From Terriglobus albidus (lineage in GTDB: Bacteria; Acidobacteriota; Terriglobia; Terriglobales; Acidobacteriaceae): a stretch of DNA of 64,000 nucleotides. The notes under the pieces were generated by a model, which worked only from the letters and a program-made list of their open reading frames with translations, was not told the DNA's origin and did no database searches. The stretch is taken from contig NZ_CP042806.1 in NCBI RefSeq assembly GCF_008000815.1, positions 3,038,001-3,102,000 of the forward strand, written 5' to 3'. This document shows, in pieces, positions 1 through 64,000 of the stretch (within the stretch, counting starts at the first letter, position 1; the number at the start of each line of letters is the position of its first letter). A program made the position numbers and the translations under genes.

Positions 1-1
1 T

Positions 2-343
2 ATTCGCGCTGGTGCCCAAGGATATCTGCTGAAAGACACAACGGAATCAGAGATAGTTGCCGCCATCACAGTCGTCGATGCAGGCAAACGATACATTCCT
101 CGCCATATCGCTGCCCGGCTCGCTGACCGGATGATGCGTGCCGATTTGACAGGGCGTGAATTGCAAATCCTCGAAATGCTCGCCCAGGGGTCAACCAACA
201 AGCAGATTGCAGGAGCTCTGGACATTAGCGACAACACTGTTCGACATCATGTCAACAAGATCATGGACAAGCTTCAGGTTTCTGACCGCACCGAAGCGGT
301 TGCAACCGCCATCCGGCGCGGCGTTCTCTCGGGAACGGACTAG
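2..343 (+). CDS. LuxR/NarL-family response regulator, C-terminal part (5' end outside window)
   Basis: The reading frame is open from the first bases of the window, so the N-terminal part of the receiver domain is missing. The visible 113 residues begin with RAGAQGYLLKD, the typical end of a CheY-like receiver domain in NarL/FixJ regulators. A LuxR-type helix-turn-helix follows: LTGRELQILEMLAQG, then NKQIAGALDISDNTVRHHV and the IMDKLQVSDRTEA recognition region. By family it would be a DNA-binding regulator phosphorylated by a sensor kinase, presumably encoded just outside the window. The ATG at 131 is an internal methionine, not the start. Its target is unknown. Confidence 0.9.
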   Translation: MRAGAQGYLLKDTTESEIVAAITVVDAGKRYIPRHIAARLADRMMRADLTGRELQILEMLAQGSTNKQIAGALDISDNTVRHHVNKIMDKLQVSDRTEAVATAIRRGVLSGTD

Positions 344-382
344 CTGCGATCTCGACGCAATCGACCCATAATTCAAACTGCC

Positions 383-1366
383 CTAATTCGAGAGCATCCG
401 GTTCATATAAAAGTTGATGAAGCGCTCAGGGTCCGACTCTAAACATACGAACGTGTTCGGTGCTCCCGCCCCTATCCGGGTAAATCCTGCGTCATCGATA
501 GTGATATGCATTTCTTTCATCGGGCACATATCGGGCTTAACGAGGAACGCTAATGTCATTGCGTCGTGAAGCAATGGCGTAGTCTGCCCCCACAGTTGAT
601 ACAAAATCAGCAGTTGATCCGTAAGTGGCGTATCCACCCTGAAAAGTAGCCGTCTGTTTACTTCATCAAATTTAAGCTGCGTAGAATCTGACGGGACCAT
701 GTACAGGGGGACATTAGCCGCCATAAGCTTCTGAGCTTCCGGGATTGCTTCCAGAATGTTCCACTCGGCAATTTGGCCTTGTGGATGGCCGAACCCGAAG
801 TCCCAATTCCGTTTATAGAAAGAACCCCCCATAATCACAACGCGTTTTACTTTCTTGAATGTCTCCTTATCGCGATCGATCATGGCGGCCAGGTTGTACA
901 TCGGCCCGATAGCTATCAGAGTGATCTCATTCGGATACTTTCTGATGAGGGCTAGTGTGCTCTCAATCGCATCTGGAGCCGGTCTCCGTACCCCGTCCCG
1001 CTCGCCATAGCGGCGCTGTGTAAAGTGACTTTCTGGCATTGGACTAGGAACCCCTGTTGCGACGGGGATATCCGCCCGTCCCACTTCGTCAAGAAAACGC
1101 TGCAACATTGCAGTTCGAATGGAAACCAGTCCGAAAGCGCTGTTGATCTGCAATACATTCAATTCTGGACACTTCAATGCAAGGGCGAGTGCGAATGCAT
1201 CATCAATATCGTCGCCAATGTCGGTATCGATAATGACTTTTTCCGAAGGAGTGAATTTTTCTTTTTGAGCGGCTGAAGTGGATTGTGCGTAGACAGGGGT
1301 CAGAGGCAGCCCAATTACGCCAATATATAAAATCCATAACGTTACGATGCTCAATGTTCGTTTCAT
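383..1366 (-). CDS. Secreted inosine/uridine-preferring nucleoside hydrolase family protein
   Basis: The 327-residue protein has an N-terminal hydrophobic segment ending in VYAQS, which fits a signal peptide and periplasmic location. The Asp cluster DTDIGDDIDDAFAL (about residues 47-60) is the calcium- and ribose-binding signature of IUNH enzymes. A LIAIGPMYNLA segment and a C-terminal HDAMTLAF motif follow, as in the family. The expected reaction is hydrolysis of a ribonucleoside to base and ribose; the substrate cannot be read from sequence. The start is supported by TAGGAAAG five or six bases before the ATG. No operon partner is evident. Confidence 0.88.
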   Translation of the reverse strand: MKRTLSIVTLWILYIGVIGLPLTPVYAQSTSAAQKEKFTPSEKVIIDTDIGDDIDDAFALALALKCPELNVLQINSAFGLVSIRTAMLQRFLDEVGRADIPVATGVPSPMPESHFTQRRYGERDGVRRPAPDAIESTLALIRKYPNEITLIAIGPMYNLAAMIDRDKETFKKVKRVVIMGGSFYKRNWDFGFGHPQGQIAEWNILEAIPEAQKLMAANVPLYMVPSDSTQLKFDEVNRRLLFRVDTPLTDQLLILYQLWGQTTPLLHDAMTLAFLVKPDMCPMKEMHITIDDAGFTRIGAGAPNTFVCLESDPERFINFYMNRMLSN

Positions 1367-1459
1367 TTTTCTTTCCTAACGACTAAGTATCCCCTGCAAG
1401 GGTGAACGGTCTTATTGCGTGAAAATCCGACACGAAAGCTCATGCATGTTTTGGAGCAG

Positions 1460-1699
1460 TCAGTGCTTAGGCCCTACGAACGTGCCTGCACGCGATGGGA
1501 GCGCAGGTTGCGTGAGGGCATGTTTCGTTCTTTGGGGTCCAGTTAAAATCAGTTCTTCCATGAGATGAGCCAGTTCGTCCGGCGGAATGCTGTTCAGCAG
1601 ATATGCCTGATTCTTATCAGGCATATCTACCCAGCGGTTTGAGCCATCGCTGCGGTCAATAAAGTTGTAGCCAGCCGAGTGTGCATCGAAATACTTCAC
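1460..1699 (-). CDS. Hypothetical short ORF, possibly a gene fragment
   Basis: A 79-codon frame starts with GTG and has no clear ribosome-binding site. It lies just downstream of the beta-helix gene on the same strand. The frame stays open upstream of the GTG to about position 1750, in a different frame from the end of the beta-helix gene, so it may be the tail of a disrupted gene. The composition looks protein-like (SIPPDELAHLMEELIL would form an amphipathic helix). No family was recognised, and it may not be expressed. Confidence 0.35.
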   Translation of the reverse strand: MKYFDAHSAGYNFIDRSDGSNRWVDMPDKNQAYLLNSIPPDELAHLMEELILTGPQRTKHALTQPALPSRAGTFVGPKH

Positions 1700-1742
1700 G
1701 CCGTTATAAGAGAGACCGCGTTCGCTCCGGAGCGAGGAAGTA

Positions 1743-4700
1743 CTAATGGTTAATTGTTATGTCGTCCACTAGTGCCCCTCCATACTGAGAAGTGCTACTG
1801 TCCTTCGTGCCGGTGATGTCCAATCTCCGGATTGGATAGCCACTCAACCCTGTAATCTGCACCCAAGCTCCCGTGGTAGTGCCCGTAGCGTGGTTCGGTA
1901 TGCTTGTATAAGGCACTGTCACAGTGACTACTGGAGTAGTGTCGTTCACATTGGTGTAGCCGGTCAGTATTACATCCTGCTTCCACCAGTCGTAATTGGT
2001 AACGTAGAGCGAGGGAATTGTCACCGGTGCGCTGAAATTGAGACTGCTCGTGTTGCTCCAGCCGCTGCCTCTTGTGGGCGTGCCGACATCGATTGACGGC
2101 GCGCCGGTATTACCCGCCTGAGTGTGATCCTGGTAACCATCGTAGGTGTAGGTGCCATAGCGATAGGTTGCGACGCCTCCTCCGTTCCAAGTGATTGTAA
2201 GACCGCTCACGGGTTGGTAATTCGATGGCACTACGCTGAAGTCGCCTACCGAGAGGTCAGTGAAGGTAAGCAAGGTGGTTGTCGGGACAGGCGATGTAGC
2301 CTGCGCGCCGATACTAGGTGAACTCGGAATCGTGTTCCCGTAATAGTCGCTGCCGCCATTAGCGGAGACGCTCACGCCCGCCCCCGATGCTGGAGAGCCG
2401 TATCGCAGCGTGTAGGCCACAGGACAGGGCTGAGGGCCAGTCAGACCTGAAGGTGCCCAGCTGCACGTTCCTGCGCCTCCAGGATTGTTCAACAGCGGGT
2501 CGCCAAAAATGGATCCACTGTCCACTGCCGCTCCTTCCCAGGAAGGCAAAGTTGTGTAGGTGGTCCCGTTCCATATCCATTCTGGATTACTGGTCGTGTA
2601 ATACAGGTTGTTCTGGAACGTGATTCCGCTGATTGAATTGCTTGCGGTACGCACAAATTCCACATTGTTTGCGGAATTCGGATCATTCATGTAACAGACG
2701 TTGTCCTCGATCATGCTTCCGGTTGCAGCGGCGCCGCCCCCGTTCCACAAGCCAAAGAAGAAGCATGCCGCCGGATCAGTGGTATTCCCTGATTCGGAAA
2801 CTGTATTTACGAACGTATTGCCATAAACCTGCAAGGCATTTTGCGGAGGATAGCCCGCCAGGCCAAAGGCCCCATTACTTCCTCCCTGCAAACCGTCATT
2901 CTCTGAGATGTTGTAACGATAGGTGTTGGGTCCCCAGGTCGATCCGCTGGGATTGACGGTGTAGGCATAGATCCCTGTGCCAAAGTTGTTGTGCGTGTAG
3001 TTGTATTCGACGAGGGAATTCGTGGTTCCGCCGTCAAGATCGATCGCGTCCCAATCGCATCCTGCTGTGAAGCTTGGAGATGGCCGTACGTTATACACCT
3101 CGTTGTGACGAATCGTTATGTTGTTGGAGGTGTAGGCCTCGATCCCGGCAGTTCCACCGCAGGAGGTCACATTGGCGCCAATATCGTGCACCACGTTGTA
3201 TTGGATGGTCCCGCCGTTCCAGCCGTCCGCTTCCAAGGCCCCGAAAGAATCGCTGGCCGGCATGCCCAGGTTGTAGACCATGTTCCCCTGAACCAGAACA
3301 TTTGTAATGTTCTTTCCATAGCCGTAGCCCGCGACACCAGGACCGTCAGGTGAAGTCACGCTGGCGCCATGCAGATTGTTGTTGAGTATCTGCACATTGT
3401 TCAGGGGCCCCTTGTTCCCGTTGATCGCGTATCCGATAACGAATATCTCGGCGCCACCTCCAGTGACCCCACTAACCGGCGCGAATCCCGTGATCTCGGA
3501 GTTCTCAACCACCAGAGTTTGTATGGGTGAAGCGTGGTGCTGATTTTCGAGTAAGACACCATTTAGCGTTTGCGAACCATTGACAATCTTCAACCGGTTC
3601 ACAGTGAAGCCATTGACCGTATCGCCGGTGATCGCAGATGAACCCGTTCCCGTACAGTTCGATTGAATCGTCGCCATGCCCGTCCCATAAGATTGGAACG
3701 TAAACGGATTAAGTGCGGAGGAGTTCGGAACATTAGTGGTGTTTGCCACCAGGCATCCTGCGAATGTCTGCCCTCCCTCGAAGCTCACGATCGCTCCCTC
3801 CGGGAAGACGGACGTGTTTACCTTGTTAATCGTCTGCCACGGAGTGGATGTCGATGTCCCGTTGTTGGTGTCGTTGCCGGTAGGCGACACGTAATAGTTG
3901 ACTTGATCAGGCATGATGATTGAAGCCTGATTCGATGGCCCGGAGGAGCCTGAGTAGTTGACTGCTTCCACCACGTAGTAGTAGGTCGTCGAATGCATCA
4001 AGCCGCCATCTGTGAATGGCGAGCCCGCAACGCCCTCGGCAATCAGACTCGCGGCGGACGGTGTAAAGCCGCTGGTGGTGCCCCGGTACACGTTGTAGCT
4101 CGTTGCGTTCAATACCTCGGTCCAACTCAGGCTGACAGTGCTGACCGAAATGGCGCTGGCGCTCACATTGGTGGGAGCAGCCGGTGGCGTTCCTCCGCCT
4201 CCTCCGCCCCCAATAGGATTCCCTGTGGAGTACGCACCGATGCTGGGCGGGCTCGTCAAGCTGTTGTTGTAATAATCTCTCCCGCCATTACTTGCGACGT
4301 CCACACCTGTGCCAATCGCCGGCGAGCCCGATTGCAAGGTATACGCCTGCGGACACGTCTGCGGCCCAGTCAACAAGGACGGCGTCCAACTGCACGTCCC
4401 TCCGTTGCCGGGATTGTTCAACAACGGGTTGGCCGACGCGGGGTTCGCTTCCAACCCGCTTGCGGTCCAAGCCGCGAGGCCCTTATAAATAGTTCCGCCC
4501 CAGCGCCACCAGGGATAGCTGTAATCTGTCCAATACAAATTGTTCGATAAGGTCATACCTGTTTGCGTATATGGGTTGTAATAAAATTGCCCATTCCGCC
4601 CGTACTTATCCAGATTATTCAGATAGCAGATGTTGTCCTTGATAAGCGATCCGCTGGCCCAGGCCCCTCCTCCAAAGCCAAAGTAAAAGCACGCACTTGA

Positions 4701-5933
4701 AGTCGACAGGGTATTTTCCGTGGTGTTGTTATCGAAGAACGTATTGCCATAGATATAGAGCGGGTTATGAGGGACGCTGCCCACAGCGTCCATGAGTCCT
4801 CCCTGAACCCCTGTCCAATCATCGTTCTCCGAAATGTTGTACCGGAAGGTGTTGTATCCCCAAATGTTCGAACCCACGTTGGGATCGTAGGCCAGTAAAC
4901 CGTTTCCGGCGTTATGGTGGGTGTAGTTATATTCCACGATGGAGTTTGATGTCCCTCCGTCCAAATCAATTCCGTCCCAGTCGCATCCGGTACCTCCAAA
5001 GGTCTTGGCCTGCGTATTGCTTGCTGGCTGGACGTTGTATACCTCGTTGAATCGCACCGTGACGTTGTTGGAGGTGTATGTTTCAATCCCGGAGGTTCCG
5101 CCACACTTGGTGCTATTAGCCCCAATGTCATGGACAAGGTTGTATTGAATCGTAGCCCCATTCATGCCGTCTGCTTCCAGCGCGCCATAGGGGGCGGGAT
5201 CGCCCAGGTTATAGACAGTATTTCCCTGGATCAGAACATTGGTAATGTTTTCTCCATCGCCGTATCCGCAAACGCCACAATGATCCCCGGCTGTCACGCT
5301 GGCCCCGTGCAAACTGTTGTTCAAAATTTCGACGTCATTAAGCGGCCCGTTGTTGCCATTGATCGCGTAGCCGATGACGATGATCTCTCCGCCGATGGCC
5401 GTGCTGCCGCTGGGAGGAGCGAATCCGGTAACCTCCGAATTCTTCACGACGATGGTTTGCGTCGGCGTGTTGGAACTTTGATTCTCCAGCAAGATGCCTA
5501 TCGCGGTTGAGCTGCTCGCACCAGTGGTGAATCCGTTTGTCACCTTCAAGCCATCGAAATAAAACCCGTTGATATTGTCAATGGTGATCGCGGCCGAAGT
5601 GTTTCCCGTGCAGTTCGACTGGATCGTTGCCACGCCCGTTCCATAGGAATTCACCGTGAACGGAGCTGCGGCAGAAGAATTCATTATGTTGATGGAATTA
5701 AATACCAGACACCCCGCGAAGGTTGCTCCGCCCTGGAAGGAAACCGTATCGCCACCCTGAAAGAGAAAGCTGTTTACTTTGTTGATGGTTTGCCATGGCG
5801 TCGAAGTCGATAGACCGTCGTTGTTGTCATCGCCGGTCGGCGACACGTAGCGCTGAGTCGCAAGCGCCGGCACGCTAAAGAGGGTACTCAGAATTAGGAA
5901 CAGGCTCCAGCTCTTCGTGAGAATCGATTTCAC
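1743..5933 (-). CDS. Giant secreted right-handed beta-helix protein with a fibronectin type III linker
   Basis: The protein has 1396 residues, with a signal peptide ending near residue 26 (VPALA). It consists of two homologous halves. Residues about 27-570 and 683-1215 each start with an xxYVSPTGxD segment followed by a TSTPWQTINKVN motif. Each continues with many short repeats of the NxxxNNxVxYN type that are typical of parallel beta-helices (pectate-lyase or inverting-glycosidase fold). A glycine-rich linker and a fibronectin type III domain (about 585-680) separate the halves. A different Thr/Ser-rich beta domain (about 1215-1396) closes the protein. It probably binds or cleaves polysaccharide outside the cell, but no catalytic residues can be assigned. 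The start codon is GTG, with GAGGAG eight bases upstream. Confidence 0.85.
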   Translation of the reverse strand: MKSILTKSWSLFLILSTLFSVPALATQRYVSPTGDDNNDGLSTSTPWQTINKVNSFLFQGGDTVSFQGGATFAGCLVFNSINIMNSSAAAPFTVNSYGTGVATIQSNCTGNTSAAITIDNINGFYFDGLKVTNGFTTGASSSTAIGILLENQSSNTPTQTIVVKNSEVTGFAPPSGSTAIGGEIIVIGYAINGNNGPLNDVEILNNSLHGASVTAGDHCGVCGYGDGENITNVLIQGNTVYNLGDPAPYGALEADGMNGATIQYNLVHDIGANSTKCGGTSGIETYTSNNVTVRFNEVYNVQPASNTQAKTFGGTGCDWDGIDLDGGTSNSIVEYNYTHHNAGNGLLAYDPNVGSNIWGYNTFRYNISENDDWTGVQGGLMDAVGSVPHNPLYIYGNTFFDNNTTENTLSTSSACFYFGFGGGAWASGSLIKDNICYLNNLDKYGRNGQFYYNPYTQTGMTLSNNLYWTDYSYPWWRWGGTIYKGLAAWTASGLEANPASANPLLNNPGNGGTCSWTPSLLTGPQTCPQAYTLQSGSPAIGTGVDVASNGGRDYYNNSLTSPPSIGAYSTGNPIGGGGGGGTPPAAPTNVSASAISVSTVSLSWTEVLNATSYNVYRGTTSGFTPSAASLIAEGVAGSPFTDGGLMHSTTYYYVVEAVNYSGSSGPSNQASIIMPDQVNYYVSPTGNDTNNGTSTSTPWQTINKVNTSVFPEGAIVSFEGGQTFAGCLVANTTNVPNSSALNPFTFQSYGTGMATIQSNCTGTGSSAITGDTVNGFTVNRLKIVNGSQTLNGVLLENQHHASPIQTLVVENSEITGFAPVSGVTGGGAEIFVIGYAINGNKGPLNNVQILNNNLHGASVTSPDGPGVAGYGYGKNITNVLVQGNMVYNLGMPASDSFGALEADGWNGGTIQYNVVHDIGANVTSCGGTAGIEAYTSNNITIRHNEVYNVRPSPSFTAGCDWDAIDLDGGTTNSLVEYNYTHNNFGTGIYAYTVNPSGSTWGPNTYRYNISENDGLQGGSNGAFGLAGYPPQNALQVYGNTFVNTVSESGNTTDPAACFFFGLWNGGGAAATGSMIEDNVCYMNDPNSANNVEFVRTASNSISGITFQNNLYYTTSNPEWIWNGTTYTTLPSWEGAAVDSGSIFGDPLLNNPGGAGTCSWAPSGLTGPQPCPVAYTLRYGSPASGAGVSVSANGGSDYYGNTIPSSPSIGAQATSPVPTTTLLTFTDLSVGDFSVVPSNYQPVSGLTITWNGGGVATYRYGTYTYDGYQDHTQAGNTGAPSIDVGTPTRGSGWSNTSSLNFSAPVTIPSLYVTNYDWWKQDVILTGYTNVNDTTPVVTVTVPYTSIPNHATGTTTGAWVQITGLSGYPIRRLDITGTKDSSTSQYGGALVDDITINH

Positions 5934-5940
5934 CGTACAT

Positions 5941-6255
5941 TCTCCTCATTATGGATTCGAGCGTTTAAGGCGGTCGGGCAAATGAGTACCTCAGGCGCGC
6001 AGGCCGAAGAATATGCTTCGTGACAAGGCACACACATCCTACATTTCGCCCTGAATCTTATGACTCAAGCGGAGAGGTACAGAATGGTGTAATGGTGTAG
6101 TCAATGAATAGTACAAATGGCCATCTACAGACGACCAATGTCCACACCGGTTTCTCCCGGCAATTTTTCCGAGCTGGGGCAGAGTGGCCGCAGGTTCGCG
6201 GTCCTCTCCGCCGCGGTGAGGCCATGCACTCCCCCAATGCGTTGTAACAGGAAAT
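5941..6255. other. Gene-free stretch upstream of the beta-helix gene
   Basis: No convincing coding sequence, RNA gene or repeat was seen here. Short frames on the minus strand lack ribosome-binding sites and recognisable motifs. The stretch presumably holds the promoter of the beta-helix gene, but no clear -35/-10 pair could be placed. Confidence 0.5.
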
Positions 6256-6547
6256 GGTTTAGCCAAGGATGCGCTTGTTTGTGAATGCCTCTTCATAGCC
6301 TGCGAGCGGAGATTCTTGTCCCATGTCTCCGCAAGCTGTTGCTGTTTCCTGTAATTCAGGCAAGGCTACATAGTGGTTGCGGATAATGTTCGCGGTAATA
6401 AATGCGACTGAGAGCGCGGGCAGACCGAGCGAACCGATTTCCTCCAAAGCTCCGATAACAAGCAGAAGATATTGCGGGTTCTCGATCTTGATATGGAGGT
6501 TGCGCCGCCAACCCAGCTTGCTCCAGGATGGCGAGTACGGTCTTCAT
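6256..6547 (-). pseudogene. Frameshifted remnant resembling the DUF6908 family
   Basis: From an ATG at 6547 the minus strand reads MKTVLAILEQAG. A one-base shift near 6510 then moves the reading to WRRNLHIKIENPQYLLLVIG, continuing through SLGLPALSVA to a stop at 6259. From memory, the joined product resembles the start of DUF6908 proteins, which occur on mobile elements in acidobacteria. The segment usual after LPALSVA is missing or scrambled, and only a tail like GYEEAFT remains. The frame change within a continuous match suggests a decayed gene. The family assignment is from pattern recall, not a search. Confidence 0.4.
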
Positions 6548-6606
6548 GGTTCGAGCTTCGCTCGAATTTCCCACCCGTCACGATGTGATGGATGGGGCGC
6601 TCAGTG
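6548..6606. repeat. Dispersed palindromic repeat, family C copy
   Basis: This segment carries, in reverse orientation, the motif seen near 13021 and 20591: a GCGCCCCATCCATCAC-like arm, a GGGTGGGAAATTCGAGCGAAG arm, and the short palindrome TTCGAGCTTCGCTCGAA. It lies immediately upstream of the remnant gene start. It is one of about six related intergenic repeats in this window. Confidence 0.55.
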
Positions 6607-6617
6607 TATTCGCACAT

Positions 6618-8603
6618 TTAGAAATGCAGGCTGTCGACGTTGTTCTTATCGATAAGCAGCGGCTTGCCGAGAATAATCTCAGATCCACTAATCTCCAGAT
6701 CACCCAGCCGGCCGACATGCACACTCTTGGCTCCAGCCGGGATCTTCTTCTCCGCCTTCAAAGCCCCCGCATAAACCGTCAGGTATCCAAGGTCCTGCGT
6801 ATTCCACAGGAAGATCGTCTGTACAGAACCATCGTGCAGATAGGTGCGGCAGATTGAGGGCAGGGACAGGCCGATGACTTTGACGTCGCTCCGCCCAGCC
6901 TGTGCGACCGCCTCCGCCGCTCCCGGAACCGCCGGAGCCGAGATCGCGACAACCAGCTTCACCTGCGGATAGGCTTTGAGGATCACCTGAGTCTGATTGA
7001 AGGCCTTGTCGCGATCGTCATCACTGGGTTGAATGGTGGCAAGCTGCAAATTCGGATGGTCGGAAGCGACACGCTTCTTGATATCGGCGATCCACTCATT
7101 CTGGTTCTCGGCGCTCAATGCTCCGGTCACGATGGCAAACTGTCCGCCATCCGGCAAAAGCCGTGCACCTTCATCGGTCAGCGCATTGGCGATGCCGACT
7201 GGCGTGGCCTGGTTCAGAAAGTAGTCGCGTGCATTCAGTTCGGCGTCTGCGTCCCAGGTCAGCACCGGGATGCCGTGCGTGCGAGCCTTGCGGAGCACGG
7301 TGGAGATACTGCCCTTGTTCTCCACCGCGACGACGATGGCGTCGACGCCGCGCGTGATCCAGTTCTCCACCAGTTCGTTCTGCTGCGAGGCGTCGAGGCT
7401 GGTGGGTCCATCCCAGATGAGATCGACTCCGAGCTCTTTGGCGGCCTCTTCCGCTCCAGCACGGGCGCTGATGAAGTACGGATCGCCTTTGGCCTTCGGC
7501 ATGACCGCAATGGTCAGGCGATGTCCAGCGGCAGCCGCGCCATTGCGATGGACGGCGGCGTGGAAGAGCAACGTGCCGACGGTCGCCAGGATAACGAGGG
7601 CAGCGACAGCAAATGCGGGCCGCTTCCACAAAGGAGCTTCGCCCGCCGTGACCTTGAACGCGCCGGTGGAACGCAGCCGGTCGACGGCAACGATCGCCAG
7701 CAGTAGCACGCCGATCAGGACTCCGGTGAGCTCTGACGGTAGCGCCATCAGATGCATACCGTTCTGCAGCACGGAGAGGAAGAAGAGCCCCAGCATCGAA
7801 CCGAGCAGCGTGCCGCGGCCGCCAAAGACCGAGACGCCGCCGACCACCACTGCGGTGATGGCTTGCAACTCGTATCCGGTTCCAAGATCGGACTTTGCCA
7901 AACCGAGATGTGCGACGTATATTACGGCGGCCAGCGATGCGATGACGCCGGAGAGCACATACAGCAGCGCCAGCCGCTTGCGTACCGGAATGCCGGCATA
8001 GCGGGCGCCTTCGGCATTGAAGCCGATGGCGTAGATCGAGCGGCCGATCACCGATTTATGCAGCAGGACGACATAGGCCGTCAGCACGAGGACGAGAATA
8101 GGAAGCTGTACGGGGATGAGCTTCCAGAAGTATCCCTGGCCCAGATGGAGAAAGCCTGCGGGATAACCCGTAAAGCTCACAGCTCCATGGGTGATGCCCT
8201 CAGCAATGCCGCGATAGAGCGAGAAAGTGCCGAGGGTTACGATCAGCGGCGGCAGCCGAAGTCCGGCTATCAGGAGCGCATTCAACCCGCCGGCAGTAAG
8301 GCCCAGCAGCAGCGATAGCCCAACGCAGGCGGCAATCGGAAGATGACCGTCATGCCACATCGTGCCGAAGAGGACGGCGGTCATGCCGATGGCGGAACCA
8401 ACCGAGAGATCGATGCCACCGGTAATCAGGATCGGTGTAAGTGCGATTACCAGCAGGCCGAGCTCGACCGAGAAGCGGACGATCTCAAAGAAGTTTCCCC
8501 AGCTGGCGAAGCTTGGCGCGGCGATGCTGAAGTAAATACACTCGAGCACCAGCGCGACAACGAGAGCAACTTCCGCAGCGGAGATATGCAGGCGCTTAAG
8601 CAT
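6618..8603 (-). CDS. Sugar ABC transporter permease fused to a periplasmic substrate-binding domain (rhamnose type)
   Basis: The first ~335 of 661 residues form a multi-spanning permease of the RbsC/RhaPQ type (GGIDLSVGSAIGMTA, VVGGVSVFGGRGT). One more hydrophobic segment leads into a periplasmic binding domain from about residue 360 to the end. That domain carries MPKAKGDPYF, WDGPTSLDASQQNE, RKARTHGIPVLTWDADAE, AISAPAVPGAAEAV and IFLWNTQDLGYLTVYA, motifs I associate with the rhamnose-binding protein RhaS. These two parts are normally separate proteins; here the binding domain would be tethered to the membrane. The gene overlaps the upstream permease by 8 bp and ends the operon. Rhamnose is the likely substrate by similarity only. 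Confidence 0.88.
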   Translation of the reverse strand: MLKRLHISAAEVALVVALVLECIYFSIAAPSFASWGNFFEIVRFSVELGLLVIALTPILITGGIDLSVGSAIGMTAVLFGTMWHDGHLPIAACVGLSLLLGLTAGGLNALLIAGLRLPPLIVTLGTFSLYRGIAEGITHGAVSFTGYPAGFLHLGQGYFWKLIPVQLPILVLVLTAYVVLLHKSVIGRSIYAIGFNAEGARYAGIPVRKRLALLYVLSGVIASLAAVIYVAHLGLAKSDLGTGYELQAITAVVVGGVSVFGGRGTLLGSMLGLFFLSVLQNGMHLMALPSELTGVLIGVLLLAIVAVDRLRSTGAFKVTAGEAPLWKRPAFAVAALVILATVGTLLFHAAVHRNGAAAAGHRLTIAVMPKAKGDPYFISARAGAEEAAKELGVDLIWDGPTSLDASQQNELVENWITRGVDAIVVAVENKGSISTVLRKARTHGIPVLTWDADAELNARDYFLNQATPVGIANALTDEGARLLPDGGQFAIVTGALSAENQNEWIADIKKRVASDHPNLQLATIQPSDDDRDKAFNQTQVILKAYPQVKLVVAISAPAVPGAAEAVAQAGRSDVKVIGLSLPSICRTYLHDGSVQTIFLWNTQDLGYLTVYAGALKAEKKIPAGAKSVHVGRLGDLEISGSEIILGKPLLIDKNNVDSLHF

Positions 8604-9540
8604 GGCTCACCTGCCTCCGACGATAGTGGCTCAGGACATTGACCGAAACGGCCGCCAGAATGATGAGCCCTTGGATCGCGCGTTCCCAGTAGGCGCTGAC
8701 GCCGAGGAAAGTAAGCGCAGGTCCAATGATGCCGAGCAGAACGACGCCAAGCACCGTCCCAGCAATCGTCCCGGAACCGCCGGTGATGGTGGCTCCCCCT
8801 ACCGCCACCGCGGCAATCGTCTTCAGCTCCAGGCCAATGCCGGAGTTGCTGGGAATTTGATTGAAGCGCACTGCATTGAGCGCGGCAGAGAAGCCGGTGA
8901 GCAGTCCGGTGATGGCGAAGACCGAGAAGAGGACCCGGTTGGTGTCGATACCGAGAATACGTGCCGCTGCCTCGTTTGAGCCGGTTGCGAAGATATTTCG
9001 TCCACCTCGGAAATAGCGCAGCCCCACTGTAAAGACAACGACAAGCAGCACCGCAATCATCAGCATGAGGATGGTATAAGCCGTCTGTGAGAGACCGAAT
9101 CTCTGGAAGCTGCCCGGAAGATCTCCAACCCACGCGCCCTGCGTCTGCCAGCGCAGGCCATCGCGAATAGTCACCATGGAGGCCAGCGTCACGACGATGG
9201 AAGGCATGCGCATCCAGGCGACCAAAGTTCCATTGAATGAGCCGAGAAAGGCGCCGACAACGCTGGCAATCAGCATGGCAACCAATACAGGCAGACCGGC
9301 GCGTGCGGCCACTCCCGTGACAATACTGCAGACAGCAAAGACAGACCCTACCGAGATATCGATCTGCCCAGTCAGGATGATGAGGGTCATCCCGAGAGAG
9401 ACGATAAGAACCGGGACATTCGCGAGGAACAGGTCAGAGAGGTTGTCGACAGTAAAGAAGCCGTGTGTGGTCGCTGCAAGCAGCGCCAGCACCAGCAGAA
9501 TGGTTGCGGCTACGGCAAGTTCGCGTGCGTGCGCCTTCAT
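8596..9540 (-). CDS. Sugar ABC transporter permease (RbsC/RhaP-like)
   Basis: The 314-residue hydrophobic protein has the BPD_transp_2 signature LTGQIDISVGSVFAVCSI and VAVGGATITGGSGT near the C-terminus. It pairs with the permease half of the downstream fusion protein, giving the usual two-permease set of RhaP/RhaQ-type importers. Its start overlaps the stop of the upstream ATPase gene by 4 bp (ATGA), which indicates translational coupling. Confidence 0.92.
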   Translation of the reverse strand: MKAHARELAVAATILLVLALLAATTHGFFTVDNLSDLFLANVPVLIVSLGMTLIILTGQIDISVGSVFAVCSIVTGVAARAGLPVLVAMLIASVVGAFLGSFNGTLVAWMRMPSIVVTLASMVTIRDGLRWQTQGAWVGDLPGSFQRFGLSQTAYTILMLMIAVLLVVVFTVGLRYFRGGRNIFATGSNEAAARILGIDTNRVLFSVFAITGLLTGFSAALNAVRFNQIPSNSGIGLELKTIAAVAVGGATITGGSGTIAGTVLGVVLLGIIGPALTFLGVSAYWERAIQGLIILAAVSVNVLSHYRRRQVSHA

Positions 9541-11060
9541 GCTTGTACCTCGTGGCCAAAGGCCAGCGACATCACCTTTTGCTGTGTAGCTTCTTCCCGG
9601 CTGAGCGTGGCGGCGATGGTGCCGTTGTAAAAGACTCCGATACGGTCACTCATCCCCAGCACTTCCGGCAGCTCGGAGGAGATGAGGATGACCGCCATGC
9701 CGCGCTCCGCGAACTCCACGATGAGTTCATGGATCTCTGACTTGGAGCCTACGTCTACACCCTGTGTCGGTTCGTCGAAGATCATGATCCCTGGCTTGAT
9801 GGCCAGCCAACGCGCCAACGCTACCTTCTGCTGGTTTCCGCCGGAGAGTGCTCCGGCCACGGTATCGGTGGCAGGGGCCTTGATACGAAGGCTGGTGCGA
9901 TATCCCTCTGCGACTGACTGTTCCCGATTGCTGTCCAGCAGACCATGCTTCGCCACATCATTCAGGCTGGCGAGCGTGATGTTGCTGGCGATACTCATAT
10001 CCAGGATCACACCGTGCTGGCGGCGGTCCTCGGGCAGATATCCGAGGCCATGCGCAATGGCTTCAGCAGGGCTGCCGATCGTGACCTGACGGCCGTGCAA
10101 GGTGATGGGTGTATGTACCGGAGTAATGCCGAAGAGCGTCCGCGCCAGCTCCGTGCGGCCCGAGCCGACCAGGCCGGCCATGCCGAAGATCTCTCCCTTT
10201 CTCACTGAGAACGAGATATCGTGCAGCCCGGCCTCAGGATTGTTGAGGCCCTTCACCTCGATGGCGACCTCACCCGGAACGACTGATCGCTTAGGGAAGA
10301 CTGACTCGATCGACCGGCCGACCATCAGCTCGATCAACTTTGCCCGATCGACATCGCAGGCATTGCAACAGGCGATGGTCTCGCCATCGCGCAGCACGGT
10401 GATGCGGTCGGCGAGGGTAAGAATCTCTTCCAGACGGTGCGAGATGTAGATGATGGCGACGCCTTCGGAGCGGAGACGTTTCACCAGCGTGAAGAGCTTT
10501 TCTGTCTCCCGCTCGGAGAGCAGGGCAGTCGGCTCATCCATCAGCAGAATGCGGGCCTTTGCTCCGATCGCCTTGGCGATCTCTACGACCTGCTGCTCCG
10601 CCATGCTGAGCGTTCCGGCAAGCCGGTCCGGATCGATGTTTGCCCCGATGGATTGAATCAGCTCGCTCGCCCGCTGTTTGCGGCTGCGCCAGTCCACTGT
10701 GATGCCGCTTTTTTCACGCTCCAGCGGCATGCAGATGTTTTCCGCGACTGTGAGGTGCGGAAAGATGGCAGGTTGCTGATAGATGGCAGCGACGCCCAAA
10801 GAGCGGGAACGGTTGGGGTCGTTTTCCGTGATGCGTTGACCGAAGATCTCCAGCTCACCCGAGTCCGGATGAATGGCTCCGGTGATGATCTTGGTCAGGG
10901 TCGATTTGCCGGCGCCATTTTCACCGATGAGGGCATGAACTTCACCAGGCAACAGCTCGAGCGAACCGGAACGAAGCGCCCGCACGCCGGCATAGGACTT
11001 CGTCAGAGACTTCGCCGCGATGGCGAGCGGTGGAGCACTGTTCGATGAGACGTTTTGCAT
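9537..11060 (-). CDS. Sugar ABC transporter ATP-binding protein, two nucleotide-binding domains (RbsA/RhaT-like)
   Basis: This 507-residue protein contains two ABC domains. The first has a canonical Walker A (GENGAGKST, about residue 47), a degenerate signature LSMAEQQ and Walker B ILLMDEPTA. The second has a degenerate Walker A (GLVGSGRTE), an intact signature LSGGNQQKVALARWL and Walker B IMIFDEPTQGVD. This asymmetry is normal for carbohydrate-uptake type 2 importers. It energises uptake by the two permeases encoded downstream. The gene starts 21 bp after the LacI-type regulator and is presumably in the same transcript. Confidence 0.93.
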   Translation of the reverse strand: MQNVSSNSAPPLAIAAKSLTKSYAGVRALRSGSLELLPGEVHALIGENGAGKSTLTKIITGAIHPDSGELEIFGQRITENDPNRSRSLGVAAIYQQPAIFPHLTVAENICMPLEREKSGITVDWRSRKQRASELIQSIGANIDPDRLAGTLSMAEQQVVEIAKAIGAKARILLMDEPTALLSERETEKLFTLVKRLRSEGVAIIYISHRLEEILTLADRITVLRDGETIACCNACDVDRAKLIELMVGRSIESVFPKRSVVPGEVAIEVKGLNNPEAGLHDISFSVRKGEIFGMAGLVGSGRTELARTLFGITPVHTPITLHGRQVTIGSPAEAIAHGLGYLPEDRRQHGVILDMSIASNITLASLNDVAKHGLLDSNREQSVAEGYRTSLRIKAPATDTVAGALSGGNQQKVALARWLAIKPGIMIFDEPTQGVDVGSKSEIHELIVEFAERGMAVILISSELPEVLGMSDRIGVFYNGTIAATLSREEATQQKVMSLAFGHEVQA

Positions 11061-11081
11061 GCGGGAAACTGGGCCACCAGC

Positions 11082-12149
11082 TTATTCCTTGGCGTGCTTC
11101 TTTGTCTCGCTCTTTGCGGGTTCGTCTTTCAGGCGGCCTGCCGAGGACTCGCGTACGACCAGCTCGGCCGGAAGCTGCACGCGGGTAATGGGAGGTGGAG
11201 ACTGCTCTCCGCCTTCAATACGCCGCAGCAGTACTTCCACCGCGCGGTGCCCCATCTCGTAGGTGGGCTGCACCACGGTAGAGATCCCGGGCTTGAAGAG
11301 GGCCTCGGCGTTTACCTGGTCGAAGGTCACAAAGGCGAAGTCCCTCGGCGTGCGCAGACCAAGTGAGTAGAGGCTGCGGAGCGCGGCCATACCGGTAACG
11401 CCGTTGGTTGCCAGCAGTGCCGTCGGCTTGCTATCACCCGTGCGGAAGCCCCGCTGACACAAGCCGGAGACGACTTCCTGGCCAAACGCCGCATTCCAGA
11501 TCAGCGAGTCATCCACCGGAATACCCGCGCGGGTCAATGCGTTGCGATAGCCGCGAAGACGTTCGCGCTCATTCTGCAGCGAAAGGGGACCGGTGATGAT
11601 GGCGATGCGGGTATGACCGTTCTCGATGAGATGAGCCGTTGCCATCTCGGAGGCGCCGGCGTCATCGACGCAGACCGAGTCAACCTCCAGATCAACTGGC
11701 ACGCGGTCAACGCAGATGATCGGAGAGCCGGCGACGCTTTGCGGATCTTCAGTCTCGGCGGCTTCGCGTGATTGAGCCGTTACCAGCAGAATGCCTTCCA
11801 CTCGCTGCGCGCGCAGCAGGGCCAGCATGTCGGCTTCACGTTCGGCGCTGCCTTCGGAGTCAAGCACGATAAGGAAGTATCCACGCTCGCGCGCCGCGGC
11901 CTCGGCTCCACGCACAATCTTCGGGAAGAAGGGAATCGTGATGTCAGGGATGACGATGCCCAGCGTATAAGTGCGATTGGTCTTCAGGCTCCGGGCGATC
12001 AGGTTGGGCCGATAGTTGAGGACGCGGATCGCCTCCAGCACCTTCTGCCGCGAGCGTTCGCTCACCTTTGCAGATCCGCTGATAACGTTTGAAACCGTAC
12101 CGGCGGAGACGCCGGCGAGCTTCGCGAGTTCTTTCTGATTCGGTGCCAT
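11082..12149 (-). CDS. LacI-family transcriptional repressor
   Basis: The 355-residue protein opens with the LacI helix-turn-helix and hinge region: KELAKLAGVSAGTVSNVISG and LNYRPNLIARSLKTNRTYTLG. A periplasmic-binding-like effector domain follows (GIVIPDITIPFFPKIVRGAE, VDRVPVD, ATNGVTGMAAL). It is the first gene of the transporter operon, so it probably controls the operon and itself in response to the imported sugar. A 19-bp inverted repeat at 12214-12232 is a candidate operator. No sugar catabolic gene is adjacent. Confidence 0.92.
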   Translation of the reverse strand: MAPNQKELAKLAGVSAGTVSNVISGSAKVSERSRQKVLEAIRVLNYRPNLIARSLKTNRTYTLGIVIPDITIPFFPKIVRGAEAAARERGYFLIVLDSEGSAEREADMLALLRAQRVEGILLVTAQSREAAETEDPQSVAGSPIICVDRVPVDLEVDSVCVDDAGASEMATAHLIENGHTRIAIITGPLSLQNERERLRGYRNALTRAGIPVDDSLIWNAAFGQEVVSGLCQRGFRTGDSKPTALLATNGVTGMAALRSLYSLGLRTPRDFAFVTFDQVNAEALFKPGISTVVQPTYEMGHRAVEVLLRRIEGGEQSPPPITRVQLPAELVVRESSAGRLKDEPAKSETKKHAKE

Positions 12150-12213
12150 GGGCCGGAAACAATTCCTTTAGATCGTTGGCTATGCGTCCAGATACATCAA
12201 CCAACTCTACATG

Positions 12214-12232
12214 CGACTCTATATGAGAGTCG
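12214..12232. promoter_or_regulatory. Inverted repeat, candidate operator for the LacI-type regulator
   Basis: The sequence has perfect 7-bp arms, CGACTCT and AGAGTCG, around a 5-bp centre. It lies 65-83 bp upstream of the regulator start, where an autoregulatory operator would be expected. LacI-type operators are usually shorter and centred on CG, so the fit to the family is only partial. No clear promoter was placed beside it. Confidence 0.4.
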
Positions 12233-12349
12233 ACGCCCGGTCACGAACGAATACCGCGCAGAGTCTTACGATATGGCTCACCAGTTGGCCTGGTGAGAAG
12301 TCAGAATGTTAAAATCCCGTCAGGGTCTACCAACGGGAAGGTGAGGGAA

Positions 12350-12952
12350 ATGAGCGCTTTACATACGAAATGGAATCAGCTCACAAGCAAGCTGAATCCG
12401 GTGTATCTGAAGTTCACAGGTGCAGGTATTGGGGTTGCGTTGTGTCTGGTGGCTATTTCGGTCACCGCAGAGCCGAAGCCGGCCGATCCGCCGGCAGCCG
12501 TCATGGCCGCGTATCAGCAGGATGAGCATCCTGAGTTTCCCGCCGGTCCGGGACGCGATGTGACGCTGCGTGTGTGCAGCCGTTGCCACTCGCCGAACAA
12601 CATCGTCAGCCGCCCGCAGAACCGCGAGGGCTGGGAAGCGACCATTGCCAAGATGGTGGACATGGGAGCCACCGCCAGCGATGAGGACTTCGCCGCCATC
12701 CTCGACTACGTCTCCAAGAACTTCCCCGCACCTGGTACGGGTGGTGGAGCTGCAGCGACGGCACACGTCAATGCAAACAAGGCGACCGCCGCTGACCTGG
12801 CCAAGGCTCTCAGCCTGACCGATAAGGAAGCCGCCGCGATCGTGGACTACCGCACCAAGAACGGCGACTTCAAGACGATCGATGATCTGAAGAAAGTTCC
12901 GGATGTGGACGGCAAGAAGATCGACGATAAGAAAGACATCATCGACTTCTAA
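12350..12952 (+). CDS. Exported c-type cytochrome-like protein fused to a ComEA-like helix-hairpin-helix domain
   Basis: The ATG at 12350 is preceded by GAAGGTGAGGG and gives a 200-residue protein with an N-terminal membrane or signal segment (GAGIGVALCLVAISVTA). The middle holds one heme-binding motif, CSRCH, in a small cytochrome-like domain. After a Gly/Ala linker the C-terminal ~60 residues match the helix-hairpin-helix of ComEA: VNANKATAADLAKALSL, then IVDYRTKNGDFKTIDDLKKV. The heme part suggests electron transfer or sensing in the periplasm; the HhH part would bind DNA or a partner nonspecifically. Function is unknown. A strong terminator follows. Confidence 0.8.
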   Translation: MSALHTKWNQLTSKLNPVYLKFTGAGIGVALCLVAISVTAEPKPADPPAAVMAAYQQDEHPEFPAGPGRDVTLRVCSRCHSPNNIVSRPQNREGWEATIAKMVDMGATASDEDFAAILDYVSKNFPAPGTGGGAAATAHVNANKATAADLAKALSLTDKEAAAIVDYRTKNGDFKTIDDLKKVPDVDGKKIDDKKDIIDF

Positions 12953-12970
12953 CGCGTACGAGACTACAGA

Positions 12971-13005
12971 AAGCGAAAGCCCCTCCGTGCGAGGGGCTTT
13001 CGCTT
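12971..13005 (+). terminator. Rho-independent terminator after the cytochrome/HhH gene
   Basis: A perfect 15-bp stem (AAGCGAAAGCCCCTC with its complement) closes a 5-base loop and is followed by CTTTGGTT. It lies 19 bp downstream of the stop codon. Confidence 0.85.
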
Positions 13006-13020
13006 CTTTGGTTCCTATGC

Positions 13021-13070
13021 ACTGGGTGAATGTCCCTCGGGGACATGGGTATTCGAGCGAAGCTCGAACC
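13021..13070. repeat. Dispersed palindromic repeat, family C copy
   Basis: The segment starts with ACTGGGTG, contains the hairpin TGTCCCTCGGGGACA, and ends with GGTATTCGAGCGAAGCTCGAACC, matching the copies near 6548 and 20591. It lies between two convergent genes. Confidence 0.55.
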
Positions 13071-13090
13071 GTCTTATCTGCAGATCCTTT

Positions 13091-14332
13091 CTAATGAACA
13101 GTTCTCATCCGCCGCTGCATGAAATCCATCAACAGATAACTCCCCAGCGTCTGCGGCGTGGTGAAGTACGCCTTCCCACGGCACATCGCGGTCACCTTCT
13201 GCACAAATTGCACCAGGGCAAAATCATTGGTGAGCATGAAGGTATTGATCTGAATGCCGGATCGCTTGCACCGTCCCACCTCTTCCAGCGTCTCAGAGAC
13301 AACAAGAGGATCAAGCCCAAACGCATTCTTATAAATACGTCCGTCAGGCAGGGTCAGCGCCGAAGGCTTACCGTCCGTGATCATTACGATCTGCTTCATC
13401 TGCTTGTTGGAGCGGGAAAGAATGCGGCGGGCGACCTTGAAGCCCTCGCGGGTGTTCGTATACCAGGGGCCCACCTTCACGCGGCCAAGCTGCGAGATAG
13501 GAATCTCCTCGGCTGAATCATGAAAGAGCACCAGGTGCAGCGAGTCACCGGGGAACTGCGTACGCGTCAGGTGCGAGAGCGCCATGGCGACTCGCTTCGC
13601 CGGCGTAAAGCGGTCTTCACCATAGAGGATCATCGAATGCGAGCAGTCGAGCATCACTACCGTGTCGCAAGATGCCTGGAACTCTGACTGATGCACGTAC
13701 AGATCGCTGTACTCAATGTTCAGAGGCATGCTCAGTCCTTCGCGTTCAATGGCGGACTTCAGCGTAGCAGTTACGTCGAGATTGAGCGTGTCGCCAAACT
13801 CATAGGGCTTGGACGATCCGCTGGCCTCGACACCAGATGCTTCCTGGATCGTGTCATGACGACCGAAGTTGGCGCGGCCCATAGAGCCAAGCAGATTGCG
13901 CAGGGCCTTGTATCCGAGAAAGTCCATCGACTTGTCGGTGACCTCGAAGCGGACCTGCGACTCGTTGCGGCCGACCTCGCCTGGCGCCGTGGACTGCTGC
14001 GTCCTGTCCGAGGTCTCCGCATCGGTGCGGATCATGTTCTCGTTCTGCATGCGCTCGACCAGGCGGTCGACCAGGCTCTCCTGCTGTTCGGCAGACATCT
14101 CGTCGTACTGCTGCTGTGTCTGCTCGTCGAGGAAGTCGCCGTTCTCCAGCAACTGGCGGATGGCCTCGCGCAGGTCGTCGAGCGTCTGGTCGAGATTCAT
14201 CTCATTGAATTCGGCGTAAGGGTTCTGGAAGCCGGAATCGAGCAGAAAATCGCCGAGCGCTTCCATCAGCTCTTCAAGGCCAAGCTCGCTGGCCAGGTCG
14301 CCCTCATACTTCTTGTAGCGCGTCGTCTTCAT
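13091..14332 (-). CDS. VWA-domain protein, ChlD/BchD-like partner of a MoxR-type ATPase
   Basis: The 413-residue protein has an acidic helical N-terminal half and a C-terminal von Willebrand A domain. The metal-binding MIDAS motif is intact: [10 protein letters not shown] (DxSxS), a downstream Thr region and [11 protein letters not shown]. No signal peptide or transmembrane segment is visible, so it is cytoplasmic. By family, MoxR ATPases and VWA proteins act as chaperone or chelatase pairs that remodel or load metal into a partner. The AAA+ partner is probably the gene at 15344-16900. The substrate is unknown. Confidence 0.85.
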
Positions 14333-14355
14333 CGGCCTGCTTCGATGATACGCCC

Positions 14356-15030
14356 CTATACGTGTGTACCGGCCATCACAGCGAAGCGGGCCTCCTTGAA
14401 CCAGCAGTCGGCGTCAGCAAAACCTGCCTCACGCATCCAGTGCAGTTGCTCCTCGACCGGAGAGCACTTGTCATCGGTCATGCGGTAGAGACTCGCTTTG
14501 ATCTGGTCTTCTGTCGCTCCATTCACCCTCACCTGACGCAGCCAGAGCTCATGGTAGCGATCGGTGACGGCGGGCACAGATCCGGCCACCTGATCGGCAT
14601 TGATGAACACGCCGCGCAGTTTCAATGCCTTGAAGGCGGCACGGAAGACCTGCTGCTTTGCTTCGTCCGTTGAGTGATGGATCGAAAGGGCAGAGACGAC
14701 CGCACAGGCGTCACCGGGGAGGGCGTCGCGGGTGTAGTCAAGCTGGTGGAAATAGATGCCGCCGTCATGCGCGAGACGCTCGCGAGCGATCCCGAGCATC
14801 GATGGCGAGAGATCGACGAGATGAATCTGCGCCTCCGGAAAGTGCTGCCGGATAAGCGCTGTCAGAATGCCGGTACCGGCTCCGAGGTCGATGATGGTTT
14901 TCGCTGCGGGAGGAATCAGGCGGATGGCCCAGCCGTAGAAATCGTCGTGCGAGGGGATCAGCTTTGCACGGTCCTGGTCGTAGGTGGCGGCGGTGGTATC
15001 GAAGATAAGTTGCGTAGCGCTGATGTTCAT
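14356..15030 (-). CDS. Class I SAM-dependent methyltransferase
   Basis: Motif I is clear (IIDLGAGTGILTALI), followed by an acidic residue at the end of strand 2 (IHLVDLSPSML) and a motif-II-like VVSALSIHH. From an ATG at 15030 the protein has 224 residues starting MNISATQLIFD. Two upstream in-frame starts (15042 and 15120) are possible but add residues unlike the family. It lies between the VWA and AAA+ genes on the same strand, so it may modify the same unknown target. The substrate cannot be inferred. Confidence 0.85.
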   Translation of the reverse strand: MNISATQLIFDTTAATYDQDRAKLIPSHDDFYGWAIRLIPPAAKTIIDLGAGTGILTALIRQHFPEAQIHLVDLSPSMLGIARERLAHDGGIYFHQLDYTRDALPGDACAVVSALSIHHSTDEAKQQVFRAAFKALKLRGVFINADQVAGSVPAVTDRYHELWLRQVRVNGATEDQIKASLYRMTDDKCSPVEEQLHWMREAGFADADCWFKEARFAVMAGTHV

Positions 15031-15123
15031 GACCTGAACCATAAGCGCCGTCGTGGTGAAGCGAAAGCCAGTATAAGAAAGAGTAATCTTGAAATTCGAA
15101 TTACTTTCCCGGTGGAGCACGCC

Positions 15124-15339
15124 CTAATCGTTATTAGGGTTGCCTCTTCCAGAAATGGCGTACCACGCGCAGCGGATCGCAAGGAGAAGAGCAGCAAAAC
15201 CGGCCAGATTGAGACGTAAATCCCAGCGGTTATAGTCTCCGAAGAAGCGGAGCAGAATTACGCCAGCAAACCCCAGAACGATAGCTGAGATCCCGTGAAT
15301 CCAACGTGCGAGATAGTCGTCTTTCCCGTTGAATTCCAT
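15124..15339 (-). CDS. Small two-helix membrane protein of unknown function
   Basis: This 71-residue protein has two predicted membrane segments: ISAIVLGFAGVILLRFFG, and LAGFAALLLAIRCAWYAI. Its charged ends are MEFNGKDDYLARW and SGRGNPNND. It begins 4 bp after the stop of the AAA+ gene, so it is probably co-transcribed with it and with the methyltransferase. No family was recognised. Confidence 0.7.
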   Translation of the reverse strand: MEFNGKDDYLARWIHGISAIVLGFAGVILLRFFGDYNRWDLRLNLAGFAALLLAIRCAWYAISGRGNPNND

Positions 15340-15343
15340 CTAC

Positions 15344-16900
<1,557 letters not shown>

Positions 16901-16911
16901 ACGGAGCGCTC

Positions 16912-17643
16912 CTACTCTTCCCAGGAGAAGGTCCGAAGTCCTGGAAGTGCTCGCAGTTCCGTGAACGGTCGTGGCGTATGCGGCTGGTGTCCTCCCCTGG
17001 TGTTCCAGGTGATGTCGCATCGCAACGTGGTGATTCCGTTGACCTCATCGTGCATCACATGCCAGCGGTCCGCTTTGAATCCTGTCGAGGCCAGCAGGAA
17101 CATCACCTCGGTCTCGATGGTCGGCGTATACGTAATCGATACCGCTAACGTTCCGCGACGCTTCCGCGGCAGTACGTCATCGACGTACCGCAGCAGCCAA
17201 AGGATGATGAGCGCCAGGACAGAGCCGATGCTGGCCAGGACGAGCTGACCGAGGCCGAACAGGATGCCCAGGATAGTGACGATCCAGATGGTCGCTGCTG
17301 TCGTGAGACCCGTGATGAAATTGTCACGGCGCACAATTGCACCTGCACCGATGAAACCGATACCAGTCAGAACGCCGAGCGGTAAACGCATCGGGTCGAT
17401 CTGGACAAATGAGTTGAGCGCCTTGCCTACCGTCGGCAGAACGAGATTCGCCTGCAATCCAGCGAGTGTTGCCGCCAGGCAGACCAGCATGATGGTGCGA
17501 AGTCCGGCGGGGTGCGAGCGTTCATCACGATTGAAGCCAATCCCAGCGGAAGCCAGGGCAGCCAGTCCCAGGCGCAACGCGACATCCGTCCACGTCACCA
17601 CAGGAGACATTACAGGCAGTTGGACAGCAAGCATGGCCACCAT
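16912..17643 (-). CDS. MgtC/SapB-family membrane protein
   Basis: The protein has a block of about five membrane helices containing the family signatures RDERSHPAGLRTIMLVC, GVLTGIGFIGAGAIVRR and GLTTAATIW. A cytoplasmic C-terminal ACT-like domain of about 80 residues follows. The frame remains open to 17766, but that part lies inside a dispersed repeat. I therefore place the start at the ATG at 17643, or 17634, giving about 243 residues. MgtC proteins affect growth at low magnesium and modulate the ATP synthase in some species; the exact role here is unknown. The gene ends 12 bp before the AAA+ gene start. Confidence 0.85.
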   Translation of the reverse strand: MVAMLAVQLPVMSPVVTWTDVALRLGLAALASAGIGFNRDERSHPAGLRTIMLVCLAATLAGLQANLVLPTVGKALNSFVQIDPMRLPLGVLTGIGFIGAGAIVRRDNFITGLTTAATIWIVTILGILFGLGQLVLASIGSVLALIILWLLRYVDDVLPRKRRGTLAVSITYTPTIETEVMFLLASTGFKADRWHVMHDEVNGITTLRCDITWNTRGGHQPHTPRPFTELRALPGLRTFSWEE

Positions 17644-17668
17644 GCTACCCGAGGTGGACTGTTCGCGA

Positions 17669-17782
17669 TAGAGCATTCTCCTAAAGGAGTAGAGCGGAAT
17701 TCTGGCTGTTTGCGCCGTTTTCCGCCAAGAAAACGGCATTCGCGGACTTATCCAACACCACTGCATTAGGAGAATTGCTCTA
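17669..17782. repeat. Dispersed palindromic element, family A, copy 1
   Basis: This 114-bp element is bounded by inverted repeats: TAGAGCATTCTCCTAA on the left and the complement of TAGAGCAATTCTCCTAA on the right, differing by one inserted base. An internal hairpin uses GCCGTTTTCC and AAGAAAACGGC. A second copy about 80% identical lies at 22410-22524. It has no coding capacity and lies just upstream of the MgtC-like gene. Confidence 0.8.
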
Positions 17783-17808
17783 GACGAAAGCGTTCGGTGA
17801 AGTGCCTC

Positions 17809-18117
17809 TTAGGGAAGGTCTGCCAGAAGACCGGAGAGCTCTGACAGCGCATGCCCGTTACCGGTCTTCTCTGCCGCTGCGAGCCCCGCTTCCAGCCGCT
17901 CGCGCGCTTCACTGTAGCGGCCCAGCTTGATCAGTGTCTGTGCCGCCATCTGATGTCCCGGAACGTAATCAGGCTGGTGCTCGCGCAATGTCTGAAATTC
18001 ACGGAGGGCAGCGTCCGTATCGCCCTTACCCAGGTGCTCCATGGCGAGTCCGTAGCGTGCGAAGGCGTTGGCGGGGTCCTGAGTGAGAATCTCGGTCAGT
18101 GCGGCAATCTTGTCCAT
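17809..18117 (-). CDS. Small TPR-repeat protein
   Basis: The 102-residue protein contains two to three tetratricopeptide repeats, seen in NAFARYGLAMEHLGKGDTDA and YVPGHQMAAQTLIKLGRYSE, each with the usual Ala/Gly/Tyr positions. No signal peptide is present. Such proteins usually mediate protein-protein contact; no partner is evident. The gene starts 20 bp after the stop of the upstream oxidoreductase gene and may be co-transcribed with it. Confidence 0.8.
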   Translation of the reverse strand: MDKIAALTEILTQDPANAFARYGLAMEHLGKGDTDAALREFQTLREHQPDYVPGHQMAAQTLIKLGRYSEARERLEAGLAAAEKTGNGHALSELSGLLADLP

Positions 18118-18137
18118 AAGGTTAGTCTAGCGACAAT

Positions 18138-19094
18138 CTAGGGACGAAGAACGACACGCGGCTCATTCGGTTCAGTCCATGCACCGGTAACCTCTTCCAA
18201 CGGACGCGATACGAACTTCGTCTGAAAGGGCTTTCTGCTGCAGGCTTCAAAGAACTGTTTGATGGCGATGCGGAGCTCATCCATTGAGGCCGAACCGAAG
18301 CCCGAGCCCAACAACTCAACTCCGCTTGAACGGAGATGAGATGCCGGCAGTGAGATCGCCGGTCCAGCGGATGAGCCAATCTGGATAAACCGGATGCGTG
18401 GGGCGTGATGCGAGAGGCCCTTATGCGCGATGGCACTCAGCATGGCCTCCGCAGGCGCTCCCCAAAGATAGTCGAGGACAACATCGACGCCGTTGGTTGC
18501 AATCTCATTGCGGAATGCCTCGATAAGGTCTTCCGGAGAAAGCATCAGCGAGATCGTCGCATCTGCACCCAGGGCCGTAAGCTCTTCCAGGGCCGCCGCA
18601 TTTCTGCCGCATGCAACAACTCGCCGCGCTCCAAGATGTTTTGCAATCTGCACGGCGAGCTGTCCCGCGGCGCCGGTAGCACCGAGGATCAGCACTGACT
18701 CGCCCGGTTGAAACTTCGCACGCATGGACAGTGCTGCCCATGACGACATCGCTGGGTTCGCGGCCGCAGCGGCGAAGGCATCGTCCACACTCTCCGGAAG
18801 GTCAATCATGAAGTCGCCGGCCAGAGTGTACTGAGCCATCGATCCGAAAGGTGGGCGGGCAATGCCGAAGAAGACGCGTCTGCCGTCAGGTGCCGTTCCC
18901 ACGCCGTCTACGCCCGGAACAAACGGAAACTTGCCGGTACTGCCGTAGTGTGTTCCGTTGGCAAGTGCCTTCACGATGGGGTGAATTCCGGCTGCCGTTA
19001 CCCTGATCAGAGTCTCGTTTTCAGAAGGAACGGGGTCCTGAACGTCGTTGAAAGCGGGCAGCTGGGCGTACGACGTGACGAGTGCGGATTTCAT
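18138..19094 (-). CDS. Medium-chain dehydrogenase/reductase (quinone oxidoreductase-like)
   Basis: The start at 19094 gives 318 residues opening MKSALVTSYAQLPAF, typical of MDR enzymes; AAGCTAGG lies just upstream. A GroES-like N-terminal half is followed by a Rossmann domain with the NADPH motif LGATGAAGQLAVQIAKHLGA. Zinc-binding residues of classical alcohol dehydrogenases are not apparent, so it resembles zinc-independent quinone oxidoreductases. The substrate is unknown. It is divergently oriented from the thioesterase gene at 19169. Confidence 0.85.
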   Translation of the reverse strand: MKSALVTSYAQLPAFNDVQDPVPSENETLIRVTAAGIHPIVKALANGTHYGSTGKFPFVPGVDGVGTAPDGRRVFFGIARPPFGSMAQYTLAGDFMIDLPESVDDAFAAAAANPAMSSWAALSMRAKFQPGESVLILGATGAAGQLAVQIAKHLGARRVVACGRNAAALEELTALGADATISLMLSPEDLIEAFRNEIATNGVDVVLDYLWGAPAEAMLSAIAHKGLSHHAPRIRFIQIGSSAGPAISLPASHLRSSGVELLGSGFGSASMDELRIAIKQFFEACSRKPFQTKFVSRPLEEVTGAWTEPNEPRVVLRP

Positions 19095-19168
19095 ATACCT
19101 AGCTTGATGCATCCGAGGAGCATTTGGGTAAAAGAAAACGAAACCGGCTACGGCGGTAAACTATTGGT

Positions 19169-19690
19169 ATGCAAGAGAAGCGACAGCGTACGGTCGTCGA
19201 AAGTCAGGCCGAGCGCAGCGAAGTGATCTTTCCCGCCGATGCAAATGGGCTCGGCAACCTCTTCGGCGGACGTCTGATGCAGTTTATTGATCTGGTAGGT
19301 GCAGTTGCCGCCTACCGGCATGCACGAGCGACGACAGTCGTCACCGCCAGTATGGACTCGCTCGATTTCGTCGCACCGGTTCACGTGGGCGAGGTGCTGA
19401 TTTTGAGGGCGAGCGTTAACCGTGCCTTCCGCACCTCCATGGAGGTTGGCGTCAAGGCGATGGTGGAAGATCCGAAGAGCGGCGAACTTCGTCATGTCTC
19501 CTCGGCGTACCTCACCTATGTGGCCGTCGACGAGAAAGGGAATCCCGTCCCGGTGGATTGCATCCTTCCTGAGACGGAGCATCAGAAGCGCCGCTATGAG
19601 GATGCACTGAAGCGGCGCGAGGCGCGCAGCGGCGAAACGGAGCGCAAGAAGCGCGTCCGCAAAAGTCTTGAAACCGGCTGGTATCTCTAA
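19169..19690 (+). CDS. Acyl-CoA thioesterase, hotdog fold (YciA/BACH type)
   Basis: The 173-residue protein has the family pattern ADANGLGNLFGGRLMQFIDLVGAVAAYRHA, in which the Asn and Asp positions belong to the active site. It continues with VTASMDSLDFVAPVHVGEVL, typical of YciA-like acyl-CoA hydrolases. It would hydrolyse acyl-CoA to free fatty acid and CoA in the cytoplasm. A basic C-terminal tail (KRREARSGETERKKRVRKS) extends beyond the fold. The mrp-like gene follows 41 bp later on the same strand. Confidence 0.87.
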   Translation: MQEKRQRTVVESQAERSEVIFPADANGLGNLFGGRLMQFIDLVGAVAAYRHARATTVVTASMDSLDFVAPVHVGEVLILRASVNRAFRTSMEVGVKAMVEDPKSGELRHVSSAYLTYVAVDEKGNPVPVDCILPETEHQKRRYEDALKRREARSGETERKKRVRKSLETGWYL

Positions 19691-19731
19691 CCGCAACCGC
19701 CGCAACCGAAAGAGATTTAGGAGTCAACCAT

Positions 19732-20565
19732 ATGGGACACATGGGACATGGCGCGCCTCAGGGCCCGCAGAGATTGCCTGGAATTGCCAACGTCATTGCC
19801 ATCGGCAGCGGTAAGGGTGGCGTAGGAAAAACCACAACGAGCGTGAACCTGGCCATCGCGCTTGCGAAGCTCGGGTATCGTGTCGGCCTGGTAGATGCCG
19901 ATATCTATGGCCCGAACGTGCCCATCATGCTGGGAACACAGCGCCAGCCGAACGTAGTCGGTGAGAACCGCATTGAGCCTATTCAGGCACACGGGGTTAA
20001 GTTCATCTCCATCGGCCTCATCTCGCCTGGCGACAAGCCAATGGTGATGCGCGGACCGATGCTGCACCAGATCATCCGTCAGTTCCTGCAGCAGGTGGAG
20101 TGGGGAGAGCTGGATTACCTTGTGGTCGACCTGCCTCCGGGAACCGGCGATGTGGTGATCTCGCTGGTACAGACAGTACCTCTGACCGGCGCCGTGGTGG
20201 TCTCAACGGGCTCCAGTGTGGCGCTGCAGGACGCGCGTAAGGCGCTGGAGATGTTCCACCAGGTAAATGTCGAAGTCCTCGGTATGGTGGAAAACATGAG
20301 TCAGATGCGTATGCCCGACGGCACGATGCTGGACGTCTTCGGCGCCGGGGGAACGGAGCAGACAGCACGGCAGTTCGGTCTGCCGTTCCTCGGCAGCGTC
20401 GATCTCGATCCCGAAATTCGCTCCAGTGGAGACCGCGGTCTTCCCGTGGCTCTCGGAGGGGAGACTTCCGAACGTGCAAAGGGCTTCTATGAGATCGCCC
20501 GCAACGTCATCTCCCGTGCAGCCGAGGTAAGCGCCAAGTCTGACGACGTGCTCGAGATCACCTAG
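19732..20565 (+). CDS. mrp: Mrp/ApbC/NBP35-type P-loop ATPase lacking all cysteines
   Basis: The 277-residue protein has the deviant Walker A GSGKGGVGKTT, the DADIYGPNVP motif and VVDLPPGTGD, which identify the Mrp family of Fe-S cluster carriers. The family usually has a CxxC pair after ENMS that binds a bridging Fe-S cluster; here the region reads VENMSQMRMPDGTMLDVFG. No cysteine occurs in the whole protein. It may have lost cluster binding or belong to a cysteine-independent subgroup. The short His/Gly-rich start (MGHMGHG) replaces the usual N-terminal MIP18-like domain. Confidence 0.9.
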   Translation: MGHMGHGAPQGPQRLPGIANVIAIGSGKGGVGKTTTSVNLAIALAKLGYRVGLVDADIYGPNVPIMLGTQRQPNVVGENRIEPIQAHGVKFISIGLISPGDKPMVMRGPMLHQIIRQFLQQVEWGELDYLVVDLPPGTGDVVISLVQTVPLTGAVVVSTGSSVALQDARKALEMFHQVNVEVLGMVENMSQMRMPDGTMLDVFGAGGTEQTARQFGLPFLGSVDLDPEIRSSGDRGLPVALGGETSERAKGFYEIARNVISRAAEVSAKSDDVLEIT

Positions 20566-20590
20566 GCATATCGTTTAATCGACCTCAGAA

Positions 20591-20646
20591 CTGGGTGCCC
20601 CATCCATCGCAAAGCGATGGGTGGGGTATTCGAGCGCATCTGAACC
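20591..20646. repeat. Dispersed palindromic repeat, family C copy
   Basis: The segment contains CTGGGTGCCCCATCCATCGC and, after AAA, the complement GCGATGGGTGGGG, followed by TATTCGAGCGCATCTGAACC. The arms can form a hairpin. It lies between mrp and hrcA; related copies are listed elsewhere. Confidence 0.6.
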
Positions 20647-20766
20647 CGCCACCGCTTCGTCCCGGCCTGTCTAAGCCGCACCATGCAAAGGCTTTGCGGA
20701 AAGCAGTCCACGGCGGACCGCTTTTTCCGGTGGAGCTATCTCTCCGGAATGGTCCACAATAGGTGT

Positions 20767-21846
20767 ATGGGGCAGGGCGTGACTGCAAATCTCTCTCTAC
20801 GCAAGCTGGCTGTACTTACGGCCATCGTGGAGGAGTATGTCTCATCGGGCGAGCCGGTCTCGTCTCAGGCGGTTGTGCGGAATGCCGTCGGTGAGATCTC
20901 AGGGTTGAGCTCCGCGACCATCCGCAATCTGATGGTCGACCTCTCTGACGATGGCCTCCTGGAGCAGCCGCATACATCCGCTGGACGCATTCCTACCGCG
21001 TCCGGATTCCGTGTCTATGTTGAACGTATCCGCTCCGGACAGGCAAGCTTGCTTGAACAGTCGCGCGTTGCGATCGATCAGCAGTTGCAGGGAGTCGGTA
21101 ATACCCAGAACTTTCTGGAACGCACCAGCCGGGTTCTTGCCGCGCTCTCCAGTGGCGTTGGCATCGCATTTGCCAGCGCGCGCATCAGCGACCAGTTGGA
21201 GCACATCTATTTCTCGCGCCTGGGCTCCGGCCGTGTGATGGCTGTCGTCGTAACCCGGCCAGGCGTCGTGCGCGATCGCATGCTGACGGTAAGTCACGAT
21301 CTGACTGTCTCTGACCTGGAGCGCGCGGCGAGCTATCTGAATGAAAACTTTCGCGGATGGACGCTCGATGCCATTCGAGGAGAGCTGGGACTTCGCATTG
21401 AAAGCGAGCGTAGCGAATACCACCAGCTTCTCGCCCGCGTGAAAGAGCTCTGGGGACAGGCGCTGCCTTCCGGTGAGACCGTGGTGCAGACCGTATACGT
21501 GGATGGCGTCGCCAACCTGGTGGCCAGCCATGCGGATAGAGATCGTCTACGCGCCATGATGCAGGCGCTCGAGACCAAACAGCGGTTGATCGATCTGTTG
21601 AACGCCTATATCGACGCGCAGCAGAAGAGCGTTCGCGTCATCTTCGATCTGGAAGAGCATGCTCCCGGAATGGAGGGGTTGGTTCTAGTAGCCGCTCCTG
21701 CATCGGTAGCCGGGGAAACCCGGGGAGCGCTGGCCGTCATCGGACCCCAACGAATGCGTTACGAGCAGACGATGGGCGCCGTCAGCTACGTCGCGCATCT
21801 CTTCGACCGGATGCTCCACACCGGCGGCACCACAGAGTTGCCCTGA
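20767..21846 (+). CDS. hrcA: Heat-inducible transcription repressor HrcA
   Basis: The start at 20767 (MGQGVTANLSLRKLAVL) has AGG six bases upstream; the longer frame from 20683 adds unlike residues. The 359-residue protein has the HrcA N-terminal winged helix (TAIVEEYVSSGEPVSSQAV, SSATIRNLMVDLSDDGLLEQ) and HTSAGRIPT, followed by the GAF-like domain and a conserved C-terminal VIGPQRMRYEQTMGAV. It represses chaperone genes by binding CIRCE operators. No CIRCE sequence (TTAGCACTC inverted repeat) was seen upstream here. It heads the hrcA-grpE-dnaJ cluster. Confidence 0.95.
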   Translation: MGQGVTANLSLRKLAVLTAIVEEYVSSGEPVSSQAVVRNAVGEISGLSSATIRNLMVDLSDDGLLEQPHTSAGRIPTASGFRVYVERIRSGQASLLEQSRVAIDQQLQGVGNTQNFLERTSRVLAALSSGVGIAFASARISDQLEHIYFSRLGSGRVMAVVVTRPGVVRDRMLTVSHDLTVSDLERAASYLNENFRGWTLDAIRGELGLRIESERSEYHQLLARVKELWGQALPSGETVVQTVYVDGVANLVASHADRDRLRAMMQALETKQRLIDLLNAYIDAQQKSVRVIFDLEEHAPGMEGLVLVAAPASVAGETRGALAVIGPQRMRYEQTMGAVSYVAHLFDRMLHTGGTTELP

Positions 21847-21880
21847 TGCGAGAGAATAGATGAGAAGGATTTTCAGGAAT

Positions 21881-22411
21881 ATGAGTCAAGAAACTGAGAT
21901 GCAGGAGCAGGCGGTAGCTGCTCCCGTGGAAGGAACCGAAGCCGCCACCGCGGCTGAGCTGGAGACAGTGAAGGCAGAGCGTGACAGCCTGGTGGACCGT
22001 CTTGCCCGGCTGCAGGCGGAGTTCGATAACTTCCGCAAGCGTGAAGCCAAAGAGCGTTCGGAGTTCCGGGACTATGCCGTCTCGAACGCCGTGGAACACT
22101 TCCTGCCCGTGCTGGACAACTTCCAGCTTGCGCTGAAGTCGCAGGGAAGCGCGGAGCAGCTTCGCTCCGGTGTCGAGTTGATTCTGAAGCAGATGGAAGA
22201 GGCGTTGAAGACATTGGGCGTTACCCCGGTCGAGACCGTCGGAGCGCAGTTTGACCCGCGCTTCCATGAGGCTCTGGGGTCGGTTGAAACTTCCGAGTAT
22301 CCCGATCATCAGGTACTTGAGGAAGTGCGGCGCGGATACCGCATCAAAGACAAACTGCTGCGCCCGGCGATGGTAAAGATCGCCGTCAATCATGCGCAGG
22401 TAAACGACTGA
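21881..22411 (+). CDS. grpE: Nucleotide exchange factor GrpE
   Basis: The protein shows the GrpE features: a long charged coiled coil (AELETVKAERDSLVDRLARL), the FDNFRKREAKE motif and a beta-domain with VGAQFDPRFHEAL and GYRIKDKLLRPAMVKIA. It releases ADP from DnaK. I place the start at 21881 (MSQETEMQEQ), preceded by AGGAAT; an upstream ATG at 21860 is possible. Its stop codon coincides with the left end of a dispersed repeat that separates it from dnaJ. Confidence 0.95.
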   Translation: MSQETEMQEQAVAAPVEGTEAATAAELETVKAERDSLVDRLARLQAEFDNFRKREAKERSEFRDYAVSNAVEHFLPVLDNFQLALKSQGSAEQLRSGVELILKQMEEALKTLGVTPVETVGAQFDPRFHEALGSVETSEYPDHQVLEEVRRGYRIKDKLLRPAMVKIAVNHAQVND

Positions 22412-22524
22412 GCAAGTCGCCTAAAGGCGTAGAGCGGAGCCTGGGCTGTCTGCGCCGTTTTCCTTGCAAAGAAAACGGCTTTCGCAGATTTATCCAGAGC
22501 TACAGTATTAGGAGAATTGCTCTA
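22410..22524. repeat. Dispersed palindromic element, family A, copy 2
   Basis: This copy matches the element at 17669-17782 along its length, including CTAAAGG.GTAGAGCGGA, TGCGCCGTTTTCC, GAAAACGGC and the right end TTAGGAGAATTGCTCTA. The left end (TGAGCAAGTCGCCTAA) has diverged, and its TGA is the grpE stop codon. It occupies the entire grpE-dnaJ spacer, so its hairpins would be in the shared mRNA. Confidence 0.8.
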
Positions 22525-22549
22525 GCAATCTTGCAGGGATGCAGTACGG

Positions 22550-23692
22550 ATGAGTGCGACGGCTAACGTGAAGATTGATTACTACGAAGTCCTGGAAGTA
22601 TCGCGGACAGCGACAGATACGGAACTGAAAGCCGCCTATCGCAAGATGGCGCTGAAATATCACCCCGACCGCAATCCGGATAATGCGGACGCCGAAGAAC
22701 GCTTCAAGGCATGCAGCGAGGCATACCAGGTGCTCAGCGATCCGAACAAGCGCGCCGCGTATGACCGCTTTGGACATGCCGGCGTCAGCGGAGCGGGTGC
22801 AGGCGGCGGATTTACCGGCAGCCCCTTCGGTGACGCGCAGGATCTCGGCGATATCTTTGGGGACCTCTTCGGCGAGATGTTCGGCGGTGGGCGCGGCGGC
22901 AGCCGTCCGACGCGTGAGCAGCGTGGACGCGATCTTCGTTACGACCTCAAGATCGAGTTCGAAGATGCCGCCTTCGGCAAAGAGCAGGAGATCAAGATCC
23001 GCCGGATGGAGATCTGCGACGACTGCCACGGCAGCGGCGCGGCGAGGGGCAAGCAGCCCATCACCTGCCCGCACTGCGGCGGCCGCGGACAGGTACGCAT
23101 GCAGCAGGGGTTCTTCTCCATCGCTCGTACCTGCACCTCGTGCCAGGGCACTGGAACGTTGATTGTGGATCCGTGTCCAACCTGCCGCGGCGAAAGCCGT
23201 GTGCAGCGCGAGCACGTCATCCTGGTGAAGATTCCTGCGGGCGTCGAGGATGGCACACGCATCCGCTATGGCGGCGAAGGCGAGGCTGGACGTTTCGGTG
23301 GACCGTCAGGCGACCTGTACGTCGTACTTACGGTGAAGGCACATGCGTTCTTTGAGCGCGATGGCGATGATCTTCACTGCTCCATGCCGATCTCGTTCCC
23401 ACAGGCGGCTCTCGGTGCAGAGCTGGAAGTGCCTACGCTCGAAGGTCCGGCGACCATCAAGATTCCTGAAGGCACGCAGAGCGGCAAAGTCATCAAGCTG
23501 AAGGGTAAGGGGGTACCCCACCTGAACGCCAGTGGTAAGGGCGATCTGTTGGTGGAGATCCGCGTGCAGACGCCGACCAAGCTCAGCAAGCAGCAGCGCG
23601 AGCTTCTGGAACAGCTGAGCGAGAGCATGTTGATTGAGAACGCGCCGCATGGCCGCGGCATCTTCGACAAGATGAAGGATATATTCAGCTAA
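22550..23692 (+). CDS. dnaJ: Chaperone DnaJ
   Basis: The 380-residue protein has a J-domain with the HPD tripeptide ([12 protein letters not shown]) and a Gly/Phe-rich segment. Four CxxCxGxG-type zinc motifs follow ([32 protein letters not shown]; the last is degenerate in its final Gly). The C-terminal substrate-binding domains are complete. It stimulates the ATPase of DnaK and delivers substrates. The cluster order hrcA-grpE-dnaJ is usual, but dnaK is not in the window. Confidence 0.96.
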
Positions 23693-23734
23693 CGAGCGGA
23701 GCTCGTAGGGATCGGATCTCTTTCGATTGGATTG

Positions 23735-23766
23735 AAGGCGCGACCTCTGGCCGCGCCTTTCTCTTT
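23735..23766 (+). terminator. Terminator between dnaJ and rsmE
   Basis: A stem of AAGGCGCG and CGCGCCTT with a 9-base loop is followed by TCTCTTT. It lies about 43 bp after the dnaJ stop and just before the end of the convergent rsmE gene. Confidence 0.7.
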
Positions 23767-23769
23767 GCT

Positions 23770-24480
23770 CTATAGGAAAGCTCCGGCGATCGCCAGCGCT
23801 GCAATGGCAGCCGTCTCTGCCCGAAGAATTCTGGGACCGATGGTCACCGGGGTCCAGGTGTGTTGTTGGAAGAGCGCCATCTCCTCAGGCGTCCATCCGC
23901 CTTCGGGACCGATGGCGAGTGCGGTGGCCTCAGCCTGGCGAAGTGCGGAAGCGATGGTGGTCTGCTGTTCTGTCTCCGACAGCAGGATTTTGATTGTGAA
24001 GGTTTCTTTGCCGAGAGCAGCCTTCAAGGTCACGGGATCGCCGATCTCGGGAACGGATGCGCGGCGTGACTGCTTGCTGGCTTCCAGCGCGATGCGGCGC
24101 CAGCGCTCGACACGTTTGGCCGCGGCTTGTGCCAGGTGTTTCTCCGTGCGGCGAGCCAGAATGGGAGTGATGCGCTCGACGCCGAGTTCCGTGGCTTTTT
24201 CGATGGCCCACTCCATACGGTCGAACTTGAAGATCGCCAGCAGCAGATGAACCGGAAGTGCATGGTCGATCTCCTGCTCTTCGTGCAGGTCGAAACGAAC
24301 CTCATCCTCGCTGACACTTGCTACGGTTGCGCGATGCAGAAAGCCGCCTGCAACGACGTCAAAGGTCTGACCGACCTCGGCGCGCAAGACCCGCGCGAGG
24401 TGTTGCGCTTGTTCTCCCAGCAGGGAAGCAGAGGTTCGTTCGTCATTCCATCGATCGGCAATCCAGCGGCGTCGTGTCAT
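23770..24480 (-). CDS. rsmE: 16S rRNA m3U1498 methyltransferase RsmE
   Basis: The ATG at 24480 gives a 236-residue protein beginning MTRRRWIADRWNDER. It has the PUA-like N-terminal domain and the SPOUT methyltransferase domain, with KATELGVERITPI, ALAIGPEGGWTPEE and the knot segment ITIGPRILRAETAAIAAL near the C-terminus. The enzyme methylates N3 of U1498 in the 30S subunit. A strong promoter about 170 bp upstream and a leader hairpin suggest a separate transcript. Confidence 0.93.
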   Translation of the reverse strand: MTRRRWIADRWNDERTSASLLGEQAQHLARVLRAEVGQTFDVVAGGFLHRATVASVSEDEVRFDLHEEQEIDHALPVHLLLAIFKFDRMEWAIEKATELGVERITPILARRTEKHLAQAAAKRVERWRRIALEASKQSRRASVPEIGDPVTLKAALGKETFTIKILLSETEQQTTIASALRQAEATALAIGPEGGWTPEEMALFQQHTWTPVTIGPRILRAETAAIAALAIAGAFL

Positions 24481-24499
24481 CACATCCAGCTTAAACACT

Positions 24500-24525
24500 G
24501 TGGGGAGCGCTGTCGCGCTCCCCAC
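24500..24525 (-). promoter_or_regulatory. Perfect hairpin in the rsmE leader or sdaA-rsmE spacer
   Basis: Arms of 11 bp (GTGGGGAGCGC and its complement) enclose a 4-base loop. It lies about 20 bp upstream of the rsmE start, inside the leader if transcription begins at the promoter at 24649-24677. No T-run follows on the minus strand, only AGTGTTT, so it is a weak terminator candidate for sdaA or a leader structure near the rsmE ribosome-binding site. Confidence 0.5.
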
Positions 24526-24648
24526 ATGTGTTGCCTTGTTTGTTGCCTTACGTTGGAGGCTGACTCCCGGCGGTCTACTTTTTCGCCGTTCTTGTCGCCT
24601 CTCTATTCTCCCTGTTGCAGACAGCAACGCTGACTTGCAACTAGGGAA

Positions 24649-24677
24649 TGTATAGAAGTCTGAAAAAACTGTGTCAA
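24649..24677 (-). promoter_or_regulatory. Sigma-70-type promoter reading toward rsmE
   Basis: On the minus strand there is a perfect TTGACA (24672-24677), a 17-bp spacer and TATACA (24649-24654), one base from the TATAAT consensus. Transcription would start near 24642 and give a leader of about 160 nt before rsmE. It lies 57 bp downstream of the sdaA stop. Confidence 0.7.
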
Positions 24678-24733
24678 GAGAAAAGTGAAGAAAGTTGCAA
24701 CGAAGTTTGCGACGGCCCGAATGAGAACTCGTC

Positions 24734-26119
24734 TCAACACTCGATGACATTCAACGCAAGACCTGCAAGTGAGGTCTCTTTATAGCGCGATTGCATGTCG
24801 AGACCTGTCTGATACATCGTCTTGATTACCTGATCGAGCGATACTTTGTGGCCTTCTGTTTCATGCATTGCCATGCGTGAAGCGTTCACTGCCTTTACTG
24901 CTCCCATCGCATTGCGCTCAATGCATGGGATCTGCACGAGACCGCCGATGGGATCGCATGTCATGCCGAGGTTGTGCTCCATGGCGATCTCCGCTGCGTG
25001 TTCCACCTGATCGTTGCTGCCATGCAATGCGGCGACGAGTCCGCCTGCCGCCATGCTGCAGGCAACGCCTACCTCTCCCTGGCATCCCACTTCAGCTCCA
25101 GAGATGGAGGCGTTCTCCTTGTACAAGACACCGATCGCGGCCGATGTAAGGAAGTAACGCAGAATGCCTTCGGTGTCTGCATCCGGAATGAAGTTCAGGT
25201 AGTAGTGCGCGACTGCAGGGATAATGCCCGCCGCTCCGTTTGTCGGCGCGGTGACCACACGACCGCCCGCGGCATTTTCTTCATTGACTGCCATGGCATA
25301 GACCGTGACCCAGTCCATCGGCGCCAACGGATCTTTACTGCGCTCTGCACGCAGACGCGTCGTAAGTCTGGGGGCGCGTCGGCGTACATTAAGACCGCCA
25401 GGAAGAATGCCTTCTGTCGTGATGCCTTTCTCCGTGCACTCCTGCATCACCTTCCAGATGGCGAGGATACGCTCTCGAACCACTGCTTCACTGCCGGCGA
25501 GTGCCACCTCGTTCGCCATGACGGCTTGTGCAATCGTCAGACCATGTTGCGCGGTAATCTGCAGCAGTTCAGCTGCCGAGTGAAACGGATACGGTACGTT
25601 ACGCGTGGCAACAGCGCTTTGCCGTCCGAAGTCCTCTGCCTGCACCACAAAGCCGCCGCCTATTGAGAAGATCGTCTCCTGGTGCAGCGTATTGCCTTCC
25701 TTATCAAATGCCGTGAACCGCATGCCATTCGGATGAGAGGGAACTGCTGGATCGGGATACATCTGGTTGCGGAGGAAGAGAAGCTCTCCTCCTTCTCGCA
25801 GCGTTACTGCGTGATCCGCCGCCAACTGGATGCGGCCATCCGTTTGCCAGTCAGCGAGGATACGTTCGATGGTCGCGGGTGTTACCTGATCTGGAGCCTC
25901 GCCTGAGAGGCCAAGCACAATCGCCTTATCGCTGCCGTGTCCATGCCCGGTAAGCGCCAGGGAGCCGAACAGTTCCACGAAGACCCGGCTGGTTTGCGAG
26001 AGCAGACCCGACTGCCGCAGATGCTGCGTGAATTGCAGCGCTGCACGCATGGGACCGACTGTGTGTGAGGAGGAGGGACCAATGCCGATCTTGAAGAGCT
26101 CGAAGAGGGAAGTATTCAC
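24734..26119 (-). CDS. sdaA: L-serine dehydratase, single-chain iron-sulfur type
   Basis: The 461-residue protein has the N-terminal beta domain ([19 protein letters not shown]) and the C-terminal alpha domain with [18 protein letters not shown] and [19 protein letters not shown], which hold the cysteines for the [4Fe-4S] cluster. It deaminates L-serine to pyruvate in the cytoplasm. The start codon is GTG. An upstream terminator separates it from the HEAT-repeat gene. Confidence 0.95.
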
Positions 26120-26149
26120 TGTCGTTCACCGGCCGGCTGTTCCAATACA

Positions 26150-26178
26150 GAAAGGCAGAGCTGCCGGCTCTGCCTTTC
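26150..26178 (-). terminator. Terminator after the HEAT-repeat gene
   Basis: A perfect 12-bp stem (GAAAGGCAGAGC and its complement) closes a 5-base loop. On the minus strand the stem ends in TTTC followed by TGTATT. It lies 23 bp past the stop at 26202 and before the start of sdaA. Confidence 0.75.
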
Positions 26179-26201
26179 AGAGTACATGGATACATCTGGC
26201 T

Positions 26202-27152
26202 CTAGGGCTTTGATGAGGGCTTTATTGTCTTGCTCTTATGCTTCGGAACAATCGGAGCGGAGGAGCGCACCGAGGTCAGGCGAATGGCGGCTGCCGCAGC
26301 CGTAATCCGTACCGCAGGCTTGCTGTCGAGAAAGAGAGGGATGAGGTTCTCCGCGAGACCCGGGTCCTGGAAGTCGCCAAGCATACGCGCTGCCGTCAAC
26401 CGTACTTCCTGATCCTTGTCATCGAGCGCATCAATCAACTCCTTGCGAACCTCCGGGCTCTTGTTCTGCGCGATCAGTTCTGTCGCAATGACGCGTGGAC
26501 TGTCTCCGCCGGCCTTGTGCATGTAGTTGTACGCCGCAATGCCGATGCCGAAGGGGCCAAGGACGAACGGCGCTGTCATCTTTGCGATCTCGGCAGGGGA
26601 GTGCATATCCTTGCTGGCCTGATGCATCGCTCCGCCAAGCATGCCTGCATTTCCTTTGCGTTCGCCTTCAACGACAGCGAAGAGAAGGTCCTGCCCTGAG
26701 TGATCTCCCATGCTCCACAGCGTAGTCGCGGAGGCGAAGGCGATCTGCGGCTTGGGATCATCCAGCAGTTTGCGCAGTGTTGGTACGAACATGGAATTCT
26801 TCGTCTGCCCCATGGCGGCGATGGCAGCAATACGTACGTCAAGATCGGGGCTGTCGATCGCCTCCAGCAACATCTTTTGTGCCTTCGGTTCTCCGCCTAA
26901 ATCGCCAAGGGCAGCGACGACGATGACGAGCGTCTCGGTTTTCTTTTCGGATGCCTCTTTATCCAGCAGGGTCCAGGCATCCGTATTGATCTGTGAAGGG
27001 GTAGCCTTCGGCGGTTCGGGGGTTGCATCCTCTGCAGAACGTCGCATCTCCGCAGGTGCAACCGCGTGAAGACAGAGAAATAAGACAATCAGTCCGCCGA
27101 CCCAGGCAAGAAGATGCAGCGACCGACGCAAACGAGACGTATAAGCCTTCAT
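26202..27152 (-). CDS. Exported or membrane-anchored HEAT-repeat protein
   Basis: The 316-residue protein begins with a basic stretch and a hydrophobic segment ([18 protein letters not shown]), giving membrane anchoring or export. At least four HEAT/PBS-lyase-type helical repeats follow, for example [53 protein letters not shown] and [15 protein letters not shown]. It is likely a scaffold in the periplasm. The ATG at 27152 is chosen because it opens the signal-like segment, with GGAAAA upstream. The gene is divergent from comM. Confidence 0.8.
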
Positions 27153-27257
27153 GTTGTTTTTCCGGCGCTTGCAGCGGGAAGAGTTCTGCAGCGTTCTACT
27201 GCTTGGTTGGATGCTATAGTCGGAAGAATTTACTGCCTTCGCGAAACACAGGTTTAC

Positions 27258-28835
27258 ATGCTCTTTAAGACTCGTAGTGCTGCCGTTTACGGTATCGACG
27301 CACATTTGATTGATGTTGAGGTTGACTTTTCCACAGTGGTCCGAGACGCGGAGACCTTTTCAACCGTCGGCCTGCCCGATGCAGCCGTGAAAGAGAGCCG
27401 TGATCGTGTACGCAGCGCTATCCGCAACTCCGGCTTCGATATGCCGCCGGTGCGCATCACCATCAACCTCGCTCCCGCGGATATACGTAAGGAAGGTTCA
27501 GGGTTCGATCTACCGATCGCGCTTGGCATCCTGGGCGCCTATGGCGCATTGCAGCCGATTGATCTTACAGAGTTTCTCTTTCTCGGAGAGCTTGGGTTAG
27601 ACGGCACTGTGCGTGCGGTACAGGGAATTCTTCCCGTAGCTGTTGCTGCACGGCAGAAGGGCGTGAAGCGGCTGGTGGTTCCAACCGTGAACGCACGCGA
27701 GGCTGCCGTCGTTGATGGCCTCATGGTGTATCCGGTGCGAAGCCTGATCGAGGTAAGGGAACTGATCAATGGCATCGCTACCGGGCAGGAGAGTATCGCA
27801 CCAGTGCAGCTGGATAAGAGCACGCTGCTGGATGAGATTCAGGATGCAATGCCGGACTTCTCGGATGTTCGCGGTCAGCATACGGCGAAGCGCGCTCTGG
27901 AGGTTGCCGCCGCCGGCGGACATAACGTGCTGATGATTGGACCTCCGGGCAGCGGTAAGACGATGCTCGCAAAGCGGTTCCCGTCGGTTCTGGCTCCGCT
28001 GATGTTTGAAGAGGCACTGGAGACGACCAAGATCCATTCGGTTGCCGGCGTATTGAATGCCGAGACCGGCCTGGTGACACATCGTCCCTTCCGTTCTCCT
28101 CATCACACCGTCAGTGATGCCGGTCTGATCGGTGGTGGCGCTGTGCCGCGTCCGGGAGAGGTATCCCTGGCTCATAACGGCGTTCTCTTTCTGGATGAGC
28201 TGCCGGAGTTTCCAAGAAACGTGCTGGAGGTGATGCGGCAACCGCTAGAGGATGGCACGGTGACCATCTCGCGGGCTTCCATGAGCCTGAGCTTTCCGGC
28301 TCGGTTCATGTTGATCGCCGCGATGAATCCATGTCCTTGCGGCTACTTCAATGACAAGAGCCGCGAGTGTATGTGTACGCCGCCGATGATCCAGCGGTAT
28401 GTCTCCAAGGTCTCCGGCCCTCTGCTGGACCGTATCGACATCCACATCGAGGTTCCGGCGGTGCAATATAGGGAACTGCGTTCGGGAGCAGCGGCGGAAG
28501 GTTCAAAAGAGATCCGGTCTCGGGTGTTGGAAGCGCGCCGACGGCAGCATGAACGCTTCGCGCTGGCTCCGGAAGGGGCAAAACGCGGCCGCAAAATCTT
28601 CGCCAATGCCCAGATGTCGACGCAGCAGATCCGTCTGCACTGCGAGCTTGCTTCGGACGCTGAACGTCTTCTGGAGCGCGCCATGCAGCAGCAGGGACTC
28701 AGCGCGCGTGCGCATGACCGCATTCTCAAAGTTGCCCGGACGATTGCCGATCTGTCGGGTGAAACACAGATCGGTGTGCCGCACATCGCCGAGGCGATCC
28801 AATATCGCACACTCGACCGACAGTACTGGTCCTGA
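27258..28835 (+). CDS. comM: YifB/ComM-type Mg-chelatase-like AAA+ ATPase
   Basis: The 525-residue protein starts [15 protein letters not shown]. It has the ChlI-like N-terminal domain ([18 protein letters not shown]), the AAA+ core with Walker [14 protein letters not shown] and Walker [10 protein letters not shown], and a C-terminal domain ending [19 protein letters not shown] Cys-rich CPCGYFND segment is typical. ComM is a helicase that promotes branch migration during natural transformation in some proteobacteria. The ComEA-like HhH protein in this window may or may not be related. Confidence 0.93.
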
Positions 28836-29336
28836 GGTTGCCCTGTTTTCGGGGCATATATCTCATAAGTTATTGTATTTTATGGATCTAAAAATCTTCC
28901 ATTTTTGGAAGGCAGGAATTCTCTCGAATACCGAAAAAAGTATTGACCTCGCCCTCCCTTAGGCGTTACCTTCTGGAAGGTCGCGGTTGGCGGGCTGGAT
29001 TCCGGGTTCGCTGCGGTGGCCAAGGGTTTCCCGTCAGGCCAGGTGTGACCCAGTCGAATTCAAATGTAAGCACGGGGCGATAGAACCCCGAATCATGGCG
29101 TCAGTTCCGTTTGGAGGTTCCTCTGGGATCTGTCACGGCGCCATCTCCACAAAGGCAGATGTGGATGTAGACAGAGAGCGCAGATTTGCGTTCGCCCGAA
29201 TGGACAAAAGATAGGTGCATCCTGGAGTACCAGCGCATCGTCTATTGAACAGAAACACGATTTGCAGCTAACGAAGTCTGCGGTCGATAGCAGCGCCGGG
29301 TGAGGACTGCACCCCGGTATAAGAGAGGAATAGGTA
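28836..29336 (+). ncRNA. Possible structured noncoding RNA between comM and the rpoZ-like gene
   Basis: This 500-bp stretch has no credible coding frame. An AT-rich part ends with TTGACC (28944-28949), a 17-bp spacer and TTACCT, a plausible promoter starting near 28980. The following ~250 bases can form several hairpins: TGGCC/GGCCA around GGGTTTCCC, CGGGG/CCCCG, TCCACA/TGTGGA and CGCA/TGCG. Size and placement would suit a 6S-like RNA or a long leader, but no family signature was recognised. Boundaries are uncertain. Confidence 0.3.
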
Positions 29337-29554
29337 TGCGCTCAGATCTTATTTTTGGAGCACTTACGCACGTCAAGAACCGTTACCAGCTTTGCCAGCT
29401 CGCTTCCAAGGCTACGCGTAAGCTCCACAAGCCCAACACCCGTGTTCAGGACACCACGAACGAAGTTCTCGGTCGTTTTCGCTCAGAGTCGCCGGTCCAT
29501 GGCACCGCCAGCCTGGCTCACTCTGATCGCGTGCAGAATCGCCGCGCGGCCTAA
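29337..29554 (+). CDS. rpoZ: RNA polymerase omega subunit-like protein
   Basis: From the ATG at 29337, preceded by GAGAGGAATAGGT, the protein has 71 residues. HVKNRYQLCQLASKATRKL resembles the conserved omega segment (NRYELVxxAAKRAR), followed by TTNEVLGRF. Omega helps assemble the beta-prime subunit. The identification rests on this one segment and on the similar length. The stop codon lies in the loop of a terminator hairpin. Confidence 0.6.
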
Positions 29555-29573
29555 TCGGCCTCGCGGCGTTTGC
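29540..29573 (+). terminator. Terminator overlapping the end of the rpoZ-like gene
   Basis: A 12-bp stem with one mismatch (CGCCGCGCGGCC and GGCCTCGCGGCG) has the TAA stop codon in its 5-base loop. It is followed by TTTGCCGCTT. It lies about 145 bp before rho. Confidence 0.6.
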
Positions 29574-29713
29574 CGCTTCCTTGCATCTGGTTTGTAGTTC
29601 TACCGTAATACCTCTTCTGCAACATCCCCTTCAGCAAATCGTAGTCAGTCGTTCCGCAGTGGACATCCCCGCCCGCAGCAAGACACTCCCCAATTTACGT
29701 ACAAAAGGCAACA

Positions 29714-30964
29714 ATGACGATTTCAGAACTCAAAGAAATGAATATCCAGGAGCTGGGCAAGCTAGCGCGCAGCCTTGAGATTCCTGGGACCAGCGGACTG
29801 CGTAAGCAGGATCTTATCTTCAAGATTCTTCAGGCCCAAAGCGAGAAGGAAGGCCATATCTTCGCCGAGGGCGTGCTTGAAATTCTGCCTGATGGCTACG
29901 GATTCCTCCGTTCTCCGGACTACAACTATCTGCCCGGCCCGGACGACATCTACGTTTCTCCATCACAGATCCGCAAGTTTGATCTCAAGACCGGCGACAC
30001 CATCAGCGGTAACGTCCGCCCGCCGCACGAGGGCGAAAAGTACTTCGCTCTGGTTAAGATTGAGGCCATCAACTTCGAGTCACCGGAAGAGACCCGCTCG
30101 AAGATCCTGTTCGACAACCTGACCCCTCTCTATCCGCAGGAACGCCTGAAGATGGAGACGGTGCGTGACAACATTTCCGGTCGCGTGATGGATCTGCTGA
30201 CTCCGATGGGCAAGGGCCAGCGTGGCCTGATCGTTGCTCCTCCGCGTACCGGTAAGACCATGCTGCTGCAGTCGATCGCGAACTCGATCACCGCGAACCA
30301 CCCCGAGGTGGTGCTGATCGTTCTGCTGATCGACGAGCGCCCGGAAGAAGTGACGGACATGCAGCGTTCCGTCAAAGGCGAGGTCATCTCTTCGACCTTC
30401 GATGAGCCCGCTGCCCGCCACGTCCAGGTCGCCGAGATGGTGATCGAGAAGGCGAAGCGCCTGGTGGAGCACAAGCGCGACGTCGTGATCCTGCTGGACT
30501 CCATTACTCGTCTCGCACGCGCCTACAACACCATCGTTCCGCCCAGCGGCAAGGTCCTCTCCGGCGGTGTAGACTCTAACGCCCTGCAGCGCCCGAAGCG
30601 CTTCTTCGGCGCGGCCCGCAACATCGAAGAGGGTGGCAGCCTGACGATCATCGCTACGGCCCTGGTCGATACCGGCTCGCGTATGGATGAAGTCATCTTC
30701 GAAGAGTTCAAGGGAACCGGTAACTCCGAAGTCATCCTGGAGCGCAAGCTTGTCGACAAGCGCGTCTTCCCGGCGATCGACATCCAGCGCTCCGGTACGC
30801 GTAAGGAAGAGCTGCTCATCGCGAAGGAAGATCTGCAGCGTATCTGGATCCTGCGCAAGGTCCTCAATCCGCTCAGCCCGGTGGAAGCGATGGAACTGCT
30901 CACCGACAAGCTCGGCAAAACCCGCAACAACAGCGAGTTCCTGCACAACATGAACTCACTGTAA
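29714..30964 (+). CDS. rho: Transcription termination factor Rho
   Basis: The 416-residue protein has the Rho N-terminal helical domain ([17 protein letters not shown]), the cold-shock RNA-binding domain ([20 protein letters not shown]) and the ATPase with Walker A APPRTGKT, Walker [17 protein letters not shown] and the [20 protein letters not shown] segment. It is a hexameric RNA helicase that ends transcription. Its length is that of standard Rho, without the long insert of some high-GC bacteria. The ATG has AAAAGG seven bases upstream. Confidence 0.97.
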
Positions 30965-31031
30965 TCACGTTTCGCTCTTCTGGCGCAGATCGCTTCGGCG
31001 GTGCGTGCGGTCCAGGTGGTGAGAGCGAGAG

Positions 31032-31063
31032 AAAGGCGCAGCCCTCGGGCTGCGCCTTTTCGT
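31032..31063 (+). terminator. Terminator after rho
   Basis: A 13-bp perfect stem (AAAGGCGCAGCCC and its complement) with a very short loop is followed by TTTTCGTT. It lies 68 bp after the rho stop codon. Confidence 0.85.
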
Positions 31064-31097
31064 TGCGGCGAAGCATGCTTCCGCCTCTGCAAGAACT

Positions 31098-31243
31098 CCA
31101 CGCGTCATCCAGGCGGTGTTCACGCGTGCCTGACGCGTGGTTCTCTTCCTTTCCTTCCGCTGGAGCGTTTTCCCTGTGGGTGCAATGCAAGCACAGGGGA
31201 ATCTTTGCCCGCGTCGATGACGCGTGGGCCACGCGTCATCGAC
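31098..31243. repeat. Cluster of palindromes upstream of the acetyltransferase gene
   Basis: Three structures are packed here. At 31098-31140, CCACGCGTCATCCAGGC pairs with GCCTGACGCGTGG. At 31163-31202 lies a short form of the family B element (GAGCGTTTTCCCTGTG ... CACAGGGGAA). At 31213-31243 there is a perfect 15-bp palindrome, GTCGATGACGCGTGG and its complement, around one central base. All share the ACGCGT core or the family B arm. No coding function is apparent. Confidence 0.65.
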
Positions 31244-31297
31244 ACGTTGTGTGAGTGTGGAGGGATGATTCACACGGCGGGCGATAAGCTGGATGAC

Positions 31298-32125
31298 ATG
31301 GGTATCAGCGTTCGCTTCTATGAAGATCCACGGTCATTCCTCGCCGTTGCCGAAGAGTTTCTGCTGTCGCGTGCTGTACTTCATAATCTGGTCCTGACCA
31401 TTGTGGACACTCGGTTGGCTCAGCCTGAACCTGGCCGCTACTGGGTCGCGTTTCGCGATTCTCAGGTCGTTGGTCTGGCGCTTCAGTCTCCGCTGACATT
31501 TCCGGCTCTCCTCGTGCCGATGGAAGCGGACGTAGCCGCTGCTCTTGTCGACACCATCACGGAGGGGGGAATCATGCTGCCCGGAGTGAACGGCGAAGTG
31601 GCGACAGCCGCAAGCTTCGCCGGCAGATGGACGGAGCGGCGCCGGTCAGGTGCGGTCCCCATGCAGGCGTTCCGCATCTATCAGCTGGCCGGGCTCAATG
31701 AAATTGCTCCAGTGGGTGGGCAGCTCCGAAAGGGTGATTACAGCGATCGGAATCTGGCAGTGAGCTGGCTGCAGAAGTTCTATGCCGAGACGCATATGCA
31801 CTCCGTAGACGCTGAGAACTTTATCGACACCGCTCTTGCCGCGGAACGGCTCTGGCTGTGGGACATTGGAGGCACAGTCTCGATGGCCGTCAGTAGTAAG
31901 CCTATTGCAGGCGTTGTTCGTCTCTCGGCGGTGTACACGCCGAAGGAACATCGAGGCTGCGGCTATGCCGGAGCTTGTGTCCACGCAGTCTCTTCGCTGC
32001 TCACCAACGCCGGCTACTGCTGCATCCTTTACACGGATCTGGGCAATCCCACATCGAACTCTATCTACCGCAAGATCGGATACAAAGCGGTAGGTGAGGC
32101 AATCCTCTATCGGTTTGAGTCGTAA
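31298..32125 (+). CDS. GNAT-family acetyltransferase
   Basis: From the ATG at 31298 the protein has 275 residues. The C-terminal GNAT core is clear: VVRLSAVYTPKEHRGCGYAG is the acetyl-CoA-binding motif A (R/Q-x-x-G-x-G/A), followed by LYTDLGNPTSNSIYRKIGY. The N-terminal half is weakly conserved, as in two-lobed GNATs. An in-frame ATG at 31265 is an alternative start with GGAGGG too close upstream. The substrate is unknown. The gene converges with the kinase gene, 8 bp apart. Confidence 0.82.
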   Translation: MGISVRFYEDPRSFLAVAEEFLLSRAVLHNLVLTIVDTRLAQPEPGRYWVAFRDSQVVGLALQSPLTFPALLVPMEADVAAALVDTITEGGIMLPGVNGEVATAASFAGRWTERRRSGAVPMQAFRIYQLAGLNEIAPVGGQLRKGDYSDRNLAVSWLQKFYAETHMHSVDAENFIDTALAAERLWLWDIGGTVSMAVSSKPIAGVVRLSAVYTPKEHRGCGYAGACVHAVSSLLTNAGYCCILYTDLGNPTSNSIYRKIGYKAVGEAILYRFES

Positions 32126-32133
32126 GCAGCGTG

Positions 32134-35100
32134 TTAGTCGTCGAGCTTGATAAAGCCGAAGGCCTTCTGGTCGCCGATGGCGTAATAGAAGCTCCAGATC
32201 ATCAACACCGTGATCACGACGATCCCGGTATACATCGGCGGAGCCAGCCAGTGCTCCGGATCGACAGTCCAGGGGAGCTGTTCCAGCAGCTTGGAAGTAA
32301 AGACAAAGACCGCGGCCGCGAGCGCTCCAACGCGCGAGATGAGATATGCCAACATGGCAGCCCATACCGCTTCCACCAGCAGGCTCCACCAGTCTCCGTG
32401 CGCCGATACGTGAGCCAGCAGCATGATGACGGCAAGGATCGCGGCGGCGAAGTACGTCTTTTTCAGAACGGCTCGTAATGCGACAAAGACCGGAATGGCG
32501 AGCACTGTGTTCACCAGCACGGTGCCGGCAAGGATCAGCACAGTATTGAGCCAGGGGATTGGGCCGCCCAGAAGCAGCGGCTCAACCTCCCATAGTTCGA
32601 CCGAATGGATCCAGGGCTTCAAGAATGCGGTGAGAGCGAACTCGACGCCGGCGCAGGCGACGCCAAGGCTGACGCCCAGCAGGATGTCACGTGTCACCGT
32701 AAGGGATGTGAACTGGCGCTTGAGCAACAGAGCCATGCTGATCAGCAGACGTGGAACCCGGCGCCGGGCGAACGGCTCCATGGCAACATAACCCAGCCAC
32801 GCGATGCTGGCTGACAGCAGGCCATACGACAGCTTGGTCAGCAGCCACGAGAACGTTGCATCCGGACTGCCCGTTGGTTTGAATCCGCAGAAGGCAGCGG
32901 CGACAAAGAGCAGGAAGACTCCGGAGGCCAGCGTGTAGGCGCCGCGTGTATCACCGCGACGCATGGCGAGGTTGCGACGCACCAGGGGAATGGCGGTAGC
33001 GAAGAAGGCGAGATAGAGGAAGATCTGGCTCCACGTCGCGGCGATAAGACCCTTCGCGACCGAGAGCGGCTTGTTCCAGGGTGGCATTACGCGGAGATAA
33101 GTGAACTTGCCGTACCAGGAGCTGGCGGTGAAGCTGACCTCTGTCTCCGGATGGCCAGGATAGGTACCGACCCATTCCCGCTGCTCATGCATCGCAACCG
33201 GAGGCGTAATGGTGGGGGTGACCTCGTGCATCAGCTTGGGATCGAGTCCGGCGGCGGCGAAGGCTGCATTCCAGTCCGTGGGCTTGGCGTCGTGTTGCGC
33301 GTTCAGCTCTTCCTGGGCAGGCATATTGACCAGCCGGATCAGGCGGCCGTTGGAGTCAACGTCGATGGAGACCATTCCTGGGCGGTTCGCCGCCGGATCG
33401 GTCTGCGTCGGCAGGTTCCTTGGGCTCAACTGTATTGGAAGCAGGGAATCCCGATAGGTCCTGTAGGTGAGAATGAGCGGGCCTTCGCTGGCTGCGGCCA
33501 TCTTCTTAGGATCCGTCTGATAGTACTCGGCGATGTTTCCATTGGTCTGCAGCCAGGCTGCGGTATTTCTGGCGCGGTCGGGAATATGCAGTTCGCGCAA
33601 CAGCTCCTGAGAGCGATGGAGCATCTCGTCGTACGACAGAGCGGGTGGTGCAACGCCGAGCGTCGTAGCCTTCGGTGCGAATAGAAAGCAGCTCACAAAG
33701 CCGAGAATGGTAATTCCAAGCAGGGTCCAGGCGCGCATCAGCGGCAGCTCTGACTCATTCGCGGCTGAGGTGAGCGCGTCGATCGAGATCGTCTCACCCT
33801 GTGCCATGGCCGAGGCCACCAGATCCACCGCAGGGAACTCCTGCATCATGTACGCGGCGGAGATGGGCCGGTCAGTGACTGTAGTGGAGAGGCACTGCAT
33901 GATCACCCGTTCGATATCGGTGGGGACCTTTGGAGCATAACGGCGCAACGGCGATGGGGCTGCCTGCTGGCGCTCCTTGTAGTTCTTGGTATTCCACGGC
34001 TGCCGTCCGGCGAAGAGCTCGTAGAGAACGATGCCCAGAGCGAACAGGTCCGATCGTCCCGAGGCCTGCCCTCCGGTGAAGAGCTCCGGAGCCATGTAGC
34101 CGGGAGTCCCCGCGACTTCGTTCAGGCGGCCCTCTCCGGCGACAACGGCGAGGCCGAAGTCGGTGATCTTGGCATGGCCGCGTCCATCGACCATGATGTT
34201 GGCCGGTTTCAGGTCGCGATGCAGGACTCCCTTGGAGTGTGCTGCCGCCAGGCCCGCCGTAATCTGCGCGGCCATCTCGAGGGCCTTTTGCGTGGGCAGA
34301 CGGCCGAAGCGCTTGAGCAGAGCGGAGAGGTTCTCGCCGTCCACGTACTCCATCGTCAGGAAGTGGACGGAGTGTCCGTGGGGGTTAGGGATCTCGACGA
34401 TATCGTGCACGCGGCAGACGTTGGAGTGGGTTACCTCGCGCGCGGTGCGAACCTCAGCAAAGAAGCGGGCCAGCCAGGCTGGATCGTTCGACATCGCCGG
34501 AGGTAGAAATTTCAATGCTACGGTCTGGCCAAGCTTCAGGTCTTCAGCGCGATAAACGCGGCCCATGCCGCCCCGGCCAAGCGGTGATACGACGCGGTAG
34601 CGTCCGACGAGCAAGGTGCCTGGAACCAGCTCCTGCTCATCGAGCGAAGTCTGACTGCCGGAGGGCGTTGAGCCGCCGGTCGTTCCCGAAGGCCTGGCAG
34701 ACATAGGCGTGCCGCTGCTATGACTGTGGCTGACGGGTAGATCACTTGGTGTTGGCGTCTCACCACCCATGGAAGAGGGCACGGGAGTAGGAGAAGGCGG
34801 CGCAACCACGCCAGGAAGGCTGCTGAAGGGCGTAGGCGTCGGCAGCGGAGGCGTCGGTGTCGCGTCACCTGTCACCAGGGTTTCTTCCGCCCAGATGCCA
34901 GTGTCCATCTCGTCCGCGGGTGTCAGGTACTGGCTGGGAACAGAGAGCAGCGTCGCCTCTTCTGCTGAGGAGCTCGATATGCCTGACGATGGCGTCGGCG
35001 TCGCGCCGTAAGGCGTTGCTCCAGCAGGAGTTGCTCCATTCATGCCGTGGCCCGATTCTGCAACGGAAATTGCTGTTCGATAGACCGGCTCGGACTTGCA

Positions 35101-35160
35101 GACAGGGCAAGGTCCAGGAGTCTCGGGCAACTCAGCGGTACAGACAATACAGGTACGCAT
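32134..35160 (-). CDS. Large membrane Ser/Thr protein kinase with N-terminal zinc ribbon
   Basis: The 1008-residue protein begins with a zinc-ribbon-like CIVC...CPVC pair (residues 4-20). About 160 residues rich in Pro, Thr and Ser follow, then a Hanks-type kinase domain (about 185-445) with GRGGMGRVYRAED, the catalytic VLHRDLKPANIMVD, the metal-binding ITDFGLAV and GYMAPE. A membrane segment near 475 leads to a ~200-residue domain without a recognised family. The C-terminal ~320 residues contain about eight hydrophobic helices. Most bacterial kinases of this type have one membrane pass, so the polytopic end is unusual. The catalytic residues look intact. Confidence 0.92.
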   Translation of the reverse strand: MRTCIVCTAELPETPGPCPVCKSEPVYRTAISVAESGHGMNGATPAGATPYGATPTPSSGISSSSAEEATLLSVPSQYLTPADEMDTGIWAEETLVTGDATPTPPLPTPTPFSSLPGVVAPPSPTPVPSSMGGETPTPSDLPVSHSHSSGTPMSARPSGTTGGSTPSGSQTSLDEQELVPGTLLVGRYRVVSPLGRGGMGRVYRAEDLKLGQTVALKFLPPAMSNDPAWLARFFAEVRTAREVTHSNVCRVHDIVEIPNPHGHSVHFLTMEYVDGENLSALLKRFGRLPTQKALEMAAQITAGLAAAHSKGVLHRDLKPANIMVDGRGHAKITDFGLAVVAGEGRLNEVAGTPGYMAPELFTGGQASGRSDLFALGIVLYELFAGRQPWNTKNYKERQQAAPSPLRRYAPKVPTDIERVIMQCLSTTVTDRPISAAYMMQEFPAVDLVASAMAQGETISIDALTSAANESELPLMRAWTLLGITILGFVSCFLFAPKATTLGVAPPALSYDEMLHRSQELLRELHIPDRARNTAAWLQTNGNIAEYYQTDPKKMAAASEGPLILTYRTYRDSLLPIQLSPRNLPTQTDPAANRPGMVSIDVDSNGRLIRLVNMPAQEELNAQHDAKPTDWNAAFAAAGLDPKLMHEVTPTITPPVAMHEQREWVGTYPGHPETEVSFTASSWYGKFTYLRVMPPWNKPLSVAKGLIAATWSQIFLYLAFFATAIPLVRRNLAMRRGDTRGAYTLASGVFLLFVAAAFCGFKPTGSPDATFSWLLTKLSYGLLSASIAWLGYVAMEPFARRRVPRLLISMALLLKRQFTSLTVTRDILLGVSLGVACAGVEFALTAFLKPWIHSVELWEVEPLLLGGPIPWLNTVLILAGTVLVNTVLAIPVFVALRAVLKKTYFAAAILAVIMLLAHVSAHGDWWSLLVEAVWAAMLAYLISRVGALAAAVFVFTSKLLEQLPWTVDPEHWLAPPMYTGIVVITVLMIWSFYYAIGDQKAFGFIKLDD

Positions 35161-35237
35161 GGCAGATGGGAGTCAAAGTGCAACAAAAAATGGGATACGC
35201 GAATGGTACAGCAGCTAACTAAGGAGGGGAAGCTGAT

Positions 35238-35352
35238 TCGAGCGTTTTCCCTGTGGGGGTAATGTAGGGCTTCCGCATCTATGGGCGTTTTTCGCAATGA
35301 AAACGCCGCGGCACGCCCTTTTCGGGATACCCAGAAACAGGGAAAGCCTCTA
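35238..35352. repeat. Dispersed palindromic element, family B, copy 2
   Basis: The element is bounded by CGAGCGTTTTCCCTGT and ACAGGGAAAGCCTCTA, with an internal hairpin of GGCGTTTTTC and GAAAACGCC. It is about 85% identical to the reverse complement of the copy at 47604-47719. Its last three bases, CTA, form the ribE stop codon (TAG) on the minus strand. Confidence 0.8.
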
Positions 35353-36012
35353 ATAGCCCCGGGCAATGAGCCCGGCTTCGGTCAGCGTTCCGGTCGCAGC
35401 CAGGGACTGCAATCGCATCTGCTCGGCATAACGAGCCAGAACGTCGGTTTCGAGATTGACCTCGGCGCCTGCCTTGAGAGCATGCAGATTGGTCGCTCCG
35501 TAGGTGTGGGGAATGATCGCGACGGTGACGACATCCACCTCAAGGCCTGCGACGGTAAGAGAGATGCCTTCGATGGTGATGGAACCCTTCTCCACAATGA
35601 AGCGTGTCAGGGCAACCGGTACACGGATTCGCAGCTGCCAATCGGAGTGCTCCGGTGTGGCGGGGTGAAGCGGTGTAAGTTCCAGCAGCGTGCCTGTAGC
35701 GTCCACGTGGCCCTGCACGATGTGTCCGCCAAGCGGAGTTCCAGCCGGTGTCGGCAACTCAAGATTCACGATGTGGCCTGGTGCAAGACGCGACAACGAG
35801 GTACGCGCGATGGTCTCAGTTGCCAGGTCAGCGGAAAAGATGCCTTCGGCGATATCGAGGGCCGTAAGACATACGCCGGATACGGCGACGCTGTCACCTT
35901 CCTTCAAGCGCGAGGTCAGTGAGACCGGAGCCTGCAGAGTGATGCGGGTAGCGCCTTCGGTGGGGGTAACGGATTGGATGGTCCCCAATGTCTCAATCAG
36001 GCCTGTGAACAT
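35350..36012 (-). CDS. ribE: Riboflavin synthase, alpha chain type
   Basis: The ATG at 36012 opens the diagnostic MFTGLIETLGTI. The 220-residue protein is an internal duplication, with two lumazine-binding halves (DSVAVSGVCLTAL and GSITIEGISLTV). It converts two 6,7-dimethyl-8-ribityllumazine molecules to riboflavin. It is 700 bp from ribD, but a small gene on the opposite strand lies between. Its stop codon is provided by the end of a dispersed repeat. Confidence 0.95.
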   Translation of the reverse strand: MFTGLIETLGTIQSVTPTEGATRITLQAPVSLTSRLKEGDSVAVSGVCLTALDIAEGIFSADLATETIARTSLSRLAPGHIVNLELPTPAGTPLGGHIVQGHVDATGTLLELTPLHPATPEHSDWQLRIRVPVALTRFIVEKGSITIEGISLTVAGLEVDVVTVAIIPHTYGATNLHALKAGAEVNLETDVLARYAEQMRLQSLAATGTLTEAGLIARGY

Positions 36013-36150
36013 GGTTTCTATTTTAGGGCGCGCCATCAAATTCCTGTTAGTCCCGCAGTGGGAACAGACTTAGCTGCGGTGTCCTTTATTCCATCCACGA
36101 ACGTGGTATCGCCTGTATTTTGTGTAACAGCCAGTCGAGGAGGACGCGCC

Positions 36151-36450
36151 ATGATGGGAAACGAGACGAACGCTAAATTCCTACTGTTTCAGGAACTGCT
36201 CCAACGGCTCGCCGGCGAAATCGAGAAGCTGGCAATCGAGTCGGGTGCTTGCGAAAAGCTGGCAATCTCAAAAGGCGCGACCTCCCAGGAGATTCATCAG
36301 GCCAAGGAGAGCGCTCTTGCCGATCCGGTCATGCGGGGAAAAATGAAGGAGCAATACAGCCGGATATGGAACTTACTCCTTCAATCGGGAACGGATGCCT
36401 TTACCGAAGAGACCTTCGAGGACTTTCCGTCGGACGGGCCATCAAACTAA
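36151..36450 (+). CDS. Hypothetical 99-residue helical protein
   Basis: The ATG at 36151 has a strong ribosome-binding site, GAGGAGG, eight bases upstream. The product is predicted to be mostly helical and soluble (KFLLFQELLQRLAGEIEKLA, then MKEQYSRIWNLLLQ) with an acidic tail. There is no signal peptide or known motif. It stands alone between ribE and ribD on the opposite strand. No family was recognised. Confidence 0.65.
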   Translation: MMGNETNAKFLLFQELLQRLAGEIEKLAIESGACEKLAISKGATSQEIHQAKESALADPVMRGKMKEQYSRIWNLLLQSGTDAFTEETFEDFPSDGPSN

Positions 36451-36515
36451 TGGACTCCTTGAGAAGATGCCGGGAGCATTTGGGGCATCGACAAATTCGG
36501 ACGCAGTAGACACTC

Positions 36516-36690
36516 GTTGCCCCATTCTTAGCGGCTTGATCGCGAAGGGTGGGGTATCGCGCTTCGCGCGACCGGTTTCCATAACCTCGTGTCGATTAGA
36601 AGAAGTTGATACAAGTGCTTGCTGTCCCCGAGGGACACCACCCCAACGAACAAGTTCGTTGGGGACCCCGGACATGGGACACCCAGTGCA
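36516..36690. repeat. Dispersed palindromic repeats, family C cluster
   Basis: Two adjacent palindromic segments fill the space before the end of ribD. The first holds TTGCCCCATTCTTAGCGG and GGGTGGGGTATCGCGCTTCG. The second holds TGTCCCCGAGGGACA and the 24-base palindrome made of CCCCAACGAAC and GTTCGTTGGGG, ending in CACCCAGTGC. The same CCCCAACGAAC palindrome occurs at 37870-37954 and in part near 43230. Confidence 0.6.
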
Positions 36691-36717
36691 TGGGCTATCC
36701 TAACTAGTCGATACGCC

Positions 36718-37842
36718 CTATCTGCCCCAGGGATCCCGAAGATATCCAGTGACCAAAGTATCGGAGCCGAACTCTGCCTTCGAGAGACGGCTCAACCGCT
36801 GTTCGAGCAGGTAAGGTGACGGTCCTCCTTCGGCAAACGGAACGGCTCCGTGGCCAAGCTCAGCGTCGGCATAGAAGAGATCAACCTCATCGACGAGATC
36901 GCCGGCGAGGAAAGCTGCATTCAGCCGGCTGCCGCCCTCGAGAAGTACTGAGGTGATCTGCCGTTCGGCAAGAGCGCGCAAGGCGTTTATCAGATCGATG
37001 TGCTGATGTGGCGACTGTATGCGCTCCACCTGAACGCCTAGTTCGAGCAGTGCATCTTCAGATGCCGTGGAAGCCGATTCATGACACAGGACCAGCAGGT
37101 CATCAGCAGCCGAGGCGACAAGCTTGCTGGAGAGGGGAAGCCGTAGATGCGTATCTAGAATCACCCGAAGTAGTTTGCGCCTGCGGGGTAGATTGGTGCG
37201 GTCGGTGAGTAGAGGGCTGTCTGCCAGGGCGGTGCCGATCCCGATCAGGATGGCGTCGGAGGCGTGCCGCATCTGCTGTACATGGGCTCGCGCGGCGGCG
37301 CCCGTCAGCCAGTGGGGCTCCTGCGTATGACGGCGTTGGGGTGGAGGCGCCAGATATCCGTCGACGGAGAGAGCAGCCTTGAGGACAACGTAGGGTGATC
37401 CGGTAACGATCCACTTTGCGAAGGCATTGTTCAAGGCACGGGCTTCTTCCTGCAGCACGCCTGCTGTGACCTGAATGCCGGCCTGTGCCAGCCGGGCCAG
37501 TCCCTGACCGGCGACCTGCGGGTTGGGGTCCACCGTAGCTGCCGCGACACGGCCAACGCGGGCATGAATGAGTGCGTCCGCACACGGGCCGGTACGGCCA
37601 TGATGGCTGCAGGGCTCCAGCGTGACATATGCGGTTGCACCTTCAGCCTCGCCTCCGGCTTCTTTCAGCGCGACGATCTCGGCATGATCGCGGTGTTCGT
37701 ACATATGGAAGCCGCGTCCGACGACCCGGTCGTCTTTCACAAGCACGCATCCGACAGTGGGGTTTGGGGAGGCCAGGCCTACGCCTTCGCGTGCCAATGC
37801 GAGGGCTTGCTGCATGTAACGAATGTCGTCTGTCAGTTCCAT
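36718..37842 (-). CDS. ribD: Bifunctional riboflavin biosynthesis deaminase/reductase RibD
   Basis: The 374-residue protein has an N-terminal zinc deaminase domain with HAEIVAL and PCSHHGRTGPCADALI. It has a C-terminal reductase domain with VVLKAALSVDGYLAPP and the SVLLEGGSRLNAAFL NADPH-binding segment. It catalyses the second and third steps of riboflavin synthesis from GTP. Each side carries family C repeats. Confidence 0.95.
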   Translation of the reverse strand: MELTDDIRYMQQALALAREGVGLASPNPTVGCVLVKDDRVVGRGFHMYEHRDHAEIVALKEAGGEAEGATAYVTLEPCSHHGRTGPCADALIHARVGRVAAATVDPNPQVAGQGLARLAQAGIQVTAGVLQEEARALNNAFAKWIVTGSPYVVLKAALSVDGYLAPPPQRRHTQEPHWLTGAAARAHVQQMRHASDAILIGIGTALADSPLLTDRTNLPRRRKLLRVILDTHLRLPLSSKLVASAADDLLVLCHESASTASEDALLELGVQVERIQSPHQHIDLINALRALAERQITSVLLEGGSRLNAAFLAGDLVDEVDLFYADAELGHGAVPFAEGGPSPYLLEQRLSRLSKAEFGSDTLVTGYLRDPWGR

Positions 37843-38125
37843 CGGCTTGTCTTGCGGTGCTTATATTGCCTGGGTGCCCCACCCTCGGGGTCCCCAACGA
37901 ACCTTGTTCGTTGGGGTGAACGCTCGCAACGCTAGGGTGGGTAAGGAATACCCCAAAACGCTAACAAAAATACAAACGAATTTGTCGATACAGCTTAGTG
38001 TCCTGAATCTACAGTTCGTGACATAAATCATGAACAGTATTTGCCGTCCGAAGCGTTGAAAAAAGCAGGTCCTTCACTACGTTCAGGATGACAACATTTA
38101 TGACAAGAACTTCTGAGATACCACA
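37843..38125. other. ribD-ftsY intergenic stretch with repeats
   Basis: The first part (37870-37954) is a family C palindrome: CTGGGTGCCCCACCCTCGGGG, CCCCAACGAACcttGTTCGTTGGGG and AGGGTGGGTAAGGAATACCCC. The rest is AT-richer. It contains GCAGGTCCTTCACTACGTTC and AGGATGACAAC (38066-38096), which looks like a short piece of another dispersed repeat. No coding sequence was seen. It probably includes the ribD promoter. Confidence 0.5.
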
Positions 38126-39121
38126 CTAGTTGAAAAGGCCTTCGACAAACGCGGCGGAGTCGAACTGAAGCAGATCATCCATCTTCTCGCCGATACCGCA
38201 GAAGACGACAGGCAACTTCAACTCGTGTGCGATGGCAACGACGATTCCGCCTTTGGCGGTACCGTCCAGCTTGGTGAGCACAATGCCGGTGACACCGGCG
38301 CTCTCCGTGAACAGGCGTGCCTGCTGCAGGCCGTTCTGCCCGGTGGTGGCATCGATGACCAGAAACACCTGGTGCGGAGCGCCCGCAACAAACTTCTGGG
38401 CGATGCGGCGCATCTTGTCGAGCTCCGCCATCAGGCCCGCTTTGGTGTGCAGGCGTCCAGCGGTATCGACCAGTACTACCTGCGTCTCACGCTTCTTTGC
38501 AGCATCGAGAGCGTCAAAGAGAGCTGCGGAAGGATCGCCGCCCTGGCGTGTTTTGATGACCGGTACACCCGAGCGCTGTGACCAGACCTCGAGCTGCTCG
38601 ATGGCGGCGGCGCGGAAGGTGTCGGCGGCGCACAGCAGCGTGGAGCGGTTCTGCGACTGGAAGAAGGCCGCGAGTTTGCCGGAGGTGGTCGTCTTCCCGG
38701 TGCCGTTCACGCCGACCATCAGAATGACCTCTGGCGGCGTTGATGGTGGCCGCACGACGCGCTGGACGTCATCGAGGATGGATTTGATCTCCTGCTTGAG
38801 CAGATTTTTCAGCGCCGAGCCGGATTCGATGCCCTCGCGCTTCGCACGCTCGCGAAGACGGCCGATGATCTCGGTTGTGGTGGAAAGACCGATGTCTGCC
38901 GTCAGCAGAATAGCTTCCAGATCTTCAAGGTCGCTCTCATCAACCGTCCGGGTAAACGAGAGGGCCTGGTCAAGCTGCGCGCTCAGGTTCTCGCGCGTGC
39001 GGGTGACCGCCTGCTTCATGCGGCCGAAAAAGCCGCGCGATGTTTCGAGTGCTTCCTCTTCCTGTTCCGGTTTACGGGGTTCGTCGTCCTTCAACGAACC
39101 GAAGAGTGTCTGAATAGCCAT
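38126..39121 (-). CDS. ftsY: Signal recognition particle receptor FtsY
   Basis: The 331-residue protein has the NG GTPase core: Walker A VGVNGTGKTTTSGKLA, the QGGDPSAALFDAL motif, VLVDTAGRLHTK, and TKLDGTAKGG. The charged N-terminal domain is short (about 30 residues), as in non-enterobacterial FtsY. It docks the SRP-ribosome complex at the membrane. The SRP RNA gene lies at 46342-46442. Confidence 0.96.
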   Translation of the reverse strand: MAIQTLFGSLKDDEPRKPEQEEEALETSRGFFGRMKQAVTRTRENLSAQLDQALSFTRTVDESDLEDLEAILLTADIGLSTTTEIIGRLRERAKREGIESGSALKNLLKQEIKSILDDVQRVVRPPSTPPEVILMVGVNGTGKTTTSGKLAAFFQSQNRSTLLCAADTFRAAAIEQLEVWSQRSGVPVIKTRQGGDPSAALFDALDAAKKRETQVVLVDTAGRLHTKAGLMAELDKMRRIAQKFVAGAPHQVFLVIDATTGQNGLQQARLFTESAGVTGIVLTKLDGTAKGGIVVAIAHELKLPVVFCGIGEKMDDLLQFDSAAFVEGLFN

Positions 39122-39158
39122 CCCCTATAGTGTATCGCTCCCACAGGGAGCCGACGGC

Positions 39159-40151
39159 TTACTCAGCCCGCAGAGAGCGGGTCATGAGCTCGCGGATCGC
39201 CTCCATGGGCGCTTTACCCTCATGAAGAACTGCCTCCATCTGCTCGGTGATCGGCATCTCCACACCGTGCTTGCGCGCGAGACCCAGGGCTGCGGACGTG
39301 GACAGCACGCCCTCGGCGACCTTGCCGTTGAGCGAGGCGATGATCTCCGGCAGCTTGCGGCCCTTGCCTAACTCGATGCCGACGGTGCGGTTACGCGAGA
39401 GGGAGCCGGTGCAGGTCAGCACCAGGTCGCCTACGCCCGAAAGTCCGGCCAGCGTCTCAGGACGTCCACCGCAGGCGACGGCGAGGCGGGTAATCTCGGC
39501 GATGCCACGAGTCATCAGGGCGGCGGCAACGTTGTGTCCGAGTTCAAGACCGGCAACGACTCCGGCGGCGAGAGCGATGACATTCTTCAACGCTCCGCCG
39601 AGCTCGACACCGACGACATCGTCATTGGCATAGGTGCGGAAGGTCGAAGAAGAAAAGTCCGACTGCAGCCGCTGCGCCAGGGTGCGGTTCTTCGATGCGA
39701 TAGTGACCACGGTCGGCATCCCCTGGGCAACCTCCTGTGCGAAGGACGGGCCGGAGAGCACTGCGACCTTAGCCGGCGTCAGCTCTTCAATCACCTGGCT
39801 CATCCGCAGATACGTACCCTGTTCAATGCCTTTGGTCGCCGAGATGACGGCATGGTCTGGCGTAAGGAGCGAGGCGGCATCGACAAACGTGGCGCGCAGA
39901 TGCTCTGAAGGAACAACGCACAATACGATCTCGGAAGCCGGAATTGCCTCTGCCAGCAAAGTGGTGATTTTCAGGTCTTCCGGCAGCGCAAAGCCGGGTA
40001 GGAATCTGCGGTTTTCCCTGAGGGCGAGCATCTCCGTGGCGTCCTGTTCGGAGTGTGCCCATAGTGTCAGCTCATGTCCGCCACGGCGTGCCAGTGACAA
40101 CATGAGTGCGGTACCCCATGCTCCTGCTCCCAATACAGCGATTCGGCTCAT
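39159..40151 (-). CDS. gpsA: Glycerol-3-phosphate dehydrogenase (NAD(P)+)
   Basis: The 330-residue protein has the N-terminal Rossmann motif LGAGAWGTALM, the SATKGIE segment, the catalytic lysine region VGVELGGALKNVIALAAGV and SRNRTVGIELGKG. It reduces dihydroxyacetone phosphate to sn-glycerol-3-phosphate, the acceptor for PlsY. Its start lies just after the plsY stop, so the two are coupled for phospholipid synthesis. Confidence 0.96.
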   Translation of the reverse strand: MSRIAVLGAGAWGTALMLSLARRGGHELTLWAHSEQDATEMLALRENRRFLPGFALPEDLKITTLLAEAIPASEIVLCVVPSEHLRATFVDAASLLTPDHAVISATKGIEQGTYLRMSQVIEELTPAKVAVLSGPSFAQEVAQGMPTVVTIASKNRTLAQRLQSDFSSSTFRTYANDDVVGVELGGALKNVIALAAGVVAGLELGHNVAAALMTRGIAEITRLAVACGGRPETLAGLSGVGDLVLTCTGSLSRNRTVGIELGKGRKLPEIIASLNGKVAEGVLSTSAALGLARKHGVEMPITEQMEAVLHEGKAPMEAIRELMTRSLRAE

Positions 40152-40152
40152 C

Positions 40153-40776
40153 CTACGCTTCCTTCTTTTTGCCGAAGCGGTTTTCCGTTCCCTTGAGCAG
40201 CCGCTGAATATTCGAGTGGTGCTTGAAGATGATGACCGCGGGAATCACAACAAAGCTTGCCGCAACAATCGGGCTTACATTGCCATGCGAGAACAGAAAG
40301 GCGAAGACCGGAAAGACTGCCGCCGCCACAATGCTGGCCAGAGAGACATACTTCCAAATCATAAAGACCACGATGAAGACAGCGAGGCAGCACAGCGTCG
40401 TCAGCGGCGAGATCGCGAGAAAGACGCCGAGGCCGGTGGCCACTCCCTTACCGCCGCGGAAACTGAGCCATACGGGAAAGATATGGCCAAGAATCGCCAT
40501 CGCCGCAGCGGCTGCCGCCATGTCCTCTGTGTTCATGCCGTGGGCTGCGGCGATATGACGGGCGATGACTACGGCGGCGACTCCCTTCAGCAGATCCAGC
40601 AGCAGGGTGGCAATCGCCAAGCCCTTTTTACCGGAGCGCGCTACATTCGTGGCGCCGGTATTGCCGCTGCCTGTTTTGCGGATGTCCTGCTTGAGAAAGA
40701 GACGAACGAGGATGTAGCCGAAGGGAATCGATCCCAACAGGTAGGCAAGCACGAGAGTGAGAAGCCAGGGGTTCAT
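40153..40776 (-). CDS. plsY: Acyl-phosphate:glycerol-3-phosphate acyltransferase PlsY
   Basis: The 207-residue membrane protein shows the PlsY motifs: LGSIPFGYILVRL, then GSGNTGATNVARSGKKG, and LSFRGGKGVATGLGV. About five membrane helices are visible. It makes lysophosphatidic acid from acyl-phosphate and glycerol-3-phosphate. The gpsA gene follows by one base, so they form an operon. Confidence 0.95.
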   Translation of the reverse strand: MNPWLLTLVLAYLLGSIPFGYILVRLFLKQDIRKTGSGNTGATNVARSGKKGLAIATLLLDLLKGVAAVVIARHIAAAHGMNTEDMAAAAAAMAILGHIFPVWLSFRGGKGVATGLGVFLAISPLTTLCCLAVFIVVFMIWKYVSLASIVAAAVFPVFAFLFSHGNVSPIVAASFVVIPAVIIFKHHSNIQRLLKGTENRFGKKKEA

Positions 40777-40829
40777 TGCGTCAGAGGTGAGTGTAGCAAG
40801 GTCCTTATAATTCCCGCCTTAGCCTAACG

Positions 40830-42074
40830 TCACATCAGTTTCCTGCGCAGCATATCCAGAGCATTCTGTGTTGCCCACCAGCGAATACGTTCGCGGTCTC
40901 CACTGAGGCTCAGCTTCTTCACATCGGTATCCTGTCCATCGGCAAGCGCCACGAACACCAGACCGACTGGCTTCTCATCTGTGCCTCCGCCAGGGCCGGC
41001 GATGCCGGTGATACCGATACCAATCTCCGCTCCGGTCCTGGTGCGGATGCCTTCCGCCATTGCGCGAGCAACTGCCCCGCTGACCGCGCCGAAGGCATCA
41101 ATGACAGATTCGGGGACATCGGTAAAGCTGTTCTTCAGGTCGTTGGAATAGGCGACCACTCCTCCCAGAAAGGTGCGCGATGCATTCGGCAGTGAGGTTA
41201 AACGCTGTGCCAGCCAGCCGCCGGTGCAACTCTCAGCGGTGGCGACGCGGACGTCTTTCAGGCCCAGCAGCAACTGCACTACCTCTTCCAGCGATTCTCC
41301 GTGCGAAGAGAAGACATCGTCTCCCATCTCCTGTTCGCAGCGGCTGGCCACTTCATCCACGCGGGCCTGCGCCTGGTTCAGGGATACGCCGGCATACTGA
41401 AAGTGCAACTGGATCTCGCCGTTGTGCGCCAGGATGGTTGTCTCCACATCGCTGTAGCCCTTGTAGATCGGGGCGACCCTTGCGTCTACAGTCGATTCCG
41501 GTACCAGCGCGATCCGCAGCATTCTTTTGGTGATGAACCGTGGCGGCAGAATGGAGTGCAGTCGCGGGCGCACTTCAGCGTCGTACATTGCCTTCATCTC
41601 CTTTGGTGGTCCAGGAAGAAGGATGACGAGCTTGCGATGCTTGCCGACTACAGTGTCCATGAACTGTCCCGGAGCCGATCCATTGGCATTGGGCAACACC
41701 ACCGCCCCGTCGATGACGTCGGCCTGCTTGGCGTTGTTGTCGGACATAGTGATGCCGCGTTTGGCAAAGCGGGTATGAAGGCCGGCAAGGAGATCGTTAT
41801 TCCGTTTCAGGTTGAGCTTGAGCACGGAGGCGACGGCCTCGCGCGTCAGGTCGTCCTCAGTTGGCCCAAGACCTCCCGAGAGCAGCACGATGTCGACCCG
41901 CGACAATGCTGTCGCGACAGCACTCGTGAGATGGGTGAAGTTATCGCCCACAATGGTTTTGAAATCGACCGTAACTCCAAGCGAGTTAAGGCGGTCCGTG
42001 AGAAAGAGCGAGTTCGTGTCCTGGCGATGCGGCGTCAGCATCTCTGAGCCGATCGCGATAATCTCTGCGTTCAT
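40830..42074 (-). CDS. cinA: CinA-family nicotinamide-nucleotide amidase
   Basis: The 414-residue protein has an N-terminal molybdopterin-binding-like domain (MNAEIIAIGSEMLTP, LSGGLGPTEDDLTREAVA) and a C-terminal amidase domain with VATAESCTGGWLAQRLT and GITGIAGPGGGTDEKPVGLVFVA. CinA deamidates NMN in pyridine-nucleotide recycling and is linked to competence in some bacteria. Its start overlaps the stop of the upstream NHL gene by 4 bp. Confidence 0.94.
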   Translation of the reverse strand: MNAEIIAIGSEMLTPHRQDTNSLFLTDRLNSLGVTVDFKTIVGDNFTHLTSAVATALSRVDIVLLSGGLGPTEDDLTREAVASVLKLNLKRNNDLLAGLHTRFAKRGITMSDNNAKQADVIDGAVVLPNANGSAPGQFMDTVVGKHRKLVILLPGPPKEMKAMYDAEVRPRLHSILPPRFITKRMLRIALVPESTVDARVAPIYKGYSDVETTILAHNGEIQLHFQYAGVSLNQAQARVDEVASRCEQEMGDDVFSSHGESLEEVVQLLLGLKDVRVATAESCTGGWLAQRLTSLPNASRTFLGGVVAYSNDLKNSFTDVPESVIDAFGAVSGAVARAMAEGIRTRTGAEIGIGITGIAGPGGGTDEKPVGLVFVALADGQDTDVKKLSLSGDRERIRWWATQNALDMLRRKLM

Positions 42075-43126
42075 GAATTTATAGATGGAAGAAGCTGCCC
42101 TTCGATACCGAGTTCGACGTGATAGAGGGCGTTATTGGTAGCGATGGCGGCGCAGCCGTCTTCCAGGAAACAGAACCCAACAATCGAGTTACCGGAGACA
42201 ATCAGCGATGCCTCTCGCCTGGGTGTGATGCGCACAATGCCGCGCTGTCCGTTCAATGATGCGGCGACATAGAAGTTGCTGTCAGTATCAAAGGCAGAGC
42301 CCTGGGGCCGTCCCAGGCCGGTGTAGAAGGTGTCCACCTCTCCATTGCGATTGATGGTGTACACATGGTCGCGGCTGGAGGTGGTCGGCGCCGTTACGAA
42401 GAGCGTGCCGTTTGTTGAGACGGTAAGGTGATAGGCGGCGACACTGGGTTCAAGCGTGGCGTAGACAAAGATCTGGCGCTCGCGGTCGATTTTGAAGATG
42501 GTTCCGCTGCGGTCACCCACAAAGAGATTGCCGTCGTTATCGAAGGCGATCCCGGTGGCGACCCCCATGCCTTCGGCGTAGACAGCCATCGCTCCGGTGG
42601 GAGAGATACGGTAGACGATGCCTTCCGCACGAGAGCTTGCGTAGAGATAGCCTTCGGCGTCGAAGGCAAGCCCGGTGGGGTTCATCAGGTCTCGCACAAA
42701 GGGGCGCACCTGGAAGTCGCGATCGATACGGAAGATCGAGACAGGTGTCTTCTGATTGCGTGGTCCGGAGAGCGTGGCATAGACATTGCCTTGTGCGTCG
42801 ACCGCCGGATTGGCGACAGGATGCAGGTTGTCCGCCATGGGGACCGCGACCCTCACGGGAAGGGGATTGCTGGTTGAGCCGTGAGAGCGGACGACCAGGT
42901 CTCCGGTGATAGAACCTTCAGGGACTCGCACCGACAGGCGTGAAGTCCGCGAGAGAGCGAGCCTTGCAGGCACGTCGCCGATAGTGACAGTCGGCAGATG
43001 CCCTTCATACACACCCAGAGCTTTGCCCTGTACCTGGAACTCGCCGTTCGGCAGGGCTGCCAGTGGTGTTACGGAGTCGAGGTGAGGCGCCTCGACATTT
43101 GACCCAAAACGAAAGGCTGCTGCCAT
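42071..43126 (-). CDS. IPT/TIG plus NHL (SMP-30-like) beta-propeller protein
   Basis: The N-terminal ~95 residues resemble an IPT/TIG immunoglobulin-like domain (PHLDSVTPLAALPNGEFQVQGKAL). The remaining ~250 residues are repeats of the NHL/SMP-30 beta-propeller type, for example NPTGLAFDAEGYLYASSRAEG, VATGIAFDNDGNLFVGDRSG and RPQGSAFDTDSNFYVAASLNG. No signal peptide is visible, so location is unclear. It is co-translated with cinA through a 4-bp overlap. The function is unknown. Confidence 0.82.
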   Translation of the reverse strand: MAAAFRFGSNVEAPHLDSVTPLAALPNGEFQVQGKALGVYEGHLPTVTIGDVPARLALSRTSRLSVRVPEGSITGDLVVRSHGSTSNPLPVRVAVPMADNLHPVANPAVDAQGNVYATLSGPRNQKTPVSIFRIDRDFQVRPFVRDLMNPTGLAFDAEGYLYASSRAEGIVYRISPTGAMAVYAEGMGVATGIAFDNDGNLFVGDRSGTIFKIDRERQIFVYATLEPSVAAYHLTVSTNGTLFVTAPTTSSRDHVYTINRNGEVDTFYTGLGRPQGSAFDTDSNFYVAASLNGQRGIVRITPRREASLIVSGNSIVGFCFLEDGCAAIATNNALYHVELGIEGQLLPSINS

Positions 43127-43190
43127 GGATTAAGCCTAACGCAGGTAGAAGGTTCGTGCCCGGGTGAGGCAAATTCGGGATGCCCATGCC

Positions 43191-43314
43191 CTGGGTGCCC
43201 ATTCATCGCAACGCGGGGGGCTCGACGAACTTGATTCGTTGGGGTGATAAGGCGATGGGTGAGATATCTCGCCCCGAATCTCACCCATCGCTCCGCAGTG
43301 GATGGGGCACCCAG
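43191..43314. repeat. Dispersed palindromic repeat, family C, longest copy
   Basis: The element begins CTGGGTGCCCATTCATCGC and ends with GCAGTGGATGGGGCACCCAG, its imperfect complement. Inside lie GACGAACTTGATTCGTTGGGG and the inverted pair GGCGATGGGTGAGAT and ATCTCACCCATCGCT. It lies between the NHL-repeat gene and pgpA. Confidence 0.7.
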
Positions 43315-43340
43315 TTTCGTGGCTAATTTGGCGATAGGGC

Positions 43341-43850
43341 CTAAAAATTAGGGAAGGCGAAGTGCGCGATCAGTACAAAACAAATCACCGCGTAGACGCC
43401 CGCCATCAGGTCATCGGCCATGATGCCTGTGCCCTCAGGCAGGTGCTCAAGCTGGCGCACTGGCGGCGGTTTGAGGATGTCGAAGAGCCGGAAGAGCACC
43501 AGCGCCAGCACGTAGTGCTTCCAGATGGGAGCGGCGAAGAGCAGCGCAACCCACTGGCCGGCCGCTTCATCGATCACCACCATCTGCGGGTCTTTGCTGC
43601 CGCTCTCGCGGGCCACGCGGGTTGCCGCGGGAATACCTATGACCGTCGCCAGAATGGCGAGCACGAGTGTCAGAAGCGCTAACTGCGGCCGGGTAAGGTC
43701 AAGAAAGAAGGCCAGCAGGCGCCAGATCAGCACCGCCAGTACCGATCCATAGGTTCCCGGGCCCGGCTTAAGCAGACCGGAGCCGAAAAATGTACCGACG
43801 ACCCATGCCCAGGCGGTTTTGCGCGGATTGGTTGGAGTGCTAATCGTCAT
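43341..43850 (-). CDS. pgpA: Phosphatidylglycerophosphatase A
   Basis: From the ATG at 43850 the protein has 169 residues. It carries the PgpA signature FFGSGLLKPGPGTYGS, followed by DPQMVVIDEAAGQWVALLF and LFRLFDILKPPPVRQLEHLPEGTGIMADD, with acidic residues that bind magnesium. It removes the terminal phosphate to form phosphatidylglycerol in the membrane. The start overlaps the end of yacG, so the two are coupled. Confidence 0.94.
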   Translation of the reverse strand: MTISTPTNPRKTAWAWVVGTFFGSGLLKPGPGTYGSVLAVLIWRLLAFFLDLTRPQLALLTLVLAILATVIGIPAATRVARESGSKDPQMVVIDEAAGQWVALLFAAPIWKHYVLALVLFRLFDILKPPPVRQLEHLPEGTGIMADDLMAGVYAVICFVLIAHFAFPNF

Positions 43851-44058
43851 CGTTATCCTGCTGCGGACGCCGGGCGTGCTCCGCAAGTCCTTCTAATACT
43901 TCAGGATCCAGGATTGGAGAAGAGATTCGGTACTCTCCCGAGGCCCATTTGCCGAGGTCGATCCGGCGGCAGCGGTCACTGCAAAACGGGTAGTCGTTGT
44001 TCTTTTCCAGCACCAGGGTGCGGCATGTCGGGCAGCGGAGTGCTTTGTTCGGTGCCAT
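43840..44058 (-). CDS. yacG: DNA gyrase inhibitor YacG-type zinc protein
   Basis: The 72-residue protein has two cysteine pairs, CPTC and CSDRC, and the diagnostic DLGKWASGEYRI segment of YacG. YacG binds zinc and inhibits gyrase in E. coli by contacting GyrB. It ends in an acidic tail (QQDNDDD) and overlaps pgpA by 11 bp. Confidence 0.9.
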   Translation of the reverse strand: MAPNKALRCPTCRTLVLEKNNDYPFCSDRCRRIDLGKWASGEYRISSPILDPEVLEGLAEHARRPQQDNDDD

Positions 44059-44200
44059 CGGTTTCCTTTTCCAAGGTACACCTCACGGCCCGCGTCGAGT
44101 GCAATCCATGAAAAACCGGCAAAAAGGGCAGAAAAATAGCAACGCCGGAGCATTTGGCAACGTCTGTATCCCGGGCGTAAGATTTCACGCCGGAAGTGAA

Positions 44201-44246
44201 GCAGTATGTAGTCGGCAGTACACGCAGTACGAAGTACCGCAGTACG
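44201..44246. repeat. Short GCAGTAC-type direct repeats upstream of the secreted protein gene
   Basis: GCAGTAT or GCAGTAC occurs at 44201, 44215, 44224 and 44239 with irregular spacing, plus GAAGTAC at 44231. The pattern lies 30-75 bp upstream of the start at 44277, where a regulator could bind. It may also be chance simple sequence. Confidence 0.35.
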
Positions 44247-44276
44247 TCGTTGTTGGACCTAGAAAGGTAACACCGC

Positions 44277-44618
44277 ATGAAGAAAACAATCCGTTTTGTT
44301 ATGCCGCTCGCAGCAGCGGCCCTCCTTGCCAGCTCCTCGGTTATGACGCTGGCCCAGCAGACCCAGTCCTCAAACACCACCGCTCAGTACAACGGTGCGT
44401 TCGCAGGCTCTCCGGAACAGGAGCAGGCCTACAAGGACGGCATGGAAGCCGCCAAACTGGATACGCTGGCCAAGCGTAAGGTCGACCCCACCAGCTCGCA
44501 TCTCTACAAGAACCCGCCTGCCCATGTGAAGAAGGATCAGCGTGATGCATATCGCTCTGCCTTCACCTCCGGCTACAACAAGGCGATCAATGATGCGAAG
44601 GCGAATGGCGGTTTCTAA
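44277..44618 (+). CDS. Small secreted protein of unknown function
   Basis: The 113-residue protein has a clear signal peptide (MKKTIRFVMPLAAAALLASS, cleavage near LAQQ). The mature part has about 85 polar residues with YKDGMEAAKLDTLAKRK and HVKKDQRDAYRSAFTSGYNK, helical and charged with spaced aromatic residues. A good ribosome-binding site (AAAGGT) lies upstream and a strong terminator downstream, so it forms its own transcript. No family was recognised. Confidence 0.75.
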   Translation: MKKTIRFVMPLAAAALLASSSVMTLAQQTQSSNTTAQYNGAFAGSPEQEQAYKDGMEAAKLDTLAKRKVDPTSSHLYKNPPAHVKKDQRDAYRSAFTSGYNKAINDAKANGGF

Positions 44619-44640
44619 ACCACGAAGCGCAGGAAAACGA

Positions 44641-44667
44641 AAAAGGGCCCCTTTGCGGGGCCTTTTT
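44641..44667. terminator. Bidirectional terminator between the secreted protein gene and rimO
   Basis: The stem pairs AAAAGGGCCCC with GGGGCCTTTTT, with one bulged base and a 5-base loop. It has a T-run in both directions (TTTTTC on plus; CCCTTTTTC on minus). It serves the convergent genes at 44277-44618 and 44687-46255. Confidence 0.85.
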
Positions 44668-44686
44668 CATTGTGCATGGATGATTC

Positions 44687-46255
44687 CTACTCGATGATGC
44701 GGGCGACTACATCGTAGTCATGCGACTCAGTGATCTCGGCGCGATAGAAGGTTCCTGGAACCAGGGTCTCGTGCGGGCCAAAGTCGTTGATGAGTACTTT
44801 GCCGTCAATCTCAGGCGCATGCAGCATGGTGCGTGCGTCCCACAGCAGCGGTGTCTCTTCGTTCGGACCTTCTACCAAAACCTCGACTTCGCGCCCGACC
44901 CAGGCCTTCTTCGCCTTGGTGCTGAGCTTCTGCTGCAGGCGCATCAGTTTGCGGCGGCGCGACTCGATGGTGCGCGAAGGCACCTTCTCCTCCAGATCGA
45001 AAGCCTTGGCGCCCTCTTCATCCGAGTAGGAGAAGACGCCCAGCCAGTCGATCTGCGCCTTCTGGATAAAGTCCATCAGATCTTCGAACTCGGCGTCGGT
45101 CTCTCCGGGGAAGCCGACGATGAAGCTGGTCCGCAGCACGATGCCGGGTACGGTCGCGCGGGCGCGCTCGATCATCTTCAGGAAGATGTCGCCCGAGCCG
45201 CCGCGTTTCATGCGCTTCAGGGCTGTCGGCGAAGCATGCTGCAGCGGAACATCGAGATACTTGGAGATGTTGTCGTACTTTGCAATGGTCTCGAGGAGGA
45301 GCGGCGTGACCTTGTTGGGATAGGCGTAGAGGAACCGCAGCCACTTGATGCCGCCGATACCGGGAACATTGATCTGCGCCAGGGCATCGAGCAGTTGCGC
45401 CAGGCCGTCCTTCAGGCCGAGGTCTTCTCCGTAGCAGGTGGTGTCCTGGCCGATCAGCGTAATCTCGCGCACACCCTGTTTCACCAGCGACTCGGCTTCG
45501 GTAATGATCGACGACATCCGGCGTGAGCGGAACTTGCCGCGAAGCTGCGGAATGATGCAGAAGGTGCAGGGATGATCGCAGCCCTCGGCGATCTTGATGT
45601 ATGCCGAGGCTTTCGGTGTGGTGAGAATGCGCGGTGTCTCGTCGGAGTAGAGATACTCGGGCAGGGAAGGCGATGCGCCATCCCATGCATCGCGGCTGAA
45701 ACGGCCCTGCTCTTCGCGCAGGTCGCCTTCAGGACGTGAATGTTTTTTGACTGCCGAGGGAGCACGGTCGATCAGCTCAGACTCGAGCGATGGCGTTGCA
45801 TTGATGATGTTGAATGGTGAAGGCTCTTGCTTCACTGGAGCCATGCCTGCGGCCGCGAGTACGGCTTCAAGCTCACCGGTACCGATGACGGCATCGACCT
45901 CGGGGATGTTCTTGCGGATCTCGTCGCGATAGCGCTCGACCAGGCAGCCGGCGACGATGAGCTTCTGCGCACGGCCCGCGGTCTTGTGCTGGGCCATCTC
46001 CAGGATGGCGTTGACGGATTCCTGCTTGGCAGAGTCGATGAAGCTGCAGGTGTTCACGACGATGACGTCGGCTTGTTCTGCATGCGGTGTCAGCTCAGCG
46101 CCTGCATGGTGCAGCAGGCCCATCATGACTTCAGAGTCGACCAGGTTCTTCGGGCAGCCGAGAGAGACAAATCCGATACGTGTTTTTTGCTTTGCGGCGT
46201 CGCGATCAAGCACAGCTTCAGACGCGGAATCGCCAGATTTTACAGGGGTAGACAC
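44687..46255 (-). CDS. rimO: Ribosomal protein S12 methylthiotransferase RimO
   Basis: The 522-residue protein has the MTTase N-domain (GFVSLGCPKNLVDSEVMMG), the radical SAM cysteines in AEGCDHPCTFCIIPQLRGK and a C-terminal TRAM-like domain. It methylthiolates Asp of S12 using two Fe-S clusters. It is longer than usual (about 440) because of a Pro/Ser/Glu-rich insert of roughly 70 residues between the N-domain and the radical SAM domain (about 150-220). The start is GTG. The insert looks disordered. Confidence 0.94.
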   Translation of the reverse strand: MSTPVKSGDSASEAVLDRDAAKQKTRIGFVSLGCPKNLVDSEVMMGLLHHAGAELTPHAEQADVIVVNTCSFIDSAKQESVNAILEMAQHKTAGRAQKLIVAGCLVERYRDEIRKNIPEVDAVIGTGELEAVLAAAGMAPVKQEPSPFNIINATPSLESELIDRAPSAVKKHSRPEGDLREEQGRFSRDAWDGASPSLPEYLYSDETPRILTTPKASAYIKIAEGCDHPCTFCIIPQLRGKFRSRRMSSIITEAESLVKQGVREITLIGQDTTCYGEDLGLKDGLAQLLDALAQINVPGIGGIKWLRFLYAYPNKVTPLLLETIAKYDNISKYLDVPLQHASPTALKRMKRGGSGDIFLKMIERARATVPGIVLRTSFIVGFPGETDAEFEDLMDFIQKAQIDWLGVFSYSDEEGAKAFDLEEKVPSRTIESRRRKLMRLQQKLSTKAKKAWVGREVEVLVEGPNEETPLLWDARTMLHAPEIDGKVLINDFGPHETLVPGTFYRAEITESHDYDVVARIIE

Positions 46256-46341
46256 TTTAATATTCTACCCTGATTTCCACCGCTTTCCTTATCGCTTCGG
46301 TGTGTCATCAGCAGGCTTCTCGAAACACTGCTAAACTAAAC

Positions 46342-46442
46342 GAGTGCCGGGACCTACGCGACGTAATCCCGCGAACCCCGCCAGGTCCGGAAGGAAGCAA
46401 CGGTAACGGGCCAGTATGTGCGCAGTAGGCTCCCCGGTACTC
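46342..46442 (+). ncRNA. ffs: Signal recognition particle RNA (4.5S, bacterial small type)
   Basis: The 101-nt segment folds into a single long hairpin closed by GAGTGCCGGG and CCCCGGTACTC. It contains the universally conserved SRP domain IV: CCAGGTCCGGAAGGAAGCAA with the GGAA tetraloop, followed by CGGTAACGGG. A TAAACT box about 5 bases upstream may be the -10 element. The RNA binds Ffh and directs nascent membrane proteins to FtsY, which is encoded at 38126. Confidence 0.95.
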
Positions 46443-46527
46443 TTCAAAGCACTCTCCAGTTGTGCCCCCCACTCTACAATCCATCGCTGGTTCGATATCC
46501 TTCCAATTGGAAGTGTGAGGTGACCGT

Positions 46528-47544
46528 TTGTCTCTTGAGTTGAAGCCACACGTCAGCGTGCGGGCGAAGATCAGTTCTCTTGGAACCTATGTCCCCCCTC
46601 GGCTGTTGACCAATGCCGATCTGGAGAAGATGGTCGAAACCAGCGACCAGTGGATCGTGGAGCGCACGGGCATTCGTGAGCGTCACGTCGTTGACAAGGG
46701 CATAGCAACCAGCGATCTGGCGGCAGAGGCAGCGAAGAGATGTCTGGAGGCGCGTGGAGTCTCTCCTGACGAGGTCGACGCCATCATCGTCGCCACCGTG
46801 ACTCCGGACATGATGTTCCCCGCTACCGCCTGTCTGGTGCAAAGCAAGCTGGGTGCTCGCGGCGCATGGGGCTTTGATCTCTCTGCTGCTTGTTCCGGTT
46901 TTCCGTATGCCTTGCAGGTCGGCGCCAAACTGGTGGAGAGCGGCGCTCACAAGAAGGTGCTGGTCATCGGCGCCGATACAATGTCGTCCATCCTCGACTA
47001 CACCGACCGTACGACCTGCATCCTGTTCGGTGATGGCGCCGGCGCGGTACTGATCGAGCCATGTGAGAGCGATGAAGTTGGCCTGATTGATTTCTGGCAT
47101 GAGGTCGATGGAGCCGGCGGGGTCTCGCTGAATATGCCTGGCGGCGGCAGCCTTCACCCTTCCAGCCACGAGACCATCGATCAGAAGATGCACTATGTGC
47201 ATCAGGATGGACAGGCGGTTTATAAGTTTGCGGTACGCAAGATGGCAGAGGCGGCCGAAGCTGTGCTCACACGCAATAACGTGAAGGGCGAAGAGCTCGG
47301 CTGCTTTATTCCGCACCAGGCAAACAAGCGCATCATCCTGTCCACAGCGGAACGTCTCGGCATGCCCGAAGATCGGGTCATCATCAACATCGACCGTTAC
47401 GGCAACACGACTGCCGGGACCATTCCTCTTGCCATGGGAACTGCCGTGGAAGAAAAACGGCTGAAGAAGGGCGATCTGGTACTTCTGGCCTCCGTCGGAG
47501 CCGGGTTTACTGTCGCTTCTACGCTTCTGCGCTGGGAGATCTAG
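46528..47544 (+). CDS. fabH: Beta-ketoacyl-ACP synthase III (FabH)
   Basis: The 338-residue protein has the catalytic triad: Cys in [13 protein letters not shown], His in [10 protein letters not shown] and Asn in [13 protein letters not shown]. It condenses acetyl-CoA with malonyl-ACP to start fatty acid synthesis. The start codon is TTG, chosen because GAGGTG lies seven bases upstream and no better ATG precedes the conserved [10 protein letters not shown] strong terminator follows. Confidence 0.95.
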
Positions 47545-47559
47545 AAGGCAGAGAGATGA

Positions 47560-47596
47560 CGCCGGCGCTTCTTTTGAAGCGCCGGCGCATATTTTT
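47560..47596 (+). terminator. Terminator after fabH
   Basis: A perfect 12-bp stem (CGCCGGCGCTTC and its complement) with a TTTT loop is followed by CATATTTTT. It lies 16 bp after the fabH stop codon. Confidence 0.88.
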
Positions 47597-47603
47597 AACC
47601 CGC

Positions 47604-47719
47604 TAGAGCATTTTCCCTGTTGCTGGGTAGCCCGGAACGGGTGTGCAGCGGCGTTTTCATTGCGGAAAACGCCCATAGATACGGGATCCCTGCACTACAC
47701 CTACAGGGAAAATGCTCTA
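47604..47719. repeat. Dispersed palindromic element, family B, copy 1
   Basis: This 116-bp element has perfect 17-bp terminal inverted repeats, TAGAGCATTTTCCCTGT and its complement. An internal hairpin uses GCGTTTTC and GAAAACGC. A second copy lies at 35238-35352 in the opposite orientation. There is no coding capacity. Confidence 0.85.
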
Positions 47720-47789
47720 ACTCTGAAAGCACGCCGGACGATTGTCAGCGTCGTCGATATCACGGAATCAAGGTAGTCTGTTGTCATTC

Positions 47790-48653
47790 ATGCGCCGATT
47801 CTGGGCTCATCTGCGGCTGGCTGCGCGCAACGGGTTTCACCACGACGTCTTTGGCACCGCCAAAGGTTGTGCTTATTCGGCTGTCTTTGCGGTGTTCCCG
47901 GCGCTTATCGTCACTGCCGCCGTGATTGCGCGGCTACCGGATAGCTCTCTCTTCCGGCAACAGTTTTCCCTGATCTTTGACCGGGTGTTGCCACCGCAGG
48001 TCCTGACGTTGCTGGCATCGTACTTCCGGCATACCAGTGAAACGAGTGCAGGTCTGCCGGTGAGTGCTTCCATTGTTAGTTTGACCGGCGCTTCGGGCGT
48101 TCTGCTGACGTTGATGGAGGGCTTTCGCCGCGCCTATGGCGTCCCGCAGGGTACGTGGGGCTTCTGGAAGCGACGCATCGTCTCGTTTCTGCTGGTGCCG
48201 ATCTCGGTTCTGCCGCTCGGCCTTGCCAGCGTGCTGGTCGTCTTCGGCCATTACATCTCGCTCTGGTTTTACGTTCTTGCTCCGTACCATTCACGAGACA
48301 TCATCTACTTTGTAGCAACCGCCGCCCGCTGGGTGATCGCCCTGGCAGGCACGGTAACCATTCTGTCGTTCATCTACCACTTCGGCACGCCGAGTTCGGT
48401 TTCATGGCGGCGGACCCTGCCGGGAGCTCTGTTCGCAACGCTCCTCTGGTTCGCGTCGACACTCGGCTTCGGATGGTACGTCACGCTCTTTGCCAACTAC
48501 TCGCGAGTGTACGGGTCTCTCGGCGCGGGTATCGCGCTGCTGGTGTGGCTGTATCTGGCAAGCATCAGCGTCCTGCTTGGAGCAGAGCTTAACGCCGTGC
48601 GCCAGGCGCATCACATCTCGCATCGAATGGCCAGCAGTCCACTTCACGGCTGA
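47790..48653 (+). CDS. YihY/BrkB-family inner-membrane protein
   Basis: From the ATG at 47790 the protein has about 287 residues and six hydrophobic segments. Family features include DVFGTAKGCAYSAVFAVFPALIVT near the N-terminus, and a C-terminal FANYSRVYGSLGAGIALLVWLYLAS followed by LLGAELNAVR. These proteins are polytopic membrane proteins of unclear function. No strong ribosome-binding site is visible; a TTG at 47781 is an alternative start. It stands alone upstream of pyk. Confidence 0.9.
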   Translation: MRRFWAHLRLAARNGFHHDVFGTAKGCAYSAVFAVFPALIVTAAVIARLPDSSLFRQQFSLIFDRVLPPQVLTLLASYFRHTSETSAGLPVSASIVSLTGASGVLLTLMEGFRRAYGVPQGTWGFWKRRIVSFLLVPISVLPLGLASVLVVFGHYISLWFYVLAPYHSRDIIYFVATAARWVIALAGTVTILSFIYHFGTPSSVSWRRTLPGALFATLLWFASTLGFGWYVTLFANYSRVYGSLGAGIALLVWLYLASISVLLGAELNAVRQAHHISHRMASSPLHG

Positions 48654-48747
48654 TAATTATGGTGGTCGAACCAGTCACAAGGGCAAAGCAGGTAGAATGG
48701 CTGCGGACTACTGCTGTATTGCCGCATCATAGGGGACTGAATCGCAC

Positions 48748-50307
48748 ATGTTGAATGGTTTGAGCCTGGGAGAGAGCGGCCAGCGCCGCGCTAAGATTGT
48801 CGCAACGCTGGGACCCACGTCGAGTGATGAGCTCATCTTCGGACAACTCGTCCGCGCCGGGCTTGATGTTGCCCGCCTGAATTTTTCACATGGGACTCAT
48901 GCCCAGAAAACCGAACTGATCCGGATGGTCCGCCGCGTCTCCCAGCAGGAGAAGAAGGCTATCTGTATCCTGGCCGACCTGCAGGGGCCAAAGATTCGTA
49001 CCGGCAAGCTGAAGGGCGGCAAGCCCGTTCTGCTGGAGCAGGGAAAGCTGCTCACCATCTCTCCCAAGATCAAGGAAGGCACGGCAGCGGCCGTTGGAAC
49101 TACCTTCACTACGCTGGCAGAGAACCTCGAGCCCGGCGCCCGCATCCTGCTGAGCGACGGCCTGATCGAGCTGGTCGTCCGCGAGGTCAATGGCGAGGAC
49201 GTGGTTTGCGACATCCTGAATGGCGGCATGCTCGGTGAGAACAAGGGCATTAACCTCCCCGGCATTCCGGTGAAGGTTCCCTCGCTGACCGAGAAGGACG
49301 AGGAAGACCTGGAATTTGCGATTGGCGAAGGCGTCGATACGGTCGCGGTCTCGTTTGTCCGTACGGCGGACGATGTGCGTCACGTAAAGACCCGGCTGGC
49401 GGCGCTGAAGAGCGATGCCTGGATCATTGCCAAGCTGGAAAAGCCGCAGGCGATCGAGCATCTGGACTCGATTCTGGAAGTCGCCGACGGCATCATGGTG
49501 GCCCGCGGCGATCTGGGTGTTGAGGTCCCGCCGGAGAAGGTTCCCGCGATTCAGAAGCACATCATCGCCAAGGCGAATGAGGCGCGTAAGCCCGTCATTA
49601 CGGCAACCCAGATGCTGGAGTCGATGATCGAGAATCCTCGTCCAACCCGCGCCGAAGCCAGCGATGTCGCCAATGCAATCTACGATGGCACCGACGCTGT
49701 GATGCTCTCGGCGGAGACCGCAAACGGCAAGTATCCGGTCAGTGCGGTGGCTATGATGGCCAAGATCGTCGCCGAGACGGAGATGCAGATTCGCGACAAT
49801 CCTGTGCCCAAGGTCCGTCCTTCGCGCCGCGGAGCGTTATCGGTTACCGAGACCATCTGCGAATGCATGGCTCTGGCTGCGCAGGATCTTGACCTGACTG
49901 CAATCGCAATCTTTACCGAGAGCGGTTATTCCGGCCGTCTGCTGTCGAAGTATCGTCCAGAGACCCCGATCTACGTTCTCTCGCCGGATCAGGCGGTCAT
50001 CAATCGCTCGATGTTGCTGTGGGGTACGACGCCGGTACTCTGCGCCCGCTTCCATGACACCGACGTTCTGGTCAGCATGGCCGACGACATTCTGCGCGAT
50101 CTCGGTTATGTGCAGGATCGTCAGATTCTCGGCATTGTTGCCGGCACCCGTACCAAGTCCGGCGGCACGAACTTTATGCGTTTGCATATGGTCGGTGACC
50201 AGGAGTCGACTCTTTCGCTTAAGACTCTTTCTCTTTCGAAGAAGAAGTCCAAAAAGGACAAAACAAAGGACAAGTCCAAAGGGAAGTCGAAGTCCAAGAA
50301 GAAGTAG
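48748..50307 (+). CDS. pyk: Pyruvate kinase
   Basis: The 519-residue protein has the typical N-terminal segment RRAKIVATLGPTSS, the active-site signature IIAKLEKPQAIEHLDSIL, the MVARGDLGVEVP loop and ATQMLESMIENPRPTRAEASDVANAIYDGTDA. It converts phosphoenolpyruvate and ADP to pyruvate and ATP. The last ~25 residues are almost only Lys and Ser (KKKSKKDKTKDKSKGKSK), an unusual basic tail. The start has AGGGGA about 12 bases upstream. Confidence 0.95.
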   Translation: MLNGLSLGESGQRRAKIVATLGPTSSDELIFGQLVRAGLDVARLNFSHGTHAQKTELIRMVRRVSQQEKKAICILADLQGPKIRTGKLKGGKPVLLEQGKLLTISPKIKEGTAAAVGTTFTTLAENLEPGARILLSDGLIELVVREVNGEDVVCDILNGGMLGENKGINLPGIPVKVPSLTEKDEEDLEFAIGEGVDTVAVSFVRTADDVRHVKTRLAALKSDAWIIAKLEKPQAIEHLDSILEVADGIMVARGDLGVEVPPEKVPAIQKHIIAKANEARKPVITATQMLESMIENPRPTRAEASDVANAIYDGTDAVMLSAETANGKYPVSAVAMMAKIVAETEMQIRDNPVPKVRPSRRGALSVTETICECMALAAQDLDLTAIAIFTESGYSGRLLSKYRPETPIYVLSPDQAVINRSMLLWGTTPVLCARFHDTDVLVSMADDILRDLGYVQDRQILGIVAGTRTKSGGTNFMRLHMVGDQESTLSLKTLSLSKKKSKKDKTKDKSKGKSKSKKK

Positions 50308-50362
50308 AATGCGCAGACCGTAAGCCGTCCATGTAGGATGGCAGAAGGAGATTATTACCGCG

Positions 50363-50461
50363 ATGTCGCACGCACAGAACACATTCCTCGACCGCTACTG
50401 GCAGGTATTCCTTATCCTCTTCGGCGTTTTCTTTGCCTTCCTGTGCGGTACCTTCAAGTAG
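50363..50461 (+). CDS. Small single-span membrane peptide (32 residues)
   Basis: A short frame starts at the ATG after AAGGAG (12 bases upstream). The product has a polar start (MSHAQNTFLDRYWQ) and one hydrophobic helix (VFLILFGVFFAFLCG), ending TFK. The ribosome-binding site, clean single-helix design and a terminator 11 bp downstream favour a real gene. It lies 55 bp after pyk and is probably on that transcript. The function is unknown. Confidence 0.6.
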   Translation: MSHAQNTFLDRYWQVFLILFGVFFAFLCGTFK

Positions 50462-50471
50462 AGTTCATGAC

Positions 50472-50510
50472 AACGCCCGTATCCGATACTCCGGATGCGG
50501 GCGTTTGTGT
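50472..50510 (+). terminator. Terminator after pyk and the small membrane peptide
   Basis: A 14-bp stem with one G-T pair (AACGCCCGTATCCG and CGGATGCGGGCGTT) is followed by TGTGTTT. It lies 11 bp after the peptide stop codon. Confidence 0.8.
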
Positions 50511-50564
50511 TTAAGACAGCCTTTCCTCACTCCCCTCGCGCCGAACTCCCCATAAAATATCCGG

Positions 50565-52523
50565 ATGGGCCGTATCCGTGTGCTGTCAGACCAGGTAGCG
50601 AATCAGATCGCTGCCGGCGAGGTGGTAGAGCGTCCAGCCTCTGTCGTCAAGGAACTCCTGGAGAACGCGCTCGATGCCGGCGCTGCCCGGATCCGCATTG
50701 AAGTCGAAGCAGGCGGGCGGAAGCTTATCCGCATCGCCGACGACGGACATGGCATGGGGCGCGACGACTCTCTGCTGGCCTTCGAGCGGCATGCCACCTC
50801 TAAGCTGCGCAGCTCCGATGACCTGCTGCAGATTGCCACCCTCGGCTTCCGTGGTGAGGCGCTGCCCTCTATCGCCTCAGTCTCCCGATTGACGATGGAG
50901 ACCCGTGCACCGGAAGACGAAGCCGGCACGCTGCTGGAGATCGCAGGCGGCAAACTCCTCCGGGTGGAGGATCTCGGGCGCCCGGCAGGCACGACCCTGA
51001 CGATCCGGGACCTGTTCTTCAATACGCCCGCGCGTCGGAAGTTCCTGCGTAGCGAATCGACTGAGCTGCAGCATGTCGCCGCCCTGGTGACGCACTACGC
51101 CCTGGCGAATCCGACAAAGCACTTTGAGCTGCATTCGGCCACGCATGCGTTGCTGGTGGCCCCTGCGGTGACCTCGGCAGCGGATCGTATGTTCCAGATC
51201 TTCGGCCGCGAGACGGTGGACCAGATGATTCCTGTCGCGGCCGAGACCGACTTTGCCCGCGTCGGCATTCCAGAGCCTCCGCCATGGAAGCGGGACGAGA
51301 ACTATGAGCCGCCCGAACCTGGAGTGATGCGGATAAGTGGTTTTGTTTCAAAACCTGAACTGCAAAAGCTCAACCGAAACTCGATCTATGTTTTCGTGAA
51401 CGGACGGCTGATTCGCGACCGTCTGGTGCTGCATGCCCTGTCGGAGGCTTATCGCAACGTCATTCCGCCGACCAGCTTTCCGGTGGTGCTGCTTTTCCTT
51501 GAGGTCCCACCTGCCGAGGTGGATGTGAATGTTCATCCAGCGAAGACCGAGGTACGTTTCCGGCAACAGTCCATCGTGCATGACTTCCTGCGTGATTCGG
51601 TGCGCACGGCATTGATGGCGGCAAGGCCGGTGATGAGTTTTGCGATGGCGCTCACGGATTCGCCATTGGCGGCTGAGGCGCTGCGCATCGACGTTAGCCC
51701 CATGCCGGGTGCGCCTGATCTTCCTCCAGCCTCCGAAGGAGATCCGCAGGCGGGTGACGCCGCGGCGTTTTCGCTGCAGGCAGATCCGTTTCTTGCTACC
51801 GAGCAACGCATTGTCTTCCCTCAGACTGAGGCTTCCGTTGATGAGCCGCCATTTCTGCGCGAGCCGGAACAGCGGGTATCGGGACGGCACTCCTGCTCTT
51901 CGGCGACGCCGGAGGAAGGCGAAGAACGTCCCGAGACACTGCATTCGCTATCGACATTGCGGGCTGTGGGGCAGTTACGCAACTCCTTCATCCTGGCCGT
52001 GAATGAAGACGGCCTCTGGATCATCGACCAGCACGTCGCCCATGAGCGTGTTCTGTTTGAGAAGATTCTGCGTGAGCGCCGTACGGAGTCGGTACAGCGG
52101 CAGAGGTTGCTGATGCCGCTGCTTGTCGATCTGCAGCCGGCGCAGATGCTTGCCTTTGCTGAGCTGGCCGATGAGTTGGACCGCAACGGCTTTGAAGCGG
52201 AGCCCTTTGGACCGCGAACTCTGGCCGTCAAAGCGGCTCCCGTCGGTCTGGAAGGCAAGGAGCTGGAGCACCTGCTGGACGAGGTGTTGGCGGATGATCG
52301 CACGGGGCAGGTTGAGAACGCTGAGGCTCGACGCACACGGATTGCGGCGTCGATTGCCTGCCACGCGGCGATCAAGATCAATATGCCGCTCGATCCGGCA
52401 AAGATTGAGTGGCTGCTGGCGGAGCTGGCGAAGACGCAGCATCCCACAAGCTGTCCGCATGGACGGCCGATCGCGTTGCGTTATTCGCTGAAGGAGATTC
52501 AGCGGGCCTTCAACCGCATTTAG
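50565..52523 (+). CDS. mutL: DNA mismatch repair protein MutL, endonuclease type
   Basis: The 652-residue protein has the GHKL ATPase motifs (KELLENALDAGA, IADDGHGMGRDDSLLAFERHATSK, LGFRGEALPSIASVSRL). A long acidic linker leads to a C-terminal domain with IDQHVAHERVLFE, close to the DQHAxxExxxxE metal-binding motif of nicking MutL proteins, plus ACHAAIK and CPHGRPIAL. It therefore probably has latent endonuclease activity, unlike E. coli MutL. Confidence 0.95.
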   Translation: MGRIRVLSDQVANQIAAGEVVERPASVVKELLENALDAGAARIRIEVEAGGRKLIRIADDGHGMGRDDSLLAFERHATSKLRSSDDLLQIATLGFRGEALPSIASVSRLTMETRAPEDEAGTLLEIAGGKLLRVEDLGRPAGTTLTIRDLFFNTPARRKFLRSESTELQHVAALVTHYALANPTKHFELHSATHALLVAPAVTSAADRMFQIFGRETVDQMIPVAAETDFARVGIPEPPPWKRDENYEPPEPGVMRISGFVSKPELQKLNRNSIYVFVNGRLIRDRLVLHALSEAYRNVIPPTSFPVVLLFLEVPPAEVDVNVHPAKTEVRFRQQSIVHDFLRDSVRTALMAARPVMSFAMALTDSPLAAEALRIDVSPMPGAPDLPPASEGDPQAGDAAAFSLQADPFLATEQRIVFPQTEASVDEPPFLREPEQRVSGRHSCSSATPEEGEERPETLHSLSTLRAVGQLRNSFILAVNEDGLWIIDQHVAHERVLFEKILRERRTESVQRQRLLMPLLVDLQPAQMLAFAELADELDRNGFEAEPFGPRTLAVKAAPVGLEGKELEHLLDEVLADDRTGQVENAEARRTRIAASIACHAAIKINMPLDPAKIEWLLAELAKTQHPTSCPHGRPIALRYSLKEIQRAFNRI

Positions 52524-52594
52524 TTGCATCTCCAGGTGGGATAACGTCCATCCTGACGGCACTGGACAGCAATTGCCGATAGACTTAAAAGGTT

Positions 52595-54826
52595 ATGACT
52601 CGTGAGCAATTGGAACTTGCGCGGCGTCGCGCCTTTGGGCTAGACAGCAATGCGCTTTTGATTTTGGAAGATGCCAATGCGTGGGTTGACCGCATGGGAC
52701 TCGTTCTGTGGACGCCGAAGACGCAGCTTGCTGCACCCGCCCCCGTCTTCGTTTCAGCGGTAAGTGGAGTTGCGGAACCTGGAGTAGCCGAGGCAGAGGC
52801 TGGAAAGCAGATGCTGGGCCGGCTGGTTCGTGAGGGAGCGGCGGTGCCGTTACTCCTCCTTGGAGGCGCCGCCCCCGGCGATATTCCAGATTTTGTCGTG
52901 AGTGCAGCCGCGCTGCCTTATCTCTACACGCTGCGTGGCGACAAGAACTGGAAGGCAGCCCCGGTGGCTTCGTCTATCTCGCCGCTCGCAATGAAAGTCT
53001 GGGGTGTGTTGAAGGCCAAAGGGCCGCAGACCGTCTCCAACCTGCTTCCGGAGCTTGGCCGCGAGCTGACGCACGCCGCCGTGCTGCGTGCGCTGAGCGA
53101 GTTGTGGGCCATGCTGCGCGTGATCCCGGTGTACCAGGATGGAGAAGAAGAGACCCAATGGGAGCTGCTCACAGCGCGGTTTACCAAGCAGATCAAGGCC
53201 GGTGGCAATGCCGGTGTGCCGACGGCCCTCTCGGCCATGATCTCGCTGTATCTGAGCGCGGTGCTGGTTGCGGAGCTCGATGAGATTGAGGTGTTCCTCT
53301 CGCCGCTGGTGGCGCGCTCAAAGGTGCGTGATGCGGTTAGCGGTTTGAATGCTGCCCGTCAGCTTGACGAAGTGGTGCTCGAAGGCAAGACGCTGCTGCA
53401 TATTCGCGGCGAGCTGCCTGAGATGCCGGAGATTGTTCCGGTCGAAGTTCCGGAGGGCGTGGCTGAAGAGGGCGTCGATGTTGGCGATGTCGGCGAGGCC
53501 GAGCCTGATCGCGAGGGCCTGCTGGAACGCGCTCGTCAACGCACCGAAAAGACCTTTGCCCCAACTCGCCGTCCCACCGACCGCAGGCCGTCCCGCGAGG
53601 GAGAGCGTCCTGCCCGCAGGAGCTTCCGTCCCGAAGAAGGCGCCGCCGGCGGTGAGCGTAAACCGTTCCGTCCGCGTCAAGAGGGCGAGGGAAGCGAGCG
53701 TCCAGCACGCCGCAGCTTTGGTGGAGAGCGTGACCGCAAGCCTTTCCAGCGCAAGCCATTCGATGGTGAGCGTAAGCCTTTCCGTCCGCGTGAAGCGGGT
53801 GAAGGTGGTGAGCGTCCAGCGCGTCGCAGCTTCGGTGGCGACGGTGAGCGCAAGCCGTATCAGCGTAAGCCGTTCGATGGTGAGCGTAAGCCCTTCCGTC
53901 CGCGCGAAACGGGTGAAGGTGGTGATCGTCCAGCGCGCCGCAGCTTTGGCGGCGACGGCGAGCGCAAGCCGTATCAGCGTAAGCCATTCGATGGTGAGCG
54001 TAAGCCCTTCCGTCCGCGCGAAACGGGTGAAGGTAGTGATCGTCCAGCGCGCCGCAGCTTTGGCGGCGACGGCGAGCGCAAGCCGTATCAGCGTAAGCCA
54101 TTCGATGGTGAGCGTAAGCCCTTCCGTCCGCGCGAAGCGGGTGAAGGTAGTGATCGTCCAGCGCGCCGCAGCTTTGGCGACGGCGAGCGCAAGCCGTATC
54201 AGCGCAAGCCGTTCGATGGAGAGCGTAAGCCCTTCCGTCCGCGCGAAGCGGGTGAAGGTGGTGAGCGTCCGGCCCGCCGCAGCTTTGGTGGCGATCGTGA
54301 CCGCAAGCCGTATCAGCGGAAACCGTTCGATGGCGAGCGTAAGCCATTCCGCAAGCGCGAAGAGGGCGAGGGCAGTGAGCGTCCGGCCCGCCGCAGCTTC
54401 GGCGGTGATCGTGACCGCAAGCCGTTTCAGCGGAAACCGTTCGATGGCGAGCGTAAGCCGTTCCGCAAGCGTGAAGAAGGCGAGGGGGGCGAGCGTCCGG
54501 CGCGCCGCAGTTTTGGCGGAGATGGTGACCGCAAGCCATTCCAGCGCAAACCGTTTGATGGTGATCGCAAGCCTTTCCGCAAGCGCGAAGAAGGAGCGGG
54601 AGAAGATCGTCCGCGCCGTACCTTCAAGGCTGACGGCGGTAAGCCATCCTTCGGTGGCAAGAAGTTCGGAGGAGCTCCAAAGAAGTTTGGTGGAGCGCCC
54701 AAGAAGTTCGGTGGAGCGCCCAAGAAGTTCGGGTCGAAGCCGGGTGGAAAAGCCGGAGCTCCGAAGAAGTTCGGTAAGCCCGGAGCCGCGAAGCCGTTCC
54801 GTAAAAAGCGGGAGGGTGATGAGTAA
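52595..54826 (+). CDS. Winged-helix-like protein with eight near-identical basic 38-residue repeats
   Basis: The 743-residue protein has two parts. The first ~330 residues look globular, with a winged-helix-like segment near 130-200 (ISPLAMKVWGVLKAKGPQ, AAVLRALSELWAMLRVIP); they faintly recall the YcaQ/AlkZ family, but this is uncertain. From about residue 350 there are eight nearly identical units of 37-38 residues plus a partial one. Each holds GERKPFRPRE, GERPARRSFGG and RKPYQRKPFD variants. A KKFGGAP-repeat end follows. The tail is strongly basic and disordered, likely binding RNA or DNA. Its stop overlaps the cmk start by one base. Confidence 0.8.
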   Translation: MTREQLELARRRAFGLDSNALLILEDANAWVDRMGLVLWTPKTQLAAPAPVFVSAVSGVAEPGVAEAEAGKQMLGRLVREGAAVPLLLLGGAAPGDIPDFVVSAAALPYLYTLRGDKNWKAAPVASSISPLAMKVWGVLKAKGPQTVSNLLPELGRELTHAAVLRALSELWAMLRVIPVYQDGEEETQWELLTARFTKQIKAGGNAGVPTALSAMISLYLSAVLVAELDEIEVFLSPLVARSKVRDAVSGLNAARQLDEVVLEGKTLLHIRGELPEMPEIVPVEVPEGVAEEGVDVGDVGEAEPDREGLLERARQRTEKTFAPTRRPTDRRPSREGERPARRSFRPEEGAAGGERKPFRPRQEGEGSERPARRSFGGERDRKPFQRKPFDGERKPFRPREAGEGGERPARRSFGGDGERKPYQRKPFDGERKPFRPRETGEGGDRPARRSFGGDGERKPYQRKPFDGERKPFRPRETGEGSDRPARRSFGGDGERKPYQRKPFDGERKPFRPREAGEGSDRPARRSFGDGERKPYQRKPFDGERKPFRPREAGEGGERPARRSFGGDRDRKPYQRKPFDGERKPFRKREEGEGSERPARRSFGGDRDRKPFQRKPFDGERKPFRKREEGEGGERPARRSFGGDGDRKPFQRKPFDGDRKPFRKREEGAGEDRPRRTFKADGGKPSFGGKKFGGAPKKFGGAPKKFGGAPKKFGSKPGGKAGAPKKFGKPGAAKPFRKKREGDE
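53651..54600 (+). repeat. 114-bp tandem repeat encoding the basic 38-residue units
   Basis: About eight copies of a 111-114-bp unit lie head to tail within the gene at 52595-54826. Neighbouring copies in the middle (near 53885-54170) differ at only a few bases, while the outer ones differ more. This suggests recent expansion in the middle. Every length change seen is a multiple of three, so the frame is kept. The repeats also create long spurious frames on both strands. Confidence 0.85.
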
Positions 54827-55506
54827 TGGCGGATCGCAAGCCCGTCGTTGCCATTGATGGACCCTCCGGTGCAGGTAAGAGCACCATCGCTACGTTTCTC
54901 GCAAAGCGATTCGGCCTATTGAATCTGGAAAGCGGCGCAATGTACCGCGCTGTCGCGTTGAAGGCTCTTCGTCTGGGACTCCCCCTGGACGATGAGCCCG
55001 CGCTTGCGTCGATGGCTGAGACCATGGTCATCGAGCTGCAGCCGACCGAGAACGGGAACCGAGTGCTTCTGGACGGAGAAGATGTCACCGCGCAGTTGCG
55101 GGAGAAGGATGTGACGCAGGCCGCCTCAAAGGTCAGCGTCCATCCCAAAGTCCGCGCCCTGATGGTTGCCGCGCAACAGCGCATGGGAGCCCAGGGTGGC
55201 GTGGTCATGGAAGGCCGCGATATCGGTACGGTCGTCTTTCCCAAGGCAGAAGTGAAGATCTTCCTTGATGCCTCGGCGGACGCACGCGGGTACCGTCGAT
55301 TCGTGCAGACTGGCCCTAGCGAAGGCCAACCGACGGAAGACGCGGTCAAGCAGGAGCTGCGGGAACGCGATGAGCGCGACCGTAATCGCGCCGAATCACC
55401 GCTGAAGCCTGCCGAAGATGCTGTGCTGGTGGACTCCACTGCGCTTACGCTGGATGAGGTCAAGGCTCGGGCGGAGGCAATTGTCCTGGAGAAGTGGAAG
55501 CAATAA
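54826..55506 (+). CDS. cmk: Cytidylate kinase
   Basis: The 226-residue protein has the P-loop IDGPSGAGKSTIATFLAKRFG, the MYRAVALKAL motif, VVMEGRDIGTVVFPKAEVKIFLDA and RERDERDRNRAESPL. It phosphorylates CMP and dCMP. The ATG overlaps the stop of the repeat-protein gene (TAATG), and GGGAGGG lies 9 bases upstream, so the two are translationally coupled. Confidence 0.95.
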   Translation: MADRKPVVAIDGPSGAGKSTIATFLAKRFGLLNLESGAMYRAVALKALRLGLPLDDEPALASMAETMVIELQPTENGNRVLLDGEDVTAQLREKDVTQAASKVSVHPKVRALMVAAQQRMGAQGGVVMEGRDIGTVVFPKAEVKIFLDASADARGYRRFVQTGPSEGQPTEDAVKQELRERDERDRNRAESPLKPAEDAVLVDSTALTLDEVKARAEAIVLEKWKQ

Positions 55507-55516
55507 AGCTCCCACG

Positions 55517-55544
55517 AAAGACAAAGCCCGCCTACATGGCGGGC
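55517..55544 (-). terminator. Terminator at the end of the HU gene
   Basis: On the minus strand a 7-bp stem, GCCCGCC/GGCGGGC, with a 5-base loop is followed by TTTGTCTTTC. The stem overlaps the HU stop codon. It may also serve the convergent cmk gene. Confidence 0.65.
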
Positions 55545-55858
55545 GGGTGGTGGATGTCGATCTCCTCGGGAGCAGAGGATTCCTTGGGATTGACGAGGTC
55601 GCGCAGCTCTTTGGCCGGCTTGAAGTACGGCACCCGCTTTGCCGGAACATCGACTTTGGCGCCGGTCTTTGGATTGCGGCCGATGCGTGGCTTTCTTTGG
55701 CGCGTGCGGAACGATCCGAAGCCGCGAATCTCAATCTTGTCGCCGGTTTTGAGGGCGCCGATCACGGAGTCAAAGAGAGTATCGACGATGATCTCGCCGT
55801 CGCGGCGGGTCAGGTCTCCGAGAGCGGTGACTTTTTCAACGAGGTCGGCCTTGGTCAT
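55532..55858 (-). CDS. HU/IHF-family DNA-binding protein
   Basis: The start at 55858 (MTKADLVEKV) is preferred because GAAAGG then lies seven bases upstream; the ATG at 55864 has it directly adjacent. The 108-residue protein has the HU fold: TRRDGEIIVDTLFDSVIGAL, then KIEIRGFGSFRTRQRKPRIGRNPKTG, the DNA-binding arm, and VPAKRVPYFKPAKELRDLV. The EI(R)GFGSF and arm features fit integration-host-factor or HU type proteins. A ~15-residue C-terminal tail (SSAPEEIDIHHPPAM) is extra. Confidence 0.93.
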   Translation of the reverse strand: MTKADLVEKVTALGDLTRRDGEIIVDTLFDSVIGALKTGDKIEIRGFGSFRTRQRKPRIGRNPKTGAKVDVPAKRVPYFKPAKELRDLVNPKESSAPEEIDIHHPPAM

Positions 55859-55980
55859 CGGCATCCTTTCGGGGCTTGCGTGTACGGGGAACCGAAAATC
55901 ACGCGTAAATGCGAGACAGCTTTAGCTTTACACGTTTTGACGAACGACGGCAAAGGGTGGTTTCAAAGATTTTTTGCCGG

Positions 55981-57048
55981 TTACTTCCACATGAAATAGA
56001 AACCCGGGGCCTCATTCAGTAGTTTGCTCGGGTTTGGGAAGATATCGTCCGGATCGGAGTTCACTAGTGCCGAGAGCAGGCCCGTCTTCTCCTTTCTGGG
56101 GCGAACGATGCCAGGCTCGCCCGAGATTCCAACTTCTTTCGCGGTTTCCATCAAAGCGTCGCGGTAGCCACCCTGGCGATCGATAAGGCCGAGAGGAAGG
56201 GCTTGTTCGCCCGTCCAGACCTGTCCGGTAGCCAGGGGCTTGATCTTGTCGTCGGCAACATGGCGGCCCGTGGCGACATCGTGAATGAACTGCACGTGCA
56301 TGTTGTCGACCAGAGTCTGGAAGTACGCCTGTTCCTTGGGGGTGAGGTCGCGGGTGGGGCTTCCGGCGTCTTTCAGCTCACCGGCCTTGAGAATGACATC
56401 CTTCAGCTTGGCCCAGCGCATCAGGTCGCCGTAGTTCATCCACTCCATGATGACGCCGATGGAGCCAACGACCGAGGCCTGGTTGGCATAGATACGGTCG
56501 CAGCCAGAGGCAATGTAATAAGCGCCCGACGCACCGACTGACTCGATGCTGGCAATGATCTTCTTGTGCTTCGCCTGCTTGACGCGCAGCACCTCGTGAT
56601 AGATCTCCTGCGAGGCGGCAGCGCCACCGCCGGGTGAGTTGATACGCAGGATGATGGCTTTGACGTCGTCATTGTCGGCCATCTTGCGAAGCTGCTCGTT
56701 GAACTTGTCCGACGAAAGGATGACGCCGTTTACCTCAATGACACCGATCTTGCCGCCGGAACCGAAGCTGCCTGTCGTGGATTCTGTGTCAACGCCGCCG
56801 GCTTTGATGACGGCATAGACAAACAACGAGAAGAGGCAGACCAGGACGACCGCGCCTCCTCCGAGGATGCCGATCCAGAACCACGGCGAGCGCGGCCGCC
56901 GCGGCGGACGGGCGGCATAGTAACCGTAAGGCTGCTGTGGTGGCGGTGGTGGTGGTGGCGCATAGGTGTAGCCCTGTGCAGCCGGGGCAGGTTGAGACTG
57001 CGGCGGAGGTGGATCCTGTGGCGGCGGGCTCTGGAACTCGTCCTGCAT
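55981..57048 (-). CDS. sppA: Signal peptide peptidase SppA (S49 family)
   Basis: The 355-residue protein begins with ~50 Pro/Gln/Tyr-rich residues, then one membrane helix (IGILGGGAVVLVCLFSLFVYAVI). The S49 core follows: RINSPGGGAAASQEIYHEV, the nucleophile Ser in ESVGASGAYYIAS and the catalytic Lys region (AGELKDAGSP). It cleaves signal peptides released in the membrane. It is the short, single-domain form. It is divergent from the glycosyltransferase gene. Confidence 0.94.
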   Translation of the reverse strand: MQDEFQSPPPQDPPPPQSQPAPAAQGYTYAPPPPPPPQQPYGYYAARPPRRPRSPWFWIGILGGGAVVLVCLFSLFVYAVIKAGGVDTESTTGSFGSGGKIGVIEVNGVILSSDKFNEQLRKMADNDDVKAIILRINSPGGGAAASQEIYHEVLRVKQAKHKKIIASIESVGASGAYYIASGCDRIYANQASVVGSIGVIMEWMNYGDLMRWAKLKDVILKAGELKDAGSPTRDLTPKEQAYFQTLVDNMHVQFIHDVATGRHVADDKIKPLATGQVWTGEQALPLGLIDRQGGYRDALMETAKEVGISGEPGIVRPRKEKTGLLSALVNSDPDDIFPNPSKLLNEAPGFYFMWK

Positions 57049-57164
57049 AGATGTCGTTGAGTGTACACCGCAAAACTGCGTCTGAGGGCATATCGCGCTC
57101 GTCTAAAGGAAGAGTATGATAAGCGGCGACAAACCCTTATCATTATCCTTGCGAAAGCCCGGCT

Positions 57165-57977
57165 ATGCAGCACCCGAAGATCAGTATCGTCATTCCCGCG
57201 TTCAACGAGCAGGCGCGTATTGAAAGAACCCTGGACCGCGTCCTGAGTTGCGTGAGCGACCGGGGATGGGATGCTGAGGTGCTGGTCGTCGACGACGGCT
57301 CTACCGACCACACGCCCGCCATCATTAAGCGGTGGATGGAGCACCATCCAGGTCTCAAGCTCATCCATAATCGCGGCAACCGGGGGAAGGGCTACAGCGT
57401 CCGCAACGGACTGTTGCAGGCTGCCGGCGAGATAGTGATGTTTACCGATGCCGACCTGTCGGCCCCGATGGAAGAGGCGGAACGGCTGTTCGCCGCCCTG
57501 GATTCCGGCGCCGATGTGGCCATCGGTTCGCGCTGGCTGGAGCGCCAACGGCAGACCATCCATCAGCCGCTGTACCGGCGTTTCTTTGGACGCTGCTTCA
57601 ATGCCATGACGCGCCTGGTGATGGGACTTCCGTACAAGGACACCCAGTGCGGCTTCAAGGCCTTTCGCCGCAGCGCTGCACAGGTCATCTTCCGGCTGCA
57701 GCGCATCGAACGCTGGGGCTTCGATCCGGAGATCCTTTTCATCGCCCGCAAGCTCCGTTACGTCGTCCGCGAGGTTCCGGTGACCTGGGGCCACGATGAG
57801 CGGTCGCAGATGAGCTACCTGAAAGACGGGGCCAAGATGCTGGAGGAACTGGCGATCATCCGCTGGAACTCGCTGGTTGGCCGGTACGACAAAGACATCG
57901 CTGCCATGAAAGACACCAGCGGCATGGTGACACCACAGGTGGAGCGTCCAGTGCCGGTCGAAGCTGTACGGCGGTAA
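57165..57977 (+). CDS. Family 2 glycosyltransferase, polyprenyl-phosphate glucosyltransferase-like
   Basis: The 270-residue protein opens KISIVIPAFNEQARIERTLD, with VLVVDDGSTDHT and the metal-binding FTDADLSAPMEEAERL. It continues with GLPYKDTQCGFKAFRR and WGFDPEILFIARKL, typical of dolichyl- or undecaprenyl-phosphate sugar transferases of the GT2 family. No C-terminal membrane helices follow, so it would act at the cytoplasmic face. The sugar and acceptor are not certain. Confidence 0.9.
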   Translation: MQHPKISIVIPAFNEQARIERTLDRVLSCVSDRGWDAEVLVVDDGSTDHTPAIIKRWMEHHPGLKLIHNRGNRGKGYSVRNGLLQAAGEIVMFTDADLSAPMEEAERLFAALDSGADVAIGSRWLERQRQTIHQPLYRRFFGRCFNAMTRLVMGLPYKDTQCGFKAFRRSAAQVIFRLQRIERWGFDPEILFIARKLRYVVREVPVTWGHDERSQMSYLKDGAKMLEELAIIRWNSLVGRYDKDIAAMKDTSGMVTPQVERPVPVEAVRR

Positions 57978-58053
57978 GTTTTCTTTTCAAAACGGGGACG
58001 TCGACGGGTTCGGCGTGACCGGGCAACGAGAGTATGGGCTGTCCGACCTTGTC

Positions 58054-58818
58054 CTACTCCGCGAAACGGCAGCAGCTGATCCAGCACGTTGTTGGCTGGG
58101 TGAGCAGACCGTTATCGCAGAATCGATGAAAGAACTCCTCCAGCGCATCGATAAACGCCGCATGGCGCGGGTCGCCGGGCAAGGGAGCCATGGAGTACGA
58201 CATCGCCTGGCCGGTCAGGGCCTCCAACGTGAGTTGTTGCTCGCCGGCAATCGCCGTCTGGCGAACCTCTCCTCCGGGGAATAGCGTCTCCAACCTGTCA
58301 TGCACGCGATAGCCGTCGCGGACGTAGCGGTAATCGGTTCCATGCGTGGTGAGCAGCGACTCAAAGGCCTGCGAGAGAGGTGAGTCATTCTTCGATCGCC
58401 CAATGCTGACCATCGCTACCCAGTGCCCGGGCTTGAGGATGCGCTGAAACTCCGGAAGCGCCCGCGCGTGATCGAACCAGTGAAAGGCTCTGCCTGCTGT
58501 TATCAGATCGACGGAGTGGTCAGGGAGCGTTGTCGCTTCGGCCGTGGCGTCGATAAGGGTGAGGTTCGGATGCCTGCCGCACTGATCCGCGCAGGCAGCC
58601 CGCATCTCGGCGTTCGGCTCGATGGCGATGGTGGGATTGCCGTTGTCGAGGAACAGCTCCGTCAGCATGCCAGTGCCGGCGCCGATATCGGCGACCGTAT
58701 CGCCGGAGGTCAGGCCGATCCACTCACGCAAAATACGCATGACCTCGGATGCGGGATAGCTGAGCCGGTACTGTTGATAGGCGGCAGCGCGGCCTGTGAA
58801 GCGTTCGGTATGGCCCAT
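58054..58818 (-). CDS. Class I SAM-dependent methyltransferase with multiplied start sites
   Basis: Motif I is VADIGAGTGMLTELF, followed by IAIEPNAEMRAAC and the LDLITAGRAFHWF-like region, typical of class I methyltransferases. The core begins with MGHTERFTGRAAAYQQYRLSYP at 58818. Three in-frame 48-bp repeats upstream each add MGRTEQFTD plus seven residues, giving possible starts at 58962, 58914 and 58866. GAGG lies five bases before the ATGs at 58914, 58866 and 58818, but not before the first. I annotate the conserved start. The gene follows ccmD and may be on the ccm transcript. The substrate is unknown. Confidence 0.85.
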   Translation of the reverse strand: MGHTERFTGRAAAYQQYRLSYPASEVMRILREWIGLTSGDTVADIGAGTGMLTELFLDNGNPTIAIEPNAEMRAACADQCGRHPNLTLIDATAEATTLPDHSVDLITAGRAFHWFDHARALPEFQRILKPGHWVAMVSIGRSKNDSPLSQAFESLLTTHGTDYRYVRDGYRVHDRLETLFPGGEVRQTAIAGEQQLTLEALTGQAMSYSMAPLPGDPRHAAFIDALEEFFHRFCDNGLLTQPTTCWISCCRFAE

Positions 58819-58962
58819 GGCCGCCTCGAAGTGACTAGCGTCTGTAAATTGTTCCGTACGGCCCATGGCCGCCTCGAAGTGAGTACCGTCTGTAAATTGT
58901 TCCGTACGGCCCATGGCCGCCTCGAAGTGAGTACCGTCTGTAAATTGTTCCGTACGGCCCAT
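58819..58962. repeat. Three tandem 48-bp repeats carrying a start codon and ribosome-binding site
   Basis: On the minus strand each 48-bp unit reads ATGGGCCGTACGGAACAAT through CTTCGAGGCGGCC and encodes 16 residues beginning MGRTEQFTD. The units are almost identical; the third differs at the DGTHF/DASHF codons. A fourth, diverged partial copy forms the gene start at 58818. Because 48 is divisible by three, copy-number change keeps the frame. Confidence 0.9.
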
Positions 58963-58975
58963 GGCCGATTAGGTG

Positions 58976-59074
58976 TTAACGGGTTTTTCGCCAGCGATTC
59001 AGGGCAAAGAGAAAGTAAGCCGCCTGGATTCCCAGGACAAACGCATAGGCAAGGACAAGGTGACGATGCGCCAT
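58976..59074 (-). CDS. ccmD: CcmD-like heme exporter subunit (32 residues)
   Basis: The ATG directly follows the ccmC stop codon (TAGATG). The product MAHRHLVLAYAFVLGIQAAY plus FLFALNRWRKTR has one membrane helix and a basic C-terminal end, as in CcmD. Position after ccmC and size fit. CcmD links CcmC and CcmE during heme delivery. Confidence 0.7.
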   Translation of the reverse strand: MAHRHLVLAYAFVLGIQAAYFLFALNRWRKTR

Positions 59075-59767
59075 CTAGATAGCCTCCTGCAGTTCTGCCA
59101 GACGCTCCCGGCGGGCACTGATGAGCCGGAAGCCGATCATGATGCAGCCCCAGAGAAACCAGCCGGCGAGGTTCCAAAGGAAGGCTGGGTACATGGACTT
59201 ATCCAGGCCTGCACCGTCACCTCCACCGAAGACGGGGGAGGGATGCTGGGTGCGGAACCAGCGGATGGAGTAGTAGACGATCGGGACATCCACGGCTGCG
59301 AAGACTGAGAGAACGGATGCGAGGGTTGAGGTCTGGCCCGGAGGCGAGAAACGGCGCAGCAGCAGGTAGCTGACGTAAAGCAGCCACAATAGAAGAAAGG
59401 TGGTCAGGCGTTCATCCCACGTCCACCAGATACCCCAGGCGACGCGTCCCCACAGGGAGCCAGTGACCAGGCCGATGGTGCAATAGACCGTCGTAATCTC
59501 GGCTCCGGCAAGAGCAAGCGCATCCCAGGCCGCGGCCTTGATCTCGTCCTTACGACGGAAGTAGAGATAGCCGAGCGCGCCGATCAGGTTTATGTATGGA
59601 AAGCAGAGCGCGGAGATGGCCGAAGGCACGTGGTAGTAAAAGATGCGGTAGACCTCTCCCTGCTGGGCGTCGACAGGGGCAACCATCGCCTTCTGAAAGC
59701 CGATGATCAGGATGAGAATCGTCGCGAGGAAGAGTGCGATTCCGGATGCTTTTTTCAGGCCTTGCAC
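59075..59767 (-). CDS. ccmC: Heme exporter protein CcmC
   Basis: The 230-residue membrane protein has six hydrophobic segments and the Trp-rich heme-handling motif VAWGIWWTWDERLTTFLLLW of the CcmC/CcmF family. A conserved His is in IFYYHVPSA near the N-terminus. It presents heme to CcmE for c-type cytochrome assembly in the periplasm. The start codon is GTG. It lies 83 bp after ccmB and immediately before ccmD. Confidence 0.92.
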   Translation of the reverse strand: MQGLKKASGIALFLATILILIIGFQKAMVAPVDAQQGEVYRIFYYHVPSAISALCFPYINLIGALGYLYFRRKDEIKAAAWDALALAGAEITTVYCTIGLVTGSLWGRVAWGIWWTWDERLTTFLLLWLLYVSYLLLRRFSPPGQTSTLASVLSVFAAVDVPIVYYSIRWFRTQHPSPVFGGGDGAGLDKSMYPAFLWNLAGWFLWGCIMIGFRLISARRERLAELQEAI

Positions 59768-59850
59768 GGTGTCATCAGTGTATCAACGCAAACCCACGCG
59801 ATTCAGTCTCAGCCCGCATTGTGTGCGTTAAGCGAACAGCTTCTTTGACC

Positions 59851-60531
59851 TTATTCCGCTGAAAGAATGGTCTCGAACAGCAGCAAGGATACGGTGGTAT
59901 AAACCGTGTCGTAGATGCCCAGGATGCGCAGGCCGGACTGCGGCTCTGTCTCTCCCGTCAGGATTCCTGTAGCAGCCGAGATCATGGCCAGCAGGGCGGG
60001 CAGGGCGATGGGGAAGAGAATCAGTGGCAGCAGGAGCTCGCGGCTGCGGGCACGCAGGCCGAGCGCGGCAAAGAAAGTGCCGTTTACGACGATGGCCCAG
60101 GTTCCCAGGGGGAGCAATGCAAGCAGCATGCTTGATTGTCCTAAAATGTGTAGATTGAAAAAGATAAAGAATATTGGTGCAAGTATTACTTCTACTATTG
60201 TGACGAACAGGAAGTTCGCCAGTGCCTTGCCGAGGAAGAGAGCGGATGGGGGAGAGGGCGACATCCGCTGAGCGTCGAGGACGCCGTTCCGCATCTCGCG
60301 TGACCAGGACTGATTCAGCGCCGTGGTGGAGGCAAAGAGCAGTCCCACCCAAAGCAGACCGCCGGCAATCTGCCGGGCGAGGGTCGGCTGCGAGGTGGGA
60401 TCGAAGGCGAGCGAGAAGACGACGACAATCAGCAGCGTGAAGAAGAGCATGCCCATCAGGGCATCGCGCGAGCGGAACTCGAGGCGAAGCTCCTTTTCCA
60501 GGTGCAACCAGACGGTGCGGAGATAGTTCAT
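59851..60531 (-). CDS. ccmB: Heme exporter protein CcmB
   Basis: The 226-residue membrane protein has an N-terminal EKELRLEFRSRDALMGMLFF segment and several helices with LALLPLGTWAIVVNGTFFAALGLRARSRELLLPLILFPIALPALL, typical of CcmB. It is the permease partner of CcmA. It starts 2 bp after the ybaK gene. Confidence 0.92.
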   Translation of the reverse strand: MNYLRTVWLHLEKELRLEFRSRDALMGMLFFTLLIVVVFSLAFDPTSQPTLARQIAGGLLWVGLLFASTTALNQSWSREMRNGVLDAQRMSPSPPSALFLGKALANFLFVTIVEVILAPIFFIFFNLHILGQSSMLLALLPLGTWAIVVNGTFFAALGLRARSRELLLPLILFPIALPALLAMISAATGILTGETEPQSGLRILGIYDTVYTTVSLLLFETILSAE

Positions 60532-60533
60532 GC

Positions 60534-61043
60534 CTATTGCACCGGCGCTTTCGTGAGGTCGACGACCTCGGCTCCGGAGGCGCGCAGGTAGTCCGCTGGT
60601 GACATCAGGAGCTGCATGCCACGTTGTCCGGCGGAGACGGAGATGCGGTCCCAGAGCTCGAGCGTCTCGTCGGCGAAGGCACGGAAGGCTTTCTTTGCGC
60701 CCATCACAGTGACACCGCCGCGGATATAGCCGGTGAGCGGTTCTACGTCTTTGAGCGACGCCAGCTCAGCCTTCTTTTCGCCGGCAGCGGCCGCGAGCTT
60801 CTTCAGGTCGAGTTCGGCATCGCCGGGCACGACGGCAAAGACGTATTCGCCGGAGTGCAGGCGGGAGAGCAGTGTCTTGTAGACCTGCTCGATCGGCATC
60901 TCGATCTTCTTCGCGACGGAGATGGCTGTGAGGTCATTGGGGTCAACCTCGTAGGTACGGATCTCATAGGAGATGCCGAGCTGGTCGAGGATGCGCGCCG
61001 CATTGGTCTTGGATACGTTTACTTTAGACACGTGCGAGCTCAT
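60534..61043 (-). CDS. ybaK: YbaK/EbsC-type Cys-tRNA(Pro) deacylase
   Basis: The 169-residue protein has the YbaK fold pattern: VYKTLLSRLHSGEYVFAVVPGDAELDLKKLA and GYIRGGVTVMGAKKAFRAFADE, with conserved Lys and Gly positions. YbaK removes Cys misloaded on tRNA-Pro. It is inserted between ccmA and ccmB and overlaps ccmA by 4 bp (ATGA), so it is translated with the heme-export genes. Confidence 0.9.
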   Translation of the reverse strand: MSSHVSKVNVSKTNAARILDQLGISYEIRTYEVDPNDLTAISVAKKIEMPIEQVYKTLLSRLHSGEYVFAVVPGDAELDLKKLAAAAGEKKAELASLKDVEPLTGYIRGGVTVMGAKKAFRAFADETLELWDRISVSAGQRGMQLLMSPADYLRASGAEVVDLTKAPVQ

Positions 61044-61714
61044 TGCTTCTGGGTGGCCTCCATCGAGACAAACTCGCCGGCCTGGATACGCAGAACATGG
61101 TCGGCCAGTGGCATGGCCAGCTCCGCCTGATGCGTGGTGAGAACGATGGTGCGGGCATGGCCGTTGGCCAGCGGCCAGGTGCGGAAGTCTTTTAGCAGGT
61201 CGAGCATCTGGGCAACAGAATGGACATCCAGGTTTGAGAAGGGCTCGTCGAGTAAGAGCATCTCGGGGTCGGCGGAGAGAACTCGCGCCAGCGAGACCCG
61301 CTGCCGCATCCCCTGTGAGTACTGGCTGACGGGCTTATTAAGGTGCGGATCGAGACCGACTGCTCGCAGCGCCATCTCGGGGGAGCCGCTACACGCGCAC
61401 TCTCCCGAACCCTTGCGCAGGCCTGAGTAGTAGGTCAGGTTTTCCATGGCGGTCAGCTCGTCGTAGAGCATGGTGGCATGGCTCATGTAGGCGACGCGGC
61501 GTTGCTGCTTGTTGGCCGGCCCGTCAAGGACAGTTAGTCCGCCTCGGGTCGGCAGCGAGAGCCCGGCGAGCATACGCAACAGAGTGGATTTACCGGCTCC
61601 GTTTTCGCCGAGAACAAGATAGACGGCGCCCGCCTCAAGCGTGACCGAGAGGTTCTTCAGGGCGGCGAAGCGGCCATAGAGTTTGGTGACGTTGGTGAGG
61701 ACGGCAGCTTGCAT
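61040..61714 (-). CDS. ccmA: Heme exporter ATP-binding protein CcmA
   Basis: The 224-residue ABC ATPase has Walker A LGENGAGKSTLLRMLAG, signature YSQGMRQRVSLARVL, Walker B MLLLDEPFSNLD and a His switch (VLTTHQAEL). Adjacent ccmB and ccmC identify it as CcmA rather than a general ABC protein. An extra, Cys-containing stretch (GECACSGSPE) lies between Walker A and the signature. It is the first gene of the ccm cluster and is divergent from the peptidase gene. Confidence 0.9.
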   Translation of the reverse strand: MQAAVLTNVTKLYGRFAALKNLSVTLEAGAVYLVLGENGAGKSTLLRMLAGLSLPTRGGLTVLDGPANKQQRRVAYMSHATMLYDELTAMENLTYYSGLRKGSGECACSGSPEMALRAVGLDPHLNKPVSQYSQGMRQRVSLARVLSADPEMLLLDEPFSNLDVHSVAQMLDLLKDFRTWPLANGHARTIVLTTHQAELAMPLADHVLRIQAGEFVSMEATQKQ

Positions 61715-61808
61715 GCGCTACGGAAGAGTATAGGTGTTTCGGCGAAGGGATGCCCGCCTGACGGTTACGATGATCCTGATAGGTACGATGATGCTGAGAG
61801 GATGCACG

Positions 61809-63242
61809 ATGAAGACAGCGGCGGCAGGAATAGTGCTGGGAGTAGTGTGTGCGGTGAGCGTGCCGGCGCAATCAGGCAGGAACGCCGGAAATGGTGAGGT
61901 GGCCGAAGCTCGGGCGATCTTCAAACAACTGATCGAGATCAACACGACGGACTCTGTTGGCAGTGTGACCGCGGCAGCGGAGGCCATGCGGCAGAGACTG
62001 CTGGATGCCGGTTTTCCCGCCGCGGACCTGAAGCTGCTTGGACCCAACGACCGCAAGATGAACCTGGTGGCGCGCTATCGCGGCAAGCAGGGATCGACGC
62101 TGAAGCCGATGCTGGTGATCTGTCACCTGGATGTGGTGGAGGCGAACCGTTCCGACTGGTCGACCGATCCGTTTGTCTTTACGGAGAAGGATGGTTACTT
62201 CTACGGGCGCGGGACCTATGACGTCAAAGACGGAGACGCCGCAGCCATCGAGGCTTTTCTGCGCATGAAACGCGATGGCTTTGTGCCCAGCCGCGACATC
62301 ATTCTGGCGCTGACCGCCGATGAAGAAGGCGGCGCCTCGAACGGTGTGGGCTGGCTGATGCAGCATCATCCGGAGGAGATGCAGGCAGAGTTCGTCATCA
62401 ATCCCGATGGCGGTGGCATGACGACTGTGAATGGCAAGCCATACTCGCTCAATGTTGAGGCGACGGAGAAGACCTATGCCGACTACGTGCTGACGGCAAC
62501 CTCTCCCGGAGGCCACTCCTCGGAGCCGATGCCAGGAAACGCGATCTATCGTTTGGTGGCGGCCCTTGCGAAGGTGGAGAAGTATCAGTTCCCATTCGAG
62601 CTGAATGAGGTAACGCGAGCGCAGTTTGCTGCGCTGGCAAAGCTGGATGGCGGACGTCCTGGTGCTGACCGGATTGCCGTCCTGAAGACTCCTCCAGACC
62701 CGGGTGCGTTGAAACGGCTGAACGAGAATCCTGAGATCTATCCCGCGCTGCACACCACCTGTGTGGCGACCATGATCCAGGGAGGACATGCGCCCAATGC
62801 TTTGCCGAATAAGGTACAGGCGAATGTGAACTGCCGCATTCTTCCCGGACATACGCAGGAGCAGGTGCGGGAGGAACTGGTCCGTGTGATTGGAGACGGC
62901 GAGGTGAAGGTGGCTTATAAGAGCGATGGAGGCCGCGTGAGCGACACCGCACCCAATCGCACCAGTGCAGCGCCTCCTCCTCCGCTACCGGCAGTCTTCG
63001 ATCCGCTTAAGCAGGTCGTCGAGCAGATGTGGCCGGGACTGGTGATTGTGCCATCGATGGAGTTCGGTGCGACTGACTCTATCTACACCATGGCTGCGGG
63101 TATGCCGAGTTATGGTATCTCCGGCATGGGAATGGATCGCGACGAGAACCGTGCGCACGGGAAGGATGAGCGGATCAAGGTCTCGGATTTCGACGCGGGG
63201 TGCGAGTTCTTCTATCGCTATCTGAAAGCGGTCGCGAAGTAG
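61809..63242 (+). CDS. Secreted M20-family metallopeptidase
   Basis: The start at 61809 has AGAGGA eight bases upstream and opens a signal peptide (MKTAAAGIVLGVVCAVSVPA). The 477-residue protein has M20 metal ligands: CHLDVVEANRSDW, GTYDVKDGDAA, TADEEGGASNG and INPDGGG, with a late ISGMGMDRDENRAHGKDER. The dimerisation lid lies between. It probably cleaves peptides or amino-acid conjugates in the periplasm. It converges with the SDR gene. Confidence 0.9.
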   Translation: MKTAAAGIVLGVVCAVSVPAQSGRNAGNGEVAEARAIFKQLIEINTTDSVGSVTAAAEAMRQRLLDAGFPAADLKLLGPNDRKMNLVARYRGKQGSTLKPMLVICHLDVVEANRSDWSTDPFVFTEKDGYFYGRGTYDVKDGDAAAIEAFLRMKRDGFVPSRDIILALTADEEGGASNGVGWLMQHHPEEMQAEFVINPDGGGMTTVNGKPYSLNVEATEKTYADYVLTATSPGGHSSEPMPGNAIYRLVAALAKVEKYQFPFELNEVTRAQFAALAKLDGGRPGADRIAVLKTPPDPGALKRLNENPEIYPALHTTCVATMIQGGHAPNALPNKVQANVNCRILPGHTQEQVREELVRVIGDGEVKVAYKSDGGRVSDTAPNRTSAAPPPPLPAVFDPLKQVVEQMWPGLVIVPSMEFGATDSIYTMAAGMPSYGISGMGMDRDENRAHGKDERIKVSDFDAGCEFFYRYLKAVAK

Positions 63243-63258
63243 CTTCGGAGTGTGCTCG

Positions 63259-63285
63259 GGCTGCGGTCAATCAATGACCGCAGCC
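63259..63285. terminator. Inverted repeat between convergent peptidase and SDR genes
   Basis: A perfect 11-bp stem (GGCTGCGGTCA and its complement) with a 5-base loop lies 17 bp after the peptidase stop. No T-run follows on either strand, so termination activity is likely but not certain. Confidence 0.5.
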
Positions 63286-63318
63286 TGACCAGCAACAAAG
63301 CATGGTGAGACAGGTAGA

Positions 63319-64000
63319 TTAGATACCTGCGCCGCCGCCGACTTTGATGATTTCGCCGGTGATCCAGCGGGCATCTTCAGAGACAAGGAAGGCGGTCGGA
63401 AGGGCAATGTCTTCCGGCTGACCGGCACGTCCAAGCGGAGTGATGGAGATGAAGAACTCTTCCTGTGGGGAGCCGGTAACTCCAACCTTCTCGGTGCCTT
63501 CCGTGACGACATAGCCGGGGTTGATGGCGTTGACACGGATCTTCTTCGGCGCGAGCTCCTTCGCGAGCACCTTGGTGATGGTGTCGACCGCGCCCTTGGT
63601 TCCGCTGTAGATGCTGGTTGTCGGTGGTGCGAAGGTGCTGGCAATGGAACTGATGTTCACTACGCTGCCGCCTTCGGCTGGGAAGTGCTTAACCGCCTCA
63701 CGCGTGGCCTGCAGAAGGCCAAGAACATTGGTGTTGTACTGGCGGGCATACTCTTCGGCGGTGATGTCTTCAAGGGGGACGAACGAATAAACGCCGGCGT
63801 TGTTGATAAGAATATCGACTTTGCCATACGCCTTTTTCGCTTCCTCGAAGAGCGTTACGGTTTGGTTGTTGTCCGCAACCGAGCCGCCGATGGCGACGGC
63901 ATTTCCGCCGGCAGCTTTAATCTCGGCGACTACCTTATCCGCGCCTTCTTTCGAGGAAGCGTAGTTGACGACGACGCTGGCGCCGTCCTTCGCGAGCTGT
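63319..64000 (-). CDS. SDR-family oxidoreductase, 5' end outside window
   Basis: The frame is open to the right edge of the window, so about 25 N-terminal residues with the nucleotide-binding TGxxxGIG motif are missing. The visible part has VDILINNAGVYSF, the catalytic Ser and YxxxK (SIYSGTKGAVD), RVNAINPGYVVTEG and a C-terminal DARWITGEIIKVGGG. It is a short-chain NAD(P)-dependent reductase of the FabG-like type. The substrate is unknown. Confidence 0.92.
   Translation of the reverse strand, partial: QLAKDGASVVVNYASSKEGADKVVAEIKAAGGNAVAIGGSVADNNQTVTLFEEAKKAYGKVDILINNAGVYSFVPLEDITAEEYARQYNTNVLGLLQATREAVKHFPAEGGSVVNISSIASTFAPPTTSIYSGTKGAVDTITKVLAKELAPKKIRVNAINPGYVVTEGTEKVGVTGSPQEEFFISITPLGRAGQPEDIALPTAFLVSEDARWITGEIIKVGGGAGI

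Follow-up and report, generated by a model that had tools for sequence, protein, structure and literature searches.

The methyltransferase gene at 58962-58054 (minus strand) of the 64,000-nucleotide stretch analysed here, hereafter the window, opens with a tandem array that is a genuine in-frame expansion of the gene's own start region. We consider it quite probable that an older duplication across the junction with the preceding gene was followed by a recent slippage-type expansion, tolerated as a frame-neutral, disordered tail. Rather than a proven control device, the expansion is probably the result of an everyday copying error.

The repeat array and the gene that carries it

TRF places the array at 58803-58967 of the window (period 48, 3.4 copies, 96% matches), with a score of 302 compared with a best score of 70 in 50 dinucleotide shuffles of the window. 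The units form the first 144 bases of the gene, which encodes 302 amino acids and lies directly 3' of a ccmD-like gene; an in-frame TAA (58971-58969, minus strand) stands three codons 5' of its first ATG. Unit 1 (58915..58962, minus strand; MGRTEQFTDGTHFEAA) opens with ATG1 at 58962, which no Shine-Dalgarno (SD) sequence precedes. Unit 2 (58867..58914, minus strand; ATG2 at 58914) is identical to unit 1, and unit 3 (58819..58866, minus strand; ATG3 at 58866) differs from both at 2 of 48 positions. The initial annotation had described three near-perfect 48-bp units before the methyltransferase core, which we recover (0 and 2 differences), and a diverged fourth, which proves to be only the first 27 nucleotides of the core (58792..58818, minus strand; ATG4 at 58818). 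This segment is the parent of the unit's first half and matches the units at 21 of 27 positions (6 differences), whereas over 48 nucleotides 21 positions differ.

A GAGG, a five-base spacer and an ATG had been attributed to every unit. The combination GAGG-CGGCC-ATG does occur at 58914, 58866 and 58818 (GAGG at 58923-58920, 58875-58872 and 58827-58824, respectively) and is absent at ATG1 of unit 1 (58962). The up to four in-frame starts are all present on the minus strand (ATGs at 58962, 58914, 58866 and 58818), and a change in copy number would indeed keep the frame because 48 bases are 16 codons. The unit is a multiple of three, repeated head-to-tail in an open frame (48 bp, 3.4 copies, no stop), and we take the array to be an in-frame coding minisatellite, or intragenic tandem repeat.

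A dispersed repeat or mobile element was ruled out, since the array has one match in its own genome and its 27-nucleotide half-unit occurs nowhere else among 398 genomes of the family. A genome-wide habit was rejected as well: in a TRF survey of the window and 20 stretches of 20 kb at even spacing along the genome (together 464 kb out of 6.4 Mb; period at least 9, score at least 50, open frames of at least 100 codons), 1 of 43 rows, some of which represent the same array, combined at least two in-frame ATGs with an SD in an open frame. Two other arrays of the window were noted. The one at 61766-61801, with two copies of an 18-bp unit, is in frame with a peptidase-like gene, presumably of the M20 type, immediately before its probable start, and repeats an ATG (TMILIG TMMLRG CTMK); none of its three in-frame ATGs has an SD by the survey's test, and it is older, because two relatives, MAG SH_60_12 and a genome designated G015, keep a diverged form. 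The other (53651-54590; about eight copies of a 114-bp unit) is located within the C-terminal half of a 743-amino-acid open reading frame and encodes a low-complexity tail rich in R, K and F.

The core (58054..58818, minus strand; 254 amino acids) encodes a class I SAM methyltransferase of the Methyltransf_11 family (Pfam E 6.8e-17), scoring 62.3 bits against PF08241, for which the curated cut-off is 21.2; 4hg2 is a sequence relative in the PDB (E 4.4e-15). None of the 16 NCBIfam families listed for a named substrate subfamily reached its cut-off, the best being BioC with 53.4 bits versus 184.95. In an AlphaFold2 model of the 302-residue protein (44 sequences), pLDDT stays below 50 throughout residues 1-48, a stretch that coincides exactly with the three units, and is at least 90 for 247 of the other 254 residues; the 48 added residues are predicted to be an unfolded or disordered tail before an intact enzyme. 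Compared with Terriglobus albidus DSM 26559, the core has a dN of 0.078 and a dS of 0.652 and, on the resulting dN/dS of 0.12, is under purifying selection. The ratio relative to MAG SH_60_12 is 0.22 for the core and about 0.5 for the unit, whose 16 codons are too few for a decisive value.

Upstream of the methyltransferase, on the same strand, Pfam identifies ccmB and ccmC, the latter encoding a cytochrome c assembly protein (59075..59767, minus strand; PF01578, E 4.8e-29). The small membrane protein gene between ccmC and the array (58976..59074, minus strand; 32 amino acids; stop at 58978-58976, 13 nucleotides before ATG1) is assumed to encode CcmD from gene order and size. On its other side the methyltransferase gene is bounded by a convergent glycosyltransferase gene (57165-57977). 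Both the ccmD-like frame and the glycosyltransferase are found at this place in T. albidus DSM 26559, MAG SH_60_12, G015 and a further relative, G017. Relative to T. albidus DSM 26559, ccmC (59075-59767) has a dS of about 2.1, as against 0.43 for the glycosyltransferase and 98.7% identity for CcmB. This discrepancy suggests recombination, with ccmC as a mosaic point.

Unit number in relatives and origin of the unit

DNA of the ccmC-ccmD-gene region was matched in 18 of 19 genomes of the genus, the window's included, and the core protein (E at most 1e-30) in three: the window's genome, T. albidus DSM 26559 (NZ_JAGTAS010000024.1) and MAG SH_60_12 (JAEKKE010000325.1). In T. albidus DSM 26559 the ccmD stop is followed by 12 nucleotides and then ATGGGCCACACG, with no extra unit. 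In MAG SH_60_12, one diverged unit lies 15 nucleotides after the ccmD stop and leads into the core, with no GAGG before the second ATG; this unit differs from that of the window at 9 of 48 nucleotides (6 counted as nonsynonymous, 3 as synonymous), and the gene is frameshifted by a 2-nucleotide deletion that is either real or an assembly error. Copy number is variable among relatives (0, 1 diverged and 3 units in three genomes, one per species). G015 retains the start ATGGGCCGTTCGGAAC (about 16 nucleotides), joined to sequence resembling the region past the stop of the T. albidus gene, and the gene was therefore lost by deletion. G017 has ccmD and the glycosyltransferase, with no match to the methyltransferase between them.

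The initial annotation had also suggested looking for the unit in homologues. In an even sample of 398 family genomes from a larger group, the 27-nucleotide half-unit (at most 3 mismatches) was found in one, the window's own, at three places, and in none of the other 397. The starts of 48 homologous loci were also compared (12 of the 16 places of one homologue search and 36 of the 74 loci of another, leaving out the window's own locus, the second copy in T. albidus, the three loci of the MAG and 37 further loci, mostly shorter partial matches). All 48 have an ATG, GTG or TTG between codons -15 and +1 relative to the core methionine, and no ladder of starts at -16, -32 or -48 appears among the last six starts listed for each locus, which rules out an ancient family feature. 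Given the counts in relatives, the single genome with the half-unit and the starts of the homologous loci, the ancestral state was most likely one with no unit.

The branching order of the three genomes bears on this reading. Distances from the window place MAG SH_60_12 and G015 nearest for ccmC (dS 0.23 and 0.25, versus 2.1 for T. albidus) and the MAG nearest for the methyltransferase (0.38, versus 0.65 for T. albidus). Glycosyltransferase distances are about equal (0.43, 0.43 and 0.44 for the MAG, T. albidus and G015) and do not decide the order, although G015 is close to the MAG by this gene (dS 0.12). The absence of units from T. albidus could thus be a loss, since the order rests on ccmC and the methyltransferase.

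A single tandem duplication as the source of the unit would imply that the linker, the final 21 nucleotides of the unit, derives from the 21 nucleotides that preceded the ancestral ATG. The MAG linker and the 21 nucleotides upstream of the G015 start share 10 identities and the same purine/pyrimidine class at 20 of 21 positions; for the window linker the values are 10 and 18 of 21. Across 464 kb of the window's genome, the MAG values were reached by 0 of 14,335 21-mers preceding ATGs and by 6 of 927,160 21-mers overall, and the window values by 11 of 14,335 and 355 of 927,160, respectively. These frequencies need to be read in the light of the 12 linker pairings tried, of which those with G015 gave the best fit (16-20 of 21 by class), and both this choice and the 11 equally good 21-mers weigh against the reading preferred here. 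Other upstream sequences agreed less well, with 15-17 of 21 for the window's own and 11-13 of 21, near chance, for T. albidus and the MAG's own. The comparison moderately supports an origin by duplication of sequence spanning the ccmD/methyltransferase junction, at a time when the window's species and the MAG had not yet diverged.

On the preferred explanation, a 48-bp segment made up of 21 nucleotides upstream of the ATG and the gene's first 27 nucleotides would have been duplicated in the ancestor of the window's species and MAG SH_60_12. The near-identity of the units suggests that the duplicate was later copied twice more in the window's lineage, by slippage or unequal recombination. The copies would have survived because 48 is a multiple of three, no stop arises and the 48 residues form a predicted disordered tail before an intact enzyme. 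Recent replication slippage, one of two possibilities raised in the initial annotation, is thus well supported, as near-identical units occur only in the window's genome, with none in T. albidus DSM 26559 and one diverged unit in the MAG.

Translation starts and rival explanations

With the 16S tail of this genome, CACCTCCTTT, anti-SD pairing energies are -1.7 kcal/mol at ATG1, -7.1 kcal/mol at ATG2 to ATG4 and -10.3 kcal/mol at ccmD; GAGG alone accounts for -5.0 kcal/mol, and ccmC and ccmA lack an SD at their presumed starts (0.6 and 0.5). The three starts credited with good ribosome-binding sites do have such sites, but their quality was overstated: -7.1 kcal/mol is moderate and is equalled at 11% of the 119 ATGs found, in any frame, inside seven genes of the window. 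The additional SDs are genuine, if moderate, and initiation at more than one AUG is possible. In units 1-3 (region 58859-58967) a 5-bp GC stem without mismatches is predicted to close around each AUG, leaving it as a three-base loop (CGGCC-AUG-GGCCG; -7.0 kcal/mol in isolation); at ATG4 the stem has 4 bp and -4.6 kcal/mol. Such 5-bp hairpins surround 19 of 14,341 ATG triplets in the 464 kb, those of the array included. An AUG in a GC hairpin should weaken initiation. A single-sequence fold of the leader leaves ATG1 more open than the other starts; it half exposes the GAGG of ATG2 and ATG3 and pairs that of ATG4. By eye, the same hairpin is visible in the G015 remnant, and T. albidus has 3 bp.

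The sole start in T. albidus DSM 26559 has no SD; coupling to ccmD is therefore the likely route of initiation there and, judging by position, for ATG1 as well. Ribosomes finishing ccmD would most likely restart at the nearest AUG, which is ATG1, the position used in relatives, and would yield mainly the 302-amino-acid form; some internal initiation at the AUGs led by GAGG is likely. ATG1 as the main start has against it the lack of an SD and the GAGG sites, which are stronger on paper. Under the preferred explanation the multiplied starts would be a by-product.

The second possibility raised in the initial annotation, a variable tuning device, would let the number of units set the number of initiation sites and thereby both enzyme level and the proportions of the different N-termini, with slippage reversible and the frame intact. 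It accords with three in-frame AUGs each led by GAGG at 5-nucleotide spacing, with their pairing energy relative to ATG1, and with the presence of GAGG in all three window linkers and its absence from the MAG linker, a gain of SDs that could hint at selection and so counts against the accidental reading. The predicted hairpins and the paired SD of ATG4 point the other way, as do the internal ATGs of equal strength and the frameshift or deletion of the gene in two close relatives; unit number, moreover, is seen to differ between species. The device is left without positive support, and we regard it as unlikely. A rheostat for translation, in which slippage would add or remove one whole in-frame module at a time (an SD and a hairpin-loop AUG) and so alter enzyme amount and N-terminus stepwise with no shift of frame, seems to us quite unlikely.

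The remaining alternatives concern the peptide, the fate of the gene and the assembly. Decay in progress, with a gene dispensable in the clade and an expansion that marks relaxed 5' constraint, would fit the 2-nucleotide deletion in the MAG, the remnant in G015 and the lack of a match in G017; it is very unlikely given an intact window gene with a core dN/dS of 0.12, and the MAG frameshift could itself be an assembly error. Selection of the 16-residue unit as an N-terminal domain for binding or targeting is highly improbable: the frame stays open through three units, but the residues are predicted to be disordered, the half-unit DNA is confined to one genome of 398, the homologous loci show no 16-codon ladder, and 6 of the 9 differences in the MAG unit, within a frameshifted gene, are nonsynonymous. 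Short identical repeats can be mis-sized, yet a wrong unit number is extremely improbable for a short array (165 bp), whose unit 3 differs from units 1 and 2, in a genome assembled as one contig (6,405,582 bases, 99.74% complete), the more so as a separate MAG also carries a unit.

Known systems and significance

In-frame coding minisatellites resemble the array in their multiple-of-three unit, near-identical copies, between-species differences in copy number and added repeated residues; unlike them, the unit here holds a start codon, SD-like sites lie from one unit to the next, and the variation known here is between species. Variable tandem repeats in coding sequences have been reviewed (PMC3899988, in excerpt). 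According to excerpts on lic2A (PMC4235727) and modA (PMC3899988) of Haemophilus and Neisseria, these phase-variable genes, too, combine 5'-terminal repeats with alternative potential starts. Their units are non-triplet (four bases in modA), so that repeat number shifts the frame, and genes of the lic2A type have their initiation codons in different frames 5' of the repeat; the 48-bp unit here, a multiple of three, keeps the frame, contains the start and does not belong to this class of switch. Direct TAACTGA repeats just upstream of start codons in Beggiatoaceae (PMC4679880, in excerpt) are likewise tandem repeats at translation starts, but comprise many heptamer sets per genome, mostly intergenic, whereas here a single locus lies inside the frame. 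Among the matches listed for repeats and starts, no title or abstract opening reports a bacterial start codon multiplied, together with its SD, by tandem repeats.

The four in-frame starts make start-codon annotation of the gene ambiguous. If the repeats did tune initiation, they would represent a counterpart to phase variation in which the frame is kept, although nothing found requires it. On the preferred explanation, the locus would be a clear example of a bacterial gene that acquired an N-terminal extension when its start region, located at an operon junction, was duplicated and then expanded, with intermediates in relatives.
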